Shown here: piece by piece, positions 1 through 64,000 of the stretch
How the letters are laid out: every line of letters begins with the position of its first letter
Numbering within the stretch: the first letter of the stretch is position 1
Assembly: GCF_014207745.1 (NCBI RefSeq)
Contig: NZ_JACHJB010000001.1
Coordinates: forward strand, 2,480,001-2,544,000
Source of the DNA: Nonomuraea muscovyensis
GTDB taxonomy: Bacteria > Actinomycetota > Actinomycetes > Streptosporangiales > Streptosporangiaceae
Direction: 5' to 3'
Length of the DNA: 64,000 nucleotides
The notes under the pieces: generated by a model
What the model was told of the DNA's origin: nothing
The model's database searches: none
The model's input: the letters and a program-made list of their open reading frames with translations, nothing else
Position numbers and translations under genes: made by a program

Positions 1-1
1 C

Positions 2-394
2 GCCGAGATCGAGAAGATGAAGGGCTGGCTGGCCCAGTGGTACCCGTCCAGCCCCACGCCGACGCCGGCCAGCACGATGATGCGGGATCTGTCGGGGCTG
101 TCCGGCGAGGAACTGGACAAGGCGTTCCTGCAGGACATGCTCCCGCACCACATGGTGGCGATCATGATGTCGCAGCAGTTGCTCATGAGTGGCCAGGCGC
201 AGCACTCCGAGGTCGCGGACTTCGCCCGCTCGGTCCGCGACGGCCAGCACGACGAGGCCATGCAGATGCGCCAGTGGCTGGTCCAGTGGTACGGCCCGGG
301 AAGCATGCCCTGCGTGCCGAACATGCGGGGTATGCCAGGCATGCCAGGTATGCCCTCGCCCACGGGTTCCGAGCCGTCTCCAACGGGCAGCTGA
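2..394 (+). CDS. DUF305 family protein, C-terminal part (5' end outside window)
   Basis: The reading frame is open from base 2 to the stop at 392-394, so only the last 130 codons are visible. DUF305 proteins consist of two similar halves, each with a Met/His helix motif. Here the second motif (MLPHHMVAIMM) is present, preceded by the end of the first half (KGWLAQWY). The tail carries a Met-rich GMPGMPGMP run encoded by short direct DNA repeats, which would suit binding of a soft metal such as copper (inference). The complete paralogue at 21327-21968 is a lipoprotein, so this protein is probably extracytoplasmic too. DUF305 genes of actinomycetes are often found near copper genes, as here. Molecular function is not established. 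Confidence 0.85.
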   Translation, partial: AEIEKMKGWLAQWYPSSPTPTPASTMMRDLSGLSGEELDKAFLQDMLPHHMVAIMMSQQLLMSGQAQHSEVADFARSVRDGQHDEAMQMRQWLVQWYGPGSMPCVPNMRGMPGMPGMPSPTGSEPSPTGS

Positions 395-495
395 ACGGTT
401 CCCCCGGCCGCGCCGATCGACGTGAGCGCGCGGACCGCCTGCCCAGCCACCTCGCAGCCATCCGGCAACCGCACGGTCCTGCCGCCACCGGCCCG

Positions 496-1518
496 TCAGG
501 ACCTCTGGCCGCCGAGGGCGGCGGTGATGTCGGCCTCGATGTGCGTGACGGCCGTCATGGCGCCGTAGGCCAGCAGGTAGACGGTGCAGTGGTCGCTGAA
601 GCGGCGGTCGGTGGCGCGCCACGTCGCGACCTGCTCGTCGGTGATGGCATGCGGTGCCAGAGCGGCCATGACGGCCACGCTCGCCCCGGCGCGCTCCTCC
701 GGAGAGAGCACGGACAGCGGCGTGTCCAGCCAGTCGCCCGCAGGCCGGCGACGGCCGCGGTGCGCGGCGACGACGTCGGCCACAACCGTCGCGGCATCGG
801 GGGTGAGCAGGCCCGCTCCCTGCGCGGCGGTGGCGGCAAGAGTGGCGTAGGCCCGTCCGATCGGCAGGTCCGCCGCCCACGCGGGCGGCTCTCCTGTGGG
901 CAGGTCCTCCAGCAGCGCGAGGGTGTCGCCCGGCCGGAGATCCCGGCCGAGTTCGCGCAGAACGGGGGCGCCCTCGAACGGGGGCTCGTCGTCCGGGTCC
1001 ATGCTGCCCGGTGTCAGTCCGGCCGGGAGCATGACGGCCGCCACGCGGTCGACGAAGTGGGTGAACAGGACCGTGCCGATGTGCTCGGCGGCCACCTGGG
1101 GCGAGAACGGCGCCTCCACCGGATCGACACCTTCGACGCCGGTGGACGCCGCCCACTTCAGGAGGCCGGCGAACCTCGGGTCAGCCGGTGATCCGCCTCG
1201 TGCGATCACGTCCGCGAGCTGGGGCTCTCCCATGAGCCGCAGCACGGACAGGAACGCCTGTACGTCGTACTCCAGCTGATTGGCCTGGGCCGCTCCCAGG
1301 GCGACCAGGGTCTTGTCCAGCGCGGGGGCCTGGCCCGCGAGCTGGGCTTCGCGCATCAGCGACCAGCCGGCCGCCATGAGCTCCGGCGCGGGTGACATCA
1401 TCATCACCGCCGGCCCGATACTGCTGAACTCCGCGTTGACCTGCGCATACACCTCGGCGAGCAGGCCGCGGGCGCGCTGCGGGGAGACAGGGGTGACGTG
1501 ACGGATGAGCAGCGACAT
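496..1518 (-). CDS. AhpD-like (carboxymuconolactone decarboxylase fold) protein lacking the CxxC site
   Basis: 340 aa. The first 110 residues follow the AhpD/CMD pattern: a PVSPQRARGLLAEVY helix, a region of hydrophobic helices, then the helix that normally carries C-x2-C-x3-H. At that place this protein reads ANQLEYDVQAF, so both redox cysteines and the histidine are replaced. The C-terminal half (about 220-340) looks like a second, weaker copy of the fold. It is probably not a peroxidase; a structural or ligand-binding role is possible. The 175-aa relative at 14081-14608 keeps the motif. It is read toward the DUF305 gene, so the two are convergent. Family assignment is by pattern only. Confidence 0.6.
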   Translation of the reverse strand: MSLLIRHVTPVSPQRARGLLAEVYAQVNAEFSSIGPAVMMMSPAPELMAAGWSLMREAQLAGQAPALDKTLVALGAAQANQLEYDVQAFLSVLRLMGEPQLADVIARGGSPADPRFAGLLKWAASTGVEGVDPVEAPFSPQVAAEHIGTVLFTHFVDRVAAVMLPAGLTPGSMDPDDEPPFEGAPVLRELGRDLRPGDTLALLEDLPTGEPPAWAADLPIGRAYATLAATAAQGAGLLTPDAATVVADVVAAHRGRRRPAGDWLDTPLSVLSPEERAGASVAVMAALAPHAITDEQVATWRATDRRFSDHCTVYLLAYGAMTAVTHIEADITAALGGQRS

Positions 1519-1690
1519 TGATCATGTCCTTTGAGATCGCCTGATGCGGAGCTCCGATCATCGCCTCCGGGCCTGGACACGTCGTCGTACCGGTGAAGTC
1601 AAAAACCACTACTCCCATGGCGGCAGCGGTCGAGCGACTACGACGGCAGGCGTACATGGATGAAGGGGACCGTCACCCGCCGGGCGCCAT

Positions 1691-1729
1691 CGTGCGGGTT
1701 CCAGGCCGCAGGCACCTGGAACCCGCACG
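1691..1729 (-). terminator. Strong hairpin after the MFS gene
   Basis: Perfect 15-bp inverted repeat: arms 1691-1705 and 1715-1729, 9-nt loop. It lies just past the stop of the MFS gene ending at 1737 on the minus strand. There is no U-tract, which is usual for actinobacterial terminators. Confidence 0.7.
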
Positions 1730-1736
1730 GGTGTTC

Positions 1737-3056
1737 CTACGCCGTCGTCCTCGCCGACACGGGCTCGGCCGAGGCCGCCAGGCGTCCTGACCGGTCCAGG
1801 GCGGCGACGGCGGCAGCACAACCCAGGCCGATCGCCGTCAGCGCCAGCCAGGGCAGGAAGGGCAGTCCGGCGTGCGTGCCCAGATCCAGCGCCCATCCGG
1901 TGAGCACGTTGCCCGCGGCGACCCCGATGCCGGCCAGGGTGCTGTAGAGGCCGTAGTAGGTGCCCACCATGTGCCGGCCGCCGAAGGTGGCGATGGTCGC
2001 CATCTCGAACGGATAGACGATCATGGTGGCGATGCTGAGCAGCGCCGCTGTCGACAGGACCGGCACCAGCGCCGGCGCGCCGGCCGTGCCGCCGCCTCCA
2101 TGACCGACCGCGCCCGCCCAGGGTGCGGCGATGGCCAGCGGGGCGAAGGAGAGTCCCATCATCACCAGGCCCCGGGCGATGGCCTGCGACGGCCGCCACC
2201 GATCTTTCGCCCAGGCCGTCACGCGCGCCTGCCCGGCGATGGTCAGCGCCGCGGAGATCGCGAAGATGAGGGTGATGCCGAGCTCTCCGTCGCTGACCCG
2301 GCCAACCTCCAGCGGCAGGCCCAGGTAGACCTGGAAGTTCAGCACGTAGGAGCCGATCATGGCGAGGGAGAACAGCAGGAACGGCCGGTTGCCGAGCATC
2401 TCGCGCCACCCGGCCAGCACGCCGCGCCTCTCAACGGCCTGCGGCTCTTCTTCCTGAGCGTCCCGGTCTGCCTCGCGTGGCGAAGCCTCGGCGGGCAGGG
2501 CTCGTAGCTGCGCGACGGTCAGGGCCGCGAACATCAGGCCCGCGCTCAGGCAGACGAGCTTGAAGGCCACCGCGTTGAGCGCCAAGCCGATCAGCGGCCC
2601 GATCAGGATGCCGAGCTGGTAGAAGGCGTTGAAGGCGGCGAACGCCTCCACCTTGCGGGCACCGGCCTCCCGGGCGAGGTAGGCGCGCACGGCAGGGTTG
2701 AACAGCGCGCCGGCGAACCCGACCAGGCCGGAGGCGACCAGCAGGGCGGGCAGCGAGTCGGCCACCGCCAGCAGCAGGAAGGCGAGCGTACGCAGCCCGC
2801 AGCCTGCGACGATCATCGACTTGCAGCCGAGCCGGTCGGCCAGGGTGCCGCCGACGAGGAACATGCCCTGCTGGCTGAGATTGCGCATCCCGAGGACGAG
2901 TCCGACCATGGCCGCCGGCAGCGCGAGCGTTCCGGACAGGTGCCCGGCCAGGTAGGGCATCAGCATGTAGAAGCCGGTGTTGATGGTGAGCTGGTTGACC
3001 AGCAGCAGCTTCACCGGCGTGTCGAAGGAGCGGGCCAGGGCGAGCGTGCTCTTCAC
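1737..3056 (-). CDS. MFS transporter
   Basis: 439 aa from a GTG at 3054-3056, which overlaps the stop of the upstream PLP enzyme (GTGA), so translation is coupled. About twelve hydrophobic segments are visible. The loop after TM2 has the MFS signature form ([12 protein letters not shown]). A hydrophilic central loop rich in Glu and Arg (about residues 195-215) separates the two six-helix halves. The open frame extends far upstream, but that part is antisense-like and inside the enzyme gene, so it is rejected. Coupling to a cysteine-synthase-like enzyme suggests export of that enzyme's product or of a related amino acid or thiol (inference). Substrate unknown. Confidence 0.85.
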
Positions 3057-4195
3057 CGCCGGCCTCCCACGGACGCGGGCGGGTCGCCGGAGGGTTCGCC
3101 GGAGGGGTCGAGCACGGTCGCACAGCGCGTCCAGCGCGTCACCTCCCGCTCGGCGGGGTGGTCGACGACGTCGGGATCGGCCTCCGGCGTGCCGACGAGC
3201 TCGTGAGCGGCGCAGTAGTCGTCGTTGTAGACGGTGTCGAAATAGCGATGCGGCCCGTCGGGGAAGACGGCCACGATCCTGGTGTGGCCGGGCAGTTCGC
3301 GGGCCAGCCAGGAAGCCGTCAGCGCGACCGCGCCGACGCTCCACCCGCCTGTGGCGTACCGCAGCGCGGCCAGGCGCCGGCAGGCCCAGACGGCCTCGGC
3401 CGGCGCGACCCAGTGAACCTCGCTGAAGGCCTCGTAGGCGACGTTGCCCGGGTAGATGCTGCTGCCCAGCCCGCGCATGAGCCGGGAGCGCGCGGGCTGG
3501 CCGAAGATGGTCGACCCTATGGTGTCGACGCCGACGAGGCGCAGGTCGGGGTAGAAGCGCCGCAGGCCGCGATAGACGCCGGCGCTGTGGCCGCCGGTGC
3601 CGACGGCGCAGACGAGCACGTCGATCCGGCCGAGCTGACCCGCCAGTTCGATGGCCAGCCCCTCGTAGGCGGCGACGTTGTCGGGGTTGTGGTACTGGTC
3701 CGGGCAGTACGCGTCCGGATGCTCGGCCAGCAGCTCCTGGACGCGCCGGCGGCGGGCCTGCTGCCAGCCGCCCGTCGGGTGCGGCTCGGTGACCGTGACG
3801 ACGCGCGCCCCGTAGGCGGCGAGCAGTCGGCGCATCAGAGGTTCCATGCCCGGGTCGCTCACCAGCGTGACGGGATGGCCGTGCACGATGCCGGCCAGGG
3901 CCAGGCCCAGGCCGAAGGTTCCGCTGGTGGACTCGATGATGGGCGCGCCCGGCCGGAGTCGCCCGCGCTCGCGGGCTCGCTCGACGATGTAGAGCGCGGA
4001 TCGGTCCTTGATCCCTCCAGGATTGCCGCCTTCGAGTTTGGCCCAGAAACCGGGCCCCGTTCCGGTGGCGATCTCCGGGATCCACAGCACCGGCGTGTTG
4101 CCGACCACGTGCTGGGGGGCGTGGCAGGTGTTCGGCGTGATCAGTTGACTGAGCGACGACGGCGTGGTCGGCGCTGGGTTGAGTGTGTAGGTCAT
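3053..4195 (-). CDS. PLP-dependent cysteine synthase family protein
   Basis: 380 aa, fold type II PLP enzyme of the cysteine synthase / cystathionine beta-synthase family, expected in the cytosol. The Schiff-base lysine lies in [10 protein letters not shown] (K63). The phosphate-binding glycine loop is GTGGHSAG (199-206). The substrate loop that usually reads TSGNTG is TSGTFG here (90-95), so substrate use may differ from O-acetylserine sulfhydrylases. The start at 4193-4195 is preceded by GGGGAACGG. The stop overlaps the start of the MFS gene, forming a two-gene operon. It may make a cysteine- or diaminopropionate-like compound that the MFS protein exports; this is a guess from gene order. 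Confidence 0.85.
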
Positions 4196-4299
4196 GGTCC
4201 GTTCCCCGTGGCTGCGATGTGCTTGGCTCGCGTGCGGGACGCCGGGGCCGCGGCTCGCGCGGGGCGCTGAGCCGCTGGCGGGTGTGCCCGTGGGGCGGC

Positions 4300-4770
4300 C
4301 TATATACGGGAGACGGAGTTGAGGATCAGCAGGGCGGCCCCGGCCGGCGAGCAGGCCGGTCGCTCGCCATGGCGCCGCCGTATCGGTGACGGCGTCGAGG
4401 CGAGGGCGTGCGTGCCGATCACCACGTGACCGATCGCGAGCCCGGTCGGCAGCAACGGGCGCGCGTCGGTGATCGGCGTCCCGGCCACCGCCCCACACCG
4501 GCTGTGGTCGTGCCCGCTGGGCGGACTGTGGCACGGTGTGGGATCGTGCCCGGCGGTCACGACCATCGAAGTGTGAGCCCCGGGGTCGGTGATGCCGACG
4601 GCAGGCTGCTGGGCACCGGTCCCGTGCTGGTGCGCGGAATGGGTGGAGGTGAGCACGGCGAAGGTCAGATGCAGCAGCACGGCGATGCCGAGCACGGCCG
4701 TGCACAGCGCGAAGGCGTCGCCTCCGCGCCGGACGGTTTGCCGCATCAGTACGACCACAACTCTAATCAC
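4300..4770 (-). CDS. Small membrane-anchored His/Cys-containing protein, DUF6153-like
   Basis: 156 aa with one N-terminal hydrophobic segment (about residues 20-42). The predicted outside part is rich in His ([26 protein letters not shown]) with two Cys. The C-terminus ends LNSVSRI, similar to the LTRVSVLRI end of the DUF6153-type protein at 20846. Small proteins of this type are common next to DUF305 and copper genes in actinomycetes. The His-rich part may bind metal outside the membrane (inference). No function is known. Confidence 0.6.
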
Positions 4771-4939
4771 TGTCCGTGATGACTTGACCTCAAACAGTGG
4801 CTGACAGGCAAGGGGTCAGCCTCATCCGGTTCCTCGGGCCTGCCGGATCAGGTCGCGGCGCCCGGCGATGATCTGCGGGGCGTCCGGCCCGGACCCGTAG
4901 CCGTCGGCGAGGGAGCGGCGGGTGAGGGCGCCACACGGC

Positions 4940-4980
4940 GACACCAGGGCCGCAGCCGTGGTGGCTGCGGCCCTGGTGTC
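4940..4980 (-). terminator. Perfect 18-bp stem terminator after the DUF4396 gene
   Basis: Arms 4940-4957 and 4963-4980 are exact reverse complements around a 5-nt loop. It lies 34 bp past the stop of the minus-strand DUF4396 gene. The rest of 4771-5014 holds no gene that I can see. Confidence 0.8.
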
Positions 4981-5014
4981 TGTGGATCTCGCCCGCTGGG
5001 CGAGGTCGCGTGGC

Positions 5015-5557
5015 TCAGTGGTGGTAGGCGTGGACGACCGCGTGCCCCTTGCCCTTGCCGATGATCCACTTGTTGACCGGCGTGGTCACCAGGAAGGCGA
5101 CGAGCAGGGCGAACGCCAGCGCGCCCCAGAACAGCCCCGACGTCAGACCGGCGTCCATGGCGCCGGGGACGGCCAGCATCACGCCGTTGTCCACGATCTC
5201 CATCACGATGATCGACACGGTGTCGGCCGCCAGCGCCAGCTTGACGGCGGCACCCCAGCTCACCCCGGCCCTGCGCAGCGGGAGGAGCGTGAGCAGGTAA
5301 CCGAAGAAGAACGCGAGCACGACGGCCAGGGCGATGGACGGAGCGGTGGCCCAGCCGAGCGCGGTGGCGATCACCAGGCCGAGGACCTCGCCGATGGCGC
5401 ACCCGGTGAGGCAGTGCAGCGTCGCCGACGCCGCCATCCGCCAGGACACCTTCGCCTGACCCGCGTCGTGCCCGTGGTGCTGGTGCCCGTGGTGCTGCGC
5501 CGCGTGTCCGGCGTGGTCGTGTCCGGCATGGTCGTGGTGCTGCTGCTGCTCGGTCAT
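5015..5557 (-). CDS. DUF4396 domain membrane protein with His-rich N-terminus
   Basis: 180 aa. The first 35 residues are dominated by [11 protein letters not shown]-type repeats, a likely cytosolic or exposed metal-binding tail. Then come four or five hydrophobic helices with the family's signature around [12 protein letters not shown] and a conserved acidic VMEIVDN segment in a later helix. The start at 5555-5557 has GGAG seven bases upstream. The gene is divergent from the P-type ATPase at 5652, and both share the CsoR-like palindrome at 5602-5622. The family has no assigned activity; position and His content point to metal handling. Confidence 0.85.
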
Positions 5558-5601
5558 GACGACTCCAGAACATGTCGCGAATGTCGGTTACTCGCCTGAA
5601 C

Positions 5602-5622
5602 GTATACCCCCCATGGGTATAT
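5602..5622. promoter_or_regulatory. CsoR-like operator between DUF4396 and P-type ATPase
   Basis: The site is a GTATACCCC/GGGTATAT inverted repeat. It matches the G/C-tract palindrome seen at the csoR promoter (11979-11999) and lies between two divergent metal genes. The match is by eye; CsoR binding is inferred. Confidence 0.65.
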
Positions 5623-5651
5623 TGCAAGCCCCTGCCGGGTACGGACCCTGT

Positions 5652-8066
5652 ATGGCAGACGTGGAGCTCAAGGGACGCAGCACGGCGGTGCTGGACGTGA
5701 GCGGGGTGCACTGGGCGTCCGAGCAGAACGTGGTGGCCGCGGTGCTGGGCCGCCGTCCAGGTGTGATCGAGGTGGAGGTCAACCCGGTCGCCCAGGCGGC
5801 GACCGTGGTGTTCGACCCCCGCGTGACCTCGGTGGCCGAACTGCGCCGGTGGGTGGTGGAGTGCGGTTACCACTGCGCGGGGCAGTCGGTGCCCGCCCAC
5901 GTCTGCGATCCGATGGCCGAGCCGGACCCGCCCGGCAAGGACGCCGCACGCCGTCATGGGGCGACGGCGGTCCATGACGAGCACCCACCCGTCCACGTGG
6001 CGCATCCTCCGGCCCCACGCGAGGAGCAGGTGCCGTCACCGGACGAGGCGATGGGCCACGGCGGTCACGACGGCATGTCGATGGAAGCCATGGTCGCCGA
6101 CATGCGCAACCGGTTCCTGGTCGCGGCCCTGCTGTCGGTCCCGATCATGATCTGGTCGCCCATGGGCCGCGAGATGCTGGGTCTGCACGTGCCGGTGCCG
6201 TTCGGGCTGCGGGAGGACGTGTGGGCGATGCTGCTCAGCCTCCCCGTGATCTTCTACTCGTCCTGGATCTTCTTCGACGGCGCCGTACGGGCGCTGCGGG
6301 CGCGCACGCTGGACATGATGGTGCTGGTCGCGGTGGCGATCGGCGCCGGCTGGCTGTATTCGGTGTTCATCACGCTGACCGGCGGCGGTGAGGTGTTCTA
6401 CGAGGCGGCCACGGTGCTGGCGGCCTTCGTGTTGCTCGGCCACTGGCTGGAGATGCGCGCCAGGGGCGGCGCCAACGACGCGATCCGTGCGCTGCTCGAC
6501 CTGGCGCCGCCCAGAGCCGTCGTGATACGCGACGGCGAGCCGGTGGAGATCCCTACCGCCGAGGTCGCCGTCGGCGACGTGCTGCTGGTCCGCCCCGGCT
6601 CGAAGATCGCGGTGGACGGCAAGGTCGTCGACGGCGAGAGCGAGGTGGACGAGTCGATGGTCACCGGCGAGAGCCTGCCGGTGCACAAGTCCCCAGGCTC
6701 CGCGGTCATCGGCGCGACCATCAACAAGAACGGCACCCTGCGCGTGACGGCCACCAGGATCGGCTCCGACACCGCGCTCGCCCAGATCGTCAAGCTGGTC
6801 CAACAGGCGCAGAACTCCAAGGCGCCCGGCCAGCGGCTGGCCGACCGGGCGGCCTTCTGGCTGGTGCTGGTCGCACTCATCGGCGGCGCGCTGACCTTCA
6901 CGGTCTGGCTGCTGTCCGGCGCACCCGTCGGCACGGCCATGCTCTTCGCCATCACGGTCGTGGTGATCACCTGTCCGGACGCACTCGGTCTGGCCACCCC
7001 CACCGCCATCATGGTCGGTACCGGCCTCGGCGCCAAGCGTGGCGTGCTGTTCAAGAACGCGCTGGCCCTGGAGACCTCCGCCCGGATCCAAGCCGTGGTC
7101 ATGGACAAGACCGGCACCCTGACCAAGGGCGAGCCGGAGGTCACCGACGTCATCGTCGACGGAGTCCCCGAAGACGAGCTGCTGCGCCTGGTCGCCGCGG
7201 TCGAGCGCGAGTCCGAACACCCGCTGGCCGAAGCCATCGTGCGCCACGCCGACCCGCTGGGCGCGCCGGCGCGGGCGGTCAAGTTCGAGAACGTGCCCGG
7301 CCACGGCGCCATCGCCGAGGTTGACGGCCGGCGCGTGGCCGTCGGCAACCGCCGCCTCATGGAGGCGGAGGGCATCGAACTCGGCGCGCTGGCCGCCCGC
7401 CGGGAGGAACTCGCCGCAGGCGGCCGCACCGCCGTGATCGCCGCCGTGGACGGCCGGGCCGCGGGACTCATCGGCATCGCCGACGCGCCGAGGGAGACCT
7501 CCGCGGCGGCGGTCCAGGCGCTGCACCAAGCCGGCATCGAGGTCATCATGCTGACCGGCGACAACGAGGCCACCGCCCGGCGCATCGCCGAACGCATCGG
7601 CATCGACGCGGTCATCGCCGACGTCCTGCCCGGCGACAAGGCCGCCGAGATCGCGCAACTGCAGCGCGGCGGGCGCAAGGTGGTGATGGTCGGCGACGGC
7701 GTCAACGACGCGCCCGCGCTGGCGCAGGCCGACCTCGGCATCGCCATCGGCGCGGGCACCGACGTCGCGATCGAGACCGCCGACGTGGTGCTGATGCGCT
7801 CCGACCCGCTGGACGTCCCCACGGCGCTGGCCATCGGCCGGGGGACGCTACGCAAGATGCGCCAGAACCTCGGCTGGGCCGTCGGCTACAACGCCATCGC
7901 GCTGCCCATCGCGGCCGGCGTCTTCGAGCCCGCCTTCGGCCTGGTGCTCCGGCCGGAGATCGCCGCCCTGTCGATGTCGGGCTCCAGCTTCATCGTCGCG
8001 GTCAACGCCCTCATGCTCAAACGGCTCCGTCTGCCCCGCCCCGAGCCCTCCTCCCGGACGGGCTGA
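5652..8066 (+). CDS. Heavy-metal P-type ATPase with CPD transport motif
   Basis: 804 aa from ATG 5652; an upstream ATG in frame at 5556 would run through the operator and is rejected. An N-terminal HMA-like fold (about 1-75) lacks CxxC (GVHWASEQ at the metal-loop position). Then comes a His-rich linker ([22 protein letters not shown]). The ATPase core is intact: TGES (about 338), phosphorylation site DKTGT (D485), HP motif (SEHPLAEA) and GDGVNDAPA (about 681). The sixth-helix motif is C441-P-D instead of CPC or CPH, so metal choice is uncertain. A copper-linked role is inferred from the CsoR-like operator and the neighbouring genes. It converges on copA across a shared terminator. Confidence 0.9.
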
Positions 8067-8118
8067 CCGCAACCCCTCGGCGCCGAGTCCTGCCCGGGAC
8101 CGTGCGTCCCGTACCGGC

Positions 8119-8153
8119 GCGATGCCCCGAGAGCCATGCTCTCGGGGCATCGC
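8119..8153. terminator. Bidirectional terminator between the two P-type ATPases
   Basis: Perfect 16-bp stem: arms 8119-8134 and 8138-8153 with a 3-nt loop. It lies between the convergent stops at 8066 and 8167. Confidence 0.85.
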
Positions 8154-8166
8154 GCGGCTCGGCCGG

Positions 8167-10422
8167 TTACTTGAAGGCGCGCAGCCGCAGGCTGTTTGTG
8201 ACGACGAAGACGCTGGAGAACGCCATCGCCGCACCGGCGATCATCGGGTTCAGCAGGCCCATGGCGGCCAGCGGCAGGGCGGCCACGTTGTAGGCGAACG
8301 CCCAGAACAGGTTGCCCTTGATGATGCGCAGCGTCCGGCGTGAGAGCCGGATGGCGTCGGCCGCGACCCGCAGGTCGCCGCGTACCAGGGTGAGGTCGGA
8401 GGCCTCGATGGCGACGTCGGTGCCGGTGCCCATGGCCAGGCCGAGGTCGGCCTGGGCGAGCGCGGCGGCGTCGTTGACCCCGTCGCCGACCATGGCCACC
8501 GTACGGCCGTCGGCCTGCAGCCGTTTGACGACGTCCACCTTGTCGGCGGGCAGCACCTCGGCGATCACCTCGTCGATGCCGACCTCGGCGGCCACGCTCC
8601 GGGCGACGGCCTCGTTGTCGCCGGTCAGCAGCACCGGCGTCAGTCCCAGGCCGCGCAGTTGCCGGATCGCCTCGGCGGAGGTGGGCTTGACCACGTCCGC
8701 CACCTCCAGGACCGCGCGGGCCCGCCCGTCCCAGCCGACGGCGACGGCCGTACGGCCGGCCGCCTGGGCGGCCTCGAGCCGGCGTTCGAGCTCGACGGGG
8801 AGGTACTGCGACCACTCGGCGAGCAGCTTGGGCCGGCCCACCAGCACGGCGTGCCCGTCCACGACGCCCTGCACGCCGAGCCCTTCGACGTTCGCGAAGT
8901 CCTCGGGCGCGGGCAGGTCGCCGACCCGTTCGGCGGCGCCCCGGGCGATCGCCTGGGCGATGGGGTGTTCGGAGGCGTGCTCCAGCGCTCCGGCCAGCCG
9001 CAGCACCTCGGCCTCGTCCTCGCCGTCGGCGACGTGCGTGGCGACGAGGGTCATCCGGCCTTCGGTGACGGTGCCGGTCTTGTCGAGCACGACGGTGTCG
9101 ACGCGGCGGGTGGACTCCAGGACCTCGGGGCCCTTGATGAGGATGCCGAGCTGGGCGCCCCGGCCGGTGCCGACCAGCAGCGCGGTCGGCGTCGCCAGGC
9201 CGAGCGCGCACGGGCAGGCGATGATCAGCACCGCGACCGCCGCCGTGAACGCGGCCGTCGCCCCGGCCCCGGTGCCCAGCCAGAAGCCGAGCGTGCCCAG
9301 GGCGAGCGCGATCACGACGGGCACGAACACCCCGGAGATGCGGTCGGCGAGCCGCTGCACCTGGGCCTTGCCGGTCTGCGCCTCCTCGACCAGCTTGGCC
9401 ATCTGGGCGAGCTGGGTGTCGGAGCCGATGCGGGTGGCGCGCACCACCAGCCGGCCGCCGGCGTTGACGGTGGCGCCGGTGACGGTGTCGCCGGGCCGCA
9501 CCTCCACCGGCACCGACTCGCCGGTGAGCATGGAGGCGTCGACCGCCGAGCTGCCCTCCTCGACGACGCCGTCGGTGGCGATCTTCTCGCCCGGCCGTAC
9601 GACGAAGCGGTCGCCGGTGGCGAGCCGGTCGGTGGGGACGCGCACCTCGACGCCGTCGCGCAGCACGGCCACGTCCTTGGCGCCGAGCTCCAGCAGTGCC
9701 CGCAGCGCGGCTCCGGCGCGCCGCTTGGCACGGGCCTCGAAGTAGCGGCCGGCCAGGAGGAACGCGGTCACCCCGGCGGCGGCCTCCAGGTAGATGTTCA
9801 TCGAGCCGTCGGTGCGGGCGATGGTGAACTCGAACGGGTGCGTCATCCCGGGCTCGCCGGCGGTGCCGAAGAACAGCGCCCACAGCGACCAGCCGAACGC
9901 CGCCAGTGTGCCCAGCGACACCAGGGTGTCCATGGTGGCGGCGCCGTGGCGCAGGTTGGTCCAGGCGGCCTTGTGGAACGGCCAGCCCGCGTACACCACG
10001 ACCGGCGCCGCCAGCGTCAGCGACAGCCACTGCCAGTTGGTGAACTGCAGCGCGGGCACCATCGCCATCGCGATGACGGGGATCGCCAGGACCAGAGAGG
10101 TGATCAGCCGGTTGCGCAGCGGTCGCAGCTCGTCAGTCGCCTCTCCCGGCTCCTGCGCCTGGGAGTCCCGCGCCGGCGGGGCGGGTAGTGCGGCGGTGTA
10201 GCCGGCCTTCTCCACCTCGGCGATCAGTGACTGCGGGTCGAGGTCCTCGGGGAAGGTCACCTTCGCCTTCTCCGTGGCGTAGTTGACCGTGGCGGTCACG
10301 CCGTCGAGCTTGTTGAGCTTGCGCTCGATCCGGTTGGCGCAGGACGCGCAGGTCATGCCGCCGATCGAGAGTTCGACGGAGCCGCCGGAGAGCGGCAGCC
10401 TGTCATCGGTGATGGGAGCCAT
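8167..10422 (-). CDS. copA: Copper-exporting P1B-type ATPase (CopA/CtpV type)
   Basis: 751 aa. An N-terminal HMA domain has GMTCASC (C25, C28). It is followed by eight predicted membrane helices, TGES, the CPC motif (403-405) with ATPTA after it, DKTGT (D447), an HP motif (SEHPIAQA) and GDGVNDAAA. This is the standard set for Cu(I) efflux from the cytosol. The ATG at 10420-10422 has AGGAG five bases upstream; the GTG three bases earlier is too close to it. It is the last gene of the csoR-HMA-secreted protein operon, 30 bp after the previous stop. Substrate is assigned from CPC plus the linked CsoR and chaperone. Confidence 0.93.
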
Positions 10423-10452
10423 CACCTCTCCTTTCTCACGTCATGTCCGGCG

Positions 10453-11421
10453 TCAGTGGCTGTGGTCGCCGTGTTCGTCCTGCGAACTGGACTTGGTGGG
10501 AGTGGGCTCGGATGTGGTTTCGGCGGCGACGGCCGGAGCCGTGCCGACGTTGACGGTGAAGGCCGCGGTGCGAACCTTGTCTTCATGCTGGAAGTCGAGG
10601 AACAGCCGGTAGCTGCCCGTGCTCGGCGCCTCGGCGTAGAAGACGATCCCGGGTCCGGCCTGCGTCTTGCCATCGCCGGGCTCCCCGTCGGGGTGCACGT
10701 GTAGGTAGGCCAGATCCGCGCCGCGCAGGGCCACCAGGTGACCGTACGCGCCCAGATAGGGCTGCAGGTCGGTGACCGGCTTGCCGTCCTTGCTCACCGC
10801 GAGGGCCAGCCGGCTCGACCGGCCCGGCACCAGCTCGCCTTCCAACTCGACCGTATACCCGTCCACGGTAGCCGTGCGACCGGCCGCCGGCAGCGCCTTG
10901 GGCGCGTAGTCGCCGGCCACCAGCACGTCGGCCCCCAGTGTCAGCGCCTCGCCACCGGTCGGCTTGAAGTCGGCGAACATCCGGTACGCGCCCGCCTCGG
11001 GCAGGGTCAGCTTCACCGACCAGACGCCGTCGGCGCCCAGCTCCGGGTGCACGTGCTGGAAGTCGCCGAGATCACGCGAGACCACGATGAGATGCAGCTT
11101 CTTGTCGTGCGCGACCTCGTAGTCCGTAACCGGCCTGCCGCCAGGTCCTGTCACGCCGAACCGGAAATCGGTGGGCTCGCCGGGCTTGATCGCGCCGGTG
11201 AGCGGGGTGAGCGTGTAACCGTTCTCCGACACCTGGAGCCCTCCGGGGGTATCGATGGCGGCCGGTGCCGTGGTGGCCACCGGCTCGGCGTGGGCGCTGT
11301 GGCTCGACGTCGCCGCCGGAGCGGGGGTCACCGCTCCGACGGCATTGCCGAGGCCGAGCGCCCCGCCGAAGACGACGGCCAGTCCGAGGCCGTAGGCGCC
11401 GAGCTTGGCTGCTGTGTTCAC
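10453..11421 (-). CDS. Exported heavy-metal-binding protein of the copper operon
   Basis: 322 aa with an N-terminal hydrophobic segment (about 5-33), then an Ala/Thr/His-rich linker and two beta-rich repeats. Each repeat carries an H-V-H-P motif (FQHVHPELG and YLHVHPDG) followed by an F-x-DF strand near its end (MFADF, LFLDF). The C-terminus is HGDHSH. The paired His motifs suggest binding of a metal on the outer face of the membrane (inference). Its start overlaps the stop of the HMA gene by 4 bp, so it is coupled within the csoR-copA operon. Such proteins occur in actinobacterial copper operons, but I know of no proven function. Confidence 0.75.
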   Translation of the reverse strand: MNTAAKLGAYGLGLAVVFGGALGLGNAVGAVTPAPAATSSHSAHAEPVATTAPAAIDTPGGLQVSENGYTLTPLTGAIKPGEPTDFRFGVTGPGGRPVTDYEVAHDKKLHLIVVSRDLGDFQHVHPELGADGVWSVKLTLPEAGAYRMFADFKPTGGEALTLGADVLVAGDYAPKALPAAGRTATVDGYTVELEGELVPGRSSRLALAVSKDGKPVTDLQPYLGAYGHLVALRGADLAYLHVHPDGEPGDGKTQAGPGIVFYAEAPSTGSYRLFLDFQHEDKVRTAAFTVNVGTAPAVAAETTSEPTPTKSSSQDEHGDHSH

Positions 11422-11633
11422 GACTGACCTGCCACGGCGTATCCGGCCTCCTCGACCGCGGCGACGATCTTCGCCTGGTCGACGGGGCTCTCGCTCCGCA
11501 CGGTCAGCAAGCCGGTGGCCAGGTCCACCTCGACGGCGGTCACCCCGGGCACCTCGCCGACCTCCTCCTTGACCGAGCTGACGCAGTGGCCGCAGGTCAT
11601 GCCCGTGACGGTGTAGCTGGCGGTGGTGGACAT
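11418..11633 (-). CDS. copZ: Small HMA-domain copper chaperone (CopZ-like)
   Basis: 71 aa, a single HMA domain with GMTCGHC (C14, C17) and the usual ferredoxin-like length. It would bind Cu(I) in the cytosol and deliver it to CopA or CsoR. The ATG at 11631-11633 is used; the longer open frame upstream runs through csoR and is not credible. The stop overlaps the start of the exported protein. It is a close paralogue of the domain at 13590-13865. Confidence 0.9.
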   Translation of the reverse strand: MSTTASYTVTGMTCGHCVSSVKEEVGEVPGVTAVEVDLATGLLTVRSESPVDQAKIVAAVEEAGYAVAGQS

Positions 11634-11659
11634 ATCGTTCACTCCTTCGTGGTGGTCAA

Positions 11660-11941
11660 TCAGGATCGGACCAGTCGGGCGATGGCGTCGGCGGCCTCCT
11701 TGACCTTGGCCTGCGCCTCCGCGCCACCCTTGCGCGTCGCCTCCACGACGCAGTGGGCCATGTGCTCTTCCAGCAGGGCGAGGGCGAAGGACTGCAGCGC
11801 GCTGTTGGCCGCCGACACCTGGGTCAGGATGTCGATGCAGTACTTGTCGTCCTCGACCATCCGCTGCAGCCCACGGATCTGGCCCTCGATCCGGCGCAGC
11901 CGCCGCTGGTGGTCCTGCTTGGTGTCGGTGTATCCGGCCAT
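11660..11941 (-). CDS. csoR: Copper-sensing repressor CsoR
   Basis: 93 aa, all-helical DUF156/CsoR family. The Cu(I) ligands are in the standard C-H-C pattern: C35, H60 and C64. The N-terminal basic helix (HQRRLRRIEGQIRG) is the DNA-binding face. Cu(I) binding should release the repressor from the palindrome at 11979-11999 just upstream of the gene, giving autoregulation and induction of the chaperone, exported protein and copA downstream. Similar palindromes at other promoters in this window suggest a wider regulon. Confidence 0.95.
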   Translation of the reverse strand: MAGYTDTKQDHQRRLRRIEGQIRGLQRMVEDDKYCIDILTQVSAANSALQSFALALLEEHMAHCVVEATRKGGAEAQAKVKEAADAIARLVRS

Positions 11942-11978
11942 GCTCGTTCTCCGATCCGGTGCGCTCCCCTCTCATAAC

Positions 11979-11999
11979 ACCATACCCCCCTATGGTATT
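11979..11999. promoter_or_regulatory. csoR: CsoR operator of the csoR-copA operon
   Basis: Inverted repeat ACCATACCCC / CTATGGTATT with a C-tract centre, 38 bp upstream of the csoR start. Spacing and sequence fit known CsoR operators; binding is inferred. Confidence 0.8.
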
Positions 12000-12038
12000 C
12001 CTGACCAAGTCCCCGGGAGCCGCCGCCGGCGGCTCCCG

Positions 12039-13472
12039 TCATGCGCCGAGCGACTGCGTTTCCGGCTGGGGGTCCGTGGCGGCGGATGCCCTGGGCTTGC
12101 GCATGAGCACGAGGGTCAGGGCGCCGCCGAGGGCCGCGACCACGGCCGCTCCGACGAAGGCAGCCTGGAAGCCGTCGGTGAGCCGGGACGGGTCTCCCAG
12201 TTCGGCGGCTCCCTGCGAGGTGGCGATGGCGGTCATGACCGCGAGGCCGAGCGCCGAGCCCACGTTGTAGGTGGTGTTGACGATGCCCGAGGCCAGCCCG
12301 CTCTCCTCCGGGCGCACGCCCGACATGGCGGACATCATCGCCGGGATGTAGGCCAGCGACATGCCCACGGCGGCGACCAGCGAGGCGGGCAGCACGTCCG
12401 TGACGAAGGCGCCGTCCGGCCGGACCAGGGACAGCGCCCCGACGCCGAGCGCCAGCACGGCCAGGCCGCCGACGATGAGCGGCTTGGCGCCGAAGCGGCC
12501 CAGCAGCCGTGCCGTGATGCCGATCATGAAGATCATGATGGCGACGGTCATCGGCAGCAGCGCCGCGCCGCTGGGGAAGGCGCCGTAGCCAAGGACCTGC
12601 TGGAGATAGAGGTTGAGGAAGTACCACATCGGGATCCAGGCCGCGCCGAGCAGCGCCATCGCCAGGTTGGCGGTGGCCAGGCCCGGGGTGCGCCAGATGC
12701 CGAGCGGCATGATGGGCTGCTTGACCGCGCGCTGGATGAGCAGGAACACCGCCAGCAGCGCGACCGCGCCGGCCAGTTCCAGCAGGGTGGCGGGCGAGCC
12801 CCAACCCTGCTCGGGGGCCTGGACGACGGCGAAGACGGCAAGGGCGATGCCGGCGGTGACCGCGATGGCGCCGAGCACGTCGACCGAGCCGCGCCGGCCC
12901 TGGACCGCCGGAAGCACCGCGGGGATCGCGGCCAGGGTGGCCAGGCCGATGGGGATGTACACGATGAACACCCACGGCCAGCTCAGATACTCGGTGACCA
13001 CACCGCCGAGGAAGACGCCGGCCGTGCCGCCGGCGGGCGCGGCCGCGCCGTACAGCGCCATGGCCTTGCCCAGTTCCCGGGGGTTGTGCCCGAAGAGCAT
13101 CATGAGCAGGGTCATCGCGGCGGGGGCGATCAGCGCGCCGCCGACGCCCTGCACCGCCCGTCCGAGAATCTCCACCCAGGCCGTCCCGGCGGCCGCGGCG
13201 ACGACGGACCCGGCGATCAGGACGATCCAGCCGATGGCGAAGATCCTCCGGGCGCCGAACAGGTCGGACAGCCGGCCGCCGAGCAGGAGCAGACCGCCGA
13301 AGGCGATCACGTAGGCGTTGAACACCCATTGCAGTCCGCCCTGGGTGAAGCCGAGGTCACGCTGCATCTCCGGCAGCGCGACGCCGATGATCGAGGTGTC
13401 CATGATGACCATGAACTGCGCGGCGGCGAGCACGACGAGTGCCCACCACCTGCGGGGATTGACGGCGTTCAC
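12039..13472 (-). CDS. MFS drug/efflux transporter, DHA2 (14-TM) type
   Basis: 477 aa with about fourteen hydrophobic segments, as in EmrB/QacA pumps. It has the first-helix motif MDTSIIGVALPEM, the loop motif GGRLSDLFGARR and a conserved GGTAGVFLGG stretch in the fifth helix. The GTG start at 13470-13472 has AGGAG eight bases upstream. It lies upstream of csoR on the same strand, but csoR has its own operator in the 97-bp gap, so joint transcription is unclear. Substrate unknown. Confidence 0.88.
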   Translation of the reverse strand: MNAVNPRRWWALVVLAAAQFMVIMDTSIIGVALPEMQRDLGFTQGGLQWVFNAYVIAFGGLLLLGGRLSDLFGARRIFAIGWIVLIAGSVVAAAAGTAWVEILGRAVQGVGGALIAPAAMTLLMMLFGHNPRELGKAMALYGAAAPAGGTAGVFLGGVVTEYLSWPWVFIVYIPIGLATLAAIPAVLPAVQGRRGSVDVLGAIAVTAGIALAVFAVVQAPEQGWGSPATLLELAGAVALLAVFLLIQRAVKQPIMPLGIWRTPGLATANLAMALLGAAWIPMWYFLNLYLQQVLGYGAFPSGAALLPMTVAIMIFMIGITARLLGRFGAKPLIVGGLAVLALGVGALSLVRPDGAFVTDVLPASLVAAVGMSLAYIPAMMSAMSGVRPEESGLASGIVNTTYNVGSALGLAVMTAIATSQGAAELGDPSRLTDGFQAAFVGAAVVAALGGALTLVLMRKPRASAATDPQPETQSLGA

Positions 13473-13548
13473 AGCCGCACTCCTGATTCTCGCACCGTAC
13501 GATGCGACGTAGGGGTCTGGGGTGACGTAGGAATCGGACCGGACCCAC

Positions 13549-13580
13549 CGGTGGGCGTGCAGACAGATGCACGCCCACCG
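13549..13580 (-). terminator. Hairpin after the second HMA gene
   Basis: Perfect 12-bp arms at 13549-13560 and 13569-13580, directly past the stop at 13590 of the minus-strand HMA gene. Confidence 0.75.
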
Positions 13581-13589
13581 TTCAGGTTC

Positions 13590-13865
13590 CTAGGACCCGG
13601 TCCCGGACAGCTGGTAGCCCGCGCGCTCCACCGCGGCGCGGATCTCCTCGTCGGAGAAGCCCGCGCCGCTCACGGTGACCGCGCCGGTGGACAGTTCGAC
13701 GGCCACGTCGGACACGCCGCCGACCTTGCCGATCTCAGCCGAGACCGACGAGACGCAGTGGCCGCAGGTCATGCCGCTCACGGAATAGACGCTCTGGTCG
13801 CCACTCCCGGTGGCCGCCGTCGCCGTCGCGGTGTCTCCGGTGCCGCACGCACATGCCGTGCACAT
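13590..13865 (-). CDS. HMA-domain metal chaperone with N-terminal CxxCxC
   Basis: 91 aa. It begins MCTACAC, a possible extra soft-metal site. A short Ala/Thr/Gly linker is followed by an HMA domain with GMTCGHC (C34, C37). The start has AAGGAGG six bases upstream. It is a paralogue of the 71-aa chaperone in the csoR operon, with its own CsoR-like operator at 13883-13901, and is divergent from the AhpD-type gene. It is likely a Cu(I) carrier in the cytosol; which ATPase it serves is unknown. Confidence 0.88.
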   Translation of the reverse strand: MCTACACGTGDTATATAATGSGDQSVYSVSGMTCGHCVSSVSAEIGKVGGVSDVAVELSTGAVTVSGAGFSDEEIRAAVERAGYQLSGTGS

Positions 13866-13882
13866 GTAGCCCTCCTTTGCTC

Positions 13883-13901
13883 GATACCCTTAGGGGGTAT
13901 C
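13883..13901. promoter_or_regulatory. CsoR-like operator, HMA gene
   Basis: Near-perfect palindrome GATACCC / GGGTATC around TTAGG, 18 bp upstream of the HMA start. A weaker related element (ACATACCCCC then GGGG) follows at 13921-13934. Binding is inferred. Confidence 0.7.
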
Positions 13902-14028
13902 TGTGTCGCCGAGGAAATTAACATACCCCCCCGGGGTTTGCAACCCTGTCCTCACGCCTTCGAGGCCTTGACGACGGCCGGCTCGTGCCCGGACGCGTCG
14001 TGCCGCTTGACCCCTCCACCTCCTCCCC

Positions 14029-14049
14029 CTATACGGTAGGGGGGTATAG
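14029..14049. promoter_or_regulatory. CsoR-like operator, AhpD-type gene
   Basis: Palindromic ends CTATAC / GTATAG with a G-tract in the second half, 31 bp upstream of ATG 14081. The polarity of the G-tract matches 13883-13901. Binding is inferred. Confidence 0.6.
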
Positions 14050-14080
14050 CACTGACACCGAACGTCGGAGGAGACGACGC

Positions 14081-14608
14081 ATGAGACGCCTGACCGCACT
14101 CGATCCGGCTGACGCGCCGGAGAAGTCACGGGAACTGCTGAACGACATCATCGGCAGGAGGGGCGCCGCCGGCGAGATGGTCGGCACCATGGCCCACTCA
14201 CCGGCGCTGCTCCAGGGCTACCTCGACCTCTCACGCGCCATGAAGCGGACCAAGCTGCCCCGCGCCGTCAGCGAGAAGATCTCGCTCGCCGTGCAGGAGT
14301 GGATCGACTGCGGCCTCTGCCTCGACGCCCACACCCAGGCGGCACGGGCTGCAGGGCTGAGTGACACCGACATCGCCCTCGCGCGCCAGGGCACCTCCGC
14401 CGACGCCCGCGAGGCGGCGCTCATCGCCGTGGCCGTCCGCGTGCTGGCCGAGCCGTCCTCGATCACCGACCAGGACGTCGCCGACCTCCGCGCGCACGGC
14501 TGGAGCGACCGGATCATCGCCGAGATCCCCGGCCTGGTCGCGCTCAACCTGCTGACCGGCTCCTTCAACCTGCTGGCCGGGCTGGAGCCGCCCGACACGA
14601 CCGCGTAG
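14081..14608 (+). CDS. AhpD-family carboxymuconolactone decarboxylase-like protein
   Basis: 175 aa, all-helical AhpD/CMD fold with the redox motif C77-G-L-C80-x3-H84. Proteins of this type reduce peroxides through a CxxC dithiol or act as decarboxylases; the intact motif favours a thiol-redox role. The ATG has GGAGGAG about eight bases upstream; an earlier in-frame ATG at 13985 lies before the operator and is rejected. A CsoR-like operator precedes it and it is divergent from an HMA chaperone, so it may be induced by copper to deal with thiol oxidation (inference). Confidence 0.82.
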   Translation: MRRLTALDPADAPEKSRELLNDIIGRRGAAGEMVGTMAHSPALLQGYLDLSRAMKRTKLPRAVSEKISLAVQEWIDCGLCLDAHTQAARAAGLSDTDIALARQGTSADAREAALIAVAVRVLAEPSSITDQDVADLRAHGWSDRIIAEIPGLVALNLLTGSFNLLAGLEPPDTTA

Positions 14609-14724
14609 GACACCCGCGGGGAGGGAGTCCGCCCACCGGACACGAGACGGGCATCCGGCGGGCCGTGGCGCCGCAATCTATACACCAGTGTTCGACTTAT
14701 CGGCCGTCGCGCGCTACCTTAACC

Positions 14725-14740
14725 CGAACAGACCTGTTCG
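14725..14740. promoter_or_regulatory. TetR-type operator before the MFS gene
   Basis: Inverted repeat CGAACAG-AC-CTGTTCG, 7-bp arms, ending 14 bp before the MFS start. The half-site TGTTCGACTTA at 14735-14745 is repeated exactly at 14689-14699, 46 bp upstream. Likely bound by the TetR regulator encoded downstream (16244-16870). Confidence 0.65.
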
Positions 14741-14754
14741 ACTTAGGAGTGGTG

Positions 14755-16221
14755 ATGCGTCCTTCCTCCCATCCGGCCTCCCATCCGGGCCGGCACCCGG
14801 CGCACGAAGCCCCGCCCAACGCCCCGCTGCGATGGTGGGCGCTGGGCGTGCTGTCCCTGGCACAGTTCATGGTCATCCTGGACGTGACGGTGGTGAACAT
14901 CGCCCTACCGGTGATCGCCGACCAGCTCGGACTCGGGCGTGCCACCCTGACCTGGGTGGTCACCGCCTACACGCTGTGCTTCGGCGGGCTGATGTTGCTG
15001 GGCGGCCGCCTGGCCGACGCGCTCGGCCGTCGTCGCGTCTTCCTCGCCGGGCTGGCGATCTTCACCCTCGCCTCGCTGGCCTCCGGGCTTGCCGCGAGCG
15101 CGAGCATCCTCATCGCCGCCCGCGCCGCCCAGGGCATCGGCGCCGCGCTGCTGTCGCCCGCGGCCCTGTCCATCGTGACCACGACCTTCCACGGAGCGGA
15201 CCGCAACCGGGCGCTCGGCGTCTGGGCCGCCCTGGGCGGCGCGGGAGCGGCCATCGGCGTGCTGTTCGGCGGGGTGTTCACCGCCGGTCCCGGGTGGGAA
15301 TGGGCGTTCTTCATCAACGTCCCGGTCGGCGTCCTGGTCGCCATCGCCCTGCCCATGCTGGTCGACGCCGGGCGTTCGGCGACACGCGCCCCCCGCGTCG
15401 ACGTGCCGGGCGCCGTGGTCGTCACCGGTGCGGTCGGCTCACTGATCTACGGGCTGGTGCGAGCCGGCGACACCGGCTTCACGGACCCCGTGACCCTGCT
15501 GGCGTTCACCGCCGGGATCACGCTGCTGGTGGTGTTCGTCGCGGTCGAGCGCGCGGTCACGGCCCCGCTGATCCGCGTGGCGATGCTGATGCGCCGCCCC
15601 GTGGCCGCGGGCAACCTCGTCATGCTCGGCGCATCCGGCCTCCTGCTGGCCGACTTCTTCCTTGCCTCCCAATACCTTCAGCATGTTCTGGGGCTGAGCC
15701 CGCTCACCACGGGGCTGCTGTTCCTTCCCGTCGCCCTGACGATCGGGCTGGGCACGCACGCCGGCGTGCACATCGTCGGCAGGCTGGGCGGGCGTCCCGC
15801 CGCTGTCGCCGGGTTCCTCCTGGCCGGCGCGGGAGCGCTGCTGCTGGCTCAGGTGCCCGCGACCGGCAATGCCTGGGTGCACGTCCTGCCCGGCTTCGCC
15901 GTCGCCGGCCTCGGGCTCGGCGCGACGTTCGTCACCGCCACCACGACCGCGATGGCCCACGTCGACGCCGAGGAGGCCGGCATGGCCTCCGGGCTGATCA
16001 ACACCGGACATGAGCTGGGCGCCACCCTCGGGGTCGCGCTCGTCTCCAGCATCGCCGCCTCCAGCCTGAGCGCCGCCTCCGCCGCTCCGGATCCGGTCGG
16101 CGGGTTCGGCGCGGCCTTCACCGCCGCGGCCGTGGTGGCCGTCGTCCTGGCCGCCCTGTCCGGATGGCTGGTGCCTCCCGGCCGCCCGCCTGTCGGCGAC
16201 CGGCCAGTGTTCGCCCACTGA
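14755..16221 (+). CDS. MFS transporter, DHA2 (14-TM) type
   Basis: 488 aa. The N-terminal 25 residues are His/Pro-rich (HPASHPGRHPAHE). About fourteen hydrophobic segments follow, with LDVTVVNIALPVI in the first helix and GGRLADALGRRR after the second. ATG 14755 has TAGGAG upstream; a longer frame from 14665 would run through the operator. A TetR gene follows after 22 bp on the same strand, the usual regulator-pump pair. Probably a proton-driven multidrug efflux pump; substrate unknown. Confidence 0.9.
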   Translation: MRPSSHPASHPGRHPAHEAPPNAPLRWWALGVLSLAQFMVILDVTVVNIALPVIADQLGLGRATLTWVVTAYTLCFGGLMLLGGRLADALGRRRVFLAGLAIFTLASLASGLAASASILIAARAAQGIGAALLSPAALSIVTTTFHGADRNRALGVWAALGGAGAAIGVLFGGVFTAGPGWEWAFFINVPVGVLVAIALPMLVDAGRSATRAPRVDVPGAVVVTGAVGSLIYGLVRAGDTGFTDPVTLLAFTAGITLLVVFVAVERAVTAPLIRVAMLMRRPVAAGNLVMLGASGLLLADFFLASQYLQHVLGLSPLTTGLLFLPVALTIGLGTHAGVHIVGRLGGRPAAVAGFLLAGAGALLLAQVPATGNAWVHVLPGFAVAGLGLGATFVTATTTAMAHVDAEEAGMASGLINTGHELGATLGVALVSSIAASSLSAASAAPDPVGGFGAAFTAAAVVAVVLAALSGWLVPPGRPPVGDRPVFAH

Positions 16222-16243
16222 AAGCGCCATAGGCTGAGACGTT

Positions 16244-16870
16244 GTGAAGTCCGCCGACACGAACCGCCGGCACACCGGCGCCGGGCAACAGCGTGATGTC
16301 GCACCCCGGCGCCGCGCTGACGCCGAACGCAACGTCGCCGCCATCGTGGCGGCCGCGCTGGTCTGCTTCACCGAGGATCCCCAGGTGAGCATGGCCGCGA
16401 TCGCGCGCGCCGCCGGCGTCGGGCGCGTCACCCTGTATGCCCACTTCCCCTCCAGGGACGTGCTGCTCGAAGCCGTACTCGATCACGCGATCGCCCTGGC
16501 CGATCCGGTGCTCAACGCCGCGATGCCGGGCGACGGCCCCGCGGCCGATGCGCTGCGCCGGCTGCTGCGCTCGGCGTGGCAGGTCCTGGACCGGCATCGC
16601 CGCCTGTTCGAGGCCGCCCAGCACGAGCTCGACGCCACCCGCATGCGCAAGCATCATGACCAGGCGATGGCCCATGTGGAGGGGCTGCTGCGCCGAGGCC
16701 GCGACGAGGGAGCCTTCCGCGACGACCTCCCCCTCGGCTGGATGGTCACCACCGTCTACAGCCTTCTGCACGCCGCTGCCATTGACGTCAACTCCGGCCG
16801 CCTCCCGCAGGACGCCGCTGCCGACGTCCTGGAGGCGACGTTGTTGCCTGCTCTCGTGCCGCCTCGCTGA
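16244..16870 (+). CDS. TetR-family transcriptional regulator
   Basis: 208 aa from a GTG. A helix-turn-helix lies at about residues 45-75 (MAAIARAAGVGRVTLYAHF), and a helical ligand domain follows. It starts 22 bp after the MFS pump and probably represses it through the palindrome at 14725-14740. The basic N-terminal extension of about 25 residues is longer than usual. Confidence 0.88.
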   Translation: MKSADTNRRHTGAGQQRDVAPRRRADAERNVAAIVAAALVCFTEDPQVSMAAIARAAGVGRVTLYAHFPSRDVLLEAVLDHAIALADPVLNAAMPGDGPAADALRRLLRSAWQVLDRHRRLFEAAQHELDATRMRKHHDQAMAHVEGLLRRGRDEGAFRDDLPLGWMVTTVYSLLHAAAIDVNSGRLPQDAAADVLEATLLPALVPPR

Positions 16871-16884
16871 TACCGCGGGAGTCG

Positions 16885-16911
16885 CGGCACGCCTTCAGTT
16901 TCCGCGTGCCG
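16885..16911. terminator. Hairpin between convergent tetR and threonine-aldolase-like genes
   Basis: 8-bp arms CGGCACGC (16885-16892) and GCGTGCCG (16904-16911) in the 42-bp gap between the stops at 16870 and 16913. Confidence 0.6.
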
Positions 16912-16912
16912 T

Positions 16913-18028
16913 CTACGCCGTGGGAGAGCGGCGTTCCGGCGCAAACGCGGGAGCGGCCTCCGTGCGGGCGAGCAGGTCGTGGATGAGGGCCACCACCTCC
17001 TCAGGAGCGAACTCCATCGCGTTCTCGCCGACGCTGACCTCGAAGCTGCAACGGGAGGGATCGGGTGCGGACCGTACCCGTCCCCAGAGTTGGATGCCGT
17101 GCTCGGCGAGAATGGCCGCCCCCGCCTGCTCGACGGCCCGCCGGGGAGCGGGGAGGTGGATGTGGAAGATCGGCGTCTGTGGCGGATCGGGGTGGGCGCG
17201 GGCGGTGCCGTCGGCGTTGACGGCAGCCGCGATGGCGATCGCGTGGTCTCGGAAGGCGGACATGCGCGGTGCCAGGGCGTCGAGACCGACCAGGGCGGCC
17301 AGGGCCAGCGGCCACGCGTCGCGGATGCCGCCGCCGAGCCGCTGCCGCCACACGCCGGCGGCGCGTACGGTGTCGGCGTCGGCGGCGAGCACGGCGCCGC
17401 GCACGCCCTGCAGGCTCTTGTAGAGCGAGACGTACACCGAGTCGAACAAGGCGGCGATCTGGTCGAAGGGTCGCCGGTAGTAGGTCTGCGCCTCCCACAG
17501 CCGGGCGCCGTCCAGGTGCGCGGCGGCGCCGGACGCTCGTACGAGCGCGACCTGCTCGCACAGGTCGTCCCATTCGGGAAGCAGGCCGCCGAGGTCGCGC
17601 TGCGGCAGTTCCCACACGGCAGCGGCGAGCGGCTCGCCGATCGCCGCCAGGTCGGATGCCGTCATCAGCTCGAAGAGATCCCCGGTACGGCGCAGCCGCA
17701 GACCGTGAACGGCGTTGTAGCCCTGTTCCTCCCACACGTCCAGATGCGACTGGGGGTGAGCGGCGAAGGTGCGCCGCCCGCGGCGGTCGGCATGGATGCG
17801 CAGCGCGACCTGCTGCGCCATCGTCCCACTCGGGAAGAACAGCGCGGCCTCCTTGCCGAGCAGATCGGCCAGCCGCCGTTCCAGCACGGCCACGGGGCCG
17901 TCGGGCCCGTCCGGCGGGGTGTCGTCGTCCACCAGTTCCAGCATCCGCTCCAGCATCACGCGGGGCGTGCGCCGGATCGGTGCGTGCAGGAACAGCGCCC
18001 GCCGCACGGGCATGCTGCCGTCAGCCAT
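16913..18028 (-). CDS. Threonine aldolase / beta-eliminating lyase family PLP enzyme
   Basis: 371 aa, fold type I PLP enzyme of the beta_elim_lyase family (low-specificity threonine aldolase type). The PLP lysine is expected in SLYKSLQG (K204) and the pyridine-nitrogen aspartate in HLDGARLWE (D173). Family members cleave threonine or beta-hydroxy amino acids to glycine and an aldehyde. The start at 18026-18028 has GAGGAG seven bases upstream. Two CsoR-like elements lie upstream (18121-18140, 18154-18175), which would be unusual for a housekeeping aldolase. The exact substrate cannot be read from the sequence. Confidence 0.85.
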   Translation of the reverse strand: MADGSMPVRRALFLHAPIRRTPRVMLERMLELVDDDTPPDGPDGPVAVLERRLADLLGKEAALFFPSGTMAQQVALRIHADRRGRRTFAAHPQSHLDVWEEQGYNAVHGLRLRRTGDLFELMTASDLAAIGEPLAAAVWELPQRDLGGLLPEWDDLCEQVALVRASGAAAHLDGARLWEAQTYYRRPFDQIAALFDSVYVSLYKSLQGVRGAVLAADADTVRAAGVWRQRLGGGIRDAWPLALAALVGLDALAPRMSAFRDHAIAIAAAVNADGTARAHPDPPQTPIFHIHLPAPRRAVEQAGAAILAEHGIQLWGRVRSAPDPSRCSFEVSVGENAMEFAPEEVVALIHDLLARTEAAPAFAPERRSPTA

Positions 18029-18120
18029 GGTCGACTCCTCAACTGTTGCGAGGTGATTCGCAGGTCGCGAACGGATGGGGTGGTACGCCGGATGCTCCCG
18101 AGAGCGGCACCAGGCTGAAC

Positions 18121-18140
18121 CATACTCCGAGGGGGTATAC
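18121..18140. promoter_or_regulatory. CsoR-like element upstream of the threonine-aldolase-like gene, site 1
   Basis: CATACTCC / GGGGGTATAC arrangement about 95 bp before the gene. It resembles 13883-13901 with one imperfect arm. Binding is inferred. Confidence 0.45.
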
Positions 18141-18153
18141 GGGGAGGAGGTAC

Positions 18154-18175
18154 TACCCTACCCCCGCTAGGTATG
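18154..18175. promoter_or_regulatory. CsoR-like element upstream of the threonine-aldolase-like gene, site 2
   Basis: CCTACCCCC / CTAGGTATG, again TACCCC facing GGTA. It lies 14 bp upstream of site 1 in the direction of the gene. Binding is inferred. Confidence 0.45.
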
Positions 18176-18223
18176 AGCGGGACACGAGTGTCCGTTGGGA
18201 AATGGCGCGTCCGAGGCACGGGC

Positions 18224-18739
18224 TCAGCCGTGCTCGGCGTGCCGTCCGTGATCGGAGACCTGGGCGTCGAACCAGGCGTGCAGCGCCTTGACCATGGATG
18301 GGTCGGAGGTGGTGTAGGTGAGCCGGGCTCCGGCGGGCATGTCGGCGAAGCGGATGTCGATCCGGCTGTGGCCTTGTTCGAGCTCGCGCAGGCCCGGCAT
18401 GTCGGTGCCGTGGATGGAGGCTGGATCCCCGTAGTCGCCTCGGCTGAAGCCTGAGGCCTCCTGGGTGAGGTGCTCGCGGATGAGCTTGACCTGCTGCGCG
18501 TCGGCCGGGTCGTCCGCGGTGACCGTCTGGACGCCGCCGGTGGCGGACTTGGTGAAGCGGTGGGTGGTGCGCTCGAGGTCGAACGGCATCACCTGCCGGC
18601 CTCTGGCCGCGATCTCGGCCTGGCGGCCGGCCATCGCCTGCTGCTCGTTCTGGCCGATGAGCACGTACACGGCCGCGGCGACGGCGAGGGTCGCGAGCGC
18701 CGCCGCGAGCATCTGGACGCGTCGATCCCTAAGTTTCAT
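18224..18739 (-). CDS. Membrane-anchored protein of unknown function
   Basis: 171 aa with an N-terminal signal anchor (about 9-28), then a hydrophilic domain with conserved-looking blocks PFDLERTTHRFTK, DDPADAQQVKLIREHL and IHGTDMPGL. It ends with LHAWFDAQVSDHG and a short His-containing tail. I recall this family in actinobacterial genomes, sometimes misnamed aspartate carbamoyltransferase; it has none of that enzyme's motifs. It overlaps the upstream marR gene by 11 bp, so it is probably cotranscribed and controlled by it. Function unknown; residence near copper genes is the only clue. Confidence 0.7.
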   Translation of the reverse strand: MKLRDRRVQMLAAALATLAVAAAVYVLIGQNEQQAMAGRQAEIAARGRQVMPFDLERTTHRFTKSATGGVQTVTADDPADAQQVKLIREHLTQEASGFSRGDYGDPASIHGTDMPGLRELEQGHSRIDIRFADMPAGARLTYTTSDPSMVKALHAWFDAQVSDHGRHAEHG

Positions 18740-19157
18740 CTATGGCCTCCGTGAGGATTTCGAGGGCGCGCAGCACACCGGCGCGTTCGGCCGCGGGGAC
18801 GCGGTCCAGGATCGCCGAGAAACGGGCCGCCCTGGCCTTGGCCAGCTGCGCCGCGGCGTTGATTCCGGCGGGGGTGAGCCGGACCAGCACGCCTCGCCCA
18901 TCATCCGGGGCCGGTGTGCGCTCGGCCCAGCCGCGGTTGATGAGCTGCGTGACGAGTCGGCTGGTGGTGCTCTTCTCCAGGCGGAGCCGCTGAACCAGGT
19001 CGCTTTGGCGCAGGGCGCCGTCCCTGGCCAGTTCGCCCAGAGCATGGGCCTCCGACACCGGGATGGGTCGCCCGCAGGGGGTCTGGTCAGGCCGATGGAG
19101 ACCGAAGGCCCGCACAAACCCTCCCACCGCTTCCTGGAGTTCATGCTCATCCGCCAT
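18729..19157 (-). CDS. MarR-family regulator
   Basis: 142 aa from ATG at 19155-19157; the open frame extends to 19199 but that start would run over the putative operator. A winged helix lies at about residues 40-100: ALRQSDLVQRLRLEKSTTSRLVTQL is the recognition part and DDGRGVLVRLT the wing. The palindrome at 19180-19194 immediately upstream suggests autoregulation. The next gene, a small anchored protein, overlaps it by 11 bp. Confidence 0.85.
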   Translation of the reverse strand: MADEHELQEAVGGFVRAFGLHRPDQTPCGRPIPVSEAHALGELARDGALRQSDLVQRLRLEKSTTSRLVTQLINRGWAERTPAPDDGRGVLVRLTPAGINAAAQLAKARAARFSAILDRVPAAERAGVLRALEILTEAIDET

Positions 19158-19179
19158 GGTTCGACCGTACAACCATTTT

Positions 19180-19194
19180 GTTGCAAGATGCAAC
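19180..19194. promoter_or_regulatory. Palindrome at the marR promoter
   Basis: GTTGCA-AGA-TGCAAC, perfect 6-bp arms, 22 bp upstream of the marR start. The adjacent GTACAACCATTT (19167-19178) recurs at 20710-20721 before blaI. Confidence 0.6.
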
Positions 19195-19200
19195 CACATC

Positions 19201-19215
19201 TACCCCTTCGGGGTA
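19201..19215. promoter_or_regulatory. TACCCC/GGGGTA palindrome upstream of marR
   Basis: TACCCC-TTC-GGGGTA, perfect arms. It could be a compact CsoR-like site for the marR operon or a small terminator hairpin between the M56 gene and marR. The sequence alone does not decide. Confidence 0.4.
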
Positions 19216-19308
19216 TCCAGTGCCGAAACGTCTCCGGAGGGTCTTGCCAAGAGAGGCGGGCACGAGACGTGGCCCGTCCAGCTGCTTCTACTCGATCTCG
19301 CAGACCAC

Positions 19309-20259
19309 TCAGAGGCCGAGGAACTGGTGGCAGTGGTGCGCGAGGAACGAGCTGAGACCGGGCAGCAGCGCCACCGTGGCCGGTCCCGCCAGCAGCAGCC
19401 CGACAGCGAACGACCCGGCCAGACGCTGCCTGCGGCCGAGGGGGGTCGCCGGGTTGAGCAGGCGCCGTACGCGGGCCAGCGCGCTCTCGCCGCCGGCACC
19501 CAGGGCGAAGGCCGGAGCACGGCCGGTGGCCAGCCCCACCAAGGCGGTCGCGATGAGGACGCGGGGGTGACGGCGGGCAGCCACATCGTCGGCGAGCAGC
19601 TCGATGAGCCGGGCGAGCTCCTCCCGGGCCTGCTCGAACAGCGGAACGCCGGGGAACGCCCTGACCAGGGTTTCGGCTCCGGCGAGGACGAGGTGGTGTC
19701 GTCCGCGCAGATGCGCCTGCTCGTGGGCGAGTACGGCGGCGACCTGCTCCAGGCTGAGGCTGCGCAGGGCGCCCGTGGTGATGACGGCCTTGCCGTGCCT
19801 GCCGGGAAGGCAGTAGGCCAGCCGCTCGTCGTAGTCGACGACGATCGCGTCCAGCCGGCCGTCGTGCCTGCCCAGCAGCGCCAGTGTCTCCGCATGACGG
19901 CGCCGCTCCGCACGGGCGCGCGAAAGCACCGCCACCGCGCAGTGGACGACCCGCGCCACCACGGCGCCCGCCACGGCGAGGGCGACTCCGGTGGTCGCCG
20001 CGGTCATGCCCGGGCCGTGCGCGAGCAGAGCGGCGCACGCCGCGAAGAACGCGGCCAGACCGTGGCCGACCACTGAAGCGGGCACCGCAAGCGCGAAGGC
20101 CGCCAGCAGGATGGAGACGACCACGGAGCCGCACGCCGCCTGCCACAGTGCGATCGCCAGGCGGGGCGCCCGCTCGGCCCATCCCGCCCGGCCCAGCAGC
20201 CGGGGCAGCACGATCGCCGCGATGACCGGGTAGGCCACCAGCACGGCCGCCGCCGTCAT
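19309..20259 (-). CDS. M56-family membrane zinc metalloprotease (BlaR1-type, no sensor domain)
   Basis: 316 aa with three or four N-terminal membrane helices, the zinc motif HEQAH (H179, E180, H183) and the third-ligand region IELLADD (220-224), then another helix near the C-terminus. M56 proteases of this type cleave or inactivate a partner BlaI repressor on sensing an outside signal. There is no penicillin-binding sensor domain, so beta-lactam sensing is not supported. The start overlaps the stop of blaI by 4 bp (ATGA). Signal unknown; neighbours suggest metal or envelope stress. Confidence 0.88.
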   Translation of the reverse strand: MTAAAVLVAYPVIAAIVLPRLLGRAGWAERAPRLAIALWQAACGSVVVSILLAAFALAVPASVVGHGLAAFFAACAALLAHGPGMTAATTGVALAVAGAVVARVVHCAVAVLSRARAERRRHAETLALLGRHDGRLDAIVVDYDERLAYCLPGRHGKAVITTGALRSLSLEQVAAVLAHEQAHLRGRHHLVLAGAETLVRAFPGVPLFEQAREELARLIELLADDVAARRHPRVLIATALVGLATGRAPAFALGAGGESALARVRRLLNPATPLGRRQRLAGSFAVGLLLAGPATVALLPGLSSFLAHHCHQFLGL

Positions 20260-20627
20260 GCGCGCCCCTTCGGCGGGAACACCTGCAGCGCCGCCTCCAG
20301 GGCGCTCGCCTCCTCAGGTGTCAGCCGCTCCAGGAAGTGCACCAGGGTGGCGGCCTGGTTGCCGCTCCTGGCGAGGGACTCTCGCATCAGGTCGGCGGTG
20401 TAGGCCTCCTTGGAGGAGATCGCCTGGTAGATGTAGGCCTTGCCGACGAGCTCTCGCTTGAGCATGCCCTTGGTGTGGAGCTTGTCCATCACGGTCATCA
20501 CGGTCGTGTAGGCGATCTCGCGCTCCCGGCGCAGGTCCTCCAGCACCTCACGCACCGAGGCAGGCCGGCGGTAGGACCACATGCGGTCCATGATGGCCGA
20601 CTCCAACTCGCCCAGACGGCGCGCCAT
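20256..20627 (-). CDS. BlaI/MecI-family repressor
   Basis: 123 aa from ATG 20625-20627; upstream in-frame sequence is antisense to other DNA and is rejected. The winged helix covers residues 1-75 (ASVREVLEDL, AYTTVMTVMDKLHTKGML). The C-terminal helices form the dimer region that the M56 partner would cut. It is coupled to the M56 gene. A CTAC-N8-GTAG palindrome lies 35 bp upstream (20663-20678), and another lies at the divergent DUF6153 promoter (20801-20816), so it likely represses both. Confidence 0.9.
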   Translation of the reverse strand: MARRLGELESAIMDRMWSYRRPASVREVLEDLRREREIAYTTVMTVMDKLHTKGMLKRELVGKAYIYQAISSKEAYTADLMRESLARSGNQAATLVHFLERLTPEEASALEAALQVFPPKGRA

Positions 20628-20662
20628 GCGAACCCCTTCCCACCGGGCAGGTCGCTCCCATG

Positions 20663-20678
20663 CTACCGGCCATCGTAG
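20663..20678. promoter_or_regulatory. BlaI-like operator, blaI promoter
   Basis: CTAC-N8-GTAG, the same 16-bp architecture as 20801-20816. Actinobacterial BlaI sites use TAC/GTA half-sites of this kind. Binding is inferred. Confidence 0.6.
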
Positions 20679-20700
20679 GCAGGCACCGGTTCGCGTAACC

Positions 20701-20717
20701 GGTTGTGCTGTACAACC
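20701..20717. promoter_or_regulatory. Inverted repeat shared in part with the marR promoter
   Basis: GGTTGT-N5-ACAACC. The right side continues into GTACAACCATTT, which is also present before marR (19167-19178). It may be a MarR site or a promoter element linking the two operons. Confidence 0.4.
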
Positions 20718-20800
20718 ATTTGGCCGCCACGGGGACCGCGTGGCGCGGTGGAGCACGGCACGCCGATCTGCCGCAGATGCCGTGCCCGTGCCGCACAGGC

Positions 20801-20816
20801 CTACTATCGTGAGTAG
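20801..20816. promoter_or_regulatory. BlaI-like operator, DUF6153-DUF305 promoter
   Basis: CTAC-N8-GTAG inside a perfect CCTACT-N6-AGTAGG repeat (20800-20817), 29 bp before the DUF6153 start. Confidence 0.6.
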
Positions 20817-20845
20817 GGACAGGTCGGCATCTGCACGGGGAACGG

Positions 20846-21262
20846 ATGGACGAACACGTAGTAGACCGATGCCGCCGCCTCTCGCGGTGGGTCCTTCTGG
20901 TCCTGCTCGTCGTCGGCGTCTCCGGCATGCACACCCTCGGACACGCCGACCTCTCTCACGGGCACGGCGAGGCGGCGGTGGCGTCGATGCCCATGGGACA
21001 GACGCCACATCCGGGAATGGGCGGCGCTGTCTCCTCAGGCGCCGCCTCCTCAAGTGGAGAGTTGCCCGAGCTCGATCCCGGCACCGTGTGTTCGGCAGTG
21101 CTCACCTCGCTGCTTCTGCTCTTCCTGGGAGCGCGGCGTGGGCGCCTGCTCGGGCGAAGGAGGATGCCGCCCGCAGCGGTGTCGGACACGGGACCGGCGG
21201 GCAGGCCGCCCCCCGGGTCTCTTGCGCTGAATCTCACTCGTGTGTCGGTGCTCCGCATATAG
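20846..21262 (+). CDS. DUF6153-type small membrane protein
   Basis: 138 aa. A first hydrophobic helix (about 13-30) is followed by a His/Met-rich outside segment (HTLGHADLSHGHG, SMPMG) and a second helix (about 81-98). A basic tail ends LTRVSVLRI, the ending typical of this family. The DUF305 lipoprotein gene follows after 64 bp, so the two are probably one operon under the BlaI-like operator. The His and Met residues suggest metal binding at the outer face (inference). Confidence 0.75.
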   Translation: MDEHVVDRCRRLSRWVLLVLLVVGVSGMHTLGHADLSHGHGEAAVASMPMGQTPHPGMGGAVSSGAASSSGELPELDPGTVCSAVLTSLLLLFLGARRGRLLGRRRMPPAAVSDTGPAGRPPPGSLALNLTRVSVLRI

Positions 21263-21326
21263 GCCGATCGGTCTCGCGACCCACGGCCATGCACCCATCC
21301 ATCGACACAGCAGGAGTCACTCGACC

Positions 21327-21968
21327 ATGTTCACCAACCGATCGATCGTCCAGAGGATCATGTCCGCGGCGGCGGCCGGAGCCGGCGCGCTCGTCCTGCT
21401 CACCGCCTGCGGTGGCGGCGGCGACAGCACGACGTCCGGCCACGCCATGCCCACGACCGGCGGAGCGGCCGCCACGCCCACCGGCACGCAGCCGGAAGCC
21501 TCGTTCAACGACGCGGACGTGATGTTCGCGCAGATGATGATCCCGCACCACCAGCAGGCCGTCGAGATGGCCGAGCTGGCCGAGAGCCGCGCCTCCGACC
21601 CCGAGGTCACGGAACTGGCCGCGAAGATCAAGGCCGCCCAGGACCCGGAGATCAGGACCATGCAGGGCTGGCTCAAGGAATGGGGCAAGCCCGTGCCCGC
21701 GGACACGGACGGCACGCACGGCATGGATCACGGCATGCCCGGGATGATGTCCGGCGAGGACATGAAGATGCTGGAGGAGGCCAAGGGCGCCACCTTCGAC
21801 AAGCGTTTCACGCAGATGATGATCGCCCACCACAAGGGGGCGATCGAGATGGCCAGGACCGAGCAGGCGGAGGGCGTCAACGCCGAGGCCAAGGAACTGG
21901 CCAAGACCATCGAGTCGGCCCAGCAGGACGAGATCGAGCAGATGCAGAAGATCCTCGACCGGCTCTGA
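21327..21968 (+). CDS. DUF305 lipoprotein
   Basis: 213 aa. The signal peptide ends in lipobox LTAC (C28), so it is anchored outside the membrane. Two DUF305 repeats follow, each with a Met/His motif: MMIPHHQQAVEMA (H74, H75) and MMIAHHKGAIEMA (H168, H169). A Met/His-rich link (HGMDHGMPGMM) joins them. The ATG at 21327 has AGGAG upstream; an earlier in-frame start at 21240 lacks a signal peptide and overlaps the previous gene. A ferritin-like helical fold binding copper or another metal is plausible but unproven. Confidence 0.9.
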   Translation: MFTNRSIVQRIMSAAAAGAGALVLLTACGGGGDSTTSGHAMPTTGGAAATPTGTQPEASFNDADVMFAQMMIPHHQQAVEMAELAESRASDPEVTELAAKIKAAQDPEIRTMQGWLKEWGKPVPADTDGTHGMDHGMPGMMSGEDMKMLEEAKGATFDKRFTQMMIAHHKGAIEMARTEQAEGVNAEAKELAKTIESAQQDEIEQMQKILDRL

Positions 21969-22275
21969 CGCCACCCGCCGGGCGCCCCGCCGGGGGCGCC
22001 CGGCGTCTCGCTTCTGGCCTACTCGTAGGCATCGCATCTACGACGAATGACAGTAGGCAATGAACCGTGGCCGGCACCTTCGTCCTCCGAACCCAGCCAT
22101 CGCGCCGGGGACGGGAGCCGCTGGGAGAGTCCTGGTGCTACGCCCTGTAGGAGGTACGGCCGCCACGCAGCACCGGAAGCTGTTACGGATGAGATGTCGG
22201 TGAATGCTGGGCATTTTGAGTAATCCTCGCCGCACCGGAGAAAGGTAAAGAAATCGCCCCTGAACTGCTGGTCAG
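21969..22275. other. Gene-free stretch before the CHAP fragment
   Basis: It holds the DUF305 terminator and a short CCTAC-TC-GTAGG repeat (22018-22029). The last 80 bp are less GC-rich (ATTTTGAGTAATCC, AAAGGTAAAGAAATC) and end where the truncated CHAP frame begins, so a rearrangement boundary may lie near 22200-22275. Confidence 0.5.
21977..22004 (+). terminator. Hairpin after the DUF305 gene
   Basis: Perfect 12-bp GC arms (21977-21988 and 21993-22004), 4-nt loop, starting 8 bp after the stop. Outer GACGCC/GGCGTC bases extend it. Confidence 0.8.
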
Positions 22276-22737
22276 ATGGGGTGCTCGATAGACGTCAAGG
22301 AGAACGCCGCAGGGGGCGGCACCCCGTTCCACAGCTGGTACATGTCCTCCCAGCGGGCCGCCGAGACCGTCACCCGTGACGGTGGCAACGTCCGCGCCTA
22401 CGCCAACGCGCCGTGGTGCGCGATGTTCGTCTCGTGGGTCGGCGAGAAGGCCGGCCTTCGCCAGACGGTCGGCTGGGACGCCTACACCGTCACCTGGGCC
22501 AAGTGGTTCAAGGCCAACAGGCGCTGGGGCTCCACGCCCAAGCCGGGCGCAGTCGTGTACTTCTCCTGGAACGGCGGAGGCATCGACAGCATCGACCACA
22601 TGGGCCTGGTCAAGAAGGACAACGGCGACGGCACGATCAGCACGATCGAAGGCAACACCGGCAACGGCAGGGTGGAGCAGCGTGTCCGACCCAAGTCGCA
22701 CGTCATCGGCTACGGCTACCCGGAGTACAAGGCCTGA
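22276..22737 (+). pseudogene. CHAP-domain peptidoglycan hydrolase, N-terminally truncated
   Basis: 153 aa from ATG, with an in-frame stop 15 bp upstream and no clear ribosome site. The body is a CHAP (NlpC/P60-like) amidase domain with the catalytic Cys in PWCAMFVSW and the His in IDHMGLV, and it ends shortly after the domain. Relatives normally have a signal peptide and some residues before KENAAGGGTPFH; here only about eight remain, so the protein cannot be exported by a normal route. It is probably a relic. The alternative is a cytosolic effector-like hydrolase; nothing nearby supports that. Confidence 0.6.
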
Positions 22738-22744
22738 CGCGACA

Positions 22745-22762
22745 CGCGAGTAGCGACTCGCG
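22745..22762 (+). terminator. Small hairpin after the CHAP fragment
   Basis: CGCGAGT (22745-22751) and ACTCGCG (22756-22762), perfect 7-bp arms. The remainder of 22738-22977 shows no convincing gene. Confidence 0.45.
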
Positions 22763-22977
22763 AAGTCGCCGAGAGGGACCCGCCCCCTCAACGCCCCGCT
22801 CGGCGACGGATCACGGATGCGGTCGACGGTTCGTATCACCGGCGCCGTGGTCGTCAACGCACCTCCGAGGATCAGCAGGAGGGACCGCCGGCCCGCCTGG
22901 GGCGCATCCGGACGAGCGGGATCGCTGGCGGACCACACGGTGGTGAAGATCGTCCAGATCCGGGTCCCGGGCCGGAC

Positions 22978-23628
22978 TCAGGAAAGCGTCGTGAGCAGGC
23001 GGATGAGGGCGTCGGTGGCCCAGGATCGCCAGCGCGAATGGTCCCAGCCCCTGGTGCCGACCAGGAGGTTGTAGGTCTCCGGCGACAGGATCGTCAGGGC
23101 GATGTCGGCGGCGACGTGTGTGGGGAGCCCGTCCCGCAGGGGTGTCTTGCGGGCCAGGGCCTCCGCGAAGACGCGTTGCACGGCGAGGCGCTGGTCGATG
23201 TTGGTGGCCCAGACCTCGGCCAGGTCGGGGTCGGTCGTGGCGGCGCTGCGCACGACGTCGAGGAGCTGGGCGGCGCGCAGGTAGATGTCTCCGGCGCCGG
23301 CGACCTGGCAGCGGAGCTGCGCGAGCGGGTCGGGGTCGGCGAGCGCGTCGCGGACCCAGGGCCGTTCCAACGTGGGGACGGGCTCGTCATCGCCGGCGAT
23401 GGCCAGGTCCAGGGCGGCGGCCAGGATGGCCCTCTTGGTGCCGAACGCGTAGTAGACGGTCTGCTCGCTCACCCCGGCCCTGGCCGCGACGGCGGTGATG
23501 CTCGTCGTGGTGTAGCCCGCCGTGGTGAACAGCTCGGTGGCGGCCGTGGTGATGCGGCTTCTCGTGGCGCGGGCCCGTGCGGCCCGCCCGTCCTCTCGCC
23601 CGGCCGGGCGTCGTGGTGTCTCGCTCAC
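22978..23628 (-). CDS. TetR-family regulator
   Basis: 216 aa from GTG 23626-23628; an ATG at 23658 would place the first codons inside the operator. The helix-turn-helix is at about residues 30-65 (TTTSITAVAARAGVSEQTVYYAFG). It is divergent from the five-gene MFS operon and faces the palindrome at 23645-23668, so it is its likely repressor. The C-terminal helical domain has no recognisable ligand signature. Confidence 0.88.
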   Translation of the reverse strand: MSETPRRPAGREDGRAARARATRSRITTAATELFTTAGYTTTSITAVAARAGVSEQTVYYAFGTKRAILAAALDLAIAGDDEPVPTLERPWVRDALADPDPLAQLRCQVAGAGDIYLRAAQLLDVVRSAATTDPDLAEVWATNIDQRLAVQRVFAEALARKTPLRDGLPTHVAADIALTILSPETYNLLVGTRGWDHSRWRSWATDALIRLLTTLS

Positions 23629-23644
23629 GACTTGACTATAGCGC

Positions 23645-23668
23645 CACTCTAGAAACATTCTTAGAGTG
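23645..23668. promoter_or_regulatory. TetR operator in the divergent promoter
   Basis: CACTCTA-N10-TAGAGTG with perfect 7-bp arms. The right arm touches the GTG start of the MFS gene (23668), so binding would block initiation; the MFS mRNA may be leaderless. Confidence 0.7.
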
Positions 23669-25119
23669 TGACTACAAAAACATGGGGTTCGGGCGGCTTC
23701 GCCGTCCTGCTGCTGCTCACCTCAGTCGAACTCGTGGTGTTCCTCGAAGTGTCGATCGTCAACGTGGCGCTTCCCGCGATGGGAGCGGCCCTGGCTCTGG
23801 CCGACACGGGTCTGGCCTGGGTGGTGAACGCCTACCAGCTGACCTTCGGGGGCTTTCAGCTGGTGGGCGGGCGCGCTGCCGACGTGCTCGGGCGGCGCCG
23901 GATGTTCCAGGCCGGCATCGTGCTCTTCACCGGAGGGTCGCTGCTGTGCGGCCTGGCGCCGGACGCCGGCACGCTCCTCGCGGGCCGGGCGGTGCAGGGC
24001 GTCGGCGCGGCGCTCGTGGTCCCGGCCGAGCTGGCGCTGCTGGCGGCGATCTTCATCGAGCCCGCCGTCCACCGCCGGGCGTTCGGGGTGTGGAGCGCCA
24101 TGGCCGCCGCGGGCGCCGGCTCGGGTGTGGCGCTGGGAGGCATCCTCACCGAGGTGGCCGGCTGGCCGTGGATCTTCCTGATCAACGTTCCCATCGGACT
24201 GGTGGCGCTGGTCGCGAGCCCGCGTCTGCTGCCCGCGGACCGGCCCGCGCCCGAGGGGGCCGACAGGCCGCGCCTCGATCTGGTCGGCGCGCTCGCCGGT
24301 ACGGGGAGCCTGCTCGCGCTGGTGCTCGTGGCGTCCGAACTGCCCGTCCGGGGCTGGGACGCGCTCACCACCGGGGCGATCGCGGTCACCGTGCTGGCGG
24401 CCGCCGTCTTCTGGGTCCGGCAGCGGCGCCACCCGCAGCCGATCCTGCCTCCGGCGCTGCTGCGCCGGCGGGAGGTGCGCGCGGGCACGGTGGCCAACGC
24501 CCTCGTGGGGGCCGCGCATGTGCCGGCGTTCGTGCTGCTGTCTCTGATGCTGCAGGACGTCATGGGCTACTCCGCGATCGCCGCCGGATTCGCCGTCCTC
24601 CCCGTCGCGGTGGTCAACATGGTGACCGCCCGCACCGTGGTGCCGTGGGCGGTGGGACGTTTCGGAACCCGCCTCGTGCTGGCAGGAGGCATGGGCCTGC
24701 TCGCGCTCGGCCTGGCCGGATACGCGCTCCTCCTTCACCCGGGCGCCGGATACCTCATCGCCGTGCTGCCCTCCAGCGTCCTGTTCGCCACAGGGCTGCC
24801 CGCCGTCTTCGTGGGCTCGACCGCCTCGGCCGTACGGGTCGCACCCGAGGAGCACAAGGGAACCGCGTCCGGGCTGCTCAACACCGCCCAGCGACTGGGG
24901 GCCGCGCTCGGCGTCACCGGTGTGCTCCTGGCCTCGGCGGCGTGGACCGCCTCGCACGAAACCAGCGTGAACGCGGTTGCCGACGGGCTCCGGATCGGGT
25001 TCGCCGTCGCAGCCGGCCTCGCGGTCCTCGGGGTGCTCTGCGCCCTCGTCATGTTCACCCGCCGGCGCGTGGACGCCGCGGCCGCCACCGTACAGCAGCA
25101 AGGGGCACCCCAGCGATGA
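23668..25119 (+). CDS. MFS transporter, DHA2 (14-TM) type
   Basis: 483 aa from GTG 23668, which has no ribosome site but lies at the end of the operator. The motifs are LEVSIVNVALPAM in the first helix, GGRAADVLGRRR after the second and GSGVALGG in the fifth. About fourteen helices are predicted. First gene of a coupled operon with a reductase-like, a DUF418, a DsbA-like and a VKOR protein. Probably a TetR-controlled efflux pump; substrate unknown. Confidence 0.9.
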   Translation: MTTKTWGSGGFAVLLLLTSVELVVFLEVSIVNVALPAMGAALALADTGLAWVVNAYQLTFGGFQLVGGRAADVLGRRRMFQAGIVLFTGGSLLCGLAPDAGTLLAGRAVQGVGAALVVPAELALLAAIFIEPAVHRRAFGVWSAMAAAGAGSGVALGGILTEVAGWPWIFLINVPIGLVALVASPRLLPADRPAPEGADRPRLDLVGALAGTGSLLALVLVASELPVRGWDALTTGAIAVTVLAAAVFWVRQRRHPQPILPPALLRRREVRAGTVANALVGAAHVPAFVLLSLMLQDVMGYSAIAAGFAVLPVAVVNMVTARTVVPWAVGRFGTRLVLAGGMGLLALGLAGYALLLHPGAGYLIAVLPSSVLFATGLPAVFVGSTASAVRVAPEEHKGTASGLLNTAQRLGAALGVTGVLLASAAWTASHETSVNAVADGLRIGFAVAAGLAVLGVLCALVMFTRRRVDAAAATVQQQGAPQR

Positions 25120-26105
25120 GCACAGTCCTGATCCTCGGCGGGTACGGCGCGGTCGGACGCGAGGCCGCGGCCGCGCTCACCGAATCTCCCGGAACGACGG
25201 TGATCGTGGCCGGGCGCAACCCCGGGCGAGCCCGCCCCGTCCCGGGCACCAGCGCGCTGCGCGTGGACGCCGCCGATCCCGCCGACCTGGCCAGGGCCCT
25301 GGAGGGCGTCGACACCGTCCTCATGTGCGCCGAGATCGACAACGCCCGGGTCGCCCGGGCCTGCCTGGAGCGCGGCATCGGCTACGTGGACGTGTCGGCC
25401 TCCGCGCCCGTCCTCGCCGAGATCGAGCAGTTGGACCGCCTGGCCACCGAGCGCGGCGCGACCGCCGCGCTCAGCGTCGGCCTGGTCCCGGGGATCACCA
25501 ACCTGCTGGCCCGGATCTGCGCCGGGCGCTCGGCGGCCGGCGATCTGCGTATCGGCGTGCTGCTCGGCTCGGGGGAACAGCACGGCCCCGCGGCGATCGC
25601 GTGGACCCTGGACGGGCTGGGCCGGCTCGACGGCTCCTGGACGATGCGCTTCCCGGCTCCGTACGGCGAGCGCACCGTCCACCGCTTCCCGTTCTCCGAC
25701 CAGTACACGCTGCCCGCGACCCTCGGCGTCGCGTCGGCGAGCACGGGGCTGTGCCTGGACTCCCGTCTCACCACCGGCCTGCTCGCCGCGGCCGGCCGGC
25801 CCGCCGTCGCCCGGCTGCTGCGCCGTCCTAAAGCCCGCGCCCTCATGCTCAGAGCGCTGGAGAAGATCCATCTCGGTGATGACGGATTCGCCGTGACCGT
25901 CCGCTGCGGCACCACCCGGGCCTCCTTCAGCGGGCGACTCCAGAGTCGCGCCACCGGGCGCACCGCCGCACTGCTCATCCGCCACCTGCCAACCCTGCCG
26001 CCGGGCGTCCGGCACATCGAGCAACTGGTCGACCCGGTCGATTTCCTGACCGAACTCGCCGCCGACGGGTCCCACCTGCATCTCGACCGGCAGGGACCCT
26101 CATGA
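25116..26105 (+). CDS. Saccharopine dehydrogenase-like NAD(P)-binding protein
   Basis: 329 aa. The N-terminal Rossmann motif is GGYGAVGREAA (about 8-18), followed by a VIVAGRNPGRA strand and a DAADPADL acidic turn as in saccharopine dehydrogenase NADP domains. The C-terminal half is alpha/beta without known catalytic residues. The start overlaps the MFS stop and its own stop overlaps the DUF418 start, so translation is coupled. It may modify the compound exported by the MFS pump (inference). Confidence 0.8.
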   Translation: MSTVLILGGYGAVGREAAAALTESPGTTVIVAGRNPGRARPVPGTSALRVDAADPADLARALEGVDTVLMCAEIDNARVARACLERGIGYVDVSASAPVLAEIEQLDRLATERGATAALSVGLVPGITNLLARICAGRSAAGDLRIGVLLGSGEQHGPAAIAWTLDGLGRLDGSWTMRFPAPYGERTVHRFPFSDQYTLPATLGVASASTGLCLDSRLTTGLLAAAGRPAVARLLRRPKARALMLRALEKIHLGDDGFAVTVRCGTTRASFSGRLQSRATGRTAALLIRHLPTLPPGVRHIEQLVDPVDFLTELAADGSHLHLDRQGPS

Positions 26106-27334
26106 CGGTCAGTGGCGTCCGCGGGACCGCGTCTCCCGCCAAGCGGGTGTTGGCGCCGGACCTGGCCCGGGGCGGCATGCTCCTGCTCATCGCCATCGCC
26201 AACACCCCCTGGTACCTGTGGGGCAGGAAGCTTCGTGTCAGCACGATCCACCCGCCGGGCGGCTCGGTGTTCGACCGGAGCGTCCAGGTGGCGAGCATGA
26301 TCGTGGTGGACTTCCGCGTCTACCCGATGTTCGCCTTCTTGTTCGGCTACGGCGTGGTGCAGTTCCTGACGCGCCAGGAGGCCGCCGGCCAAGCCAGGCC
26401 CGGCGTGCTCGCACAGTTAAGACGCCGCAACCTGTGGTTGCTGGCGTTCGGATTCGTCCACGCCGCGCTGCTCTGGCAGGGCGACATCCTCGGCGCCTAC
26501 GGTCTGGCGGGGCTGCTGCTCGCTCGGCTGTTCCTCCACCGCGACGACCGTACGCTGCTGACCTGGTCGGCCATCGGCAGTGCTCTGCTCACGCTGGTGA
26601 CCCTCATCAGCGTGGTGGGCGCCTATCTGGCGGCGGTCGCTCCCGTGCCACCCGAGATGGCGGGGTACCTGTCCCTCGGGATCGCCGGCAGCGAGCAGAG
26701 CGACCCGCTGGCCGCCGCCCTGGCGCGCCTGACCTTCTGGCCGGTCGTCAGCCTTGGACAAGGGCTCATAGCCCTGGCCTTGCCCGTCGCCATCGTGCTC
26801 GGCTTCTGGGCCGCCCGGCGGCAGATCTTGGAAGGGCCCGGTGAGCACCTGCCGTTGCTGCGCCGCGTGGCGATCATCGGCATCGCGATCGGCTGGCTGG
26901 GCGGCCTCCCACACGCCGCGGCTGTCATGGGATGGCTGACGATCCCGCCGGAGTCGATGTTCGTGTTCGAGGTCACTCAGATGGCCACGGGCCTGCCGGC
27001 AGGGCTCGGGTACGCGGCGTTCTTCGGCCTCCTGGGACACCGACTCTCCGGACGGCGACCCGGTCCGATCATCTCAGCCGTCACCGCCGTGGGGAAACGC
27101 TCCCTGTCGGCCTACCTCGCCCAGTCGGTCCTCTGCGCCCCTGTACTCGCCGCCTGGGGACTCGGGCTCGGCGCCCATCTGCACAGCGCCTCCACGGCCG
27201 GCTACGCGATCGGCGTGTGGTTGTTCACCGTGGCGGGAGCACGGCTGCTGGAGCGTGGCCACCTTCGAGGACCTGCCGAGATCGCCCTCCGGCGACTGTC
27301 ACGACGACCCCATCCACGTACGGAAGACAGATGA
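26102..27334 (+). CDS. DUF418 family membrane protein
   Basis: 410 aa with about ten hydrophobic segments. The N-terminus has the family's RVLAPDLARGGMLLLIAIAN block and the C-terminal half the DUF418 region with GKRSLSAYLAQS. DUF418 proteins are related to membrane acyltransferase-like proteins, but no activity is proven. It overlaps its upstream neighbour by 4 bp. Confidence 0.85.
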   Translation: MTVSGVRGTASPAKRVLAPDLARGGMLLLIAIANTPWYLWGRKLRVSTIHPPGGSVFDRSVQVASMIVVDFRVYPMFAFLFGYGVVQFLTRQEAAGQARPGVLAQLRRRNLWLLAFGFVHAALLWQGDILGAYGLAGLLLARLFLHRDDRTLLTWSAIGSALLTLVTLISVVGAYLAAVAPVPPEMAGYLSLGIAGSEQSDPLAAALARLTFWPVVSLGQGLIALALPVAIVLGFWAARRQILEGPGEHLPLLRRVAIIGIAIGWLGGLPHAAAVMGWLTIPPESMFVFEVTQMATGLPAGLGYAAFFGLLGHRLSGRRPGPIISAVTAVGKRSLSAYLAQSVLCAPVLAAWGLGLGAHLHSASTAGYAIGVWLFTVAGARLLERGHLRGPAEIALRRLSRRPHPRTEDR

Positions 27335-27348
27335 GCGAAGGAGCACGC

Positions 27349-28083
27349 GTGTCACAGCAGCCGGTACGGAACGCCTCCCGGCGCGAGAGAGTCGCGGCCA
27401 TGCGCGCCGACGACCGCAGGAAGGCCACCCGCAAGCGGAACGTCACGATTTCCTTGTCCCTGATCGGCGTCTTCGCGGCGGTGCTGGCCGTCCTGTTCAC
27501 CGTCGACGCACTGCGGCCGCAGAGCGGAACCTCCGCCGTCGCGGCCGGCGAGTCGAGACTTGTCCGTTCAGACAGCCACCGCCTGCAGACCGCCCCGGAC
27601 GGCAAGGTCACGCTGGTGGAGTTCCTCGACTTCGAGTGCGGGGGCTGCAGAGCGTACTTTCCGGTGGTGGAAGAGCTGCGCAAGCACTATGCAGGAAAGA
27701 TCACGTTCGTGGTGCGCTACTTCCCGCTCGCCAACCACTACAACGCCGCACGCGCCGCCCGGGCAGTGGAGGCCGCCGCCCGGCAGGACAAGTTCGAGGC
27801 GATGTACCAGCGGATGTACGAACGCCAGGACGAATGGGCGCGCAAGCGGGTCCCCGCTGACGAGATCTTCCGAAGATACGCCAAGGATCTCGGCCTGGAC
27901 GTGACCGCCTGGGACAAGGCCTACCAGGATCCCGCCACTCTCGCGCGCGTCGAAAAGGACGCCGCCGATGGGGAGGCGCTCGGCGTGCAGGGCACCCCCA
28001 CGTTCTTCCTCAACGGCACGAAGATCCAGCCCCTGTCCAGCGACGCATTCAAGGCGGCCATCGATGCGGCACTCGCCAAGTGA
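27349..28083 (+). CDS. DsbA-like thiol:disulfide oxidoreductase, membrane-anchored
   Basis: 244 aa from GTG 27349, chosen for the AAGGAG five bases upstream; ATG 27331, which overlaps the DUF418 stop, is the alternative. A basic N-terminus and one helix (about 31-54) anchor an outside thioredoxin fold with C97-GG-C100 and a cis-Pro loop in GTPTFFLNG. It would oxidise cysteines in exported proteins and be re-oxidised by the VKOR protein encoded next (20-bp overlap). Placement in a TetR/MFS operon is unusual. Confidence 0.88.
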   Translation: MSQQPVRNASRRERVAAMRADDRRKATRKRNVTISLSLIGVFAAVLAVLFTVDALRPQSGTSAVAAGESRLVRSDSHRLQTAPDGKVTLVEFLDFECGGCRAYFPVVEELRKHYAGKITFVVRYFPLANHYNAARAARAVEAAARQDKFEAMYQRMYERQDEWARKRVPADEIFRRYAKDLGLDVTAWDKAYQDPATLARVEKDAADGEALGVQGTPTFFLNGTKIQPLSSDAFKAAIDAALAK

Positions 28084-28714
28084 CCTCGCCACCTCGTCCA
28101 CGCCCGGCGACGTCCACGCCTGGCCCGCGCCGTTTCCCCGGCTGTTGCCATGGGTGCTCCTCGCGGGGGGCGCCATCGGACTGCTCGCGGCGTTCGTGCT
28201 CGGCGTCGAGAAGATCGCGCTGCTGAAGGACCCGGCTTACGAGCCGAGCTGCAGTATCAACCCGGTCCTCGCCTGCGGCTCCATCATGCGAACCCCGCAG
28301 GCTGAGCTCCTCGGCTTTCCGAACCCGCTCCTGGGAATCGCTGGATTCGCCATCGTCACCACCGTGGGCGCTGCCCTCCTGGCCGGAGCGACGTTCGGTC
28401 GATGGTTCTGGCTCGGCCTGCAGACCGGCGTCACCGCGGGCGTGGTCTTCGTGCACTGGCTGGCCTTACAAAGCCTCTACATCATTGGCGCCCTATGCCC
28501 GTACTGCATGGTCGTCTGGGCCGTTACCATCCCGATCGGCTGGTACGTCACCCTGCACAACGCGGCCATGCGCCACCTGCCCGTCCCCTCCAACGCTCTT
28601 CGCACGGTCCGAGCGATGAGCGACTATCACGCGGTGGGGCTGACCATCTGGTTCGTCGCCCTCACGACGCTGATCGGCACTCGGTTCTGGTCGTACTGGA
28701 GCACGGTGATCTGA
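28064..28714 (+). CDS. Vitamin K epoxide reductase (VKOR) family protein
   Basis: 216 aa with about five membrane helices. All four key cysteines are present: the loop pair C63 and C71 and the active CxxC, C145-PY-C148. Bacterial VKOR takes the place of DsbB: it re-oxidises DsbA and passes electrons to menaquinone. It overlaps the DsbA-like gene, its natural partner. The ATG at 28064 gives a basic-polar N-terminus of about 28 residues before the first helix; longer versions overlap deeper into dsbA and are rejected. Confidence 0.9.
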   Translation: MRHSPSDLATSSTPGDVHAWPAPFPRLLPWVLLAGGAIGLLAAFVLGVEKIALLKDPAYEPSCSINPVLACGSIMRTPQAELLGFPNPLLGIAGFAIVTTVGAALLAGATFGRWFWLGLQTGVTAGVVFVHWLALQSLYIIGALCPYCMVVWAVTIPIGWYVTLHNAAMRHLPVPSNALRTVRAMSDYHAVGLTIWFVALTTLIGTRFWSYWSTVI

Positions 28715-28984
28715 CCCGTCCGCACGCTTCAGTCCGGTTCAACGCCCAGTTCTGCGACAACCAGACCTGGGCACCGTACCCGCGACAATGCTCCCAACAG
28801 CGAACACGCTGACTGGCGAAGAGCCTCCGGTTCTCATGACCTTGGCCCCGGACCACCCCCACCCGCAACGCGAGGCGTCGGCGTGCGACTCCCATCAAGC
28901 CGGGACCCCCTCTCCTCCGGGCGGTGTCGTGTCGCGAGCCCGCTCCCGGCGGCGTGGGCGGCAGGCACTGACGGCTCGATGCGG
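28715..28984. other. Intergenic stretch between VKOR and the kinase
   Basis: 270 bp between convergent genes. No gene, strong hairpin or repeat recognised on either strand. Confidence 0.4.
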
Positions 28985-30493
28985 CTAGCGGTACGTCATG
29001 AGGGCCTTCTCGATGAGCTTGGCCGCTCGGTCGGCGGTGGCGTAACCGGGCCTCCGGGCGTGGACGTCGAGACTGACCCAGACGTTGACCACCCGGAGGG
29101 AGATCTTCGTGTCGTAGAACGAGCCTCCCCAGCTGAAGGGCGACTTCCCGGTGTGGCTGTAGGCCTCGTCGCCGATGTCCGGTCCTTTGCGCACCTTGGT
29201 CCCCGCGGTGCGCCTCGGCTCGTCCTTCATGTAGGAGACCGTCTGCCCGTGGGCCATGGCGGCGGTCGAGGCGGACGGCCCGCGCACCGCCATGAGGCGC
29301 AGGGAGGTGCCGTCCGCTCCCTGCCAGGAGCAACCGGAGGCGGTTATGAACCGGCGCTCCATCGTGCCGCCGAACAACGTGCGCGTCTGGCCGCTGGTCA
29401 GCAGGTCGCACGCCTCGAAGTCGCGGGTGATCAGCTTTGGTGTGGCCGTGGCCGTGGCCGTGGCCGGGCTTGGGGTCGGGTGCGCCGAGTAGGTGGGACG
29501 GGACGCGAGCGCGACGCCGAGCAGTTTGATGACGCCCGGGAACAGTTGGGGCACCAGCGCCACTCCCGCCGCCATCGTCAGCACGACCGCGAGCGTGGCG
29601 CCCATCACGACCTGGGGGCGGACGCGGCGGGGCGGGCGGCCGGGCTTGGTCCGCCTCCGCCGCGTGGCGATGCCGGTCGTGGCATCGTCCCGCGCGATGG
29701 CGTCCAGCCAGTCGGCCGCCTCCTCGGGGGAGCAGCGGCGCGCCGGGTCCTTCTCCAGGATCCCCGCCAGCACGGGCTTGAGCGGCCCGGCCAGCCGGAA
29801 CGGGGCGGGATCCTGCATCAGCACGGCGGCGAGCACGGCCGCCTGGTTGGAGCCGGCGAACGGCGGGCCGCCCTCCACCGCCGTGTACAGCGTGGCGCCG
29901 AGCGACCACAGGTCGGCGAGCGGGCCGTCGGCCTCCCCGCGCAGGCGTTCCGGGGCCATGTAGCCGGGTGAGCCGGTCAGCATCCCCGTCTGGGTGATCC
30001 CGGCGTCTCCGGCGATGGTCGCGATGCCGAAGTCGGTCAGCAGCACCCGCCCGTCGTCGGTGAGCATGACGTTGGCGGGTTTGACGTCGCGGTGCAGGAT
30101 GCCCGAGGCGTGGGCGGCGGTGAGGGCGTCGATCATCCTCCTGCCGATCTCGGCGACCCGGCGCGGCGGCAGCGGCCCGTCGTCGCGTACGGCCCGGTCG
30201 AGGGAGCGGCCGCGGACGAGTTCCATGACGATCCACGGCCGTCCGCCGTCGAGGACGACGTCGTGCACGGTCACGATGGACGGGTGGGACCGCAGCGTCG
30301 CCGCGGCGCGCGCCTCGCGGAGCGTGCGTTCGGCCAGCTCCGCTCGCGACGCCTCGTCGAGGTCCGGTGGCAGCCGGACCTCCTTGACGGCCACCTCCTG
30401 CCGGAGGAGCTCGTCCATCGCCCGCCACACGGTGCCCATGCCGCCCTGGCCAAGCTGGGTCAGCAGCCGGTAGCGGCCCGCGAGCAGCGTCAC
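28985..30493 (-). CDS. Transmembrane Ser/Thr protein kinase (PknB type)
   Basis: 502 aa from GTG 30491-30493. The kinase domain (about 5-265) has a glycine loop GQGGMGTVW, K37, HRDVKPAN (H134), DFG (154-156) and GYMAPE. A basic linker, one membrane helix (about 295-317) and an outside domain with two Cys (ACDLLTSGQ and SGCSWQG) follow; that part resembles the DUF3558 pattern. A Thr/Ala repeat (ATATATAT, from GTGGCC DNA repeats) links them. The longer frame to 30661 has no start near the kinase fold. A 12-codon ORF with AGGAGG ends in a TGA that overlaps this GTG, suggesting coupled initiation. Confidence 0.9.
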   Translation of the reverse strand: MTLLAGRYRLLTQLGQGGMGTVWRAMDELLRQEVAVKEVRLPPDLDEASRAELAERTLREARAAATLRSHPSIVTVHDVVLDGGRPWIVMELVRGRSLDRAVRDDGPLPPRRVAEIGRRMIDALTAAHASGILHRDVKPANVMLTDDGRVLLTDFGIATIAGDAGITQTGMLTGSPGYMAPERLRGEADGPLADLWSLGATLYTAVEGGPPFAGSNQAAVLAAVLMQDPAPFRLAGPLKPVLAGILEKDPARRCSPEEAADWLDAIARDDATTGIATRRRRTKPGRPPRRVRPQVVMGATLAVVLTMAAGVALVPQLFPGVIKLLGVALASRPTYSAHPTPSPATATATATPKLITRDFEACDLLTSGQTRTLFGGTMERRFITASGCSWQGADGTSLRLMAVRGPSASTAAMAHGQTVSYMKDEPRRTAGTKVRKGPDIGDEAYSHTGKSPFSWGGSFYDTKISLRVVNVWVSLDVHARRPGYATADRAAKLIEKALMTYR

Positions 30494-30528
30494 CGCGCCA
30501 TTGCCGACATCTCGGACTCCCCGACCAT
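30490..30528 (-). other. Possible leader ORF coupled to the kinase gene
   Basis: ATG at 30526-30528 with AGGAGG seven bases upstream encodes MVGESEMSAMAR. Its TGA (30490-30492) overlaps the kinase GTG (30491-30493). It may serve to bring ribosomes to the kinase start; it is too short to judge as a protein. Confidence 0.4.
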
Positions 30529-30606
30529 CCGTCGCCTCCTGTCCATACCCGGCTCGGCACAGGCGCCTAGATAGTAAAGGGAAGGGGGCGCGGGTGTCAG
30601 CGGTAA

Positions 30607-30783
30607 CCGTCAAAGGCGGGCCGTACGGGGACGGCGTCAACGCCCCGCGCGGCCAGGGCACGCGGGCTGGACCGGACCCAGGTCGAGACCCTGATCAGCA
30701 CGTACACCGGTCGCGCCCTAGGCTTCATGGAAGAGCCGGTGGTGAACATGCTCCGGCTCAACCTCGCCCTCGACAAGAGGTGA
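30607..30783 (+). pseudogene. kdpC: kdpC remnant (C-terminal part of KdpC)
   Basis: In frame 1, after a stop at 30604-30606, translation gives TPRAARARGLDRTQVETLI, then TGRALGFMEEP and VVNMLRLNLALD before a TGA at 30781. This is the characteristic C-terminus of KdpC, the stabilising subunit of the Kdp potassium ATPase (family consensus: ARxRGL, GRxLGFLGEPxVNVLxLNLALD). The N-terminal membrane segment and most of the soluble domain are missing, and no start codon is available. It sits 4 bp before kdpD, as kdpC does in complete kdpFABC-DE operons. kdpF, kdpA and kdpB are not next to it. Confidence 0.85.
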
Positions 30784-30787
30784 TCGG

Positions 30788-33328
30788 ATGCCCCGCGGGC
30801 GACTGAGGGTCTACCTGGGCGCCGCGCCCGGCGTCGGCAAGACCTACGCGATGCTCTGCGAAGGCCGCCGGGCTCGCGAGCGTGGCCGGGACGTGGTCGT
30901 GGGGTTCGTCGAGCCCCACGGCCGCTCCCGCACCGCCGCCCTGCTGGAGGAGATGGAGGTGATTTCCCGCAGGACGCTGTCCTACCGGGGCGCCGCCTTC
31001 ACCGAGATGGACGTCGACGCGATCATCGCCCGCCGCCCCGCGCTCGCGCTGGTCGACGAGCTGGCCCACACCAACGTTCCCGGCGCCGGGAACGTCAAGC
31101 GCTGGCAGGACATCGACGAGATCCTGGAGGCGGGCATCGACGTCGTCTCCACGGTGAACATCCAGCACCTGGAGTCGGTCAACGACGTGGTGCGGCAGAT
31201 CACCGGCGTCCCGCAGCGCGAGACGGTCCCCGACGAGGTGGTGCGGCGGGCCGACCAGGTCGAGCTGGTCGACATGTCGCCGGACGCGCTGCGCAGGAGG
31301 CTGGCGCACGGCAACGTCTACGCCCCCGAGAAGGTGGACGCCGCGCTGTCCAACTACTTCCGCGTCGGCAACCTGACCGCGCTGCGCGAGCTCGCCCTGC
31401 TCTGGGTCGCGGGCAAGGTGGACGAGCAGCTCGACCGCTACCGTGCCGACCAGGGCATCGACAGCACCTGGGAGGCACGCGAACGCGTCGTGGTCGCGCT
31501 CACCGGCGGGCCGGAGGGAGACACGCTGGTACGGCGAGCCGCCCGGATCGCCGCCCGCGCCAGGGGCGCCGACCTGCTGGCGGTCCACGTCACCCGGTCC
31601 GACGGCCTCACCGGCGGCGACCCGGCCCATCTGGCCCGCCAGCGCGCCCTGGTGGAGAGCTTGGGCGGCGCCTACCACCAGGTCGTAGGCGACGACGTGC
31701 CCCGCGCCCTGCTCGACTTCGCCCGCGGCGTCAACGCCACCCAGCTCGTGCTGGGAGCCTCGCGGCGCGGCCGGTTCGCGCAGATCCTGTCACGTGGCGT
31801 GGGAGTGGAGACCGCCGCCCGGTCGGACGCCATCGACGTCCACCTGGTCACGCACGAGGAGGCCAAGAGGGGCCGCACGCGTCCCGAACGCTCGCGGGCC
31901 GCCCTGACCAGGACCCGCAGGCTGGCCGGGTGGGCCGTGGCGGCGCTCGGCCTGCCGCTGCTGACCGCCGTGCTCACACCGTTCAGGGACGTCCTCTCGC
32001 TGCCCAGCGACATCCTGCTGTTCCTGTGCCTAATCGTCGGCGTCGCGCTCATCGGCGGGATGTGGCCCGCCATCACCGCGGCCGTCGGCGGTTCGCTGCT
32101 GCTCAACTGGTTCTTCACCCGGCCCACCGGTCGCCTGGCCATCGCCGATCCGGACAACATCCTCGCGCTCGCCGTCTTCGTCCTGGTGGCGGCCACCGTC
32201 AGCACCATCGTGGACCTGGCGGCCCGCCGGGCCAGGGAGGCGGCACGGGCGAGGGCCGACGCGGAGGTGCTCGCCACCCTGGCCGGGCACGTGCTGCGCG
32301 GCGAGGCCGCGCTCCCCTCGCTGCTCGGCCGCCTGCGCGAGACCTTCGGCCTGAACTCGGTGACGCTGCTCGAACGCCGCCGCGAACCCACTGCCGACGA
32401 CCAGTCCGAGCCCGGCGCCTGGCGGATCCTCGCGACCTCCGGCGGCACACCGTGCACCCATCCGGCCGCGGCCGACACCGACGTGCTGATCGACGAGCGC
32501 CTGGTGCTGGCGGCACGCGGACGGCTGCTCGACGCCAGCGACAGGAAGGTGCTGGAGGCGTTCGCCGCCGAAGCGGCGGTCGCGCTCCGCCAGGAACGCC
32601 TGCGGGAGGAGGCCGACCAGGCCAAGCCCCTGGCGGAGGCGGACAGGATGCGCACGGCGTTGCTCGCGGCGGTCAGCCACGACCTGCGCACGCCGCTGGC
32701 CGCCGCCAAGGCGGCCGTGGAGAGCCTGGGCAGCGGCGACGTCGACTGGTCGCCCGAGGACCGCGCCGAACTCCTGGCCACCGCGGACGAGTCGCTGGCC
32801 AGGCTGGGCCGGCTGGTGGACAACCTGCTCGACATGAGCCGCCTGCAGGCGGGTGCGCTCGGTCTGTCCCTGCAGCCGGTGGCGCTGGAGGAGATCGCGC
32901 CCCGGGCGATCGACGACCTCGGCCCGCTGCGCGACCGGGTGAAGGGCGACCTGTCCACCGATCTGCCCGAGGTCATGGCGGACCCGGCGCTGCTCGAAAG
33001 GGTGCTGGTCAACCTGATGACCAACGCCGTCCGCTACAGCCCGCCGGAGGAGCAGGTCCTCATCACGGGCAGCCGGTACGGCGACCAGGTCGAGATCCGG
33101 GTGATCGACCGGGGGCCGGGCATCCCGGCCGAGGCGGTCGAGCAGGTGTTCGTGCCGTTCCAGCGGCTCGGCGACCGCGACAACGACACCGGCGTCGGGC
33201 TCGGCCTCGCGCTCTCCAGAGGGCTGACCGAGGCCATGGGCGGCACGCTCACGCCCGAGGAGACACCAGGGGGAGGCCTTACCATGATCGTGAAGTTGCC
33301 CATCTCGGCCCCGGCGCGGACACCATGA
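30788..33328 (+). CDS. kdpD: KdpD osmosensitive K+ sensor histidine kinase
   Basis: 846 aa, full length. The KdpD N-terminal domain has Walker A GAAPGVGKT (11-19) and Walker B LALVDELAHTN. A universal-stress-like domain (about 240-350), four helices (about 375-480), a GAF-like region and the kinase core follow, with H631 in SHDLRTPL and ATP-site boxes NLMTNAVRYSPP, DRGPGIP and GVGLGLALS. It senses low K+ or turgor and phosphorylates KdpE. It follows a kdpC remnant, so its usual target operon is absent from this site. Stop overlaps the kdpE start. Confidence 0.95.
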   Translation: MPRGRLRVYLGAAPGVGKTYAMLCEGRRARERGRDVVVGFVEPHGRSRTAALLEEMEVISRRTLSYRGAAFTEMDVDAIIARRPALALVDELAHTNVPGAGNVKRWQDIDEILEAGIDVVSTVNIQHLESVNDVVRQITGVPQRETVPDEVVRRADQVELVDMSPDALRRRLAHGNVYAPEKVDAALSNYFRVGNLTALRELALLWVAGKVDEQLDRYRADQGIDSTWEARERVVVALTGGPEGDTLVRRAARIAARARGADLLAVHVTRSDGLTGGDPAHLARQRALVESLGGAYHQVVGDDVPRALLDFARGVNATQLVLGASRRGRFAQILSRGVGVETAARSDAIDVHLVTHEEAKRGRTRPERSRAALTRTRRLAGWAVAALGLPLLTAVLTPFRDVLSLPSDILLFLCLIVGVALIGGMWPAITAAVGGSLLLNWFFTRPTGRLAIADPDNILALAVFVLVAATVSTIVDLAARRAREAARARADAEVLATLAGHVLRGEAALPSLLGRLRETFGLNSVTLLERRREPTADDQSEPGAWRILATSGGTPCTHPAAADTDVLIDERLVLAARGRLLDASDRKVLEAFAAEAAVALRQERLREEADQAKPLAEADRMRTALLAAVSHDLRTPLAAAKAAVESLGSGDVDWSPEDRAELLATADESLARLGRLVDNLLDMSRLQAGALGLSLQPVALEEIAPRAIDDLGPLRDRVKGDLSTDLPEVMADPALLERVLVNLMTNAVRYSPPEEQVLITGSRYGDQVEIRVIDRGPGIPAEAVEQVFVPFQRLGDRDNDTGVGLGLALSRGLTEAMGGTLTPEETPGGGLTMIVKLPISAPARTP

Positions 33329-33993
33329 TCAAGATCCTCGTCGTCGACGACGAGCCGCAGATGCTGCGGGCGCTGCGCATCAACCTCGTCGCCCGCCACT
33401 ACGAGGTCGCGCTCGCGGCCGACGGCGGCGCCGCCCTGCGGGTGGCCGCCGAATGGCACCCCGACCTCGTCGTCCTCGACCTGGGGCTGCCCGACATCGA
33501 CGGCGTGGAGGTGATCCACGGCCTGCGCGGCTGGACGAACGTCCCCATCGTCGTCCTGTCGGGCCGGGCGGGGAGCGCGGACAAGATCGAGGCGTTGGAC
33601 GCGGGCGCCGACGACTACGTCACCAAGCCGTTCGGCATCGACGAGTTCCTGGCCCGGATCCGGGCCGTCTCCCGGCGGGCCACCGCCCAGGAGGCGGAGC
33701 TCGCCCGTATCCGGCTCGGCGACCACGTGGTCGACCTGACGACCAAGACGATCTCCCCGACCGTACGGCTGACGCCCACCGAATGGCACATCCTGGAGCT
33801 CCTGCTGCGCAACCCGGGCAAGCTCATCCCCCAGCGCTACCTGCTGACCGAGGTGTGGGGCAGCAGCTACGTCAAGGAGACCAACTACCTGCGCCAGTAC
33901 ATGGCCCAGCTCCGCAAGAAACTCGAACGCGACCCCGCCCGCCCGGTCCACCTGATCACCGAACCCGGCATGGGCTACCGCTTCACCCCCTGA
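33325..33993 (+). CDS. kdpE: KdpE response regulator
   Basis: 222 aa. The receiver domain has acidic D8/D9, phosphoacceptor D52 and K101. A winged helix of the OmpR/PhoB type follows (TPTEWHILELLLRNPG, YLRQYMAQLRKKLE). ATGA overlap with kdpD. Normally it activates kdpFABC; here it must act on a distant kdp operon or on other genes. Confidence 0.94.
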   Translation: MIKILVVDDEPQMLRALRINLVARHYEVALAADGGAALRVAAEWHPDLVVLDLGLPDIDGVEVIHGLRGWTNVPIVVLSGRAGSADKIEALDAGADDYVTKPFGIDEFLARIRAVSRRATAQEAELARIRLGDHVVDLTTKTISPTVRLTPTEWHILELLLRNPGKLIPQRYLLTEVWGSSYVKETNYLRQYMAQLRKKLERDPARPVHLITEPGMGYRFTP

Positions 33994-34012
33994 TCCCGGC
34001 CGGACGCCGGGA
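33994..34012. terminator. Small hairpin between kdpE and the SPFH gene
   Basis: TCCCGGC (33994-34000) and GCCGGGA (34006-34012), perfect 7-bp arms in the 21-bp gap between convergent stops. Confidence 0.5.
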
Positions 34013-34014
34013 CC

Positions 34015-34953
34015 TCAGGCGCCGGCCCGCTTCGGGGCGGGAGGTGCCGAGGCGCCCTCCGCCTGCTGTCCGGGAGGCGCGATCGGCGCAAGCTCAGGGG
34101 CGGCGGCCTCCGCCAGCGCGGGCGACGGCTTCTCCTCCGGCGGCACCTGTTCGGCACCGGCCACCGCCGATCCGGTGTCCGGGCCGGTGTCCGGGCCGGT
34201 CCGGACGGCACGGTCAAAGAAGCGCAGCAGCTCCACCGGCAGGGGCATGATCAAGGTGGAGTTCTTCTCCGCGGCGACCTCCACCACCGTCTGCAGCAGG
34301 CGCAACTGCAGCGCGCCGGGCGTCTGCGCCATGATGCCCGAGGCGTCGGCGAGCTTCTGGGCGGCCCGCAGTTCGCCGTCGGCCACGATCACCCGGGACC
34401 GGCGTTCCCGTTCGGCCTCGGCCTGGCGCGACATGGAGCGCTTCATGCTCTCCGGGAGCTGGACGTCCTTGATCTCGACCCGGTCGATGTGGACGCCCCA
34501 GCCGAGGGCGGGACTGTCGATCATCAGGGCGAGGCCCTTGTTCAGCTCCTCACGGTTGGTGAGCAGGTCGTCCAGCTCGCTCTTGCCGATGATCGAGCGC
34601 AGCGAGGTCTGCGCCACCTGCTCGACGGCGAACAGGTAGTCCTGTACCTCGATCGCGGCCCGCATCGGGTCCCGCACCCTGAAGTAGGCGACCGCGTCGA
34701 CGCGGACGGAGACGTTGTCGCGGGTGATGCCCTCCTGTGTCGGAACGGGCATGGTGACGATCTGGACGTTGACCTTCCTCATGTGGTCGACGCCGGGCAG
34801 GAGAAGCCTGAGTCCGGGCTCCCTGATCTGCGGCTGGGCCCTGCCGAAGCGGAAGACGACGCCCCGCTCGACCTGGTTGACGACTCGGACGCCGGCGAGC
34901 GCCACCAGGAGGACGAGGAAGGCTACGACGGGAAGCACGATGTTGATGTCCAT
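34015..34953 (-). CDS. SPFH/Band 7 (slipin-like) membrane protein
   Basis: 312 aa. One N-terminal membrane helix (about 5-25) is followed by a Band 7 domain with VVNQVERGVVFRFGR and a PGLRLLLPG turn, a charged coiled-coil (QAEAERERRSRVIVADGE) and the AAEKNSTLIMPLP block of slipins. The tail is Pro/Ala-rich with a GPDTGPDTG repeat. Slipins form ring oligomers that organise membrane domains and often pair with an NfeD protein; no NfeD gene is adjacent. Convergent with kdpE. Confidence 0.9.
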   Translation of the reverse strand: MDINIVLPVVAFLVLLVALAGVRVVNQVERGVVFRFGRAQPQIREPGLRLLLPGVDHMRKVNVQIVTMPVPTQEGITRDNVSVRVDAVAYFRVRDPMRAAIEVQDYLFAVEQVAQTSLRSIIGKSELDDLLTNREELNKGLALMIDSPALGWGVHIDRVEIKDVQLPESMKRSMSRQAEAERERRSRVIVADGELRAAQKLADASGIMAQTPGALQLRLLQTVVEVAAEKNSTLIMPLPVELLRFFDRAVRTGPDTGPDTGSAVAGAEQVPPEEKPSPALAEAAAPELAPIAPPGQQAEGASAPPAPKRAGA

Positions 34954-35005
34954 GGCGGTGTCCCTTCCCTTCCGAGCCTAGTTCGGGGAGCCCCCCGATG
35001 GGAGC

Positions 35006-36196
35006 TCAGACCCTGCGGGCGAGACGGCGGCCGAGGCGTTGCATGGGCAGCTCGACGAGGCGGTGGGTGAGCCCGACGACCGGCAGGAGCACCAGCAGGA
35101 AGACGGCGCCCGTGGCGAGCTGGTGCGGCAGGGGCGACCAGCGGCGCTCCCCCAGGATGTGGATCATCACCAGCAGGATCGGCAGGTGCACGAGGTAGAG
35201 CGAGTAGCTGACCACGCCGAGCCAGGCCAAGGGGCGCGGGATGCGGCGGCCGCGCAGCGCCAGGCCGGCGGCGAAGGTGGCGGCAGCGAGGGCCACCGTG
35301 CCGATCCACACGTCGGGCCGCACCCACCACCAGCCGGCGCTGATCGCCCACACCGGTGCGAGCGCCACGAGGAGGAGGGTGAGAGCCACCGGCCGCAGCG
35401 TGCCCGAGCCCCGCTCCCACCGGTGGATCGCGGTCCCGGTGAACATCACTGCCAGCATGGCCAGCCCGAACCACGGCACCCGGCTGCTCAGGACCAGCAG
35501 GGCGAGCGCCATCACCCCCAGCGCGCAGGAGGCGAGGGTGCGCAGCCGCCCGGCGAACACGCACCCCAGGCCGGCGGCGAACACCACGAGTGCGACCCAG
35601 GCCGGCCCGGCCCCCGACAGCGGAGCGGCGGACAGGGTCATGCCGGCGACGATCGCGGCCAGGCCGAACAGCACCGCGACCAGGCCACGGCGAGCGGCGC
35701 GGCCCGCGTGCGCGCCGGTGACGAAGAGGGCGGCGACCATCAGGTAGAAGGCCATCTCGTACGAGAGCGTCCACATGGTGTTGAGCACGCCGCCGACCCC
35801 CACCACGTCCAGCAGCATCGTGGCGTGCGCGGCGACCGCGTACGGGTCCCGCGGCACCTCCGGGCGTACCGGGATCCACGGCGACAGGGCCAGCACGAGC
35901 ACGATGACGGCGAGGTAGAGCGGGTAGAGGCGGAAGAAACGGCCGATCCAGAAGGCCCGCACGTCGCCGCCCCGCTCCAGCGAGGTCGGGATGATGTACC
36001 CGCTCACCAGGAAGAACACGAGCACGCCGGACATGCCGAGGTTGATCTGGGTGGGTCTCAGCCAGGGCATGGCCCAGGTGAACAGGTGCTCGCCCACCAC
36101 GGCCAGCGCGCCGATGCCGCGCAGCGCGTCGAGCCAGCCGAGCCTGTGGACGCCCGTCCGGTTCTCTACGGACGGTGAGCTCCGGGCAAGCGACAT
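35006..36196 (-). CDS. Acyltransferase family 3 (OafA/YrhL-like) membrane protein
   Basis: 396 aa with about ten helices. The family start is RLGWLDALRGIGALAVVGEHL, in which the catalytic-site His of acyltransferase 3 is at EH. A conserved FFLVSGY and RFFRLYPLYL follow. Such proteins move acyl groups to sugars or other acceptors at the membrane. ATG at 36194-36196; the open frame beyond it runs antisense through the CNNM gene and is rejected. Confidence 0.9.
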   Translation of the reverse strand: MSLARSSPSVENRTGVHRLGWLDALRGIGALAVVGEHLFTWAMPWLRPTQINLGMSGVLVFFLVSGYIIPTSLERGGDVRAFWIGRFFRLYPLYLAVIVLVLALSPWIPVRPEVPRDPYAVAAHATMLLDVVGVGGVLNTMWTLSYEMAFYLMVAALFVTGAHAGRAARRGLVAVLFGLAAIVAGMTLSAAPLSGAGPAWVALVVFAAGLGCVFAGRLRTLASCALGVMALALLVLSSRVPWFGLAMLAVMFTGTAIHRWERGSGTLRPVALTLLLVALAPVWAISAGWWWVRPDVWIGTVALAAATFAAGLALRGRRIPRPLAWLGVVSYSLYLVHLPILLVMIHILGERRWSPLPHQLATGAVFLLVLLPVVGLTHRLVELPMQRLGRRLARRV

Positions 36197-36292
36197 ATGG
36201 TCAAACGTACCGAAGTGCTGGGCAGACTCCGTTCCGCGGATGGGAACCGGGGTAGTCGTGGCACCTGCCGCGCGTACGGGGAGGGGGACGAG

Positions 36293-37657
36293 ATGACCGT
36301 GGTGCTCGGTCTGCTGGCCGTCTTCGTGCTGACCCTGGCCACCGGCTACTTCGTGGCCCAGGAGTTCGCCTACGTCAGCGCCGACCGCCTGGCCCTGTCC
36401 CAGCTCGCGGCCGAGGGCGACAGGAAGGCCGCGAAGGCGGTCCGGGTGATGGAACGGCTGTCCTTCATGCTGTCCGGGGCGCAGCTCGGCATCACCGTCA
36501 CGGCGCTGGTGGTGGGGTTCATCGCCAAGCCCGCGCTGGCGGAGCTGATCGCGCCCGGCCTGCAGGCGCTCGGCGTGCCCGCGGGCCTGGTCGGCGGCAT
36601 CGCGCTGGCCGCGGGCTTCATCGTGGCCACGGTGATCCAGATGGTGCTCGGGGAGCTGGCGCCGAAGAACTTCGCCCTGGCCAGGCCGGAGTCCCTGGCC
36701 CGCGCCCTGTCCGGCTCGACGCTCGGCTACCTGGCCGTCGCCGGTCTCGTCATCCGGCTGTTCGACGCCGCGGCCAACAAGCTGTTGCGCGCCGTCGGCA
36801 TCGAACCCGTCGAGGAACTGCACCACGGCGCCACCCTGGAGGAGCTCGGCCACATCATCGGCGAGTCGGAGGCCCACGGCCACCTGCCCGGCAGCCAGGC
36901 CGACGTGCTGGAGCGGGCGCTGGCGTTCTCCGACCACACCGCCGGGGAGGTCATGGTGCCCCGGGTGGACGTGATCACGGTCAACGCCGGGGTCACGATC
37001 CCCGTCCTGGACGAGCTGATCGCCACATACGGCCACACCCACTACCCCGTGGTCGGCGACCGGCTCGACGACGTCACCGGCATCGTGAGCCTGCGGGAGC
37101 TGATCCGCGTGCCGCCGGACAAGGCCCACGACACGCGGGTCGGCGACATCGCGCGCGACGTCCTCGTGGTGCCGTTCTCCCTCTCGCTGCCCGACCTGGT
37201 CGAGCAGCTGCACGCCCGGGGCGAGGAGGTGGCGTGCGTGGTGGACGAGCACGGCGGCCTGGCCGGGCTGGTCACGTGGGAGGACGTTGCCGAGGAGCTG
37301 GTCGGCGAGATCGCCGACGAGAACGACCTGGCCGACGCCTCGATGCTGCGGCGGGGTGACGGCTGGGAGGTGGACGGCGGGCTGCGCATCGACGAGATCG
37401 CCCTGGCCACCGGCCTGGAGCTGCCCGACGAGGACGAGTACGACACGCTGGCCGGGCTGATCCTGCACCGGCTGGGCCGCTTCGCCGTACCGGGAGACGT
37501 CATCACCGAGGAGCTGCCGCCGTCGCTGGAGGACGGCGCGCACACCCACGTCCGGGTCGAGGTGCTCGCCATCGACCGCCACGTACCCGAGCGGGTCCGG
37601 CTGACGCCGGTGGTCCAGGAACGGACAGCCGCCGAGGACGGGGGCCCGTCGTCGTGA
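36293..37657 (+). CDS. CNNM / HlyC-CorC family membrane protein
   Basis: 454 aa. An N-terminal DUF21 domain has four helices (about 1-180; SGAQLGITVTALVVG, GELAPKNFALARPE). Two CBS domains follow (about 210-335) and then a CorC_HlyC C-terminal domain (about 350-440). Members take part in Mg2+/Co2+ transport or its control. The ATG at 36293 is preceded by a G-rich Shine-Dalgarno region. It is coupled by GTGA to a second, shorter family member. Confidence 0.92.
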   Translation: MTVVLGLLAVFVLTLATGYFVAQEFAYVSADRLALSQLAAEGDRKAAKAVRVMERLSFMLSGAQLGITVTALVVGFIAKPALAELIAPGLQALGVPAGLVGGIALAAGFIVATVIQMVLGELAPKNFALARPESLARALSGSTLGYLAVAGLVIRLFDAAANKLLRAVGIEPVEELHHGATLEELGHIIGESEAHGHLPGSQADVLERALAFSDHTAGEVMVPRVDVITVNAGVTIPVLDELIATYGHTHYPVVGDRLDDVTGIVSLRELIRVPPDKAHDTRVGDIARDVLVVPFSLSLPDLVEQLHARGEEVACVVDEHGGLAGLVTWEDVAEELVGEIADENDLADASMLRRGDGWEVDGGLRIDEIALATGLELPDEDEYDTLAGLILHRLGRFAVPGDVITEELPPSLEDGAHTHVRVEVLAIDRHVPERVRLTPVVQERTAAEDGGPSS

Positions 37658-38667
37658 ACCTGGCCACCGGGCTCGCCGTCACCCTCGCGTTGCTGGCCGG
37701 CAACGGGTTCTTCGTCGCCGCCGAGTTCGCGCTGGTCGCCGCCAAGCGGCACCGCCTGGAGCAGGCCGCCGCGCGGGGCAGCCGGGCCGCCGCGGCCGCG
37801 GTGTCCGGCATCAAGGAGCTGTCGCTGATGCTGGCCGGCGCCCAGCTCGGCATCACGCTGTGCTCGCTGGGCCTCGGCGTGGTCTCCGAACCCGTCATCG
37901 CCGGCACCCTCACTCCGCTGTTCCACACCCTCGGCCTGCCGACGGCCGCCGCGCACGCGGTGGCGTTCGTCATCGCGCTCGCCATCGTGACGTTCCTGCA
38001 CATGGTGATCGGCGAGATGGCTCCCAAGTCGTGGGCCATCGCCCACCCCGAGCGTTCGGCGATCCTGCTGGCGCTGCCGTTCCGCGGCTTCACGGTGGTG
38101 GTCCGGCCGCTGCTGCGGCTGCTGAACGGCGCGAGCGACCTGCTGCTGCGGGCGTTCGGCGTCCGGCCCCGTGCCGACGACGCCAACCCGCGCACGCCCC
38201 AGCAGCTCCGGCACCTGGTCGAGGAGTCACGCCGGCTGGGCCTCATCGAGCCCGAGGACCACGGGGTGCTGAGCCGGGCCCTGCACGCCCCGACGACGGC
38301 CGTCGAGCCGCTCGTCGTCCCCAGGCAGGACATCGTCGGCGTCCCCGCGGACGCCTCCGTGCACGAGGTGGTGGACGTCTCGGCCCGGACGCGCCGGAAC
38401 CGGCTCGTCGTCTGGGACGGCGACCGGCCGCTCGGGGCGCTGCACGTGCGTGACGCCTACCTGGCGCGCGCCCGCGGCGCCGCCCCCACGGCCGGCCGCC
38501 TCGCGCATCCGGTCCCGGCCGTGACCCCGGACACGCCGGTGTCCGACGCCGTCGCGACGCTCCGCGCGGCCCGCAGCCAGCTCGCCCTCGTCAGGGACGG
38601 CGACGGCGAGCTGCTCGGCCTGGTGAGCCTGGACGACCTGCTGACCACGCTGCTCGTGCCCGCGTAG
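37654..38667 (+). CDS. CNNM family protein without CorC_HlyC domain
   Basis: 337 aa from GTG overlapping the previous stop. The DUF21 domain (LAGAQLGITLCSLGLG, IGEMAPKSWAIAHPE) and two CBS-like repeats (about 205-335, ending LVSLDDLL) are present. The C-terminal CorC_HlyC domain found in its neighbour is absent. Tandem long/short CNNM pairs are common in actinomycetes and may work as a complex. Confidence 0.92.
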   Translation: MNLATGLAVTLALLAGNGFFVAAEFALVAAKRHRLEQAAARGSRAAAAAVSGIKELSLMLAGAQLGITLCSLGLGVVSEPVIAGTLTPLFHTLGLPTAAAHAVAFVIALAIVTFLHMVIGEMAPKSWAIAHPERSAILLALPFRGFTVVVRPLLRLLNGASDLLLRAFGVRPRADDANPRTPQQLRHLVEESRRLGLIEPEDHGVLSRALHAPTTAVEPLVVPRQDIVGVPADASVHEVVDVSARTRRNRLVVWDGDRPLGALHVRDAYLARARGAAPTAGRLAHPVPAVTPDTPVSDAVATLRAARSQLALVRDGDGELLGLVSLDDLLTTLLVPA

Positions 38668-38731
38668 GGCATGGCCGGCGGCCCAGGTGTGCGCGGGCCG
38701 GCAAGCTCCGGTCACGTGAGAGTGGGAGCCG

Positions 38732-39130
38732 TCACGAGCCCACCCGAGGGGGCCGTGCGGCGAGGCGCTGGCGGCGCAGTTGCTCGGCGAACTCCCGGGC
38801 CATGGCGAGCTGCTCGCGCAGCCTCTCGGCACGGTCGGCCACCGCCCGCTCGAACAGGTGCAGCCGGCCGAGAAGCGTGGGGTCGTCGTCGCCGGCCGCG
38901 ATCCGGTCGGTGATGTCGAGCAGGTCGCGCATCTCCTCCAGGCTGAAGCCGAGCGGCTTCATGCGCTTGACCAGGGCGAGCCGGCCGATGTCGGTCTCGT
39001 TGTAGAGGCGGAAGCCGCCGGGCGTGCGCTCGGGGACGACCAGGCCGACCTCCTCGTAGTGCCGGATCGTCCGCAGCGACAGCCCGAGCCACTCGGCGAC
39101 CTCGCCGATCTGCACCAGCCCTTCGGCCAT
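38732..39130 (-). CDS. MerR-family regulator
   Basis: 132 aa from ATG 39128-39130, with GGAGG nearby upstream. The HTH lies at residues 5-40 (QIGEVAEWLGLSLRTIRHYEEVGLV), followed by a long dimer helix. No cysteine is present, so it is not a metal- or redox-sensing MerR of the usual kind. It is convergent with the CNNM pair. The 243-bp gap to 39373 shows no gene and its target is not obvious. Confidence 0.88.
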   Translation of the reverse strand: MAEGLVQIGEVAEWLGLSLRTIRHYEEVGLVVPERTPGGFRLYNETDIGRLALVKRMKPLGFSLEEMRDLLDITDRIAAGDDDPTLLGRLHLFERAVADRAERLREQLAMAREFAEQLRRQRLAARPPRVGS

Positions 39131-39373
39131 CCCGGTCCTCCACCTCGTCTCAGCCGGCCCTCGCCTCCTCACCGGCGCTGAAGGCGTTCTGGTGACGATA
39201 CCCCGCGACCGGGGCGGGCTTTCGCGGCTGGATGCCTGGCGGCGTCGCGCGCCCTCGCGGGTCGTGGCGGGGCGCGCTGGTGGGCCTGCAGCGGGTGAGC
39301 ACGCGGCGAAGCGGAACCCGCCGGCAGGCCGTGATCAACCCTACTCTCACGAGAGGAGAGGATGGAAGTCCGG

Positions 39374-40312
39374 TCAGGCGCGCGACTCGCGGAAGCGCTT
39401 GTACACGTCGTGGGCGGTCACGGCCAGCACGCCCAGCGTGGCGACGGTGTAGAAGGCGTCCGGTGCCGCCAGGCCGTGCCGGAGGTCGGCCAGGAAGGCC
39501 GGGTTGAAGAACTGCCGGCTGTAGAAGATCCAGGCCATGGGCAGGGCGAACAGCGCACTCGCGGCGGCGTACGCGGCGACCAGCGGGGTGGTCCACCGGC
39601 CGGCGGCGATCCGGAACAGGCCGAGCACGACGAGGCCGGCCAGCCCGGCGAGGACGGGCCAGATCAAGCCCGACCACAGGGCCGGGTCGAGCAGCGGCAG
39701 CCGCTCACCGCCGTCGGCCACGTACGGCTGGGCGGTGTACTGCCAGATGATCAGTCCGAGCAGCAGCGCGTCCACGGCCAGGCCGCCGATCGCAGCGGTC
39801 CGGCTGCCCGTGCCGGCGACCTCGGGGAGGTCGTCGGGGGTCCAGGCGCGGGCGCCGCGGGTCGCGCCGCGCTTGCCGAACCGCTCGACCAGGGCGAAGA
39901 CCAGGGTGAGCCAGGCGATGAGCTGGGCTCCGACGGTGAGCACCGTGCCGATGCCGGCGCCGATGATCGCCCCGAGGCCCACGCCGTCGAGGACGTCGGC
40001 CACCACCGTGATCACGGTGACGACGGGCAGCACGACGGACAGCACGACGGCGAGCAGCCGGATGTAGGCCGGGTAGAGGTCGGGCCCGATCAGCGCGAGC
40101 GGCCGGTCCGCGTAGCGGGCGGCGAGCCGGATCGGGTCGCCCATCTCGGTGAGCACGTCGCGCTCCGCCGCGCCCTGGACGGCCGGGTCGCGCGCCTCGA
40201 TGGTGTCGGCGATCGTGGCGCGCAGCTCGTCGGCGACGTCGTCGCGCTGGTCGGCCGGGATCCGCCGGACGACCTCGTGCACGTAGCGCTCGGTCAGCGT
40301 GTTGGGGGTCAT
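39374..40312 (-). CDS. HAAS-domain (DUF1700-like) multi-helix membrane protein
   Basis: 312 aa. The N-terminal 60 residues (TERYVHEVVRRIPADQRDDVADELRATI, then MGDPIRLAARYADRPL) form the helical HAAS/permease-prefix domain, followed by about seven membrane helices. Such proteins are nearly always encoded with a PadR regulator, as here: the stop of padR and this ATG are directly joined (TAGATG). They are thought to act in signal-linked membrane responses; mechanism unclear. Confidence 0.85.
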   Translation of the reverse strand: MTPNTLTERYVHEVVRRIPADQRDDVADELRATIADTIEARDPAVQGAAERDVLTEMGDPIRLAARYADRPLALIGPDLYPAYIRLLAVVLSVVLPVVTVITVVADVLDGVGLGAIIGAGIGTVLTVGAQLIAWLTLVFALVERFGKRGATRGARAWTPDDLPEVAGTGSRTAAIGGLAVDALLLGLIIWQYTAQPYVADGGERLPLLDPALWSGLIWPVLAGLAGLVVLGLFRIAAGRWTTPLVAAYAAASALFALPMAWIFYSRQFFNPAFLADLRHGLAAPDAFYTVATLGVLAVTAHDVYKRFRESRA

Positions 40313-40648
40313 CTAGGCGTCCTTGGTCAGTCGTGAGATCGAGGTGACGACGTCCTGCCACTCGCGCACCAGGTGGGCGCGCACCCGGGAGCCCTCCGGG
40401 CTGACCCGGTAGAACTTCCGCGGGCGGGACTCGTCGGTGTTCCACTCGCTGGCGAGCAGCCCCTGCTTCTCCAGCCGGCGCAGCAACGGGTAGAGGGTGT
40501 TGCCGTCGACGGTGACCCCGGCGTGGTTGAGCGTCTCAAGGAGCGCGTAGCCGTACTGCGGCTCCTCAAGCAGGGCCAGGCAGGCCAGCACGACCGTGCC
40601 GCGGCGCAGCTCCTGGGCCTGGGTGAGGATCAGCTCTTCTGAGGTCAC
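40313..40648 (-). CDS. PadR-family regulator
   Basis: 111 aa PadR winged helix (ELRRGTVVLACLALLEEPQYGYAL, NTLYPLLRRLEKQGLL, RKFYRVS wing) with the short C-terminal helix of subfamily 2. It heads a two-gene operon with the HAAS membrane protein. The upstream bases (40650-40680) contain several TGTG/CACA steps, but I see no exact palindrome. Confidence 0.9.
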   Translation of the reverse strand: MTSEELILTQAQELRRGTVVLACLALLEEPQYGYALLETLNHAGVTVDGNTLYPLLRRLEKQGLLASEWNTDESRPRKFYRVSPEGSRVRAHLVREWQDVVTSISRLTKDA

Positions 40649-40775
40649 ACGTCACACGATACTGTGCGGCACACACTAATGTCCACGACACCCCTTCGGT
40701 TGGTCGCTTTTGCGGTGGTGTGGTTGCTCTTGTCCGGTTACGGGCACGATGGCTGACTGGGGAAAGGAGCGCGCC

Positions 40776-41609
40776 ATGACGTTCGCGATAGGCGGCGAGG
40801 CGACGGTCAACCGGCTCGGGTACGGCGCCATGCAGATCACCGGTCCCGGCGTCTGGGGGCCACCGCGGGACCACGACGAGGCGATCCGGGTGCTGCGGCG
40901 CGCGGTCGAGCTGGGCGTGGACTTCATCGACACCGCCGACTCCTACGGGCCGTACGTGTCGGAGGAGTTGATCAAGGAGGCGCTGCACCCGTACCCGGTC
41001 GGCCTGGTCATCGCCACGAAGGCGGGCCTGGTGCGCACCGGGCCGGACCAGTGGCTGCCGGTGGGCCGCCCCGAGTACCTGCGTCAGGAGGCCGAGATGA
41101 GCCTGCGCCGCCTGGGCGTGGAGCGCCTGGACCTGTGGCAGTTGCACCGCGTCGACCCCGCCGTGCCCCTCGCCGACCAGCTCGGCGTCTTCACCGAGCT
41201 GCAGAAGGAGGGCAAGGTCCGCCACATCGGCCTGTCGGAGGTGTCGGTCGAGGAGATCGAGCAGGCCCGCCGGCACGCCGAGATCGTCACCGTCCAGAAC
41301 CTGTACAACCTCACCAACCGGCAGTCCGAGGCGGTGCTGGAGCACTGCGAGGCCGAGGGGATGGGGTTCATCCCCTGGTTCCCCATCGCCACCGGAGAGC
41401 TCGCCAGGCCCGGCGGCCCGCTGGACGCGCTGTCGCAGGAGACCGGCGCCACCCCCGCCCAGCTCGCGCTCGCGTGGCTGCTGCGCCGCTCCCCCGCCAT
41501 GCTGCCCATCCCCGGCACGTCGTCGGTGGCCCACCTGGAGGAGAACATCGCCGCCGCCGACATCACGCTCACCGAGGAGCAGTACGCGGCCCTGTCACGG
41601 CTGGCCTGA
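40776..41609 (+). CDS. Aldo/keto reductase
   Basis: 277 aa TIM-barrel NADPH oxidoreductase. The full catalytic set is visible: D52, Y57, K82 and H124 ([21 protein letters not shown]). The NADP phosphate region near the C-terminus is [14 protein letters not shown]. The ATG at 40776 follows AAAGGAG; a longer frame from 40710 is rejected. It probably reduces aldehydes or ketones; substrate unknown. It stands alone, divergent from padR. Confidence 0.92.
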
Positions 41610-41737
41610 CCCGGACCGGCACGAGACCGGATCGGGCAGGGACCAACGGCCCTACGGGGCAGGGCAACCCGGCACTGCCCCGGGGCGCCGAGTGCGGGGG
41701 AAGCTGGGCGTAAGGCGTGAAGGGGTGAGGTCACAGG

Positions 41738-42181
41738 ATGTGCAACTACTGCGGTTGCCGGGAGTTTCCGCTGATCGGGCGGCTGTCCGAGGAGCACGGG
41801 GAGATCGAGGAGCTCGCCGGCGCGCTGCGCAGGTCCGTCGCGGGCGGGCGGCACGGGGAGTCCCTGGCGCTGCTGGACGCGCTGGTGGCCAGGCTCGGCC
41901 CGCACACCGCCACCGAGGAGAGCGGGCTGTTCGCCGAGCTGCGCGCGGACGGGGCGCTCGCCGAGGAGGTGGACCGGCTGTGCGCCGAGCACGCCGACAT
42001 CCACGGGGTGCTGCTCGCCGTCGACCGGGACACCCCGGACTGGCCCGCCGTGCTGGAGGCCCTGCGGCTGCTGCACCGGCACATCGACAAGGAGGAGCAC
42101 GGCCTGTTCCCCGCGGCCGTCATCCTGCTGCCGCTGCCGGCCTGGGACCGGATCACCGCCGACCGCCCCCTGACGACGTAG
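41738..42181 (+). CDS. Hemerythrin HHE domain protein with N-terminal CxxCxC
   Basis: 147 aa. It starts MCNYCGC, an extra Cys cluster, then a four-helix HHE domain with candidate di-iron ligands H20, H56, E60, H85, H115, E119 and H121. Bacterial HHE proteins bind O2 or NO or sense iron and redox state. The Cys start resembles that of the HMA chaperone at 13590. No partner gene is evident. It is followed by a hairpin. Confidence 0.88.
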   Translation: MCNYCGCREFPLIGRLSEEHGEIEELAGALRRSVAGGRHGESLALLDALVARLGPHTATEESGLFAELRADGALAEEVDRLCAEHADIHGVLLAVDRDTPDWPAVLEALRLLHRHIDKEEHGLFPAAVILLPLPAWDRITADRPLTT

Positions 42182-42187
42182 GACCCC

Positions 42188-42215
42188 CTCCCCCGGACCG
42201 GGACCGGCGGGGGAG
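42188..42215 (+). terminator. Hairpin after the hemerythrin gene
   Basis: CTCCCCC (42188-42194) and GGGGGAG (42209-42215), perfect 7-bp arms with a GC-rich interior, just past the stop at 42181. Confidence 0.6.
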
Positions 42216-42401
42216 AAAGCGAGCCTGTTTCACTCTTCTATTACGAGAAATATCCGTAAATCCGATAGAAGTCCGCCGCAGTGGGGTTTTTCTCCGCCCC
42301 GGCCGTAAACCTTCATCACCGCTCGCCCGCCGCTTCCGATTCTCCCCCCGCCTCCCCTCCTACGCTGTCTCCGTCTTGAGGCGGCGGCGAGGGGATGACG
42401 G

Positions 42402-42779
42402 GTGCTGGGACTGCACGACTGCCTGACCGAGGTCATGGCCATACCGGGAGCGTTGGACGCGATGCTGCTGGACCAGACCAGCGGCATGGCGGTCGTGGCG
42501 AGCGGGGCGCCCGAGGGCGTCGACACCGAACGCTCGGCCGCCGCCCTGACCGAGACGCTCCGGGCGACCATGGACGGGCTGGCGCACTCGTGCCCCGGCG
42601 ACACGGTCCGCATCGACGACATGCTCGTCACCACGGACCACGGGCACCACCTGCTCAGGCTGATGGAGACCGCCTTCGAGGGGCCGCTCGTCATCTACGT
42701 GCGGCTGGATCTGGACCGGTCGAACGTGGCCCTCGCGCGCTTCCGCCTGCAGGACCTGTCGACCCGGTTGCTGGCGTGA
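42402..42779 (+). CDS. Roadblock/LC7-like protein
   Basis: 125 aa from GTG 42402 with GAGGGGA upstream. The alpha/beta pattern of Roadblock/LC7 proteins is clear (LTEVMAIPGALDAMLLDQTSGMAVVAS; the RSNVALARFRLQDL end helix). The last part matches the DRSRANLALARHQL helix of the gene at 44137. Roadblock proteins control small GTPases of the MglA/Ras type or act as scaffolds. First of four genes with two further Roadblock members. Confidence 0.8.
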   Translation: MLGLHDCLTEVMAIPGALDAMLLDQTSGMAVVASGAPEGVDTERSAAALTETLRATMDGLAHSCPGDTVRIDDMLVTTDHGHHLLRLMETAFEGPLVIYVRLDLDRSNVALARFRLQDLSTRLLA

Positions 42780-42782
42780 CCC

Positions 42783-43685
42783 ATGGCCGCACTCGACACG
42801 CTGTTGTCCGGTCTGGCCCGGGAGCACTCCACGGGGGCGCTCCGGGTCGGCCGGGCCGGGACGATCTTCCTCGACGAGGGCCGGGTGACGTACATGGAGT
42901 GCGCCCAGACGCCCGGCGTCGAGCGGATCCTCGCGGCGCGCGGCCGGATGCCGGAGGCGGCGCTGCGCCGCCTCCAGGCCGACGGCGGCAGCGAGCGGCT
43001 GCTCGCCGAGGGGCCCGTCACGCTGGGCGAGCTGCAGTACTGCGTGCTGGGCGCCGTCCTGGACGCCGCGTTCTTCCTGCTGCCGTCGTCGGGGACGCGG
43101 CCGAAGTTCCGTCCCGGGGAGCGGCACTGGCTGGGCGGGTGCTGGTACTTCGACGTGCGGGGCCTGGTGCGGGAGTGCGCGCGCCGCCGCGCCCACCTGG
43201 CGCGGATCTGGCCGTCGGCCGACGTGGACACCGCACCGGTACGGCCGGCCCCCCGGCTGGCCGGGCACGGCGTGACGCTCAGCCGGGTCCAGTGGGAGGT
43301 CGTCACCCACGCCGACCACGAGCTGACGCCGCTCGAACTCGCCCGGCGGCTGGGCCGGTCCGGCTACTCGGTCCTGCAGGCCGTACGGGAGCTGGCGGCG
43401 GCGGGGCTGCTGGTCCCGGTCCCGCCCGGGGAGGACCGTCCGGCGCTGCCGAAGCGCTCCCGGCAGGCGGCCCGCGCCAGGAGCGGTTCGGAGGCGGGCA
43501 CGCGCGCCCGCCCCTACCAGGACTCCCAGCCGGGAGCCGCCCCCGGGCCGGGCGCCGGTTCGGAGTCCGCGGCGAGGGCGGACTCCGGACCCGGCGCCCG
43601 GTTCGTCGGGCCGGCCGTGACGGCGGATCCAGCGGACCTGGAGCTGCTGATGCGGCTGAAGAAGGCCCTGGAGGAACTGTCATGA
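42783..43685 (+). CDS. DUF4388-domain regulator-like protein
   Basis: 300 aa. The N-terminal 120 residues have the DUF4388/PatA-N pattern (STGALRVGRAGTIFLDEGRVTYMEC). The middle region looks like a winged helix (ELTPLELARRLGRSGYSVLQAVRELAAAGLL). A Gly/Ala/Pro-rich disordered linker and a short C-terminal helix (LLMRLKKALEEL) follow. It starts 3 bp after one Roadblock gene and overlaps the next. It may link Roadblock signalling to transcription (inference). Confidence 0.72.
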   Translation: MAALDTLLSGLAREHSTGALRVGRAGTIFLDEGRVTYMECAQTPGVERILAARGRMPEAALRRLQADGGSERLLAEGPVTLGELQYCVLGAVLDAAFFLLPSSGTRPKFRPGERHWLGGCWYFDVRGLVRECARRRAHLARIWPSADVDTAPVRPAPRLAGHGVTLSRVQWEVVTHADHELTPLELARRLGRSGYSVLQAVRELAAAGLLVPVPPGEDRPALPKRSRQAARARSGSEAGTRARPYQDSQPGAAPGPGAGSESAARADSGPGARFVGPAVTADPADLELLMRLKKALEELS

Positions 43686-44113
43686 GGTTCGCCCAGAGGT
43701 TGTCGCTGCGAAGGAGGCCGCCGGTGGAGCTCCGCGACGAGGTGCTGAAGGACGAGGTGCTGCGGGAGATGGTGCTCCTGCGCGAGCGCACCCCCGACAT
43801 CACCGGCAGCGTCGCCTGCACGGTCGACGGGCTGCCCCTCGCCTGCGATCTGGCCGCGGGTGACGGCGACCGGACGGCCGCGCTGACGGCCGCGCTGGTC
43901 GCGATGAGCAGGCGCATGCTCTCCCTGTCCGGCAGGGGCGACCTCCAGGAGACGCTCATCTCGGGCACCGCCGGGTTCGCCGCGTTCTACACCGCGGGCC
44001 CCACGATCGTCCTCACAGTCCTGGCCCGGCCCGGCACGAACCTCGGGCTGCTCCGGCTGGAGGGGTACAAGACGGCGGCCGCCGTGGCCGTCATCGCAGC
44101 ACGGATCCGATGA
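43682..44113 (+). CDS. Roadblock/LC7 domain protein
   Basis: 143 aa. A basic N-terminus and charged helix (RDEVLKDEVLREMVLLRERTPDITGS) precede the Roadblock core (ACTVDGLPLACDLA, then VLARPGTNLGLLRLEGYKTAA). ATGA overlap with the DUF4388 gene. No GTPase or histidine kinase of the conservon type is nearby. Confidence 0.8.
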   Translation: MRFAQRLSLRRRPPVELRDEVLKDEVLREMVLLRERTPDITGSVACTVDGLPLACDLAAGDGDRTAALTAALVAMSRRMLSLSGRGDLQETLISGTAGFAAFYTAGPTIVLTVLARPGTNLGLLRLEGYKTAAAVAVIAARIR

Positions 44114-44136
44114 TCCCCACAACAACGGAGGACAGC

Positions 44137-44508
44137 ATGGCCAGCATGGACGTCTCCCTCAAGGAGATGATGACGATCGACGGCTCACTCGGGGCCGCCG
44201 TGGTGGACCACGGCAGCGGCATGACGCTGGGCGCGCTCGGCGGCTCCAAGGAACTCGACCTGCAGGTCGCGGGCGCCGGCAACACGGAGGTGGTCAAGGC
44301 CAAGCTGCGCACGATGGACTCGCTCGGGCTCAAGGACACGATCGAGGACGTCCTGATCACGCTCGGTACGCAGTACCACATCATCCGGCCGATCAGCGGG
44401 CGCGGCGGCAAGGGCCTGTTCCTCTACCTGGCGCTCGACCGGAGCCGGGCCAACCTGGCGCTGGCCCGCCACCAGCTCCGCTCCATCGAGGAGAAGCTGG
44501 ACGTCTAG
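44137..44508 (+). CDS. Roadblock/LC7-like protein
   Basis: 123 aa from ATG 44137 with GGAGGA upstream (alternative ATG 44110 overlaps the previous stop). Core: LKEMMTIDGSLGAAVVDHGSGMTLGAL, ending in an RANLALARHQLRSIEEKL helix. Last gene of the cluster, convergent with the membrane gene at 44579. Confidence 0.82.
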   Translation: MASMDVSLKEMMTIDGSLGAAVVDHGSGMTLGALGGSKELDLQVAGAGNTEVVKAKLRTMDSLGLKDTIEDVLITLGTQYHIIRPISGRGGKGLFLYLALDRSRANLALARHQLRSIEEKLDV

Positions 44509-44578
44509 CGGGCGCGCGGGGGCGCCACCGTACGGGTGACGCCCCGGCGCTCCCCCGGACCCACGACCCCTCGCTCGC

Positions 44579-45205
44579 TCAGGCCTGGAACAGCGTGAAC
44601 AGCCCGGCTGCCACGAGGGCGACCGCCCACATGCGGTCCACGTTGAACCAGGCCCGGCGCAGCACGGTCAGGCCGGCCACCTCGTAGACGATGACCGCCA
44701 CCACGCCCGCCACCACGACCATCCCCACCGTGTGCAGGGCCGCGACGCCCAGCCCGGCCGTGACCGACCGGGCGGCGTGCGCCAGGTGGCCGGCGTGTTC
44801 GGCCGACTCGGCGGGACGCAGTCCGGTGAACACCGGGATCAGCATGAGCCCGGCGCCGTGGGCCGACGACATGAGGAACGACCAGCCCGCCAGTTGCGGC
44901 AGGGACAGCCGCATGCCCACCCACCGGAAGTGCCGCTTCGACAGCAGCCGCCACAGCCCGAACCCCACGAGCACCACCCCTCCGGCGATCGACAGCACGG
45001 TGGCGGTGGTGAGCGAGCCGGTGACGCCCACCACGACCGCGACCAGCCCGACCGACGCCAGGTGCCCGGCCGCGATGGCGGGCAGGGACGCGAGCAGCAG
45101 GTCCCGGCTGCGCTCCTGCAGGCCGCGGGCGACCGCGAACAGCCAGCCCATCGCCGGGTTGAGGCCGTGGAAGGCGCCCAGCAACAGGGCCGTGGCGACC
45201 GTCAT
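44579..45205 (-). CDS. Six-helix membrane protein coupled to selenium-binding protein
   Basis: 208 aa with about six helices. The first has the motif GAFHGLNPAMGWLFAVARG. A later helix has SSAHGAGLMLIPV, and a third His lies in AALHTVGM. This His arrangement inside helices recalls nickel/cobalt or HupE-type transporters, but I cannot name the family. The ATG overlaps the stop of the SBP56 gene, so it likely serves the same pathway. Confidence 0.7.
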   Translation of the reverse strand: MTVATALLLGAFHGLNPAMGWLFAVARGLQERSRDLLLASLPAIAAGHLASVGLVAVVVGVTGSLTTATVLSIAGGVVLVGFGLWRLLSKRHFRWVGMRLSLPQLAGWSFLMSSAHGAGLMLIPVFTGLRPAESAEHAGHLAHAARSVTAGLGVAALHTVGMVVVAGVVAVIVYEVAGLTVLRRAWFNVDRMWAVALVAAGLFTLFQA

Positions 45206-46590
45206 GGATAGCAGTAGGAGTCGGACGACGCGTCGCCGCCCTGCAGCCGAACCTGGTGCGGGCGCAGACCGCGGAAGTCGTCGCCGTGCGGGAAGAAGCG
45301 CTTGTCGAGGGTGAACGACTCGGTGTCGATCTTGGCCAGCCACGCCCCGACACCCTCGGGGTAGAACTGGTCGTCCCAGGCGCCGTACAGGGAGTTGCTC
45401 ACGTAGACGCGCCGGCCGTCCCTGCTCACCTCGACCATCTGGGGCCCGCCGCGCAGCCGTCCGCCGTCGGCGGGGTGCGGTGTGCCGCGCACGATGCCGC
45501 CGAGGCGCACGGAGCCGATCTCCACGGGTTTGAACGGGTCGCTCACGTCGAACTGCTTGAGCTCGCCGGTCCCCCAGCAGGAGACGTAGAGCCGCTGGTC
45601 GTCCACGGACAGGTCGATGTCCGTGACCAGGGGCGGCACCGCGCCGAACGGCTTGAGCAGGTCCGGCAGGTCCGCGGGGTCGGCCGGTTCGGCGGGGATG
45701 TCGATGACCTTGCTCACCTGCCAGCGGCCGTTCTCCTGGAACCAGGTCCAGACCGAGGCCGACAGGTCCTCGACGCTGATGACGACGCCGACGAAGCCGT
45801 AGGTCTGGGTGGGGTCGTGGGCCGGGCGGAGTTCGAGCGGCATCTGGTACTGGTCGCCGAGGTCCACTTCCTGCAGGTGGCGGCGCTTGCGCAGGTCCCA
45901 GAAGTGCAGCCGGTGGCCGTACTTGCGGCCGAGCAGCAGCTCGCCCACGAGACCGTTCTCGATCATGGACGGGGTGCCCCACTCGGAGGTGATCAGCACA
46001 TCGTGGTTGATGTGCCACCAGAAGTCGTAGGCGAAGTACTGCGGGCCCCGGTCCATCTCCCATCGGCCGAGCACCTCGAACGACTGGTGGTCGAGGATGG
46101 CGATCCCGCCGGGGCCGTCCTCGCCGTTCGCACCGCCGAGCGCCGAGACGTACAGGCCCTCCGGGCCGCAGTGCACGGTGTGCGGGCGGGAGTAGCCGGC
46201 CCGCCGGGCCAGCTCCTCGGCCTCGACCACCTTGACGATCTCCGGGCTGACCCGGTCCTTGGTGTCGAGGATGTGGATGCGCGAGGACCGGATGCCGGGC
46301 ACGACGAGGTAGCGGCGCTCGACGTGGGGATGCGGGGCGTACGGGCACAGGGCGCTGCTGCAGGCGTTCCAGCCGAAGTGGTGGAGCTCGTCCCCCTTGG
46401 TGGGCAGCTCGGTCCAGCCGACCACTCCGCCGTAGCCGGACGAGGCGGGGTCGGTGTCCAGGACGGCTATCGCGTCGGGCCTGGCTGCCTGGCGGTCGAA
46501 CGCGACGACGTAGGCGTACCGCTCGTCCGGCGCGGCGGCGGCGTCGCGCGGAGAGGCGTAGAACGTGGGATCCGGTGTCCAGAGAGCCAT
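45202..46590 (-). CDS. Selenium-binding protein SBP56 family (methanethiol oxidase type)
   Basis: 462 aa beta-propeller protein. It carries the conserved family blocks ELHHFGWNACSSALC, SRPHTVHCGPEG, WWHINHDVLITSEWGTP and GGPQMVEVSRDGRRVYVSNS. In human SELENBP1 and bacterial MtoX this family oxidises methanethiol to formaldehyde, H2S and H2O2, with copper as cofactor. The conserved His residues are present. A copper need would tie it to the metal genes of this region, and formaldehyde could pass to the dehydrogenase at 55857 (inference). Coupled to a membrane protein downstream. Confidence 0.92.
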   Translation of the reverse strand: MALWTPDPTFYASPRDAAAAPDERYAYVVAFDRQAARPDAIAVLDTDPASSGYGGVVGWTELPTKGDELHHFGWNACSSALCPYAPHPHVERRYLVVPGIRSSRIHILDTKDRVSPEIVKVVEAEELARRAGYSRPHTVHCGPEGLYVSALGGANGEDGPGGIAILDHQSFEVLGRWEMDRGPQYFAYDFWWHINHDVLITSEWGTPSMIENGLVGELLLGRKYGHRLHFWDLRKRRHLQEVDLGDQYQMPLELRPAHDPTQTYGFVGVVISVEDLSASVWTWFQENGRWQVSKVIDIPAEPADPADLPDLLKPFGAVPPLVTDIDLSVDDQRLYVSCWGTGELKQFDVSDPFKPVEIGSVRLGGIVRGTPHPADGGRLRGGPQMVEVSRDGRRVYVSNSLYGAWDDQFYPEGVGAWLAKIDTESFTLDKRFFPHGDDFRGLRPHQVRLQGGDASSDSYCYP

Positions 46591-46762
46591 CTTTCCATCG
46601 TTTCCTGACTGCCCACCCAGTCAAGATGTAAAGGACATTCGGGGGCGAACTATGACGTATTCGCGGGGGCGAGAAGAGCTGACGCGGAGCTAACACCCGA
46701 CCTGTCAAGATCCACGGTGATCGGCCAGTCAAACCCATCCGCAGCAATCGAAAGAGGGTCAC

Positions 46763-47185
46763 ATGAGACGTGCGCTATCTGCCGCCATCATCGCGTTGGC
46801 GGCATTCGGGGGCACAGCCGCGATGTCCGCTCCGGCGTTCGCCGCGAGCACCTCCGGTGACGAACCCATCGTCATCACGAGCGACCAGCTGACCCCCCGC
46901 GAGTGCCGCGACCTCGTCGTGTACGAGGACGGCGAACGCCGCGTCGTCCATCACAGGGCCGGCCACGACGACTGCCGGCCGTACCGGAAGGTGCGGTGCG
47001 GGACCGAACTGGTCGATCACCGCACGGCCGGCCGCTGGGAGGTCCGCTTCCGTGACCGGAACGGCGTCGTGCACACGCGCGCCTTCCGGCACCGGGCCGA
47101 CGCCGACCGTTTCGTGGTGCGGAACGTGCGGGTCGCCAAGAAGGACAGGCACGTCGTCAGGTGGGTCGGCTGCTCGCACCGCTGA
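46763..47185 (+). CDS. Secreted small protein of unknown function
   Basis: 140 aa. The signal peptide ends AFA-AS (about residue 27). The mature part is rich in Arg, His and Asp, with four Cys that could form disulfides (PRECRD, DDCRPY, VRCGTE, VGCSHR). Divergent from the SBP56 gene, followed by a strong terminator. No family recognised. Confidence 0.72.
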   Translation: MRRALSAAIIALAAFGGTAAMSAPAFAASTSGDEPIVITSDQLTPRECRDLVVYEDGERRVVHHRAGHDDCRPYRKVRCGTELVDHRTAGRWEVRFRDRNGVVHTRAFRHRADADRFVVRNVRVAKKDRHVVRWVGCSHR

Positions 47186-47193
47186 CGCACGGA

Positions 47194-47224
47194 CCGGGGC
47201 GCCCTCGGGAGCGGGGCGCCCCGG
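47194..47224. terminator. Hairpin between convergent secreted-protein genes
   Basis: Perfect 11-bp arms (47194-47204 and 47214-47224), between stops at 47185 and 47256. Confidence 0.75.
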
Positions 47225-47255
47225 GTCGAACTCAGGGTCGAGCTCAAATCCGCGG

Positions 47256-47885
47256 TCAGCGGCGGGCCGAGCGCCTGCGGCGGGCCAGGACGAGACCCGC
47301 CGCGACTCCCGCCGCCGCCAGGGCCGCCAGGCCGAGGAGCAGCGGGCCGTCGGGCGAGGTGCCGGCCGCGAGCCGCGGGGTGGGGCCGGGCGACCAGGTG
47401 AGGGGCGGATGGGTCGGCGGGCGGCGCGGGGAGCCGAGCGCGGCCAGCAGGGCACGGGTGACCGGTTCGGCGCCGTCCGCCCCGTCGGTCCGCAGCGGCC
47501 GGTCACCGGCCGCGACGGTCAGGTTGCCCGAACAGCTGGAGGTGGTCAGCGCCTCCCCCTCGGCGTGGGCGAAGATCAGGTAGCGCTCGCCCGTCCGGAA
47601 CGGGAACCCGCAGGCCGGCCCCTGCACCCGGCTGGACACCTCGGCCGACAGCGCGATCTCGCCCTTGTAGACCTGGTCGGCACGCAGGGTCGCCGTGACC
47701 TTCCCGCCGTCCTCCACCGGCTCGACCAGCCGCACCTCGGTGACCGTGCCGGTGAAGACGGCCGCCGCCCCGGCCACCCGCTGCTTCGGGGTGAGCCGCG
47801 CGCAGGAGCAGGCCGCCGCCGGGCCGCCGGCGATGACCAGCGTGCCCGCCAGCAGCGCGAGCACGAAGAGGATGCGTGACGTCAT
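47256..47885 (-). CDS. TIMP/netrin-like secreted protein with C-terminal anchor
   Basis: 209 aa. The signal peptide is followed directly by ACSCA at the mature N-terminus, the hallmark of TIMP/NTR-like proteins. An OB-fold-like beta region ([22 protein letters not shown]) and two more Cys (PACGFPF, SSCSGN) follow. After a Pro-rich stretch the C-terminus has a membrane helix and a basic RRRRSARR stop, so it stays on the outer face. Bacterial proteins of this type are uncharacterised; protease inhibition is only a family analogy. Confidence 0.8.
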
Positions 47886-47955
47886 GCCCTCCACACGTGC
47901 GCTGCGCCGAGGTGGTTCAGGGGTGGCGTGTGACGATGGGGAGGTGACGGACACG

Positions 47956-48960
47956 ATGACGGCGTGGGTCGTGCGGCGGCCCGGTCCGATGGCGGCGCGG
48001 CCGCTGGAGCGGGTCCGGCTGCCCGTGCCCGAACCCGGTCCCGGCGAGGTGCTGATCCGGGTCGAGGTGTGCGCCGTCTGCCGCACCGACCTGCACCTGG
48101 CCGAGGGCGACCTGACCCCGCGGCGGCCGCGTACCGTGCCCGGCCACGAGGTGGTCGGGCGGGTCGCCGCCCGCGGCCCCGGAGCCGGACGGCTCGCCGA
48201 GGGCGGCCGGGTGGGCGTGGCGTGGCTGCGGTCCACCTGCGGCGCCTGCCGCTACTGCGTACGCGGCGCCGAGAACCTGTGCCCGTACTCCCACTACACC
48301 GGCTGGGACACCGACGGCGGCTACGCCGAGTACCTGACCGCGCCGGAGGACTTCGTCTACCCGCTGCCCGAGGACCGGCCGGCCGAGAGGCTCGCCCCCC
48401 TGCTGTGCGCGGGCATCATCGGCTACCGGGCGCTGCTGCGGGCCGAGCTGCCGCCGGGCGGCCGGCTGGGCGTGTACGGGTTCGGGGCGTCGGCCCACCT
48501 CACCGCGCAGGTGGCCATCGCCCAGGGCGCCACCGTGCACGTGCTGACCCGGGCCGCCGAGGCGCGGCGGCTCGCGCTGGAACTGGGCGCCGCCTCGGCG
48601 GGCGACGCGTACGGCGCGCCGCCGGAGCCGCTGGACGCGGCCATCCTGTTCGCGCCGGTGGGCGACCTGGTGCCGGTGGCGCTGGCGGCCCTGGACCGGG
48701 GCGGCACGCTGGCCGTCGCCGGCATCCACCTCACCGACATCCCGTCGCTGAACTACCAGGAGCACCTGTTCCAGGAACGCACGCTGCGCAGCGTCACCGC
48801 CAACACCCGGGCCGACGGCGTGGCCCTGCTGGCGCACGCCGCCCGCCACCCGGTGCGGGTGGCGACCACACCGTACGGGCTGGACGACGCGGACCGGGCG
48901 CTGGCCGACCTGGCCGCCGACCGCGTCACCGGCGCGGCCGTCCTCCACGTGGGCGGCTGA
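47956..48960 (+). CDS. Zinc-binding alcohol dehydrogenase family protein
   Basis: 334 aa medium-chain dehydrogenase. Catalytic zinc region [13 protein letters not shown] and GHE; structural zinc cysteines in [15 protein letters not shown]; nucleotide loop [13 protein letters not shown] 47956 is used; GTG 47944 is the alternative but is too near the GGGGAGG site. A small tandem duplication (CCATGAGCGGGTGA twice, 48962-48990) follows the stop. It oxidises or reduces an alcohol/aldehyde; substrate unknown. Confidence 0.9.
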
Positions 48961-48994
48961 GCCATGAGCGGGTGACCCATGAGCGGGTGAGACC

Positions 48995-49867
48995 TCACTC
49001 CCGGGCGCCGGTGTCGGCGGGGACGACGGCGACCGGGCACGCGGCGTGCTCCGTCATCGCCCGGACGACCGTGCCCAGGTGGCCGCGGTGCCGGGCGCGG
49101 TCGGCACCGACCACCAGCAGGCTCGCCTCGGCCGAGGCCGCCCGCAGGGCCTCCTTGGCCGTGGCGAGCACCGCGCGGGCCTCGGCCGGCACCTCCGGAT
49201 ACCTGTCCCGCCAGCGGGCCAGACGCTCATCCATCCGGTCCCGGGCGGCGCCCGTGACGGTGTCGAGGTCGGGGATGGGCGCCATCGGCACGCCCCACGC
49301 CAGGGCGGGCGGGCGGATGGCGTGCACGGCCATCAGCGGCAGCCGCCGCAGCGCCGCCTCGCCGAAGGCGAAGTCGAGCGCCTCGTCCGGCGTGTCCGGG
49401 CCGAGCCCGAGCACGACGGGACCGGGTTCGGCCGCGGCCGGGAGGGGACCGGCCCCGCGAACGATGATCACCGGCGCGTGGGAGTCGGCCGCCGCGTAAC
49501 CGGCGACGGAGCCCATCACGGACCTGGCCAGGGCGCCGAGCCCGCGCGAGCCGACGACGACGAGCGCCGCGCCGGACGAGAGCTGGACCAGCCGGTCGGC
49601 GGGCGAGCCCTCGTACAGGTCGGTGACGATGTCACGGACGGAGCTGGAGGCGCGCGCGCAGTCGGCGCCGTGGCCCAGCACGTGCTCGGCCGCCTTGCGC
49701 AGGTGGAGTTTGGCCTCCTCGGGCGCCTCGCCGTACGGCCAGCGCCAGGCGTGCGTGATCGTCAGCGGCAGCTCCCGCAGCTCGCACTCGTCCATCGCCC
49801 AGTCGAGGGCCTGCATGGCGAAGTGCGAGCCGTCGTAGCCGACGACGACTGTCTGCTGCTCGGTCAT
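48995..49867 (-). CDS. Universal stress protein, two UspA domains
   Basis: 290 aa with two tandem UspA domains. Domain 1 has the ATP-binding form (VVVGYDGS and VVGSRGLGALARSVMGSVA); domain 2 is less complete (VVLGLGPDTPDEAL, VVGADRARHRGHLG). Actinobacterial double-domain Usp proteins respond to hypoxia and other stress. ATG 49865-49867. Divergent from pstS. Confidence 0.9.
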   Translation of the reverse strand: MTEQQTVVVGYDGSHFAMQALDWAMDECELRELPLTITHAWRWPYGEAPEEAKLHLRKAAEHVLGHGADCARASSSVRDIVTDLYEGSPADRLVQLSSGAALVVVGSRGLGALARSVMGSVAGYAAADSHAPVIIVRGAGPLPAAAEPGPVVLGLGPDTPDEALDFAFGEAALRRLPLMAVHAIRPPALAWGVPMAPIPDLDTVTGAARDRMDERLARWRDRYPEVPAEARAVLATAKEALRAASAEASLLVVGADRARHRGHLGTVVRAMTEHAACPVAVVPADTGARE

Positions 49868-50009
49868 TGTCCTCACCTCACCCCCAGGATCACCCGGTCC
49901 GAGGAGCGGCCGCCAGGGCTGAACGTCCCTGGTCGGCGGGGCCGTCGCCGGGATTCTTAACAGGGATTCACGCGCTCTGGCACACCCTTTCGAGCTGCCG
50001 TCATGACGT

Positions 50010-50042
50010 GTTCGCCGTCTGTTCACTTTCGGCCGTTTTCCT
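50010..50042 (+). promoter_or_regulatory. PHO box (PhoP direct repeats) before pstS
   Basis: Three 11-bp units follow one another: GTTCGCCGTCT (50010-50020), GTTCACTTTCG (50021-50031) and GCCGTTTTCCT (50032-50042). They match the actinomycete PhoP repeat pattern (GTTCA-type, 11-bp period). They lie 47-79 bp before the pstS start, so the operon is probably induced at low phosphate. Confidence 0.75.
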
Positions 50043-50088
50043 AGAAATGCACCGAGAACAGATCTCACTACGGAGAAGGAACACACCC

Positions 50089-51090
50089 GTGACCAGTGGA
50101 CAGCGCCGCCTCAGCGCCGTGGCGACGGCCGCCGTCGTTGTGGCCCTTTCCGCCGCTTGTGGCGGCACCAACACCACCACGCCGGCGGGGGAGGGCACCG
50201 CGACGGCCTCCCAGGGCACCGGCGCCGCCGCCGAGCTCGCGGGCCAGGTCAAGGCTGACGGCTCCAGCACGGTGGCCCCCCTGACCAGCGCCGCCGCGGA
50301 ATTCTTCTCCGAGGAGCAGCCGAAGATCAACGTGACGGTCGGCACCTCCGGCACCGGCGGCGGCTTCGAGAAGTTCTGCAACGGTGAGACGGACATCGCC
50401 GATGCCTCCCGCCCGATCAAGGACGAGGAGAAGGCGGCCTGCGAGGCGAAGGGCATCAAGTTCACCGAGCTGACCGTCGCCACCGACGCGCTCACCGTCG
50501 TGGTCAACAAGGAGAACACCTGGGCCAAGTGCCTGACCACGGACCAGCTCAAGAAGATGTGGGAGCCCGGCGCCGAGGGCAAGGTCACGAGCTGGAAGCA
50601 GGTGGACGCCAAGTTCCCGGACGAGCCGCTGAAGCTGTTCGGCCCGGGCACCGACTCCGGCACGTTCGACTACTTCACCGACGAGATCAACGGTGAGGAG
50701 GGCGCGAGCCGCAAGGACTACAGCCCGAGCGAGGACGACAACGTCATCGTCCAGGGCGTCGAGGGTTCGAAGGGCGGCCTCGGTTACTTCGGCTTCACCT
50801 ACTTCGAGGAGAACGCCGACAAGCTGATGGCCGTGCAGATCGACTCCGGCAAGGGCTGCGTCGCGCCGAGCGCGGCGACCGCGCAGGACGGCACCTACAC
50901 CCCGCTGGCACGGCCGCTGTTCATCTACCCGTCGGCCGCCGCCGCCAAGCGGCCCGAGGTCGCGGCGTTCCTCGACTACTTCATCACCAACAACAACAAG
51001 ATCGCGACGGACGCCAAGTACATCCCGCTCAACTCCGAGCAGCAGGCCAAGCTCAAGACCGACCTCGCGACCCTGAAGTCGCAGGCCTAA
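50089..51090 (+). CDS. pstS: Phosphate ABC transporter substrate-binding lipoprotein PstS
   Basis: 333 aa from GTG 50089 with GGAGAAGGA upstream (ATG 50047 is possible but gives a long basic leader). Lipobox SAAC (C24). Phosphate-binding loops are GSSTVAP, GTSGTGGGF, DIADASRPI and GTDSGTFD. It binds phosphate outside the cell and passes it to PstCA. First gene of pstSCAB. Confidence 0.95.
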   Translation: MTSGQRRLSAVATAAVVVALSAACGGTNTTTPAGEGTATASQGTGAAAELAGQVKADGSSTVAPLTSAAAEFFSEEQPKINVTVGTSGTGGGFEKFCNGETDIADASRPIKDEEKAACEAKGIKFTELTVATDALTVVVNKENTWAKCLTTDQLKKMWEPGAEGKVTSWKQVDAKFPDEPLKLFGPGTDSGTFDYFTDEINGEEGASRKDYSPSEDDNVIVQGVEGSKGGLGYFGFTYFEENADKLMAVQIDSGKGCVAPSAATAQDGTYTPLARPLFIYPSAAAAKRPEVAAFLDYFITNNNKIATDAKYIPLNSEQQAKLKTDLATLKSQA

Positions 51091-51092
51091 GC

Positions 51093-52031
51093 ATGGCGGC
51101 CCCCCACAACGCGACCGTGCCCGGGACTCCCCAGTCCCTGGCGCGGTCGCGCCCGCGTTACGGCGAGCAGGTCATCAAGGCGGTCCTCATGGTGGCCGCC
51201 CTGCTGTCGGTCGCCACCACCGTCGGCATCGTGGTCTCGCTCCTGGAGCCCACGATCAGCTTCTTCGGCGAGATCAGCGCGGTGGAGTTCTTCACCTCCA
51301 CCGAATGGGGACCGCTGTTCGAGCCGCCGCACTACGGCGTGTTGCCCCTGGTCAGCGCGACGCTGATCACGACCGGCATCGCGATCGTGGTGGCCGTGCC
51401 CCTGGGTCTCGGCGCCGCCATCTACCTGTCGGAGTACGCCAAGCCGAAGGTGCGCAAGTTCTTCAAGCCCATGCTTGAGGTGCTGGCGGGCATCCCGACC
51501 GTGGTGTTCGGCTTCTTCGCGCTGACGTTCGTCACGCCGCTGCTCCGGAGCATCATGCCGTTCGAGATCGAGATCTTCAACGCGCTGTGCGCGGGTCTCG
51601 TCGTCGGCTTCATGATCATCCCGATCGTGGCCTCGCTGTCGGAGGACGCGATGGCGGCGGTGCCGAACGGGCTGCGCGAGGGCTCGTACGCGCTGGGCGC
51701 CTCCAAGATGACCACGTCGCTGCGCGTGGTGCTGCCCGCGGCCTTCTCCGGCATCGTCGCGGCCGTCATCCTCGCCATCTCGCGCGGCGTGGGCGAGACG
51801 ATGATCGTGTTCATCGCCGGCGGCGGCCAGCCGAACTTCTCCGTGGACATCGGCAAGGCGATGCAGACCATGGCCGCGTTCATCGCCCAGGCCGGATCCG
51901 GTGACGTGCCGGTCGGCACCACCGAGTACAACACCATCTTCGCGGTCGGCTCGCTGCTCTTCGTGATGACGTTCGCGATGAACTTCGTCAGCGTCCGGCT
52001 GGTGCGCAGGTTCCGGGAGGTGTACGAGTAA
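51093..52031 (+). CDS. pstC: Phosphate ABC transporter permease PstC
   Basis: 312 aa with six helices and the permease EAA loop (REGSYALGASKMTTSLRVVLPAAFSGI). It starts 2 bp after the pstS stop. Its stop overlaps the A of the pstA start. Confidence 0.95.
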   Translation: MAAPHNATVPGTPQSLARSRPRYGEQVIKAVLMVAALLSVATTVGIVVSLLEPTISFFGEISAVEFFTSTEWGPLFEPPHYGVLPLVSATLITTGIAIVVAVPLGLGAAIYLSEYAKPKVRKFFKPMLEVLAGIPTVVFGFFALTFVTPLLRSIMPFEIEIFNALCAGLVVGFMIIPIVASLSEDAMAAVPNGLREGSYALGASKMTTSLRVVLPAAFSGIVAAVILAISRGVGETMIVFIAGGGQPNFSVDIGKAMQTMAAFIAQAGSGDVPVGTTEYNTIFAVGSLLFVMTFAMNFVSVRLVRRFREVYE

Positions 52032-52921
52032 TGGCGATTCTCTCGACGCCGCGCTCCGCCGTGCAACTGGCGAGCAAGGGCACTCCTGTCAGGGAGCACG
52101 TGTTCAGGACGGCGCTGATCGCCAGCCTGGTGGTGGCGCTCGTCTTCATGGTGGCCCTGCTGTCCTACGTGTTCGTGGAGGGCTGGCCCCGGCTCGACTC
52201 CCGCCTGTGGGAGAACATGCCGTCGGTCCGCAACCCCGACATCGCGGGCGCCCAGTCGGCGATCACCGGCACGCTCTGGGTCATCTCGCTGACCGGGCTG
52301 TTCACCCTGCCGACCGGCATCGCCGCGGCGATCTACCTGGAGGAGTACGCGGACAAGACCCGCTGGTACAACCGGGTCATCGAGCTCAACATCCAGAACC
52401 TGGCGGGCATCCCGTCGATCGTCTACGGCATCCTCGGTCTCGGCATCATCGCCCGCACGCTGGGCCTCGGGTTCAGTGTGATCACCGCGTCGCTCACCCT
52501 CGGCCTGCTGGTGCTGCCCATCGTGATCATCGCCTCGCGGGAGGCGATCCGCGCCGTGCCGCCCTCCATCCGCGAGGGCTCGCTGGCGTTGGGGGCGACG
52601 CAGTGGCAGACGATCTCCCGCCAGGTGCTGCCCGCCTCGATCCCCGGCATCGCGACCGGTTCGATCCTCGCCCTGTCCCGGGCGATCGGCGAGGCGGCCC
52701 CGCTGCTCATGCTGGGCGCCGTGTCCTTCATCCGCTTCAACCCGGACGGGATCTTCGCCAGCTACACCGTGCTGCCGATCCAGATCTTCAACTGGATCTC
52801 GCAGTCGCGCGAGGGGTTCCACGTCCTGGCCGCGGCGGCGATCGTGGTGCTGCTGGTGATCCTGCTGCTCATGAACTCCGTCGCCATCTGGCTCCGTAAC
52901 CGCTACCAGAAGCGCTGGTGA
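52031..52921 (+). CDS. pstA: Phosphate ABC transporter permease PstA
   Basis: 296 aa, six helices, EAA loop [21 protein letters not shown], and [10 protein letters not shown] near it. It pairs with PstC in the membrane channel. Confidence 0.95.
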
Positions 52922-52925
52922 AGAA

Positions 52926-53774
52926 ATGACTGAGATTGGAACGTCCATGCCGAACGTCACAGTCCGCGGACCGGAGGCGCCGCGCACCATCGAGTCCCTC
53001 GACCCCGTCTTCACCGTCAAGGGCCTCAGCGTCTACTACGGCGACTACGAGGCCGTGCGCGGCGTCGACATGCTCATCGGCAACCGTGAGATCACCGCGA
53101 TGATCGGCCCGTCCGGCTGCGGCAAGAGCACCGTGCTGCGCTGCTTCAACCGGATGAACGACCTCATCCCGGGCGCCCGCGCGGCCGGCACGATCCAATA
53201 CCACGGCGAGGACCTGTACGGCGACCACGTGGACCCGATCGAGGTGCGCCGCCGCATCGGCATGGTCTTCCAGAAGCCCAACCCCTTCCCCAAGTCGATC
53301 TACGACAACATCGCCTACGGCCCCAAGGTCAACGGGATGAAGGGCAAGATGGACGACATCGTCGAGGAGGCGCTGACGCAGGCGGCCCTGTGGGACGAGG
53401 TCAAGGCCAAGCTCAAGCAGAACGCCCTGTCGCTGTCCGGCGGCCAGCAGCAGCGCCTGTGCATCGCGCGGGCCATCGCGGTCAAGCCCGAGGTCATCCT
53501 CATGGACGAGCCCTGCTCCGCCCTCGACCCGATCGCCACCACCAAGATCGAGGACCTGATGCAGGAGCTGGCGCACGACTACACGATCGTGATCGTCACC
53601 CACAACATGCAGCAGGCCGCCCGGGTCTCGCACCGCACCGCGTTCTTCACCGCCGAGGTGGACGACGCGGGCGTGCGGCACGGCCGCCTGGTCGAGTTCG
53701 ACGAGACCAGCCGCATCTTCACCAACCCGTCCGACAAGCGCACCGAGGATTACATCACCGGACGCTTCGGGTGA
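52926..53774 (+). CDS. pstB: Phosphate ABC transporter ATPase PstB
   Basis: 282 aa. Walker [10 protein letters not shown] (61-69), Q-loop FQKPNPFP, signature LSGGQQQR, Walker [14 protein letters not shown] and a switch His in VTHNMQQA. The N-terminal 28 residues are an extension; ATG 52947 (MPNVTV) is another possible start. No phoU gene follows. Confidence 0.95.
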
Positions 53775-53802
53775 CCCCACGTCGCAGAGGAGGACCCGGG
53801 TG

Positions 53803-54561
53803 ATGCGCCCGCAGGCAACACTCGAGGGGGGCGAGGAGGCCCGCAACGGCGCGGCCTCGGCGCGCGCCCGGCAGGTGCCGGGCGCACCCGTGTTGCTGGT
53901 GGCCGATCCCGACACCACGGGGGTCCGGGAGCTCACCGACGCGCTGGCCCGGGAGGGCGTCGACGTGACCGGGGTCACGGACGGCGCCCAGGCGCTCCTC
54001 CAGGCCGGGGCCCTGCAGCCGGACGTGGTGCTGGTCAGCGCCACCATCCCGCTCGTCGGGCCGGTCGACTTCGTCCGGGCGCTGCGCGCCAGCCGGACGA
54101 TGCCCGTGCTGCTGGGCATCGGCGAAGGGCACGCGGAGCTGGCCGTGCAGGCGCTGGCGGCGGGGGCGACGGCCTGCGTGGCCCGGCCGTACCGGGTGCC
54201 CGAGCTGCTGCCGCTCGTGCAGGCCGCCGCGTCCGGCGAGCCCGGCGCGGGCCGGGCGCTCGTCATCGGCAACGTCGAACTGGACGTCGGCGCCTACCAG
54301 GTGCGGGTCGGCGGGGAGGCCGTGCACCTGCCGCTGCGCGAGTTCGAGCTGCTGCTCTACCTGATGCGAAACATCGACCGGACGGTCACCCGCGAGCAGA
54401 TCATGCGGCACGTCTGGCACTCCTCAGGCGACTCGGTCGCCACCAACACGATCGCCGTGCACGTCAAGAGGTTGCGGGCGCGGCTCGGCGACACGGATGA
54501 CACGATGATCCAGACGGTCCGGGGCGTCGGCTACCGGCTGGTCTCACCCGACGACCGCTGA
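53803..54561 (+). CDS. Atypical OmpR/PhoB-type response regulator without phosphoacceptor Asp
   Basis: 252 aa (GTG 53800 also possible; AGAGGAGGA upstream). After about 28 linker residues comes a receiver fold, but the phosphorylation strand reads VVLVSATIP, with Ser where Asp is required, and the Lys of KPF is Arg (ARPYR). The C-terminal winged helix is complete (LPLREFELLLYLMRNIDRTVTREQIMRHVW, VHVKRLRARL). It is therefore probably phosphorylation-independent, like other atypical regulators. It lies 28 bp after pstB with no kinase gene next to it. Confidence 0.88.
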   Translation: MRPQATLEGGEEARNGAASARARQVPGAPVLLVADPDTTGVRELTDALAREGVDVTGVTDGAQALLQAGALQPDVVLVSATIPLVGPVDFVRALRASRTMPVLLGIGEGHAELAVQALAAGATACVARPYRVPELLPLVQAAASGEPGAGRALVIGNVELDVGAYQVRVGGEAVHLPLREFELLLYLMRNIDRTVTREQIMRHVWHSSGDSVATNTIAVHVKRLRARLGDTDDTMIQTVRGVGYRLVSPDDR

Positions 54562-54623
54562 ACGACGGCCGGAGGCAGGGCACCGGGCCAGGACCGGCAC
54601 CCCCTCATGTGAAGGACCCGTTG

Positions 54624-55757
54624 GTGAGTGAGCAACCGTCCCCAGGCTCGGTGCGCGAGGTCGCGCTGCTGTTCCTGAAGCTCGGCACGATCGCGTTCGG
54701 CGGTCCGGCCGCGCACACCGCGATGATGCGCGACGAGCTGGTGCGCCGCCGCGGCTGGGTCACCGACCAGCGCTTCGTCGACCTGATGGGCGCCACCAAC
54801 CTCGTTCCCGGCCCCAACTCGACCGAGCTCGCGATCCACCTGGGCTACGACCGGGCGCGCTGGCGTGGCCTGCTGGCCGCCGGGATCTGCTTCATCCTGC
54901 CGGCCGCGCTCATCGTCACGGCCCTCGCCTGGGCGTACGTGACCTACGGCGAGACGCCCGCGGTCGAGGGGATCCTGTACGGTGTCGTGCCGGCCGTGAT
55001 CGCGATCATCGTGCACGCGCTGTTCGGCCTGCTGCGCACCGTGGTCAAGAACGTCTGGCTCGGCCTGCTGGCCGCCGCGGCGCTGGCCGCGTACCTGCTG
55101 GGAGTGAACGAGCTGCTGGTGCTGGCGGCGGGCGGCCTGCTCGCGGGCGGCGTCCTGCTGGCCCGGCGCGCGGGGCGCGGCGCGCACGGGCTGGTCGCGG
55201 TGCCGCTGCTGGGCCTCGGCGACCCGACCGGCGGCCAGCTCACCCAGCTCTTCCTGACCATGCTCAAGATCGGCGCCGTGCTGTACGGCAGCGGGTACGT
55301 CCTGCTGGCCTTCCTGCGCGGCGACTTCGTGGACCGGCTCGGCTGGCTCACCGAGCAGCAGCTCATCGACGCCGTGTCCATCGGCCAGGTCACCCCCGGG
55401 CCGGTGTTCACCACGGCGACCTTCATCGGCTACGTGATCGCCGGGCCCGCCGGGGCGTTCCTCGCCACCGTGGCGATCTTCCTGCCGTCGTTCGTGTTCG
55501 TCGGGCTGCTCACGAAGATCACTGACCGGCTGCGCTCCTCCGACTGGACCTCGGCCCTGCTGGACGGGGTCAACGCCGCCGCGTTCGCCCTCATGGCCGG
55601 CGTGTCCTACCAGCTCGGCCGGACGGCGATCGTCGATCCGCTCACGGTGGCGATCGCGCTGGCGACCCTCGTGCTGCTGTGGCGGACCCGGCTCAACAAC
55701 GCGTGGTACATCGCGGCGGGCGCCTTGATCGGCCTGGCTCACACGCTGCTCACCTGA
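54624..55757 (+). CDS. chrA: Chromate efflux transporter ChrA
   Basis: 377 aa from GTG 54624 with AAGGA upstream (GTG 54609 is the alternative). Two CHR domains: the first has FGGPAAHTAMM and NLVPGPNSTELAIHLGY, the second GSGYVLLAFLRGDFV and GQVTPGPVFTTATFIGY. The protein exports chromate across the membrane. No chrB or chrR regulator is nearby. Confidence 0.93.
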   Translation: MSEQPSPGSVREVALLFLKLGTIAFGGPAAHTAMMRDELVRRRGWVTDQRFVDLMGATNLVPGPNSTELAIHLGYDRARWRGLLAAGICFILPAALIVTALAWAYVTYGETPAVEGILYGVVPAVIAIIVHALFGLLRTVVKNVWLGLLAAAALAAYLLGVNELLVLAAGGLLAGGVLLARRAGRGAHGLVAVPLLGLGDPTGGQLTQLFLTMLKIGAVLYGSGYVLLAFLRGDFVDRLGWLTEQQLIDAVSIGQVTPGPVFTTATFIGYVIAGPAGAFLATVAIFLPSFVFVGLLTKITDRLRSSDWTSALLDGVNAAAFALMAGVSYQLGRTAIVDPLTVAIALATLVLLWRTRLNNAWYIAAGALIGLAHTLLT

Positions 55758-55856
55758 CGCTCACGGCTGGTCGGGTCCCCTACCCCGATCATCGCCGTGA
55801 TCACGTCCGGGCGGGGTGCCGCGAGCGGCGGCTCGCACCGCTCGCAGCGGGAACGG

Positions 55857-57077
55857 TCACCTGGACGCGAGCATGCCGTGCGGGTCGAGCACGTACTTGC
55901 GCGCCGCGCCCTCGTCGAACTCGTGGTAGCCGCGCGGGGCGTCGTCCAGCGAGATCGGCGTGGCGTTGACCGCCTTGGCGATCTGCACCCGGTCGTGCAG
56001 GATCGCCATCATGAGCTGGCGGTTGTACCTCATGACGGGGCACTGGCCGGTGACGAGACTGTGCGACTTGGCCCAGCCGAGGCCGATCCGGATCGACAGC
56101 GAGCCGTGCCTGGCCGCCTCGTCCGCCGCGCCGGGGTCCCCGGTCACGTACAGGCCGGGAATGCCGAGCGCGCCACCCGCACGGGTGACGTCCATCAGCG
56201 TGTTGAGCACGGTGGCGGGCCGCTCGGCCTCCGACTCGTGGCCGTGTCCGCGGGCCTCGAAGCCGACGGCGTCCACGGCGCAGTCCACCTCGGGCTCGCC
56301 GAGGATCTGCTCGATCTGGTCCTTCGGCTCGCCCATGGCCACGTTGACGGTCTCGCAGCCGAAGCTGTGGGCCTGGTCCAGGCGTTCCTTGTTCAGGTCG
56401 CCGACGATGACGACGGCGGCGCCGAGCAGGTACGCCGAGCACGCGGCGGCGAGCCCGACGGGGCCGGCTCCGGCGATGTAGACGGTCGCGCCCGGCTTCA
56501 CCCCGGCGCTCACGCAGCCGTGGAACCCGGTCGGGAAGATGTCCGCGAGCATGGCCAGATCGAGGATCTTCTCCATCGCCCGTTCCTTGTCCGGGAACTT
56601 GAGCAGGTTCCAGTCGGCGTACGGCACCAGGACGTAGGCGGCCTGGCCGCCCACCCAGCCGCCCATGTCGACGTAGCCGTAGGCGGAGCCGGGCCGGTCC
56701 GGGTTGACGTTCTCGCAGACGCCGGTCTTGCCCTCCTTGCAGTTGCGGCAGCGGCCGCAGGCGATGTTGAACGGCACGGACACGAGGTCGCCGGTCTTGA
56801 TGAACTCCACGTCGGGACCGGTGTCGACCACCTCGCCGGTGATCTCGTGGCCGAGGATGAGGCCCTGCGGGGCCGTGGTGCGGCCGCGGACCATGTGCTG
56901 GTCGCTGCCGCAGATGTTGGTGGCGACGGCCTTGAGTATGGCCGCGTGGGGCAGCTTGCGGCCCACGTTGCCCGGGTTCACACCCGGGCCGTCCTTGAGC
57001 TCGTAGCCGGGGTAGTCGGTCTCGCGTACCTCGACCTTGCCTGGCCCCTCGTAGGAGACGCCCCTGTTACCGGGCAT
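55857..57077 (-). CDS. Zinc-dependent formaldehyde dehydrogenase-like MDR enzyme (FdhA type)
   Basis: 406 aa medium-chain dehydrogenase of the glutathione-independent formaldehyde dehydrogenase family. Catalytic zinc site NICGSDQH (C56) and GHE (H77, E78); structural zinc CGRCRNC...C; NAD loop GAGPVGLAAA. The long loop AFDAVGFEARG-type region is VDAVGFEARGHGHESEAE here, typical of this family. It converts aldehyde to acid with NAD held tightly. It may remove formaldehyde from the SBP56 reaction (inference). Convergent with chrA. Confidence 0.9.
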   Translation of the reverse strand: MPGNRGVSYEGPGKVEVRETDYPGYELKDGPGVNPGNVGRKLPHAAILKAVATNICGSDQHMVRGRTTAPQGLILGHEITGEVVDTGPDVEFIKTGDLVSVPFNIACGRCRNCKEGKTGVCENVNPDRPGSAYGYVDMGGWVGGQAAYVLVPYADWNLLKFPDKERAMEKILDLAMLADIFPTGFHGCVSAGVKPGATVYIAGAGPVGLAAACSAYLLGAAVVIVGDLNKERLDQAHSFGCETVNVAMGEPKDQIEQILGEPEVDCAVDAVGFEARGHGHESEAERPATVLNTLMDVTRAGGALGIPGLYVTGDPGAADEAARHGSLSIRIGLGWAKSHSLVTGQCPVMRYNRQLMMAILHDRVQIAKAVNATPISLDDAPRGYHEFDEGAARKYVLDPHGMLASR

Positions 57078-57180
57078 GACGATGCCCTCTTTCCTTGTGC
57101 GCGGTGCGGATGGTCGGTCGTCACGTGGTCACGATCACCTCCCCTGTCCGGGACGCCGGCGGCGGCCGGGGTGGCCCACG

Positions 57181-57400
57181 CGGTCGCGGATCCGATTCGA
57201 CCCGGCCATCCTTGGCAGGCGCATCGCAGCGCACGACTTCCGGCGCACGTTCATCGGCGAACTGCTCGACGCCGGCGTGGAGCTGGCCACCGCCCAGGCT
57301 CTCGTCGGCCATCCCTCCCCCCACCATCGCACGGTACGACCGGCGGCCGGAGAAGACCAGGCCGCGGTCAACCGGCTGCGCACGCGGCACCAGCCTGCGC
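57181..57400 (+). pseudogene. Tyrosine recombinase (phage integrase) C-terminal relic with frameshifts
   Basis: Frame 1 gives AAHDFRRTFIGELLDAGVEL and ATAQALVGHPSP, the H-x2-R and GH boxes of tyrosine recombinases. After the C-run near 57312-57327 the expected nucleophile segment continues in frame 2 as TIARYDRRPE, then frame 1 again gives DQAAVNRL. So the gene is cut at its 5' end and shifted at least once in the catalytic tail. No att site or other phage gene is visible. The surrounding 57078-57573 gap holds nothing else. Confidence 0.75.
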
Positions 57401-57573
57401 CGGTCCGCAGTACCGAAGACAGGCGGAGGCGGAGGCCCGCTCCTGCGCCTGCGCCGACCGGAGGCAGCGCCGGGGGAGACGCTGGGACATGGGGCGGAGA
57501 CAGCCGGCCATTCTGCGGACCGGCGAACCTTCCTAGGGTTGACCGCACAACCTCACTACCAGGGAGTTTCTTC

Positions 57574-58497
57574 ATGCGCGCGGTCCTTCAGCATTCCTTC
57601 GGCGGTCCCGAAGTCCTGCGAGTCGTCGAGACCGAGCGGCCCGAGCCGCTGTCCGGCGAGGTGTTGATCCGGGTGCGGGCCGCCGGGGTGAACCCGGTTG
57701 ACGCCGCCGTGCGGTCCGGCGTCTACCCGCTGCTCGGCGAGCCGCCGTTCGGGGTCGGCTGGGATGTGTCCGGGGTCGTGGCGCAGGCGGCTCCCGGCGC
57801 CAGGTACAAGGTGGGCGACGAGGTGTACGGCATGCCGTTCTTCCCCCGCGCCGCGACCGGCTACGCCGAGTATGTCGCCACGCCCTCCCGCCAGGTCGCC
57901 CGCAAGCCCGCCTCCCTCGACCACGTCCAGGCCGCGGCCCTTCCGCTGGCCGGACTGACCGCGTGGCAGGGGCTGGTGGACGCGGCGCAGGTCAGGGCGG
58001 GTGACCGGGTGCTGATCCACCGGGCCGCGGGAGGCGTCGGGCACCTGGCGGTGCAGATCGCCAAGGCTCGCGGCGCGTACGTGATCGCGCTGGCCAGCGC
58101 GGGCAAGCACGAGTTCGTCCGGTCTCTCGGCGCCGATGAGGTGATCGACTACCAGAAAGTCGACTTCACCGCGGCGGTCGAGGACGCGGACGTCGTCTTC
58201 GACTCCAACGCCCAGGGCGCGGGCTCGCTGGCCGTGCTCAAGCCCGGCGGGGTGCTCGTCAGCATCATGGAGCACGGCGACGCCGAGCTCGCCGCACGGG
58301 TGGAGGCCGCGGGGCGCCGCTTCGCGGGGGTGTCGGTCGAGCCCGACCACGTGGCGCTGGAGGCCATCGCCGAGCTGGTCGACGCCGGTGCGATCCACCC
58401 GCACGTCCAGGAGACCTTCCCGCTGGAGGAGGCCGGGAAGGCGCACGAGGTGCTGGAGGCGGGCCAGGTCCGCGGCAAGCTCGTCCTGACGGTATAA
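57574..58497 (+). CDS. NADPH:quinone oxidoreductase-like MDR protein
   Basis: 307 aa zinc-free medium-chain reductase. GVNPVDAAVRSG near the N-terminus; nucleotide motif AAGGVGHLAVQIAK. ATG 57574 with AGGGA upstream; the open frame upstream belongs to the integrase relic. It ends 8 bp before an AraC-type gene that may be cotranscribed. Likely reduces quinones or enones. Confidence 0.92.
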   Translation: MRAVLQHSFGGPEVLRVVETERPEPLSGEVLIRVRAAGVNPVDAAVRSGVYPLLGEPPFGVGWDVSGVVAQAAPGARYKVGDEVYGMPFFPRAATGYAEYVATPSRQVARKPASLDHVQAAALPLAGLTAWQGLVDAAQVRAGDRVLIHRAAGGVGHLAVQIAKARGAYVIALASAGKHEFVRSLGADEVIDYQKVDFTAAVEDADVVFDSNAQGAGSLAVLKPGGVLVSIMEHGDAELAARVEAAGRRFAGVSVEPDHVALEAIAELVDAGAIHPHVQETFPLEEAGKAHEVLEAGQVRGKLVLTV

Positions 58498-58505
58498 AGC
58501 GGTAC

Positions 58506-59435
58506 ATGGACATCCTCACGGAGGCGCTGGAGTCGATGCGGACCGGGCATCCCACCTCGGTCCGCACCGACGGCCACGCGCCGTGGGGGTTGCGGTTGCC
58601 GCCCGCCGCGGGCGCCGGCTTCCACGTGGTGCTGCACGGCTCGTGCTGGCTCGTCCCCGTGGACGCCCCGCACCTGGAGCCGATCTCGCTGGACGTCGGC
58701 GACGTGGTGTTCCTGCGCAGCGGCTCCCGGTTCGTCCTGGCCGACCACCCCAGCACGCCGGGCGAGGTGCCCGGGCCGGAGCGCTACACCAAGGCGCCGC
58801 CGATCGGGTCGGTCGTGCTCGGGGACGGCGGGCCGCGCACCAGCCTGCTGTGCGGCAACTACCACCTCGACATGGCCCGGCCCCATCCGCTGGTCCGGCA
58901 GTTGCCGGAGGTGGTCCACCTGCGCACCGGGCACGGCCGCCATGCCGAGCTGAGCGCCGCGGTCCGGCTGCTCGGCGCGGAGCTGGACGACCCGCGCATC
59001 GGCTCGGAGGGCATCGTGCCCGCGCTGATCGACTCGTTGCTGCTGTACATCCTGCGCGCCTGGCTGGCGGAGCAGCCCGCCGAAGCCGAAGGCTGGTCGG
59101 CCGCGCTCCGCGACCCCGCCGTCGCCCCGGCGCTGGCGGCCATCCACGACACCCCCTCGGCCCCGTGGACGGTCGAATCGCTGGCCGAACGGTCCGGGCT
59201 CTCCCGCGCCGCCTTCGCCAGGAAGTTCGCCGCGCTGGTCGGCGAGCCGCCCATGGCCTACCTGACCCGCTGGCGCATGACGCTGGCCGCCAAGCTGCTG
59301 CGCGACTCCGACGTCCCGCTGATCTCCGTCGCCGCCCGGACGGGCTACAGCACGGAGTTCGCCCTGGCCAAGGCCTTCAAGCGGGAGTACGGCATCGCCC
59401 CCGGCGGCTACCGTCGCCAGGCCAGGGCCGCCTGA
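58506..59435 (+). CDS. AraC-family regulator with cupin domain
   Basis: 309 aa. An N-terminal cupin_6-type domain (about 10-190) and a C-terminal double HTH (about 205-305; TVESLAERSGLSRAAFARKF and ISVAARTGYSTEFALAKAFKREYG). It follows the quinone oxidoreductase by 8 bp and may control it. Such pairs are common in actinomycetes. Confidence 0.92.
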   Translation: MDILTEALESMRTGHPTSVRTDGHAPWGLRLPPAAGAGFHVVLHGSCWLVPVDAPHLEPISLDVGDVVFLRSGSRFVLADHPSTPGEVPGPERYTKAPPIGSVVLGDGGPRTSLLCGNYHLDMARPHPLVRQLPEVVHLRTGHGRHAELSAAVRLLGAELDDPRIGSEGIVPALIDSLLLYILRAWLAEQPAEAEGWSAALRDPAVAPALAAIHDTPSAPWTVESLAERSGLSRAAFARKFAALVGEPPMAYLTRWRMTLAAKLLRDSDVPLISVAARTGYSTEFALAKAFKREYGIAPGGYRRQARAA

Positions 59436-59455
59436 CGAAGCGGCGGCCCTCCACC

Positions 59456-59875
59456 TCACACGGGCAGCAGCACCGACAGCCCCCACAACATCGCCTGCAG
59501 GATGACGATGCCGGCGACGACGCGGATGATCACCAGCTTCCACACGAGCACGTCCGCCACGCGCCGCTCGGTCACCTGCTTCGGCGTTTCGTCCCCACCC
59601 GGGATGGGGCCGAGCAGGGCGGGCCCTGATCCCGGACGTCGCCACAGGCCCGCGACCAGCAGGATCGCCGCGCCCGCCGCGCACGCCTGCGACACCAACC
59701 CGGCCAGTGCCGAGAGCGGGCCGCCGGGCGCCGCGCCACGGCTCGCCAGGTGAAGGGCACCGGTCACGCCGAACAGGACGATGGCGACGGCATCCGCGCA
59801 CAGGACCCTGTGACGGCGCCAGAGCACTGCCACCGCGATGGAGATCGGCCCCGTCACGCCCCGACCGTAACGCAT
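59456..59875 (-). CDS. Small membrane protein of unknown function
   Basis: 139 aa from ATG 59875 (GTG 59857 also possible) with three or four helices (about 10-35, 42-75 and 112-135) and a basic loop. No family recognised. Divergent from the sigma-factor gene and convergent with the AraC gene. Confidence 0.55.
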   Translation of the reverse strand: MRYGRGVTGPISIAVAVLWRRHRVLCADAVAIVLFGVTGALHLASRGAAPGGPLSALAGLVSQACAAGAAILLVAGLWRRPGSGPALLGPIPGGDETPKQVTERRVADVLVWKLVIIRVVAGIVILQAMLWGLSVLLPV

Positions 59876-59952
59876 CCCGCCACGACGAGGCAGGCCCAAG
59901 CTCCGCCGGAGGCGGGGTGAAAGCAATGCGGCCCTCCGGTGGAGTAAGGGGT

Positions 59953-60570
59953 GTGACTGCCAATGTGAGGGCTCCGGATCGCACCGATCCAGCGGAGACG
60001 ATCAGCGACGCGGCCCTGCTGGAGCTGTCGCGCCGCCGCCCCGAGCGGTTCGGTGAGGTCTACGACCGGTACGTGGGCGAGATCCACGCCTACCTGGGGC
60101 GGCGGCTCGACCGGCAGGCCGCCGACGATCTCACCGCGGAGGTGTTCCTCGCCGCGTTCAAGAAGCGCGAGACGTTCGATCCCGAGCGCGGAGAGGTCCG
60201 GCCGTGGTTGTACGGCTTCGCCACCAACCTGATCGCGTCGCACCGGCGTACCGAGATCAGACGGCTGGCCGCGGTGCAGCGCAACGCGGCCCTGTACGAC
60301 GGCGCGGACGACGGTCACGAGGAGCGCGTGCTCACCCGTATCGACGCCGTGAGCGCACAGGGGCGGCTCGCGGCGGAGTTGCGCGCGCTGCCCGACGGGG
60401 ACCGGGACGTGCTGCTGCTGAGCGCGCTGGGCGAGCTGAGCCATGACGAGGTGGCCAAGGCGCTCGACATCCCGTACGGCACCGTCGGGTCGCGGTTGTC
60501 ACGGGTGCGCAGGAAGCTTCGGGCCGCCCTGGGCGGCGTCAACCCCATGCGTGGAGGCTCTGATGGATGA
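59953..60570 (+). CDS. ECF-type RNA polymerase sigma factor
   Basis: 205 aa from GTG 59953 with GGAG upstream (ATG 59926 possible). Region 2 (RPERFGEVYDRYVGEIHAYLGRRL, then LTAEVFLAAFKKRETFD) and region 4 (LLLSALGELSHDEVAKALDIPYGTVGSRLSRVRRKL) are clear. It overlaps by 8 bp the next gene, a membrane CU044_5270-type protein that is its likely anti-sigma partner. Confidence 0.9.
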   Translation: MTANVRAPDRTDPAETISDAALLELSRRRPERFGEVYDRYVGEIHAYLGRRLDRQAADDLTAEVFLAAFKKRETFDPERGEVRPWLYGFATNLIASHRRTEIRRLAAVQRNAALYDGADDGHEERVLTRIDAVSAQGRLAAELRALPDGDRDVLLLSALGELSHDEVAKALDIPYGTVGSRLSRVRRKLRAALGGVNPMRGGSDG

Positions 60571-61603
60571 CTACCAGGCGGTGCGGGAGCTGCTGCCCGC
60601 GCCGCCGCTCTCGCCCGAGGTCGAACGGGCCGGGCGCGAGCGGCTGGCCGCCGCGTTCGCCCGGGAGCGGGTCCGGCGCAGCCGCAGGACCGCCAGGTGG
60701 AGCGCGCTGGGGCTCGGCATGGCGGGGGCCGCCGCCGCGGCGGCCATCGTGTTCGCGCAGTCGGTGCCCACGGGCGCGCCCGCCACGTCCGGCACGGTCG
60801 CCCAGGCGGACGGCAAGCGGTTCCTGCTGGTCGCGGCGGCCACCGTGGCCGCCATGCCCGACGAGGGCACGTGGTGGGGCAGTAGGGAGGTCCAGGGCCT
60901 GCAGTACCGCGATCCGGGCGGCCGGTACGTCCTGCACGAGAGCACGTCGATCGAGACCTGGATCCCCGCGGATCCCGAAGGGCTCACCTGGTACCGCGAG
61001 ACCCCACAAGGGGTCAGGCCCGCGACGCCCCGGGACGAGGCGGCCTGGCGTGCCGACGGCTCACCCACGTCGTGGACCTACGACGGGGCCGGGGAGCGGG
61101 AAGGCCCCGGTGTCGTCCGGGCGGAGCCCGGCGAACAGCGGACCTGGTCCACCGAGGACTGGGACTTCCGCATCGTCACGGCCGGCAAGCCGCTGACCAA
61201 GATGGGCGATCTCCCCGGCACCCCCGAGGGGCTCAAGACGCTCTTCGGCGGGGACGACCGCACGACCGTCGACACGGCGGCGCGGCTGCTGGTCTTCGCG
61301 CCGGTGACGAGCGAGACCCGGGCCGCCGCATACCGGCTGCTCGCCTCGACACCCGGGGTCGCCGCCGTCGGGCAGGTGACCGACGTCCTGGGCCGGACCG
61401 GGCAGGCGATCGAGTACGAGTCCGGGGAGTTCGCCCTGTCCGGCCGGGTGGGGGCGACCAGGACCCGGCTGGTGATCGACCCCGTCACCGGCAAGCCGCT
61501 TTCCCTTGAGACCCGTTCCGCCGCGGACGGCCTGCTCCGGCTGTACACCGCGATCCAGGACAGCCGCTGGGCGGATGAGAACCCGTTGAAGGAGAAGAAA
61601 TGA
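60563..61603 (+). CDS. CU044_5270 family protein, putative anti-sigma partner
   Basis: 346 aa. A cytosolic N-terminus of about 45 residues with a charged helix (VERAGRERLAAAFARERVRRS), one membrane helix (about 47-68), then an outside domain with RPATPRDEAAWRADGSPTSW and a C-terminal VIDPVTGKPLSLETR block. The layout is that of a membrane anti-sigma factor, and it overlaps the sigma gene. It is paralogous to the next gene. Confidence 0.82.
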   Translation: MDDYQAVRELLPAPPLSPEVERAGRERLAAAFARERVRRSRRTARWSALGLGMAGAAAAAAIVFAQSVPTGAPATSGTVAQADGKRFLLVAAATVAAMPDEGTWWGSREVQGLQYRDPGGRYVLHESTSIETWIPADPEGLTWYRETPQGVRPATPRDEAAWRADGSPTSWTYDGAGEREGPGVVRAEPGEQRTWSTEDWDFRIVTAGKPLTKMGDLPGTPEGLKTLFGGDDRTTVDTAARLLVFAPVTSETRAAAYRLLASTPGVAAVGQVTDVLGRTGQAIEYESGEFALSGRVGATRTRLVIDPVTGKPLSLETRSAADGLLRLYTAIQDSRWADENPLKEKK

Positions 61604-62496
61604 GATTCACCCTCGCTGTCACCGCCGGACTCGTCTTCGCCGGTGTGACCGCCGCCCCCGCCTCCGCCGACGCGCCGGAGGGCGCGTACTGGCGGGTCGA
61701 GACGACCATCACCATGACGCATCCCCGCCCGGTCGGCAGCGGCTACCACCTGACCCAGCGCCGGGTCAGCACCGAGTGGCTGTCGCCCGAGGGCAGGAGC
61801 TGGCACGGCTTCCGCGAACTGGGCGCCAGGCCCGCGACGCCGAAGGACGAGGCCGCCTGGCGCGCGGACGGTTCGCCGACGACGTGGGCGTACCGGACGG
61901 AGGGGATGAAGATCCGCCTGTCCACCGAACCGGGCAAGGGCTCTGTCACGCAGGCCGAGGGCCAGCCTGCGGGATTCCGTCTGGGCGAGAAGTATGTGAC
62001 GTACCAGCAGCTCCAGTCGCTGCCCACGGACGCCGGGGTGCTCAGGAAGCAGTTGTCCGCGGAGGTCGACGCCTGGATCGACGAGGCCGCCGAGGAGGCC
62101 AAGACCACCAGCCCGAACTCCAGGAAGGACGACTGGCTGGTCAACAGGGACAGGTACGTGGCCCAGCGGGCGATCGAGCTGCTGTACGCGAACCCGGTGC
62201 CGGAGAAGGTCAGGGCCGCCGCCTACCAGGTGCTGAAGACGACCAAGGGCGTCGTCGACCTCGGCCGGGCCAAGGACCCGCTGGGCCGCTCCGGCCGGAA
62301 GCTGGCCCTGCCCGTCCCCTCCAACCGCGACTCGGTGCTCAAGCAGGCGTTCCTGGTGGACGCGAAGACCAGCACGCTGCTGGCCATGTACACCGATCTC
62401 AAGGACGGCGGCAAGCAGATGCTCGGCAAGTCCGGCGTGCAGACGTACGAGGTCGGCTGGACGAACGACAAGCCCGCCGTTCCGGGCGCGCGCTGA
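61600..62496 (+). CDS. Secreted CU044_5270-like paralogue
   Basis: 298 aa with a cleavable signal peptide (ends ASA, about residue 24) instead of a membrane anchor. The mature part repeats the block RPATPKDEAAWRADGSPTTW and the later RAAAYQVLKTT region seen in the previous gene. ATGA overlap. It may be a free ligand or modulator of the anti-sigma protein's outside domain (inference). Confidence 0.8.
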   Translation: MRFTLAVTAGLVFAGVTAAPASADAPEGAYWRVETTITMTHPRPVGSGYHLTQRRVSTEWLSPEGRSWHGFRELGARPATPKDEAAWRADGSPTTWAYRTEGMKIRLSTEPGKGSVTQAEGQPAGFRLGEKYVTYQQLQSLPTDAGVLRKQLSAEVDAWIDEAAEEAKTTSPNSRKDDWLVNRDRYVAQRAIELLYANPVPEKVRAAAYQVLKTTKGVVDLGRAKDPLGRSGRKLALPVPSNRDSVLKQAFLVDAKTSTLLAMYTDLKDGGKQMLGKSGVQTYEVGWTNDKPAVPGAR

Positions 62497-62537
62497 CCCG
62501 CCGGTCCCGGCACAGGGGCCGGGGCCGCGGCGGTGGG

Positions 62538-63671
62538 TCAGGAGGAGTGCACGGCGGGCTCGGTGAGGCGGTTGCTGAAGCGGGCGAGCATGGTGGTCTG
62601 AATCGTCTCGGGGAACAGCCTGGCGAGGATCGGCGGGGTGCGCCAGTTGGCGGGATTACGCCTGGCCAGCCGGGAGACCAGGGAGATGCGCGGGTAGCGG
62701 TCCTTCTCGTAGGCACGCAGCCGTGCCGCCGGATCGTCGTCCCCCTTGGCCAGCTCGCGCCCGAGCACCCACGCGTCCTCCAGGGTCTGGTTGGCGCCCT
62801 GCCCCAGGGTGGGCGGCATGGTGTGGGCGGCGTCGCCGATCAGGGTGATGCGGCCCTCTCCCACCACCGGGCGGACCTTGTTCCAGTGGTGCCCGAAGAA
62901 TTCGAGGTCGCCCTCGGTGGCGGCGGCGAGCACCTCGGGAACGGGCGACGCCCAGTGCCCGAACCGTCTCCTCAGCTCGGCCAGCGGCGCGGCGGGCCGC
63001 GGGTCGGCAGGCGACCAGCGCACGTCGAACCACCACTGCAGCAGTCCCCCGCCCACCGGCATGAGGCCGCACGCGCCCTCCCTTCCCGAGATCATCAGGT
63101 GGCGGGCGGTGTCGGTGATGTCGATGTCGATCGGGCTGAGCCCCTGCCAGGTGCCGAACGTCGCCGGCCGGACGGTGCCCTCGCCCCACAGGTGGCGCCG
63201 GACGACCGAGTGGTGGCCGTCGGCCCCGATGAGCAGGTCTGCCGTGTCCGTCGAGCCGTCACTGAAGGTCGCCGTGACCCGGCCCTGGTCCTGCGTGACG
63301 GCCCGGCAGCTCGCGCCGTAGCGGACGAGGCCGTCGGGGAGCCCTTCGGCCAGGCGTCGCTGCAGGTCACGGCGGGCGATCGCCTGGGTGACGAAGCCGT
63401 AGCGGTCGGCCGCGTGGGCGATGTCCATGCTGGTGCGCAGCCGGCCGTCGTGGGTGAGCGCGTCGATGCGGTCGATGCGGGCGCCCACGCCGTCGAGGCT
63501 GACGCCGAGGTCGGCCAGGACGGCGTTGCCGTTGCTCCAGACGAGCACCGCCTTGCCGCCGGTCCGGGGGCCGGGGGCCTGCTCGTGGACCCGCACGCGG
63601 TGGCCGGCGGCCAGCAGCGCGCGTGACACGGCGAGCCCGCCGACCCCGGCGCCTATGACGAGAACGTCCAT
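62538..63671 (-). CDS. FAD-dependent aromatic-type monooxygenase
   Basis: 377 aa. FAD motifs are complete: GAGVGGLAVSRALLAAGH (start), DLLIGADGHHSVVR (the DG motif) and LIGDAAHTMPPTLGQGANQTLEDA (GD motif). It belongs to the PHBH-like class A hydroxylases, which add oxygen to aromatic or polyketide compounds. Divergent from a MarR gene across the palindrome at 63685-63713, so it is probably induced by a phenolic ligand or drug. Confidence 0.92.
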   Translation of the reverse strand: MDVLVIGAGVGGLAVSRALLAAGHRVRVHEQAPGPRTGGKAVLVWSNGNAVLADLGVSLDGVGARIDRIDALTHDGRLRTSMDIAHAADRYGFVTQAIARRDLQRRLAEGLPDGLVRYGASCRAVTQDQGRVTATFSDGSTDTADLLIGADGHHSVVRRHLWGEGTVRPATFGTWQGLSPIDIDITDTARHLMISGREGACGLMPVGGGLLQWWFDVRWSPADPRPAAPLAELRRRFGHWASPVPEVLAAATEGDLEFFGHHWNKVRPVVGEGRITLIGDAAHTMPPTLGQGANQTLEDAWVLGRELAKGDDDPAARLRAYEKDRYPRISLVSRLARRNPANWRTPPILARLFPETIQTTMLARFSNRLTEPAVHSS

Positions 63672-63684
63672 ATCTCCTCCACAT

Positions 63685-63713
63685 CGGAGTATCTTCGATA
63701 TGAAGATACTCCG
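63685..63713. promoter_or_regulatory. Long MarR-type operator
   Basis: Perfect 12-bp arms CGGAGTATCTTC (63685-63696) and GAAGATACTCCG (63702-63713), 5-nt centre. It lies 14 bp upstream of the monooxygenase start and 20 bp before the MarR start, so it can control both. Confidence 0.8.
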
Positions 63714-63733
63714 GGGAGGAGTAGGTTGGGAAA

Positions 63734-64000
63734 GTGGCCCACAAGCATCCCGGCGAGGCGGTCTTCCGCGAGTTCCTGATCTCGATCGTGCTGCACAACG
63801 AGGCGGTCGCCGACCGGCTCGGCCTGCAACCGGTGGACGTCGCCGCCACGATGCTGCTGGAGACGCGCGGACCGCTCGCCGTGGGAGCGATCGCCGACGA
63901 GCTCGGGCTGCCGTCCGCCTCGGCCACCCGGCTGATCGACCGGCTGGAGAAGGCGGGCTACGCGCGCCGGGTGCGCGGCGAACGCGACCGGCGCACGATC
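63734..64000 (+). CDS. MarR-family regulator (3' end outside window)
   Basis: The first 89 codons from GTG 63734 are visible, with a G-rich stretch upstream. The winged helix is in place: LAVGAIADELGLPSASATRL, then LEKAGYARRVRGERDRRTI with the DRR wing start. It is likely the repressor of the divergent FAD monooxygenase and of itself. Confidence 0.88.
   Translation, partial: MAHKHPGEAVFREFLISIVLHNEAVADRLGLQPVDVAATMLLETRGPLAVGAIADELGLPSASATRLIDRLEKAGYARRVRGERDRRTI

Follow-up and report, generated by a model that had tools for sequence, protein, structure and literature searches.

BlaI-type repressors paired with BlaR1-type membrane proteases are already known to respond to copper, the precedent being PetRP of Synechocystis, in which, as outlined in the published descriptions, copper activates the BlaR1-type protease PetP and the BlaI-type regulator PetR is degraded (PMC7896320, PMC13421787). 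In Staphylococcus aureus, BlaI is cleaved between Asn101 and Phe102 (PMC9834060). Synechocystis also has CopM, a copper-induced, copper-binding protein with an HH motif (PMC4335983). Actinobacterial genomes hold many BlaI-M56 pairs that are named for penicillin resistance, few of which have a known signal, and our literature search found no earlier report of BlaI with DUF305, or of BlaI with copper in actinobacteria.

We analysed one such pair in a 64,000-nucleotide genome stretch (hereafter the window) of Nonomuraea muscovyensis, an actinobacterium from soil. Based on sequence comparisons, we propose with a probability of about 0.7 that BlaI, its neighbouring protease and a divergent DUF6153-CopM operon form a copper-defence switch relieved by proteolysis, with copper sensed outside the cell. 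The features concerned are as follows.

19309..20259, minus strand: gene for a BlaR1-type membrane metalloprotease (M56-like), 316 aa (HEQAH, AlphaFold model, fold match)
20256..20627, minus strand: blaI, encoding a 123-aa winged-helix repressor (Penicillinase_R)
20663..20678, no strand: operator 1, CTAC-N8-GTAG, 35 bp before blaI, conserved in orthologs
20801..20816, no strand: operator 2, CTAC-N8-GTAG, 29 bp before the DUF6153 gene, with DUF6153 sites in relatives too
20846..21262, plus strand: DUF6153 gene, 138 aa (PF19650 E 2.4e-5, sub-threshold; alignment of relatives)
21327..21968, plus strand: gene for a DUF305/CopM-family lipoprotein (PF03713 E 8e-54; NCBIfam CopM)
22019..22056, no strand: operator-like cluster CTACTCGTAG plus CTACGACGAATGACAGTAG, a possible third site (half-site count against shuffles)

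The start of the protease gene overlaps the blaI stop, an intergenic region (20628-20845) separates blaI from the divergent DUF6153 gene, and the DUF305 gene is the second gene of the DUF6153 operon. A CHAP-domain open reading frame lies 3' of the DUF305 gene (22276-22737) and lacks the N-terminal part of its paralogs (157 aa compared with 235-250 aa); judged from sequence, it looks like a truncated gene copy with its 5' part missing. We considered it as a regulon member and left it out of the regulon count because its frame is 5'-truncated relative to the paralogs. The host genome has eight DUF305 genes, and positions 1-393 of the window are the C-terminal part of another one.

Profile matches assign the DUF305 protein to the CopM family of copper metallochaperones: it scored 113.3 bits against NCBIfam CopM NF049983 (cut-off 90), all 13 aligned DUF305 relatives matched the same model, and its best solved relatives are CopM structures. 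It is a predicted lipoprotein (lipobox LTAC) with two HH motifs invariant across 13 relatives. The DUF6153 protein is membrane-anchored and His/Met-rich, with an invariant Met-His and one Cys in aligned relatives; its score against PF19650 (25.6 bits) falls below the gathering cut-off of 27.7, although the L040 relative passes (30.3 bits), and the assignment is backed by operon context and relatives. The initial annotation described small His/Met-rich surface proteins of unknown function; for the DUF305 protein, the "unknown function" needs replacing.

We compared 29 ortholog BlaI loci (mostly 58-100% identical, one at 50%; closest named relatives Nonomuraea species, at 89% identity) with 89 control loci, comprising 20 BlaI paralog loci within the same bacterial family plus 69 loci of more distant BlaI. 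The orthologs came from two collections that may repeat some species, and counts from them are not fully independent. In the proposed survey of blaI-M56 pairs beside DUF305, DUF6153 or DUF305 was nearby in 17 of the 22 ortholog BlaI-M56 loci and in one of the 20 control BlaI-M56 loci (P 1.6e-6), and in none of the seven ortholog loci without a protease gene. Copper markers (multicopper oxidase, copper P-type ATPase or CsoR) were near 8/22 ortholog BlaI-M56 loci versus 0/20 M56 controls (P 0.004) and 0/89 of all controls. In the window and in L067-L069 the DUF6153 operon is divergent, whereas L035, L039 and L044 have it in convergent orientation and in L076 it lies downstream, on the same strand. 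Linkage that survives such changes of gene order speaks for function and against a shared segment frozen in place. Within 6 kb either side of the window locus, no copper ATPase, CsoR or multicopper oxidase was recognised, and we therefore infer copper from the relatives and from CopM. The earlier suggestion of a metal rather than a beta-lactam signal gains support from this repeated linkage to copper genes, which would sharpen it to copper.

A class-wide survey of 20 DUF6153 loci found DUF305 close by in 18, and most DUF6153-DUF305 operons were without a linked BlaI. Three loci without a nearby BlaI had a copper ATPase (L221, L231 and L233), one of them also with CsoR; DUF305 was not found in L233. 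BlaI-M56, DUF6153-DUF305 and a copper ATPase were combined in two surveyed loci, L222 and L224. L222, from another family of the class (G270:C44:24000-40000), holds a multicopper oxidase, DUF6153, a copper ATPase, NlpC/P60, BlaI-M56 and DUF305 in one stretch, together with operator sites. Many Streptomyces (L078-L146) carry a BlaI that is 51-61% identical, but its neighbours include no recognised M56 gene.

The same circuit could instead be induced by envelope damage (peptidoglycan fragments or membrane stress), with the copper genes as passengers or as secondary to a wall-stress response. Good operator-like sites precede NlpC/P60 genes in most of nine ortholog loci, hydrolase-type genes were near 10/22 ortholog loci compared with 2/20 controls (P 0.017), and in the window a truncated CHAP gene lies 3' of DUF305. 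However, copper-specific genes recur in these same loci and in none of the controls, the DUF305 protein falls in CopM, and no wall-binding domain was recognisable in the protease, so that we consider envelope damage an unlikely inducer. With good operator-like sites before NlpC/P60 genes in several relatives, the signal may come from the wall, or wall remodelling may form part of a copper response.

The window contains just two copies of CTAC-N8-GTAG (0.05 expected; no shuffle reached two): CTACCGGCCATCGTAG at 20663-20678, 35 bp from the blaI ATG at 20627, and CTACTATCGTGAGTAG at 20801-20816, 29 bp from the DUF6153 ATG at 20846. The initial annotation located and spaced both sites correctly; its "identical 16-bp architecture" applies to the half-sites and their spacing, whereas the inner 8 bp differ. 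The 9.23-Mb host genome has 11 CTAC-N8-GTAG sites in total, so the pattern alone is too common to define a regulon. A genome-wide regulon in the host was rejected, the other nine sites resembling chance or coding sites on inspection; the longer palindrome CTACTA-N7-TAGTAG, which uses the same half-sites, is absent from the host genome even with one mismatch allowed, and the host regulon therefore appears local. No operator was found near the host's other DUF305 genes. A further cluster, overlooked in the initial annotation, places four CTAC/GTAG half-sites in 38 bp at 22019-22056, ahead of the CHAP open reading frame; it is the sole place in the window with four in 40 bp, a density reached in 0/40 shuffles.

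Among relatives, the relaxed pattern CTAY-N8-RTAG was present in the 300 bp upstream of blaI at 17/29 ortholog, 1/20 paralog and 1/69 distant loci (orthologs versus other BlaI, 17/29 and 2/89, P 5e-11). Fourteen related genomes (116 Mb) contain 12 copies of the 19-mer palindrome, 11 of them within 14 kb of a blaI ortholog; the binomial value for this (1.7e-26) treats sites as independent though neighbours are not, and should be read as very strong clustering only. When the best upstream site was scored against shuffled sequence (p<0.05), an operator-like site preceded DUF6153 in 15/16 cases compared with 2/15 for DUF305, the internal gene of the operon, and the exact relaxed pattern was upstream of DUF6153 in 7/16, of DUF305 in 0/15 and of protease genes in 0/26. 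Operator-like sites were also upstream of the copper ATPase in L042 and L075 and of the multicopper oxidase in L038, and in some relatives the operator stands before other secreted genes. Taken together, these comparisons strongly support predicted control by BlaI of both the blaI-protease operon and the divergent DUF6153-CopM operon, as had been claimed, given that relatives retain the operator upstream of blaI and of DUF6153.

It is improbable that the two sites are coincidental, with BlaI only autoregulating and the DUF6153 operon under another regulator. BlaI is absent from the vicinity of most DUF6153-DUF305 operons of the class, as that reading would have it, but chance would place two CTAC-N8-GTAG sites within 154 bp of each other about 0.002 times per genome, and sites before DUF6153 recur in relatives despite different gene orders (for example L044, L069, L075 and L076).

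Other operator contexts were seen in individual relatives. The large cluster of L159 (G010:C101:35000-48000) comprises DUF6153-multicopper oxidase, a BNR-type lipoprotein, a CHAP-like gene, DUF6153 and DUF305, and has two 19-mer operators, with a 19-mer upstream of the CHAP-like gene, followed by DUF6153 and DUF305. In L040 (8180-9664), two adjacent methyltransferase genes each have an operator-like site before them, and in L038 a methyltransferase lies beside a 19-mer. A sigma-70 promoter scan returned nothing at the operators of the window. On the blaI strand, operator 1 is directly followed by CAT, so that TAGCAT may be a -10 element; ortholog sites often read CTACGAnnnnCGGTAGCAT, and the operator therefore probably overlaps such an element, the conserved TAGCAT being the whole basis for this overlap.

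How the signal would reach BlaI depends on the protease, which has an HEQAH motif and four predicted membrane helices. As had been noted from the sequence, it has no beta-lactam sensor domain: there was no penicillin-binding Pfam match, and the chain terminates at its last membrane helix (residue 316). The M56 label is less straightforward, since Pfam assigns the protein to M48 and its PF05569 (M56) model missed it, but 6/13 relatives matched M56 and the predicted fold is nearest BlaR1. In the AlphaFold model (mean pLDDT 85.4), BlaR1 was the top Foldseek match (E 4.7e-3, probability 1.00) and the best in VIA-align (Z 11.8, rmsd 5.6, 219 residues aligned), with ZMPSTE24 and BepA, also HExxH proteases, slightly below. 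As modelled, the protease is a BlaR1-type fold minus the sensor domain.

A conserved GHGL...C loop and the C-terminal tail of the protease are predicted to lie outside the membrane, judging from BlaR1 homology and from positive residues in the loop that joins helices 1 and 2. In the window protein the tail reads HHCH, and most clade members have HHC with H, L, Y or N next, with variants in L033 (HYC) and in the outlying members L040 and L044 (RHCH or EHCH). Because the HHC(H) tail characterises the clade and HHC was present in 0/20 control proteases, it is a candidate copper site. The M56 proteins of two DUF305-linked loci (L042 and L046) are without it, so the tail cannot be essential for every such pair.

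BlaI itself matched Penicillinase_R well (E 8e-24, 84.6 bits, cut-off 22.6), and its nearest solved structure is 2g9w, M. tuberculosis BlaI Rv1846c. It contains no cysteine, and hence no CXC motif, and scored 32.8 bits against the CopY model TIGR02698, which places it outside CopY/TcrY at a cut-off of 121.95; self-sensing of metal is therefore unlikely. Phe98 is invariant and aligns with the Phe of the MecI LNF site (MecI letters matched to 1okr), which is the position of the P1' residue in the known BlaI/MecI cleavage site.

These properties leave very little room for two further readings. A CopY-type repressor that senses metal directly, with the protease incidental, would be in keeping with the shared superfamily (the weak TIGR02698 match), but the score is far under the CopY cut-off (122 bits), cysteine-free BlaI has no CXC motif (PMC7253601), the operator differs from TACANNTGTA, and DUF6153/DUF305 linkage is confined to ortholog loci with M56 (17/22 versus 0/7 without). 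A classical beta-lactam-sensing BlaI/BlaR1 system, suggested by the family names and the BlaR1 fold, is equally remote with a 316-aa protease that stops at its last membrane helix without a penicillin-binding domain and with metal proteins as conserved neighbours.

With self-sensing of metal unlikely and Phe98 matching the cleavage site, a copper-activated protease that cuts BlaI is the simplest reading. In the proposed copper switch, a BlaI dimer would occupy CTAC-N8-GTAG at either end of the intergenic region, repressing the blaI-protease and DUF6153-CopM operons. Metal, most likely copper (Cu(I), possibly Ag(I)), would bind the GHGL/Cys loop and the HHC(H) tail outside the membrane and thereby activate the cytoplasmic HExxH site. 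The protease may then cut BlaI at Phe98, equivalent to N101-F102 of S. aureus BlaI, releasing both promoters, and the surface CopM-type lipoprotein and the DUF6153 protein would, from what is known of their families, bind copper outside the membrane. We put at about even odds the more specific proposal that a protease without a sensor domain reads extracytoplasmic copper through the HHC(H) tail and the Cys/His loop, cuts BlaI and induces a surface copper-defence operon, with wall hydrolases in some lineages, separately from cytoplasmic CsoR-type sensing.

With its conserved operator, its defined target operon encoding a copper metallochaperone and its candidate site for metal, the locus lends itself to a direct test of the signal. 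If true, the proposal would place DUF6153 in a functional context for the first time, show proteolytic copper sensing in actinobacteria as well as cyanobacteria and caution against reading BlaI-M56 genes as antibiotic resistance.

Several described systems are close to the window locus. Rv1846c (2g9w) is the closest solved repressor, but its targets, as far as the published account reports them, include blaC and Rv1303, which sits by the ATP synthase genes, not CopM (PMC12565901). CopY/TcrY share the repressor superfamily and a copper response (here predicted), but CopY itself binds copper by CXC motifs, whereas the window BlaI is cysteine-free and paired with a protease (PMC7253601). Synechocystis CopM is likewise an exported DUF305 copper-binding protein with conserved HH motifs; it is under the CopRS two-component system, whereas the protein here is a predicted lipoprotein, putatively under BlaI (PMC4335983). 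Staphylococcus BlaI/BlaR1 and MecI/MecR1 share the repressor fold, the membrane HExxH protease fold, the self-repressed divergent arrangement and the Phe at the cleavage position (PMC9834060), but the window system has no penicillin-binding sensor domain, has copper-type targets, and has CTAC-N8-GTAG in place of the TACA/TGTA of Staphylococcus BlaI/MecI. PetRP, as known here from its published description, likewise has a BlaI-type regulator gene adjoining a BlaR1-type membrane protease gene; it is described as switching plastocyanin and cytochrome c6 in cyanobacteria, whereas in actinobacteria the predicted targets are DUF6153-CopM at the window locus and further copper and wall genes in relatives.
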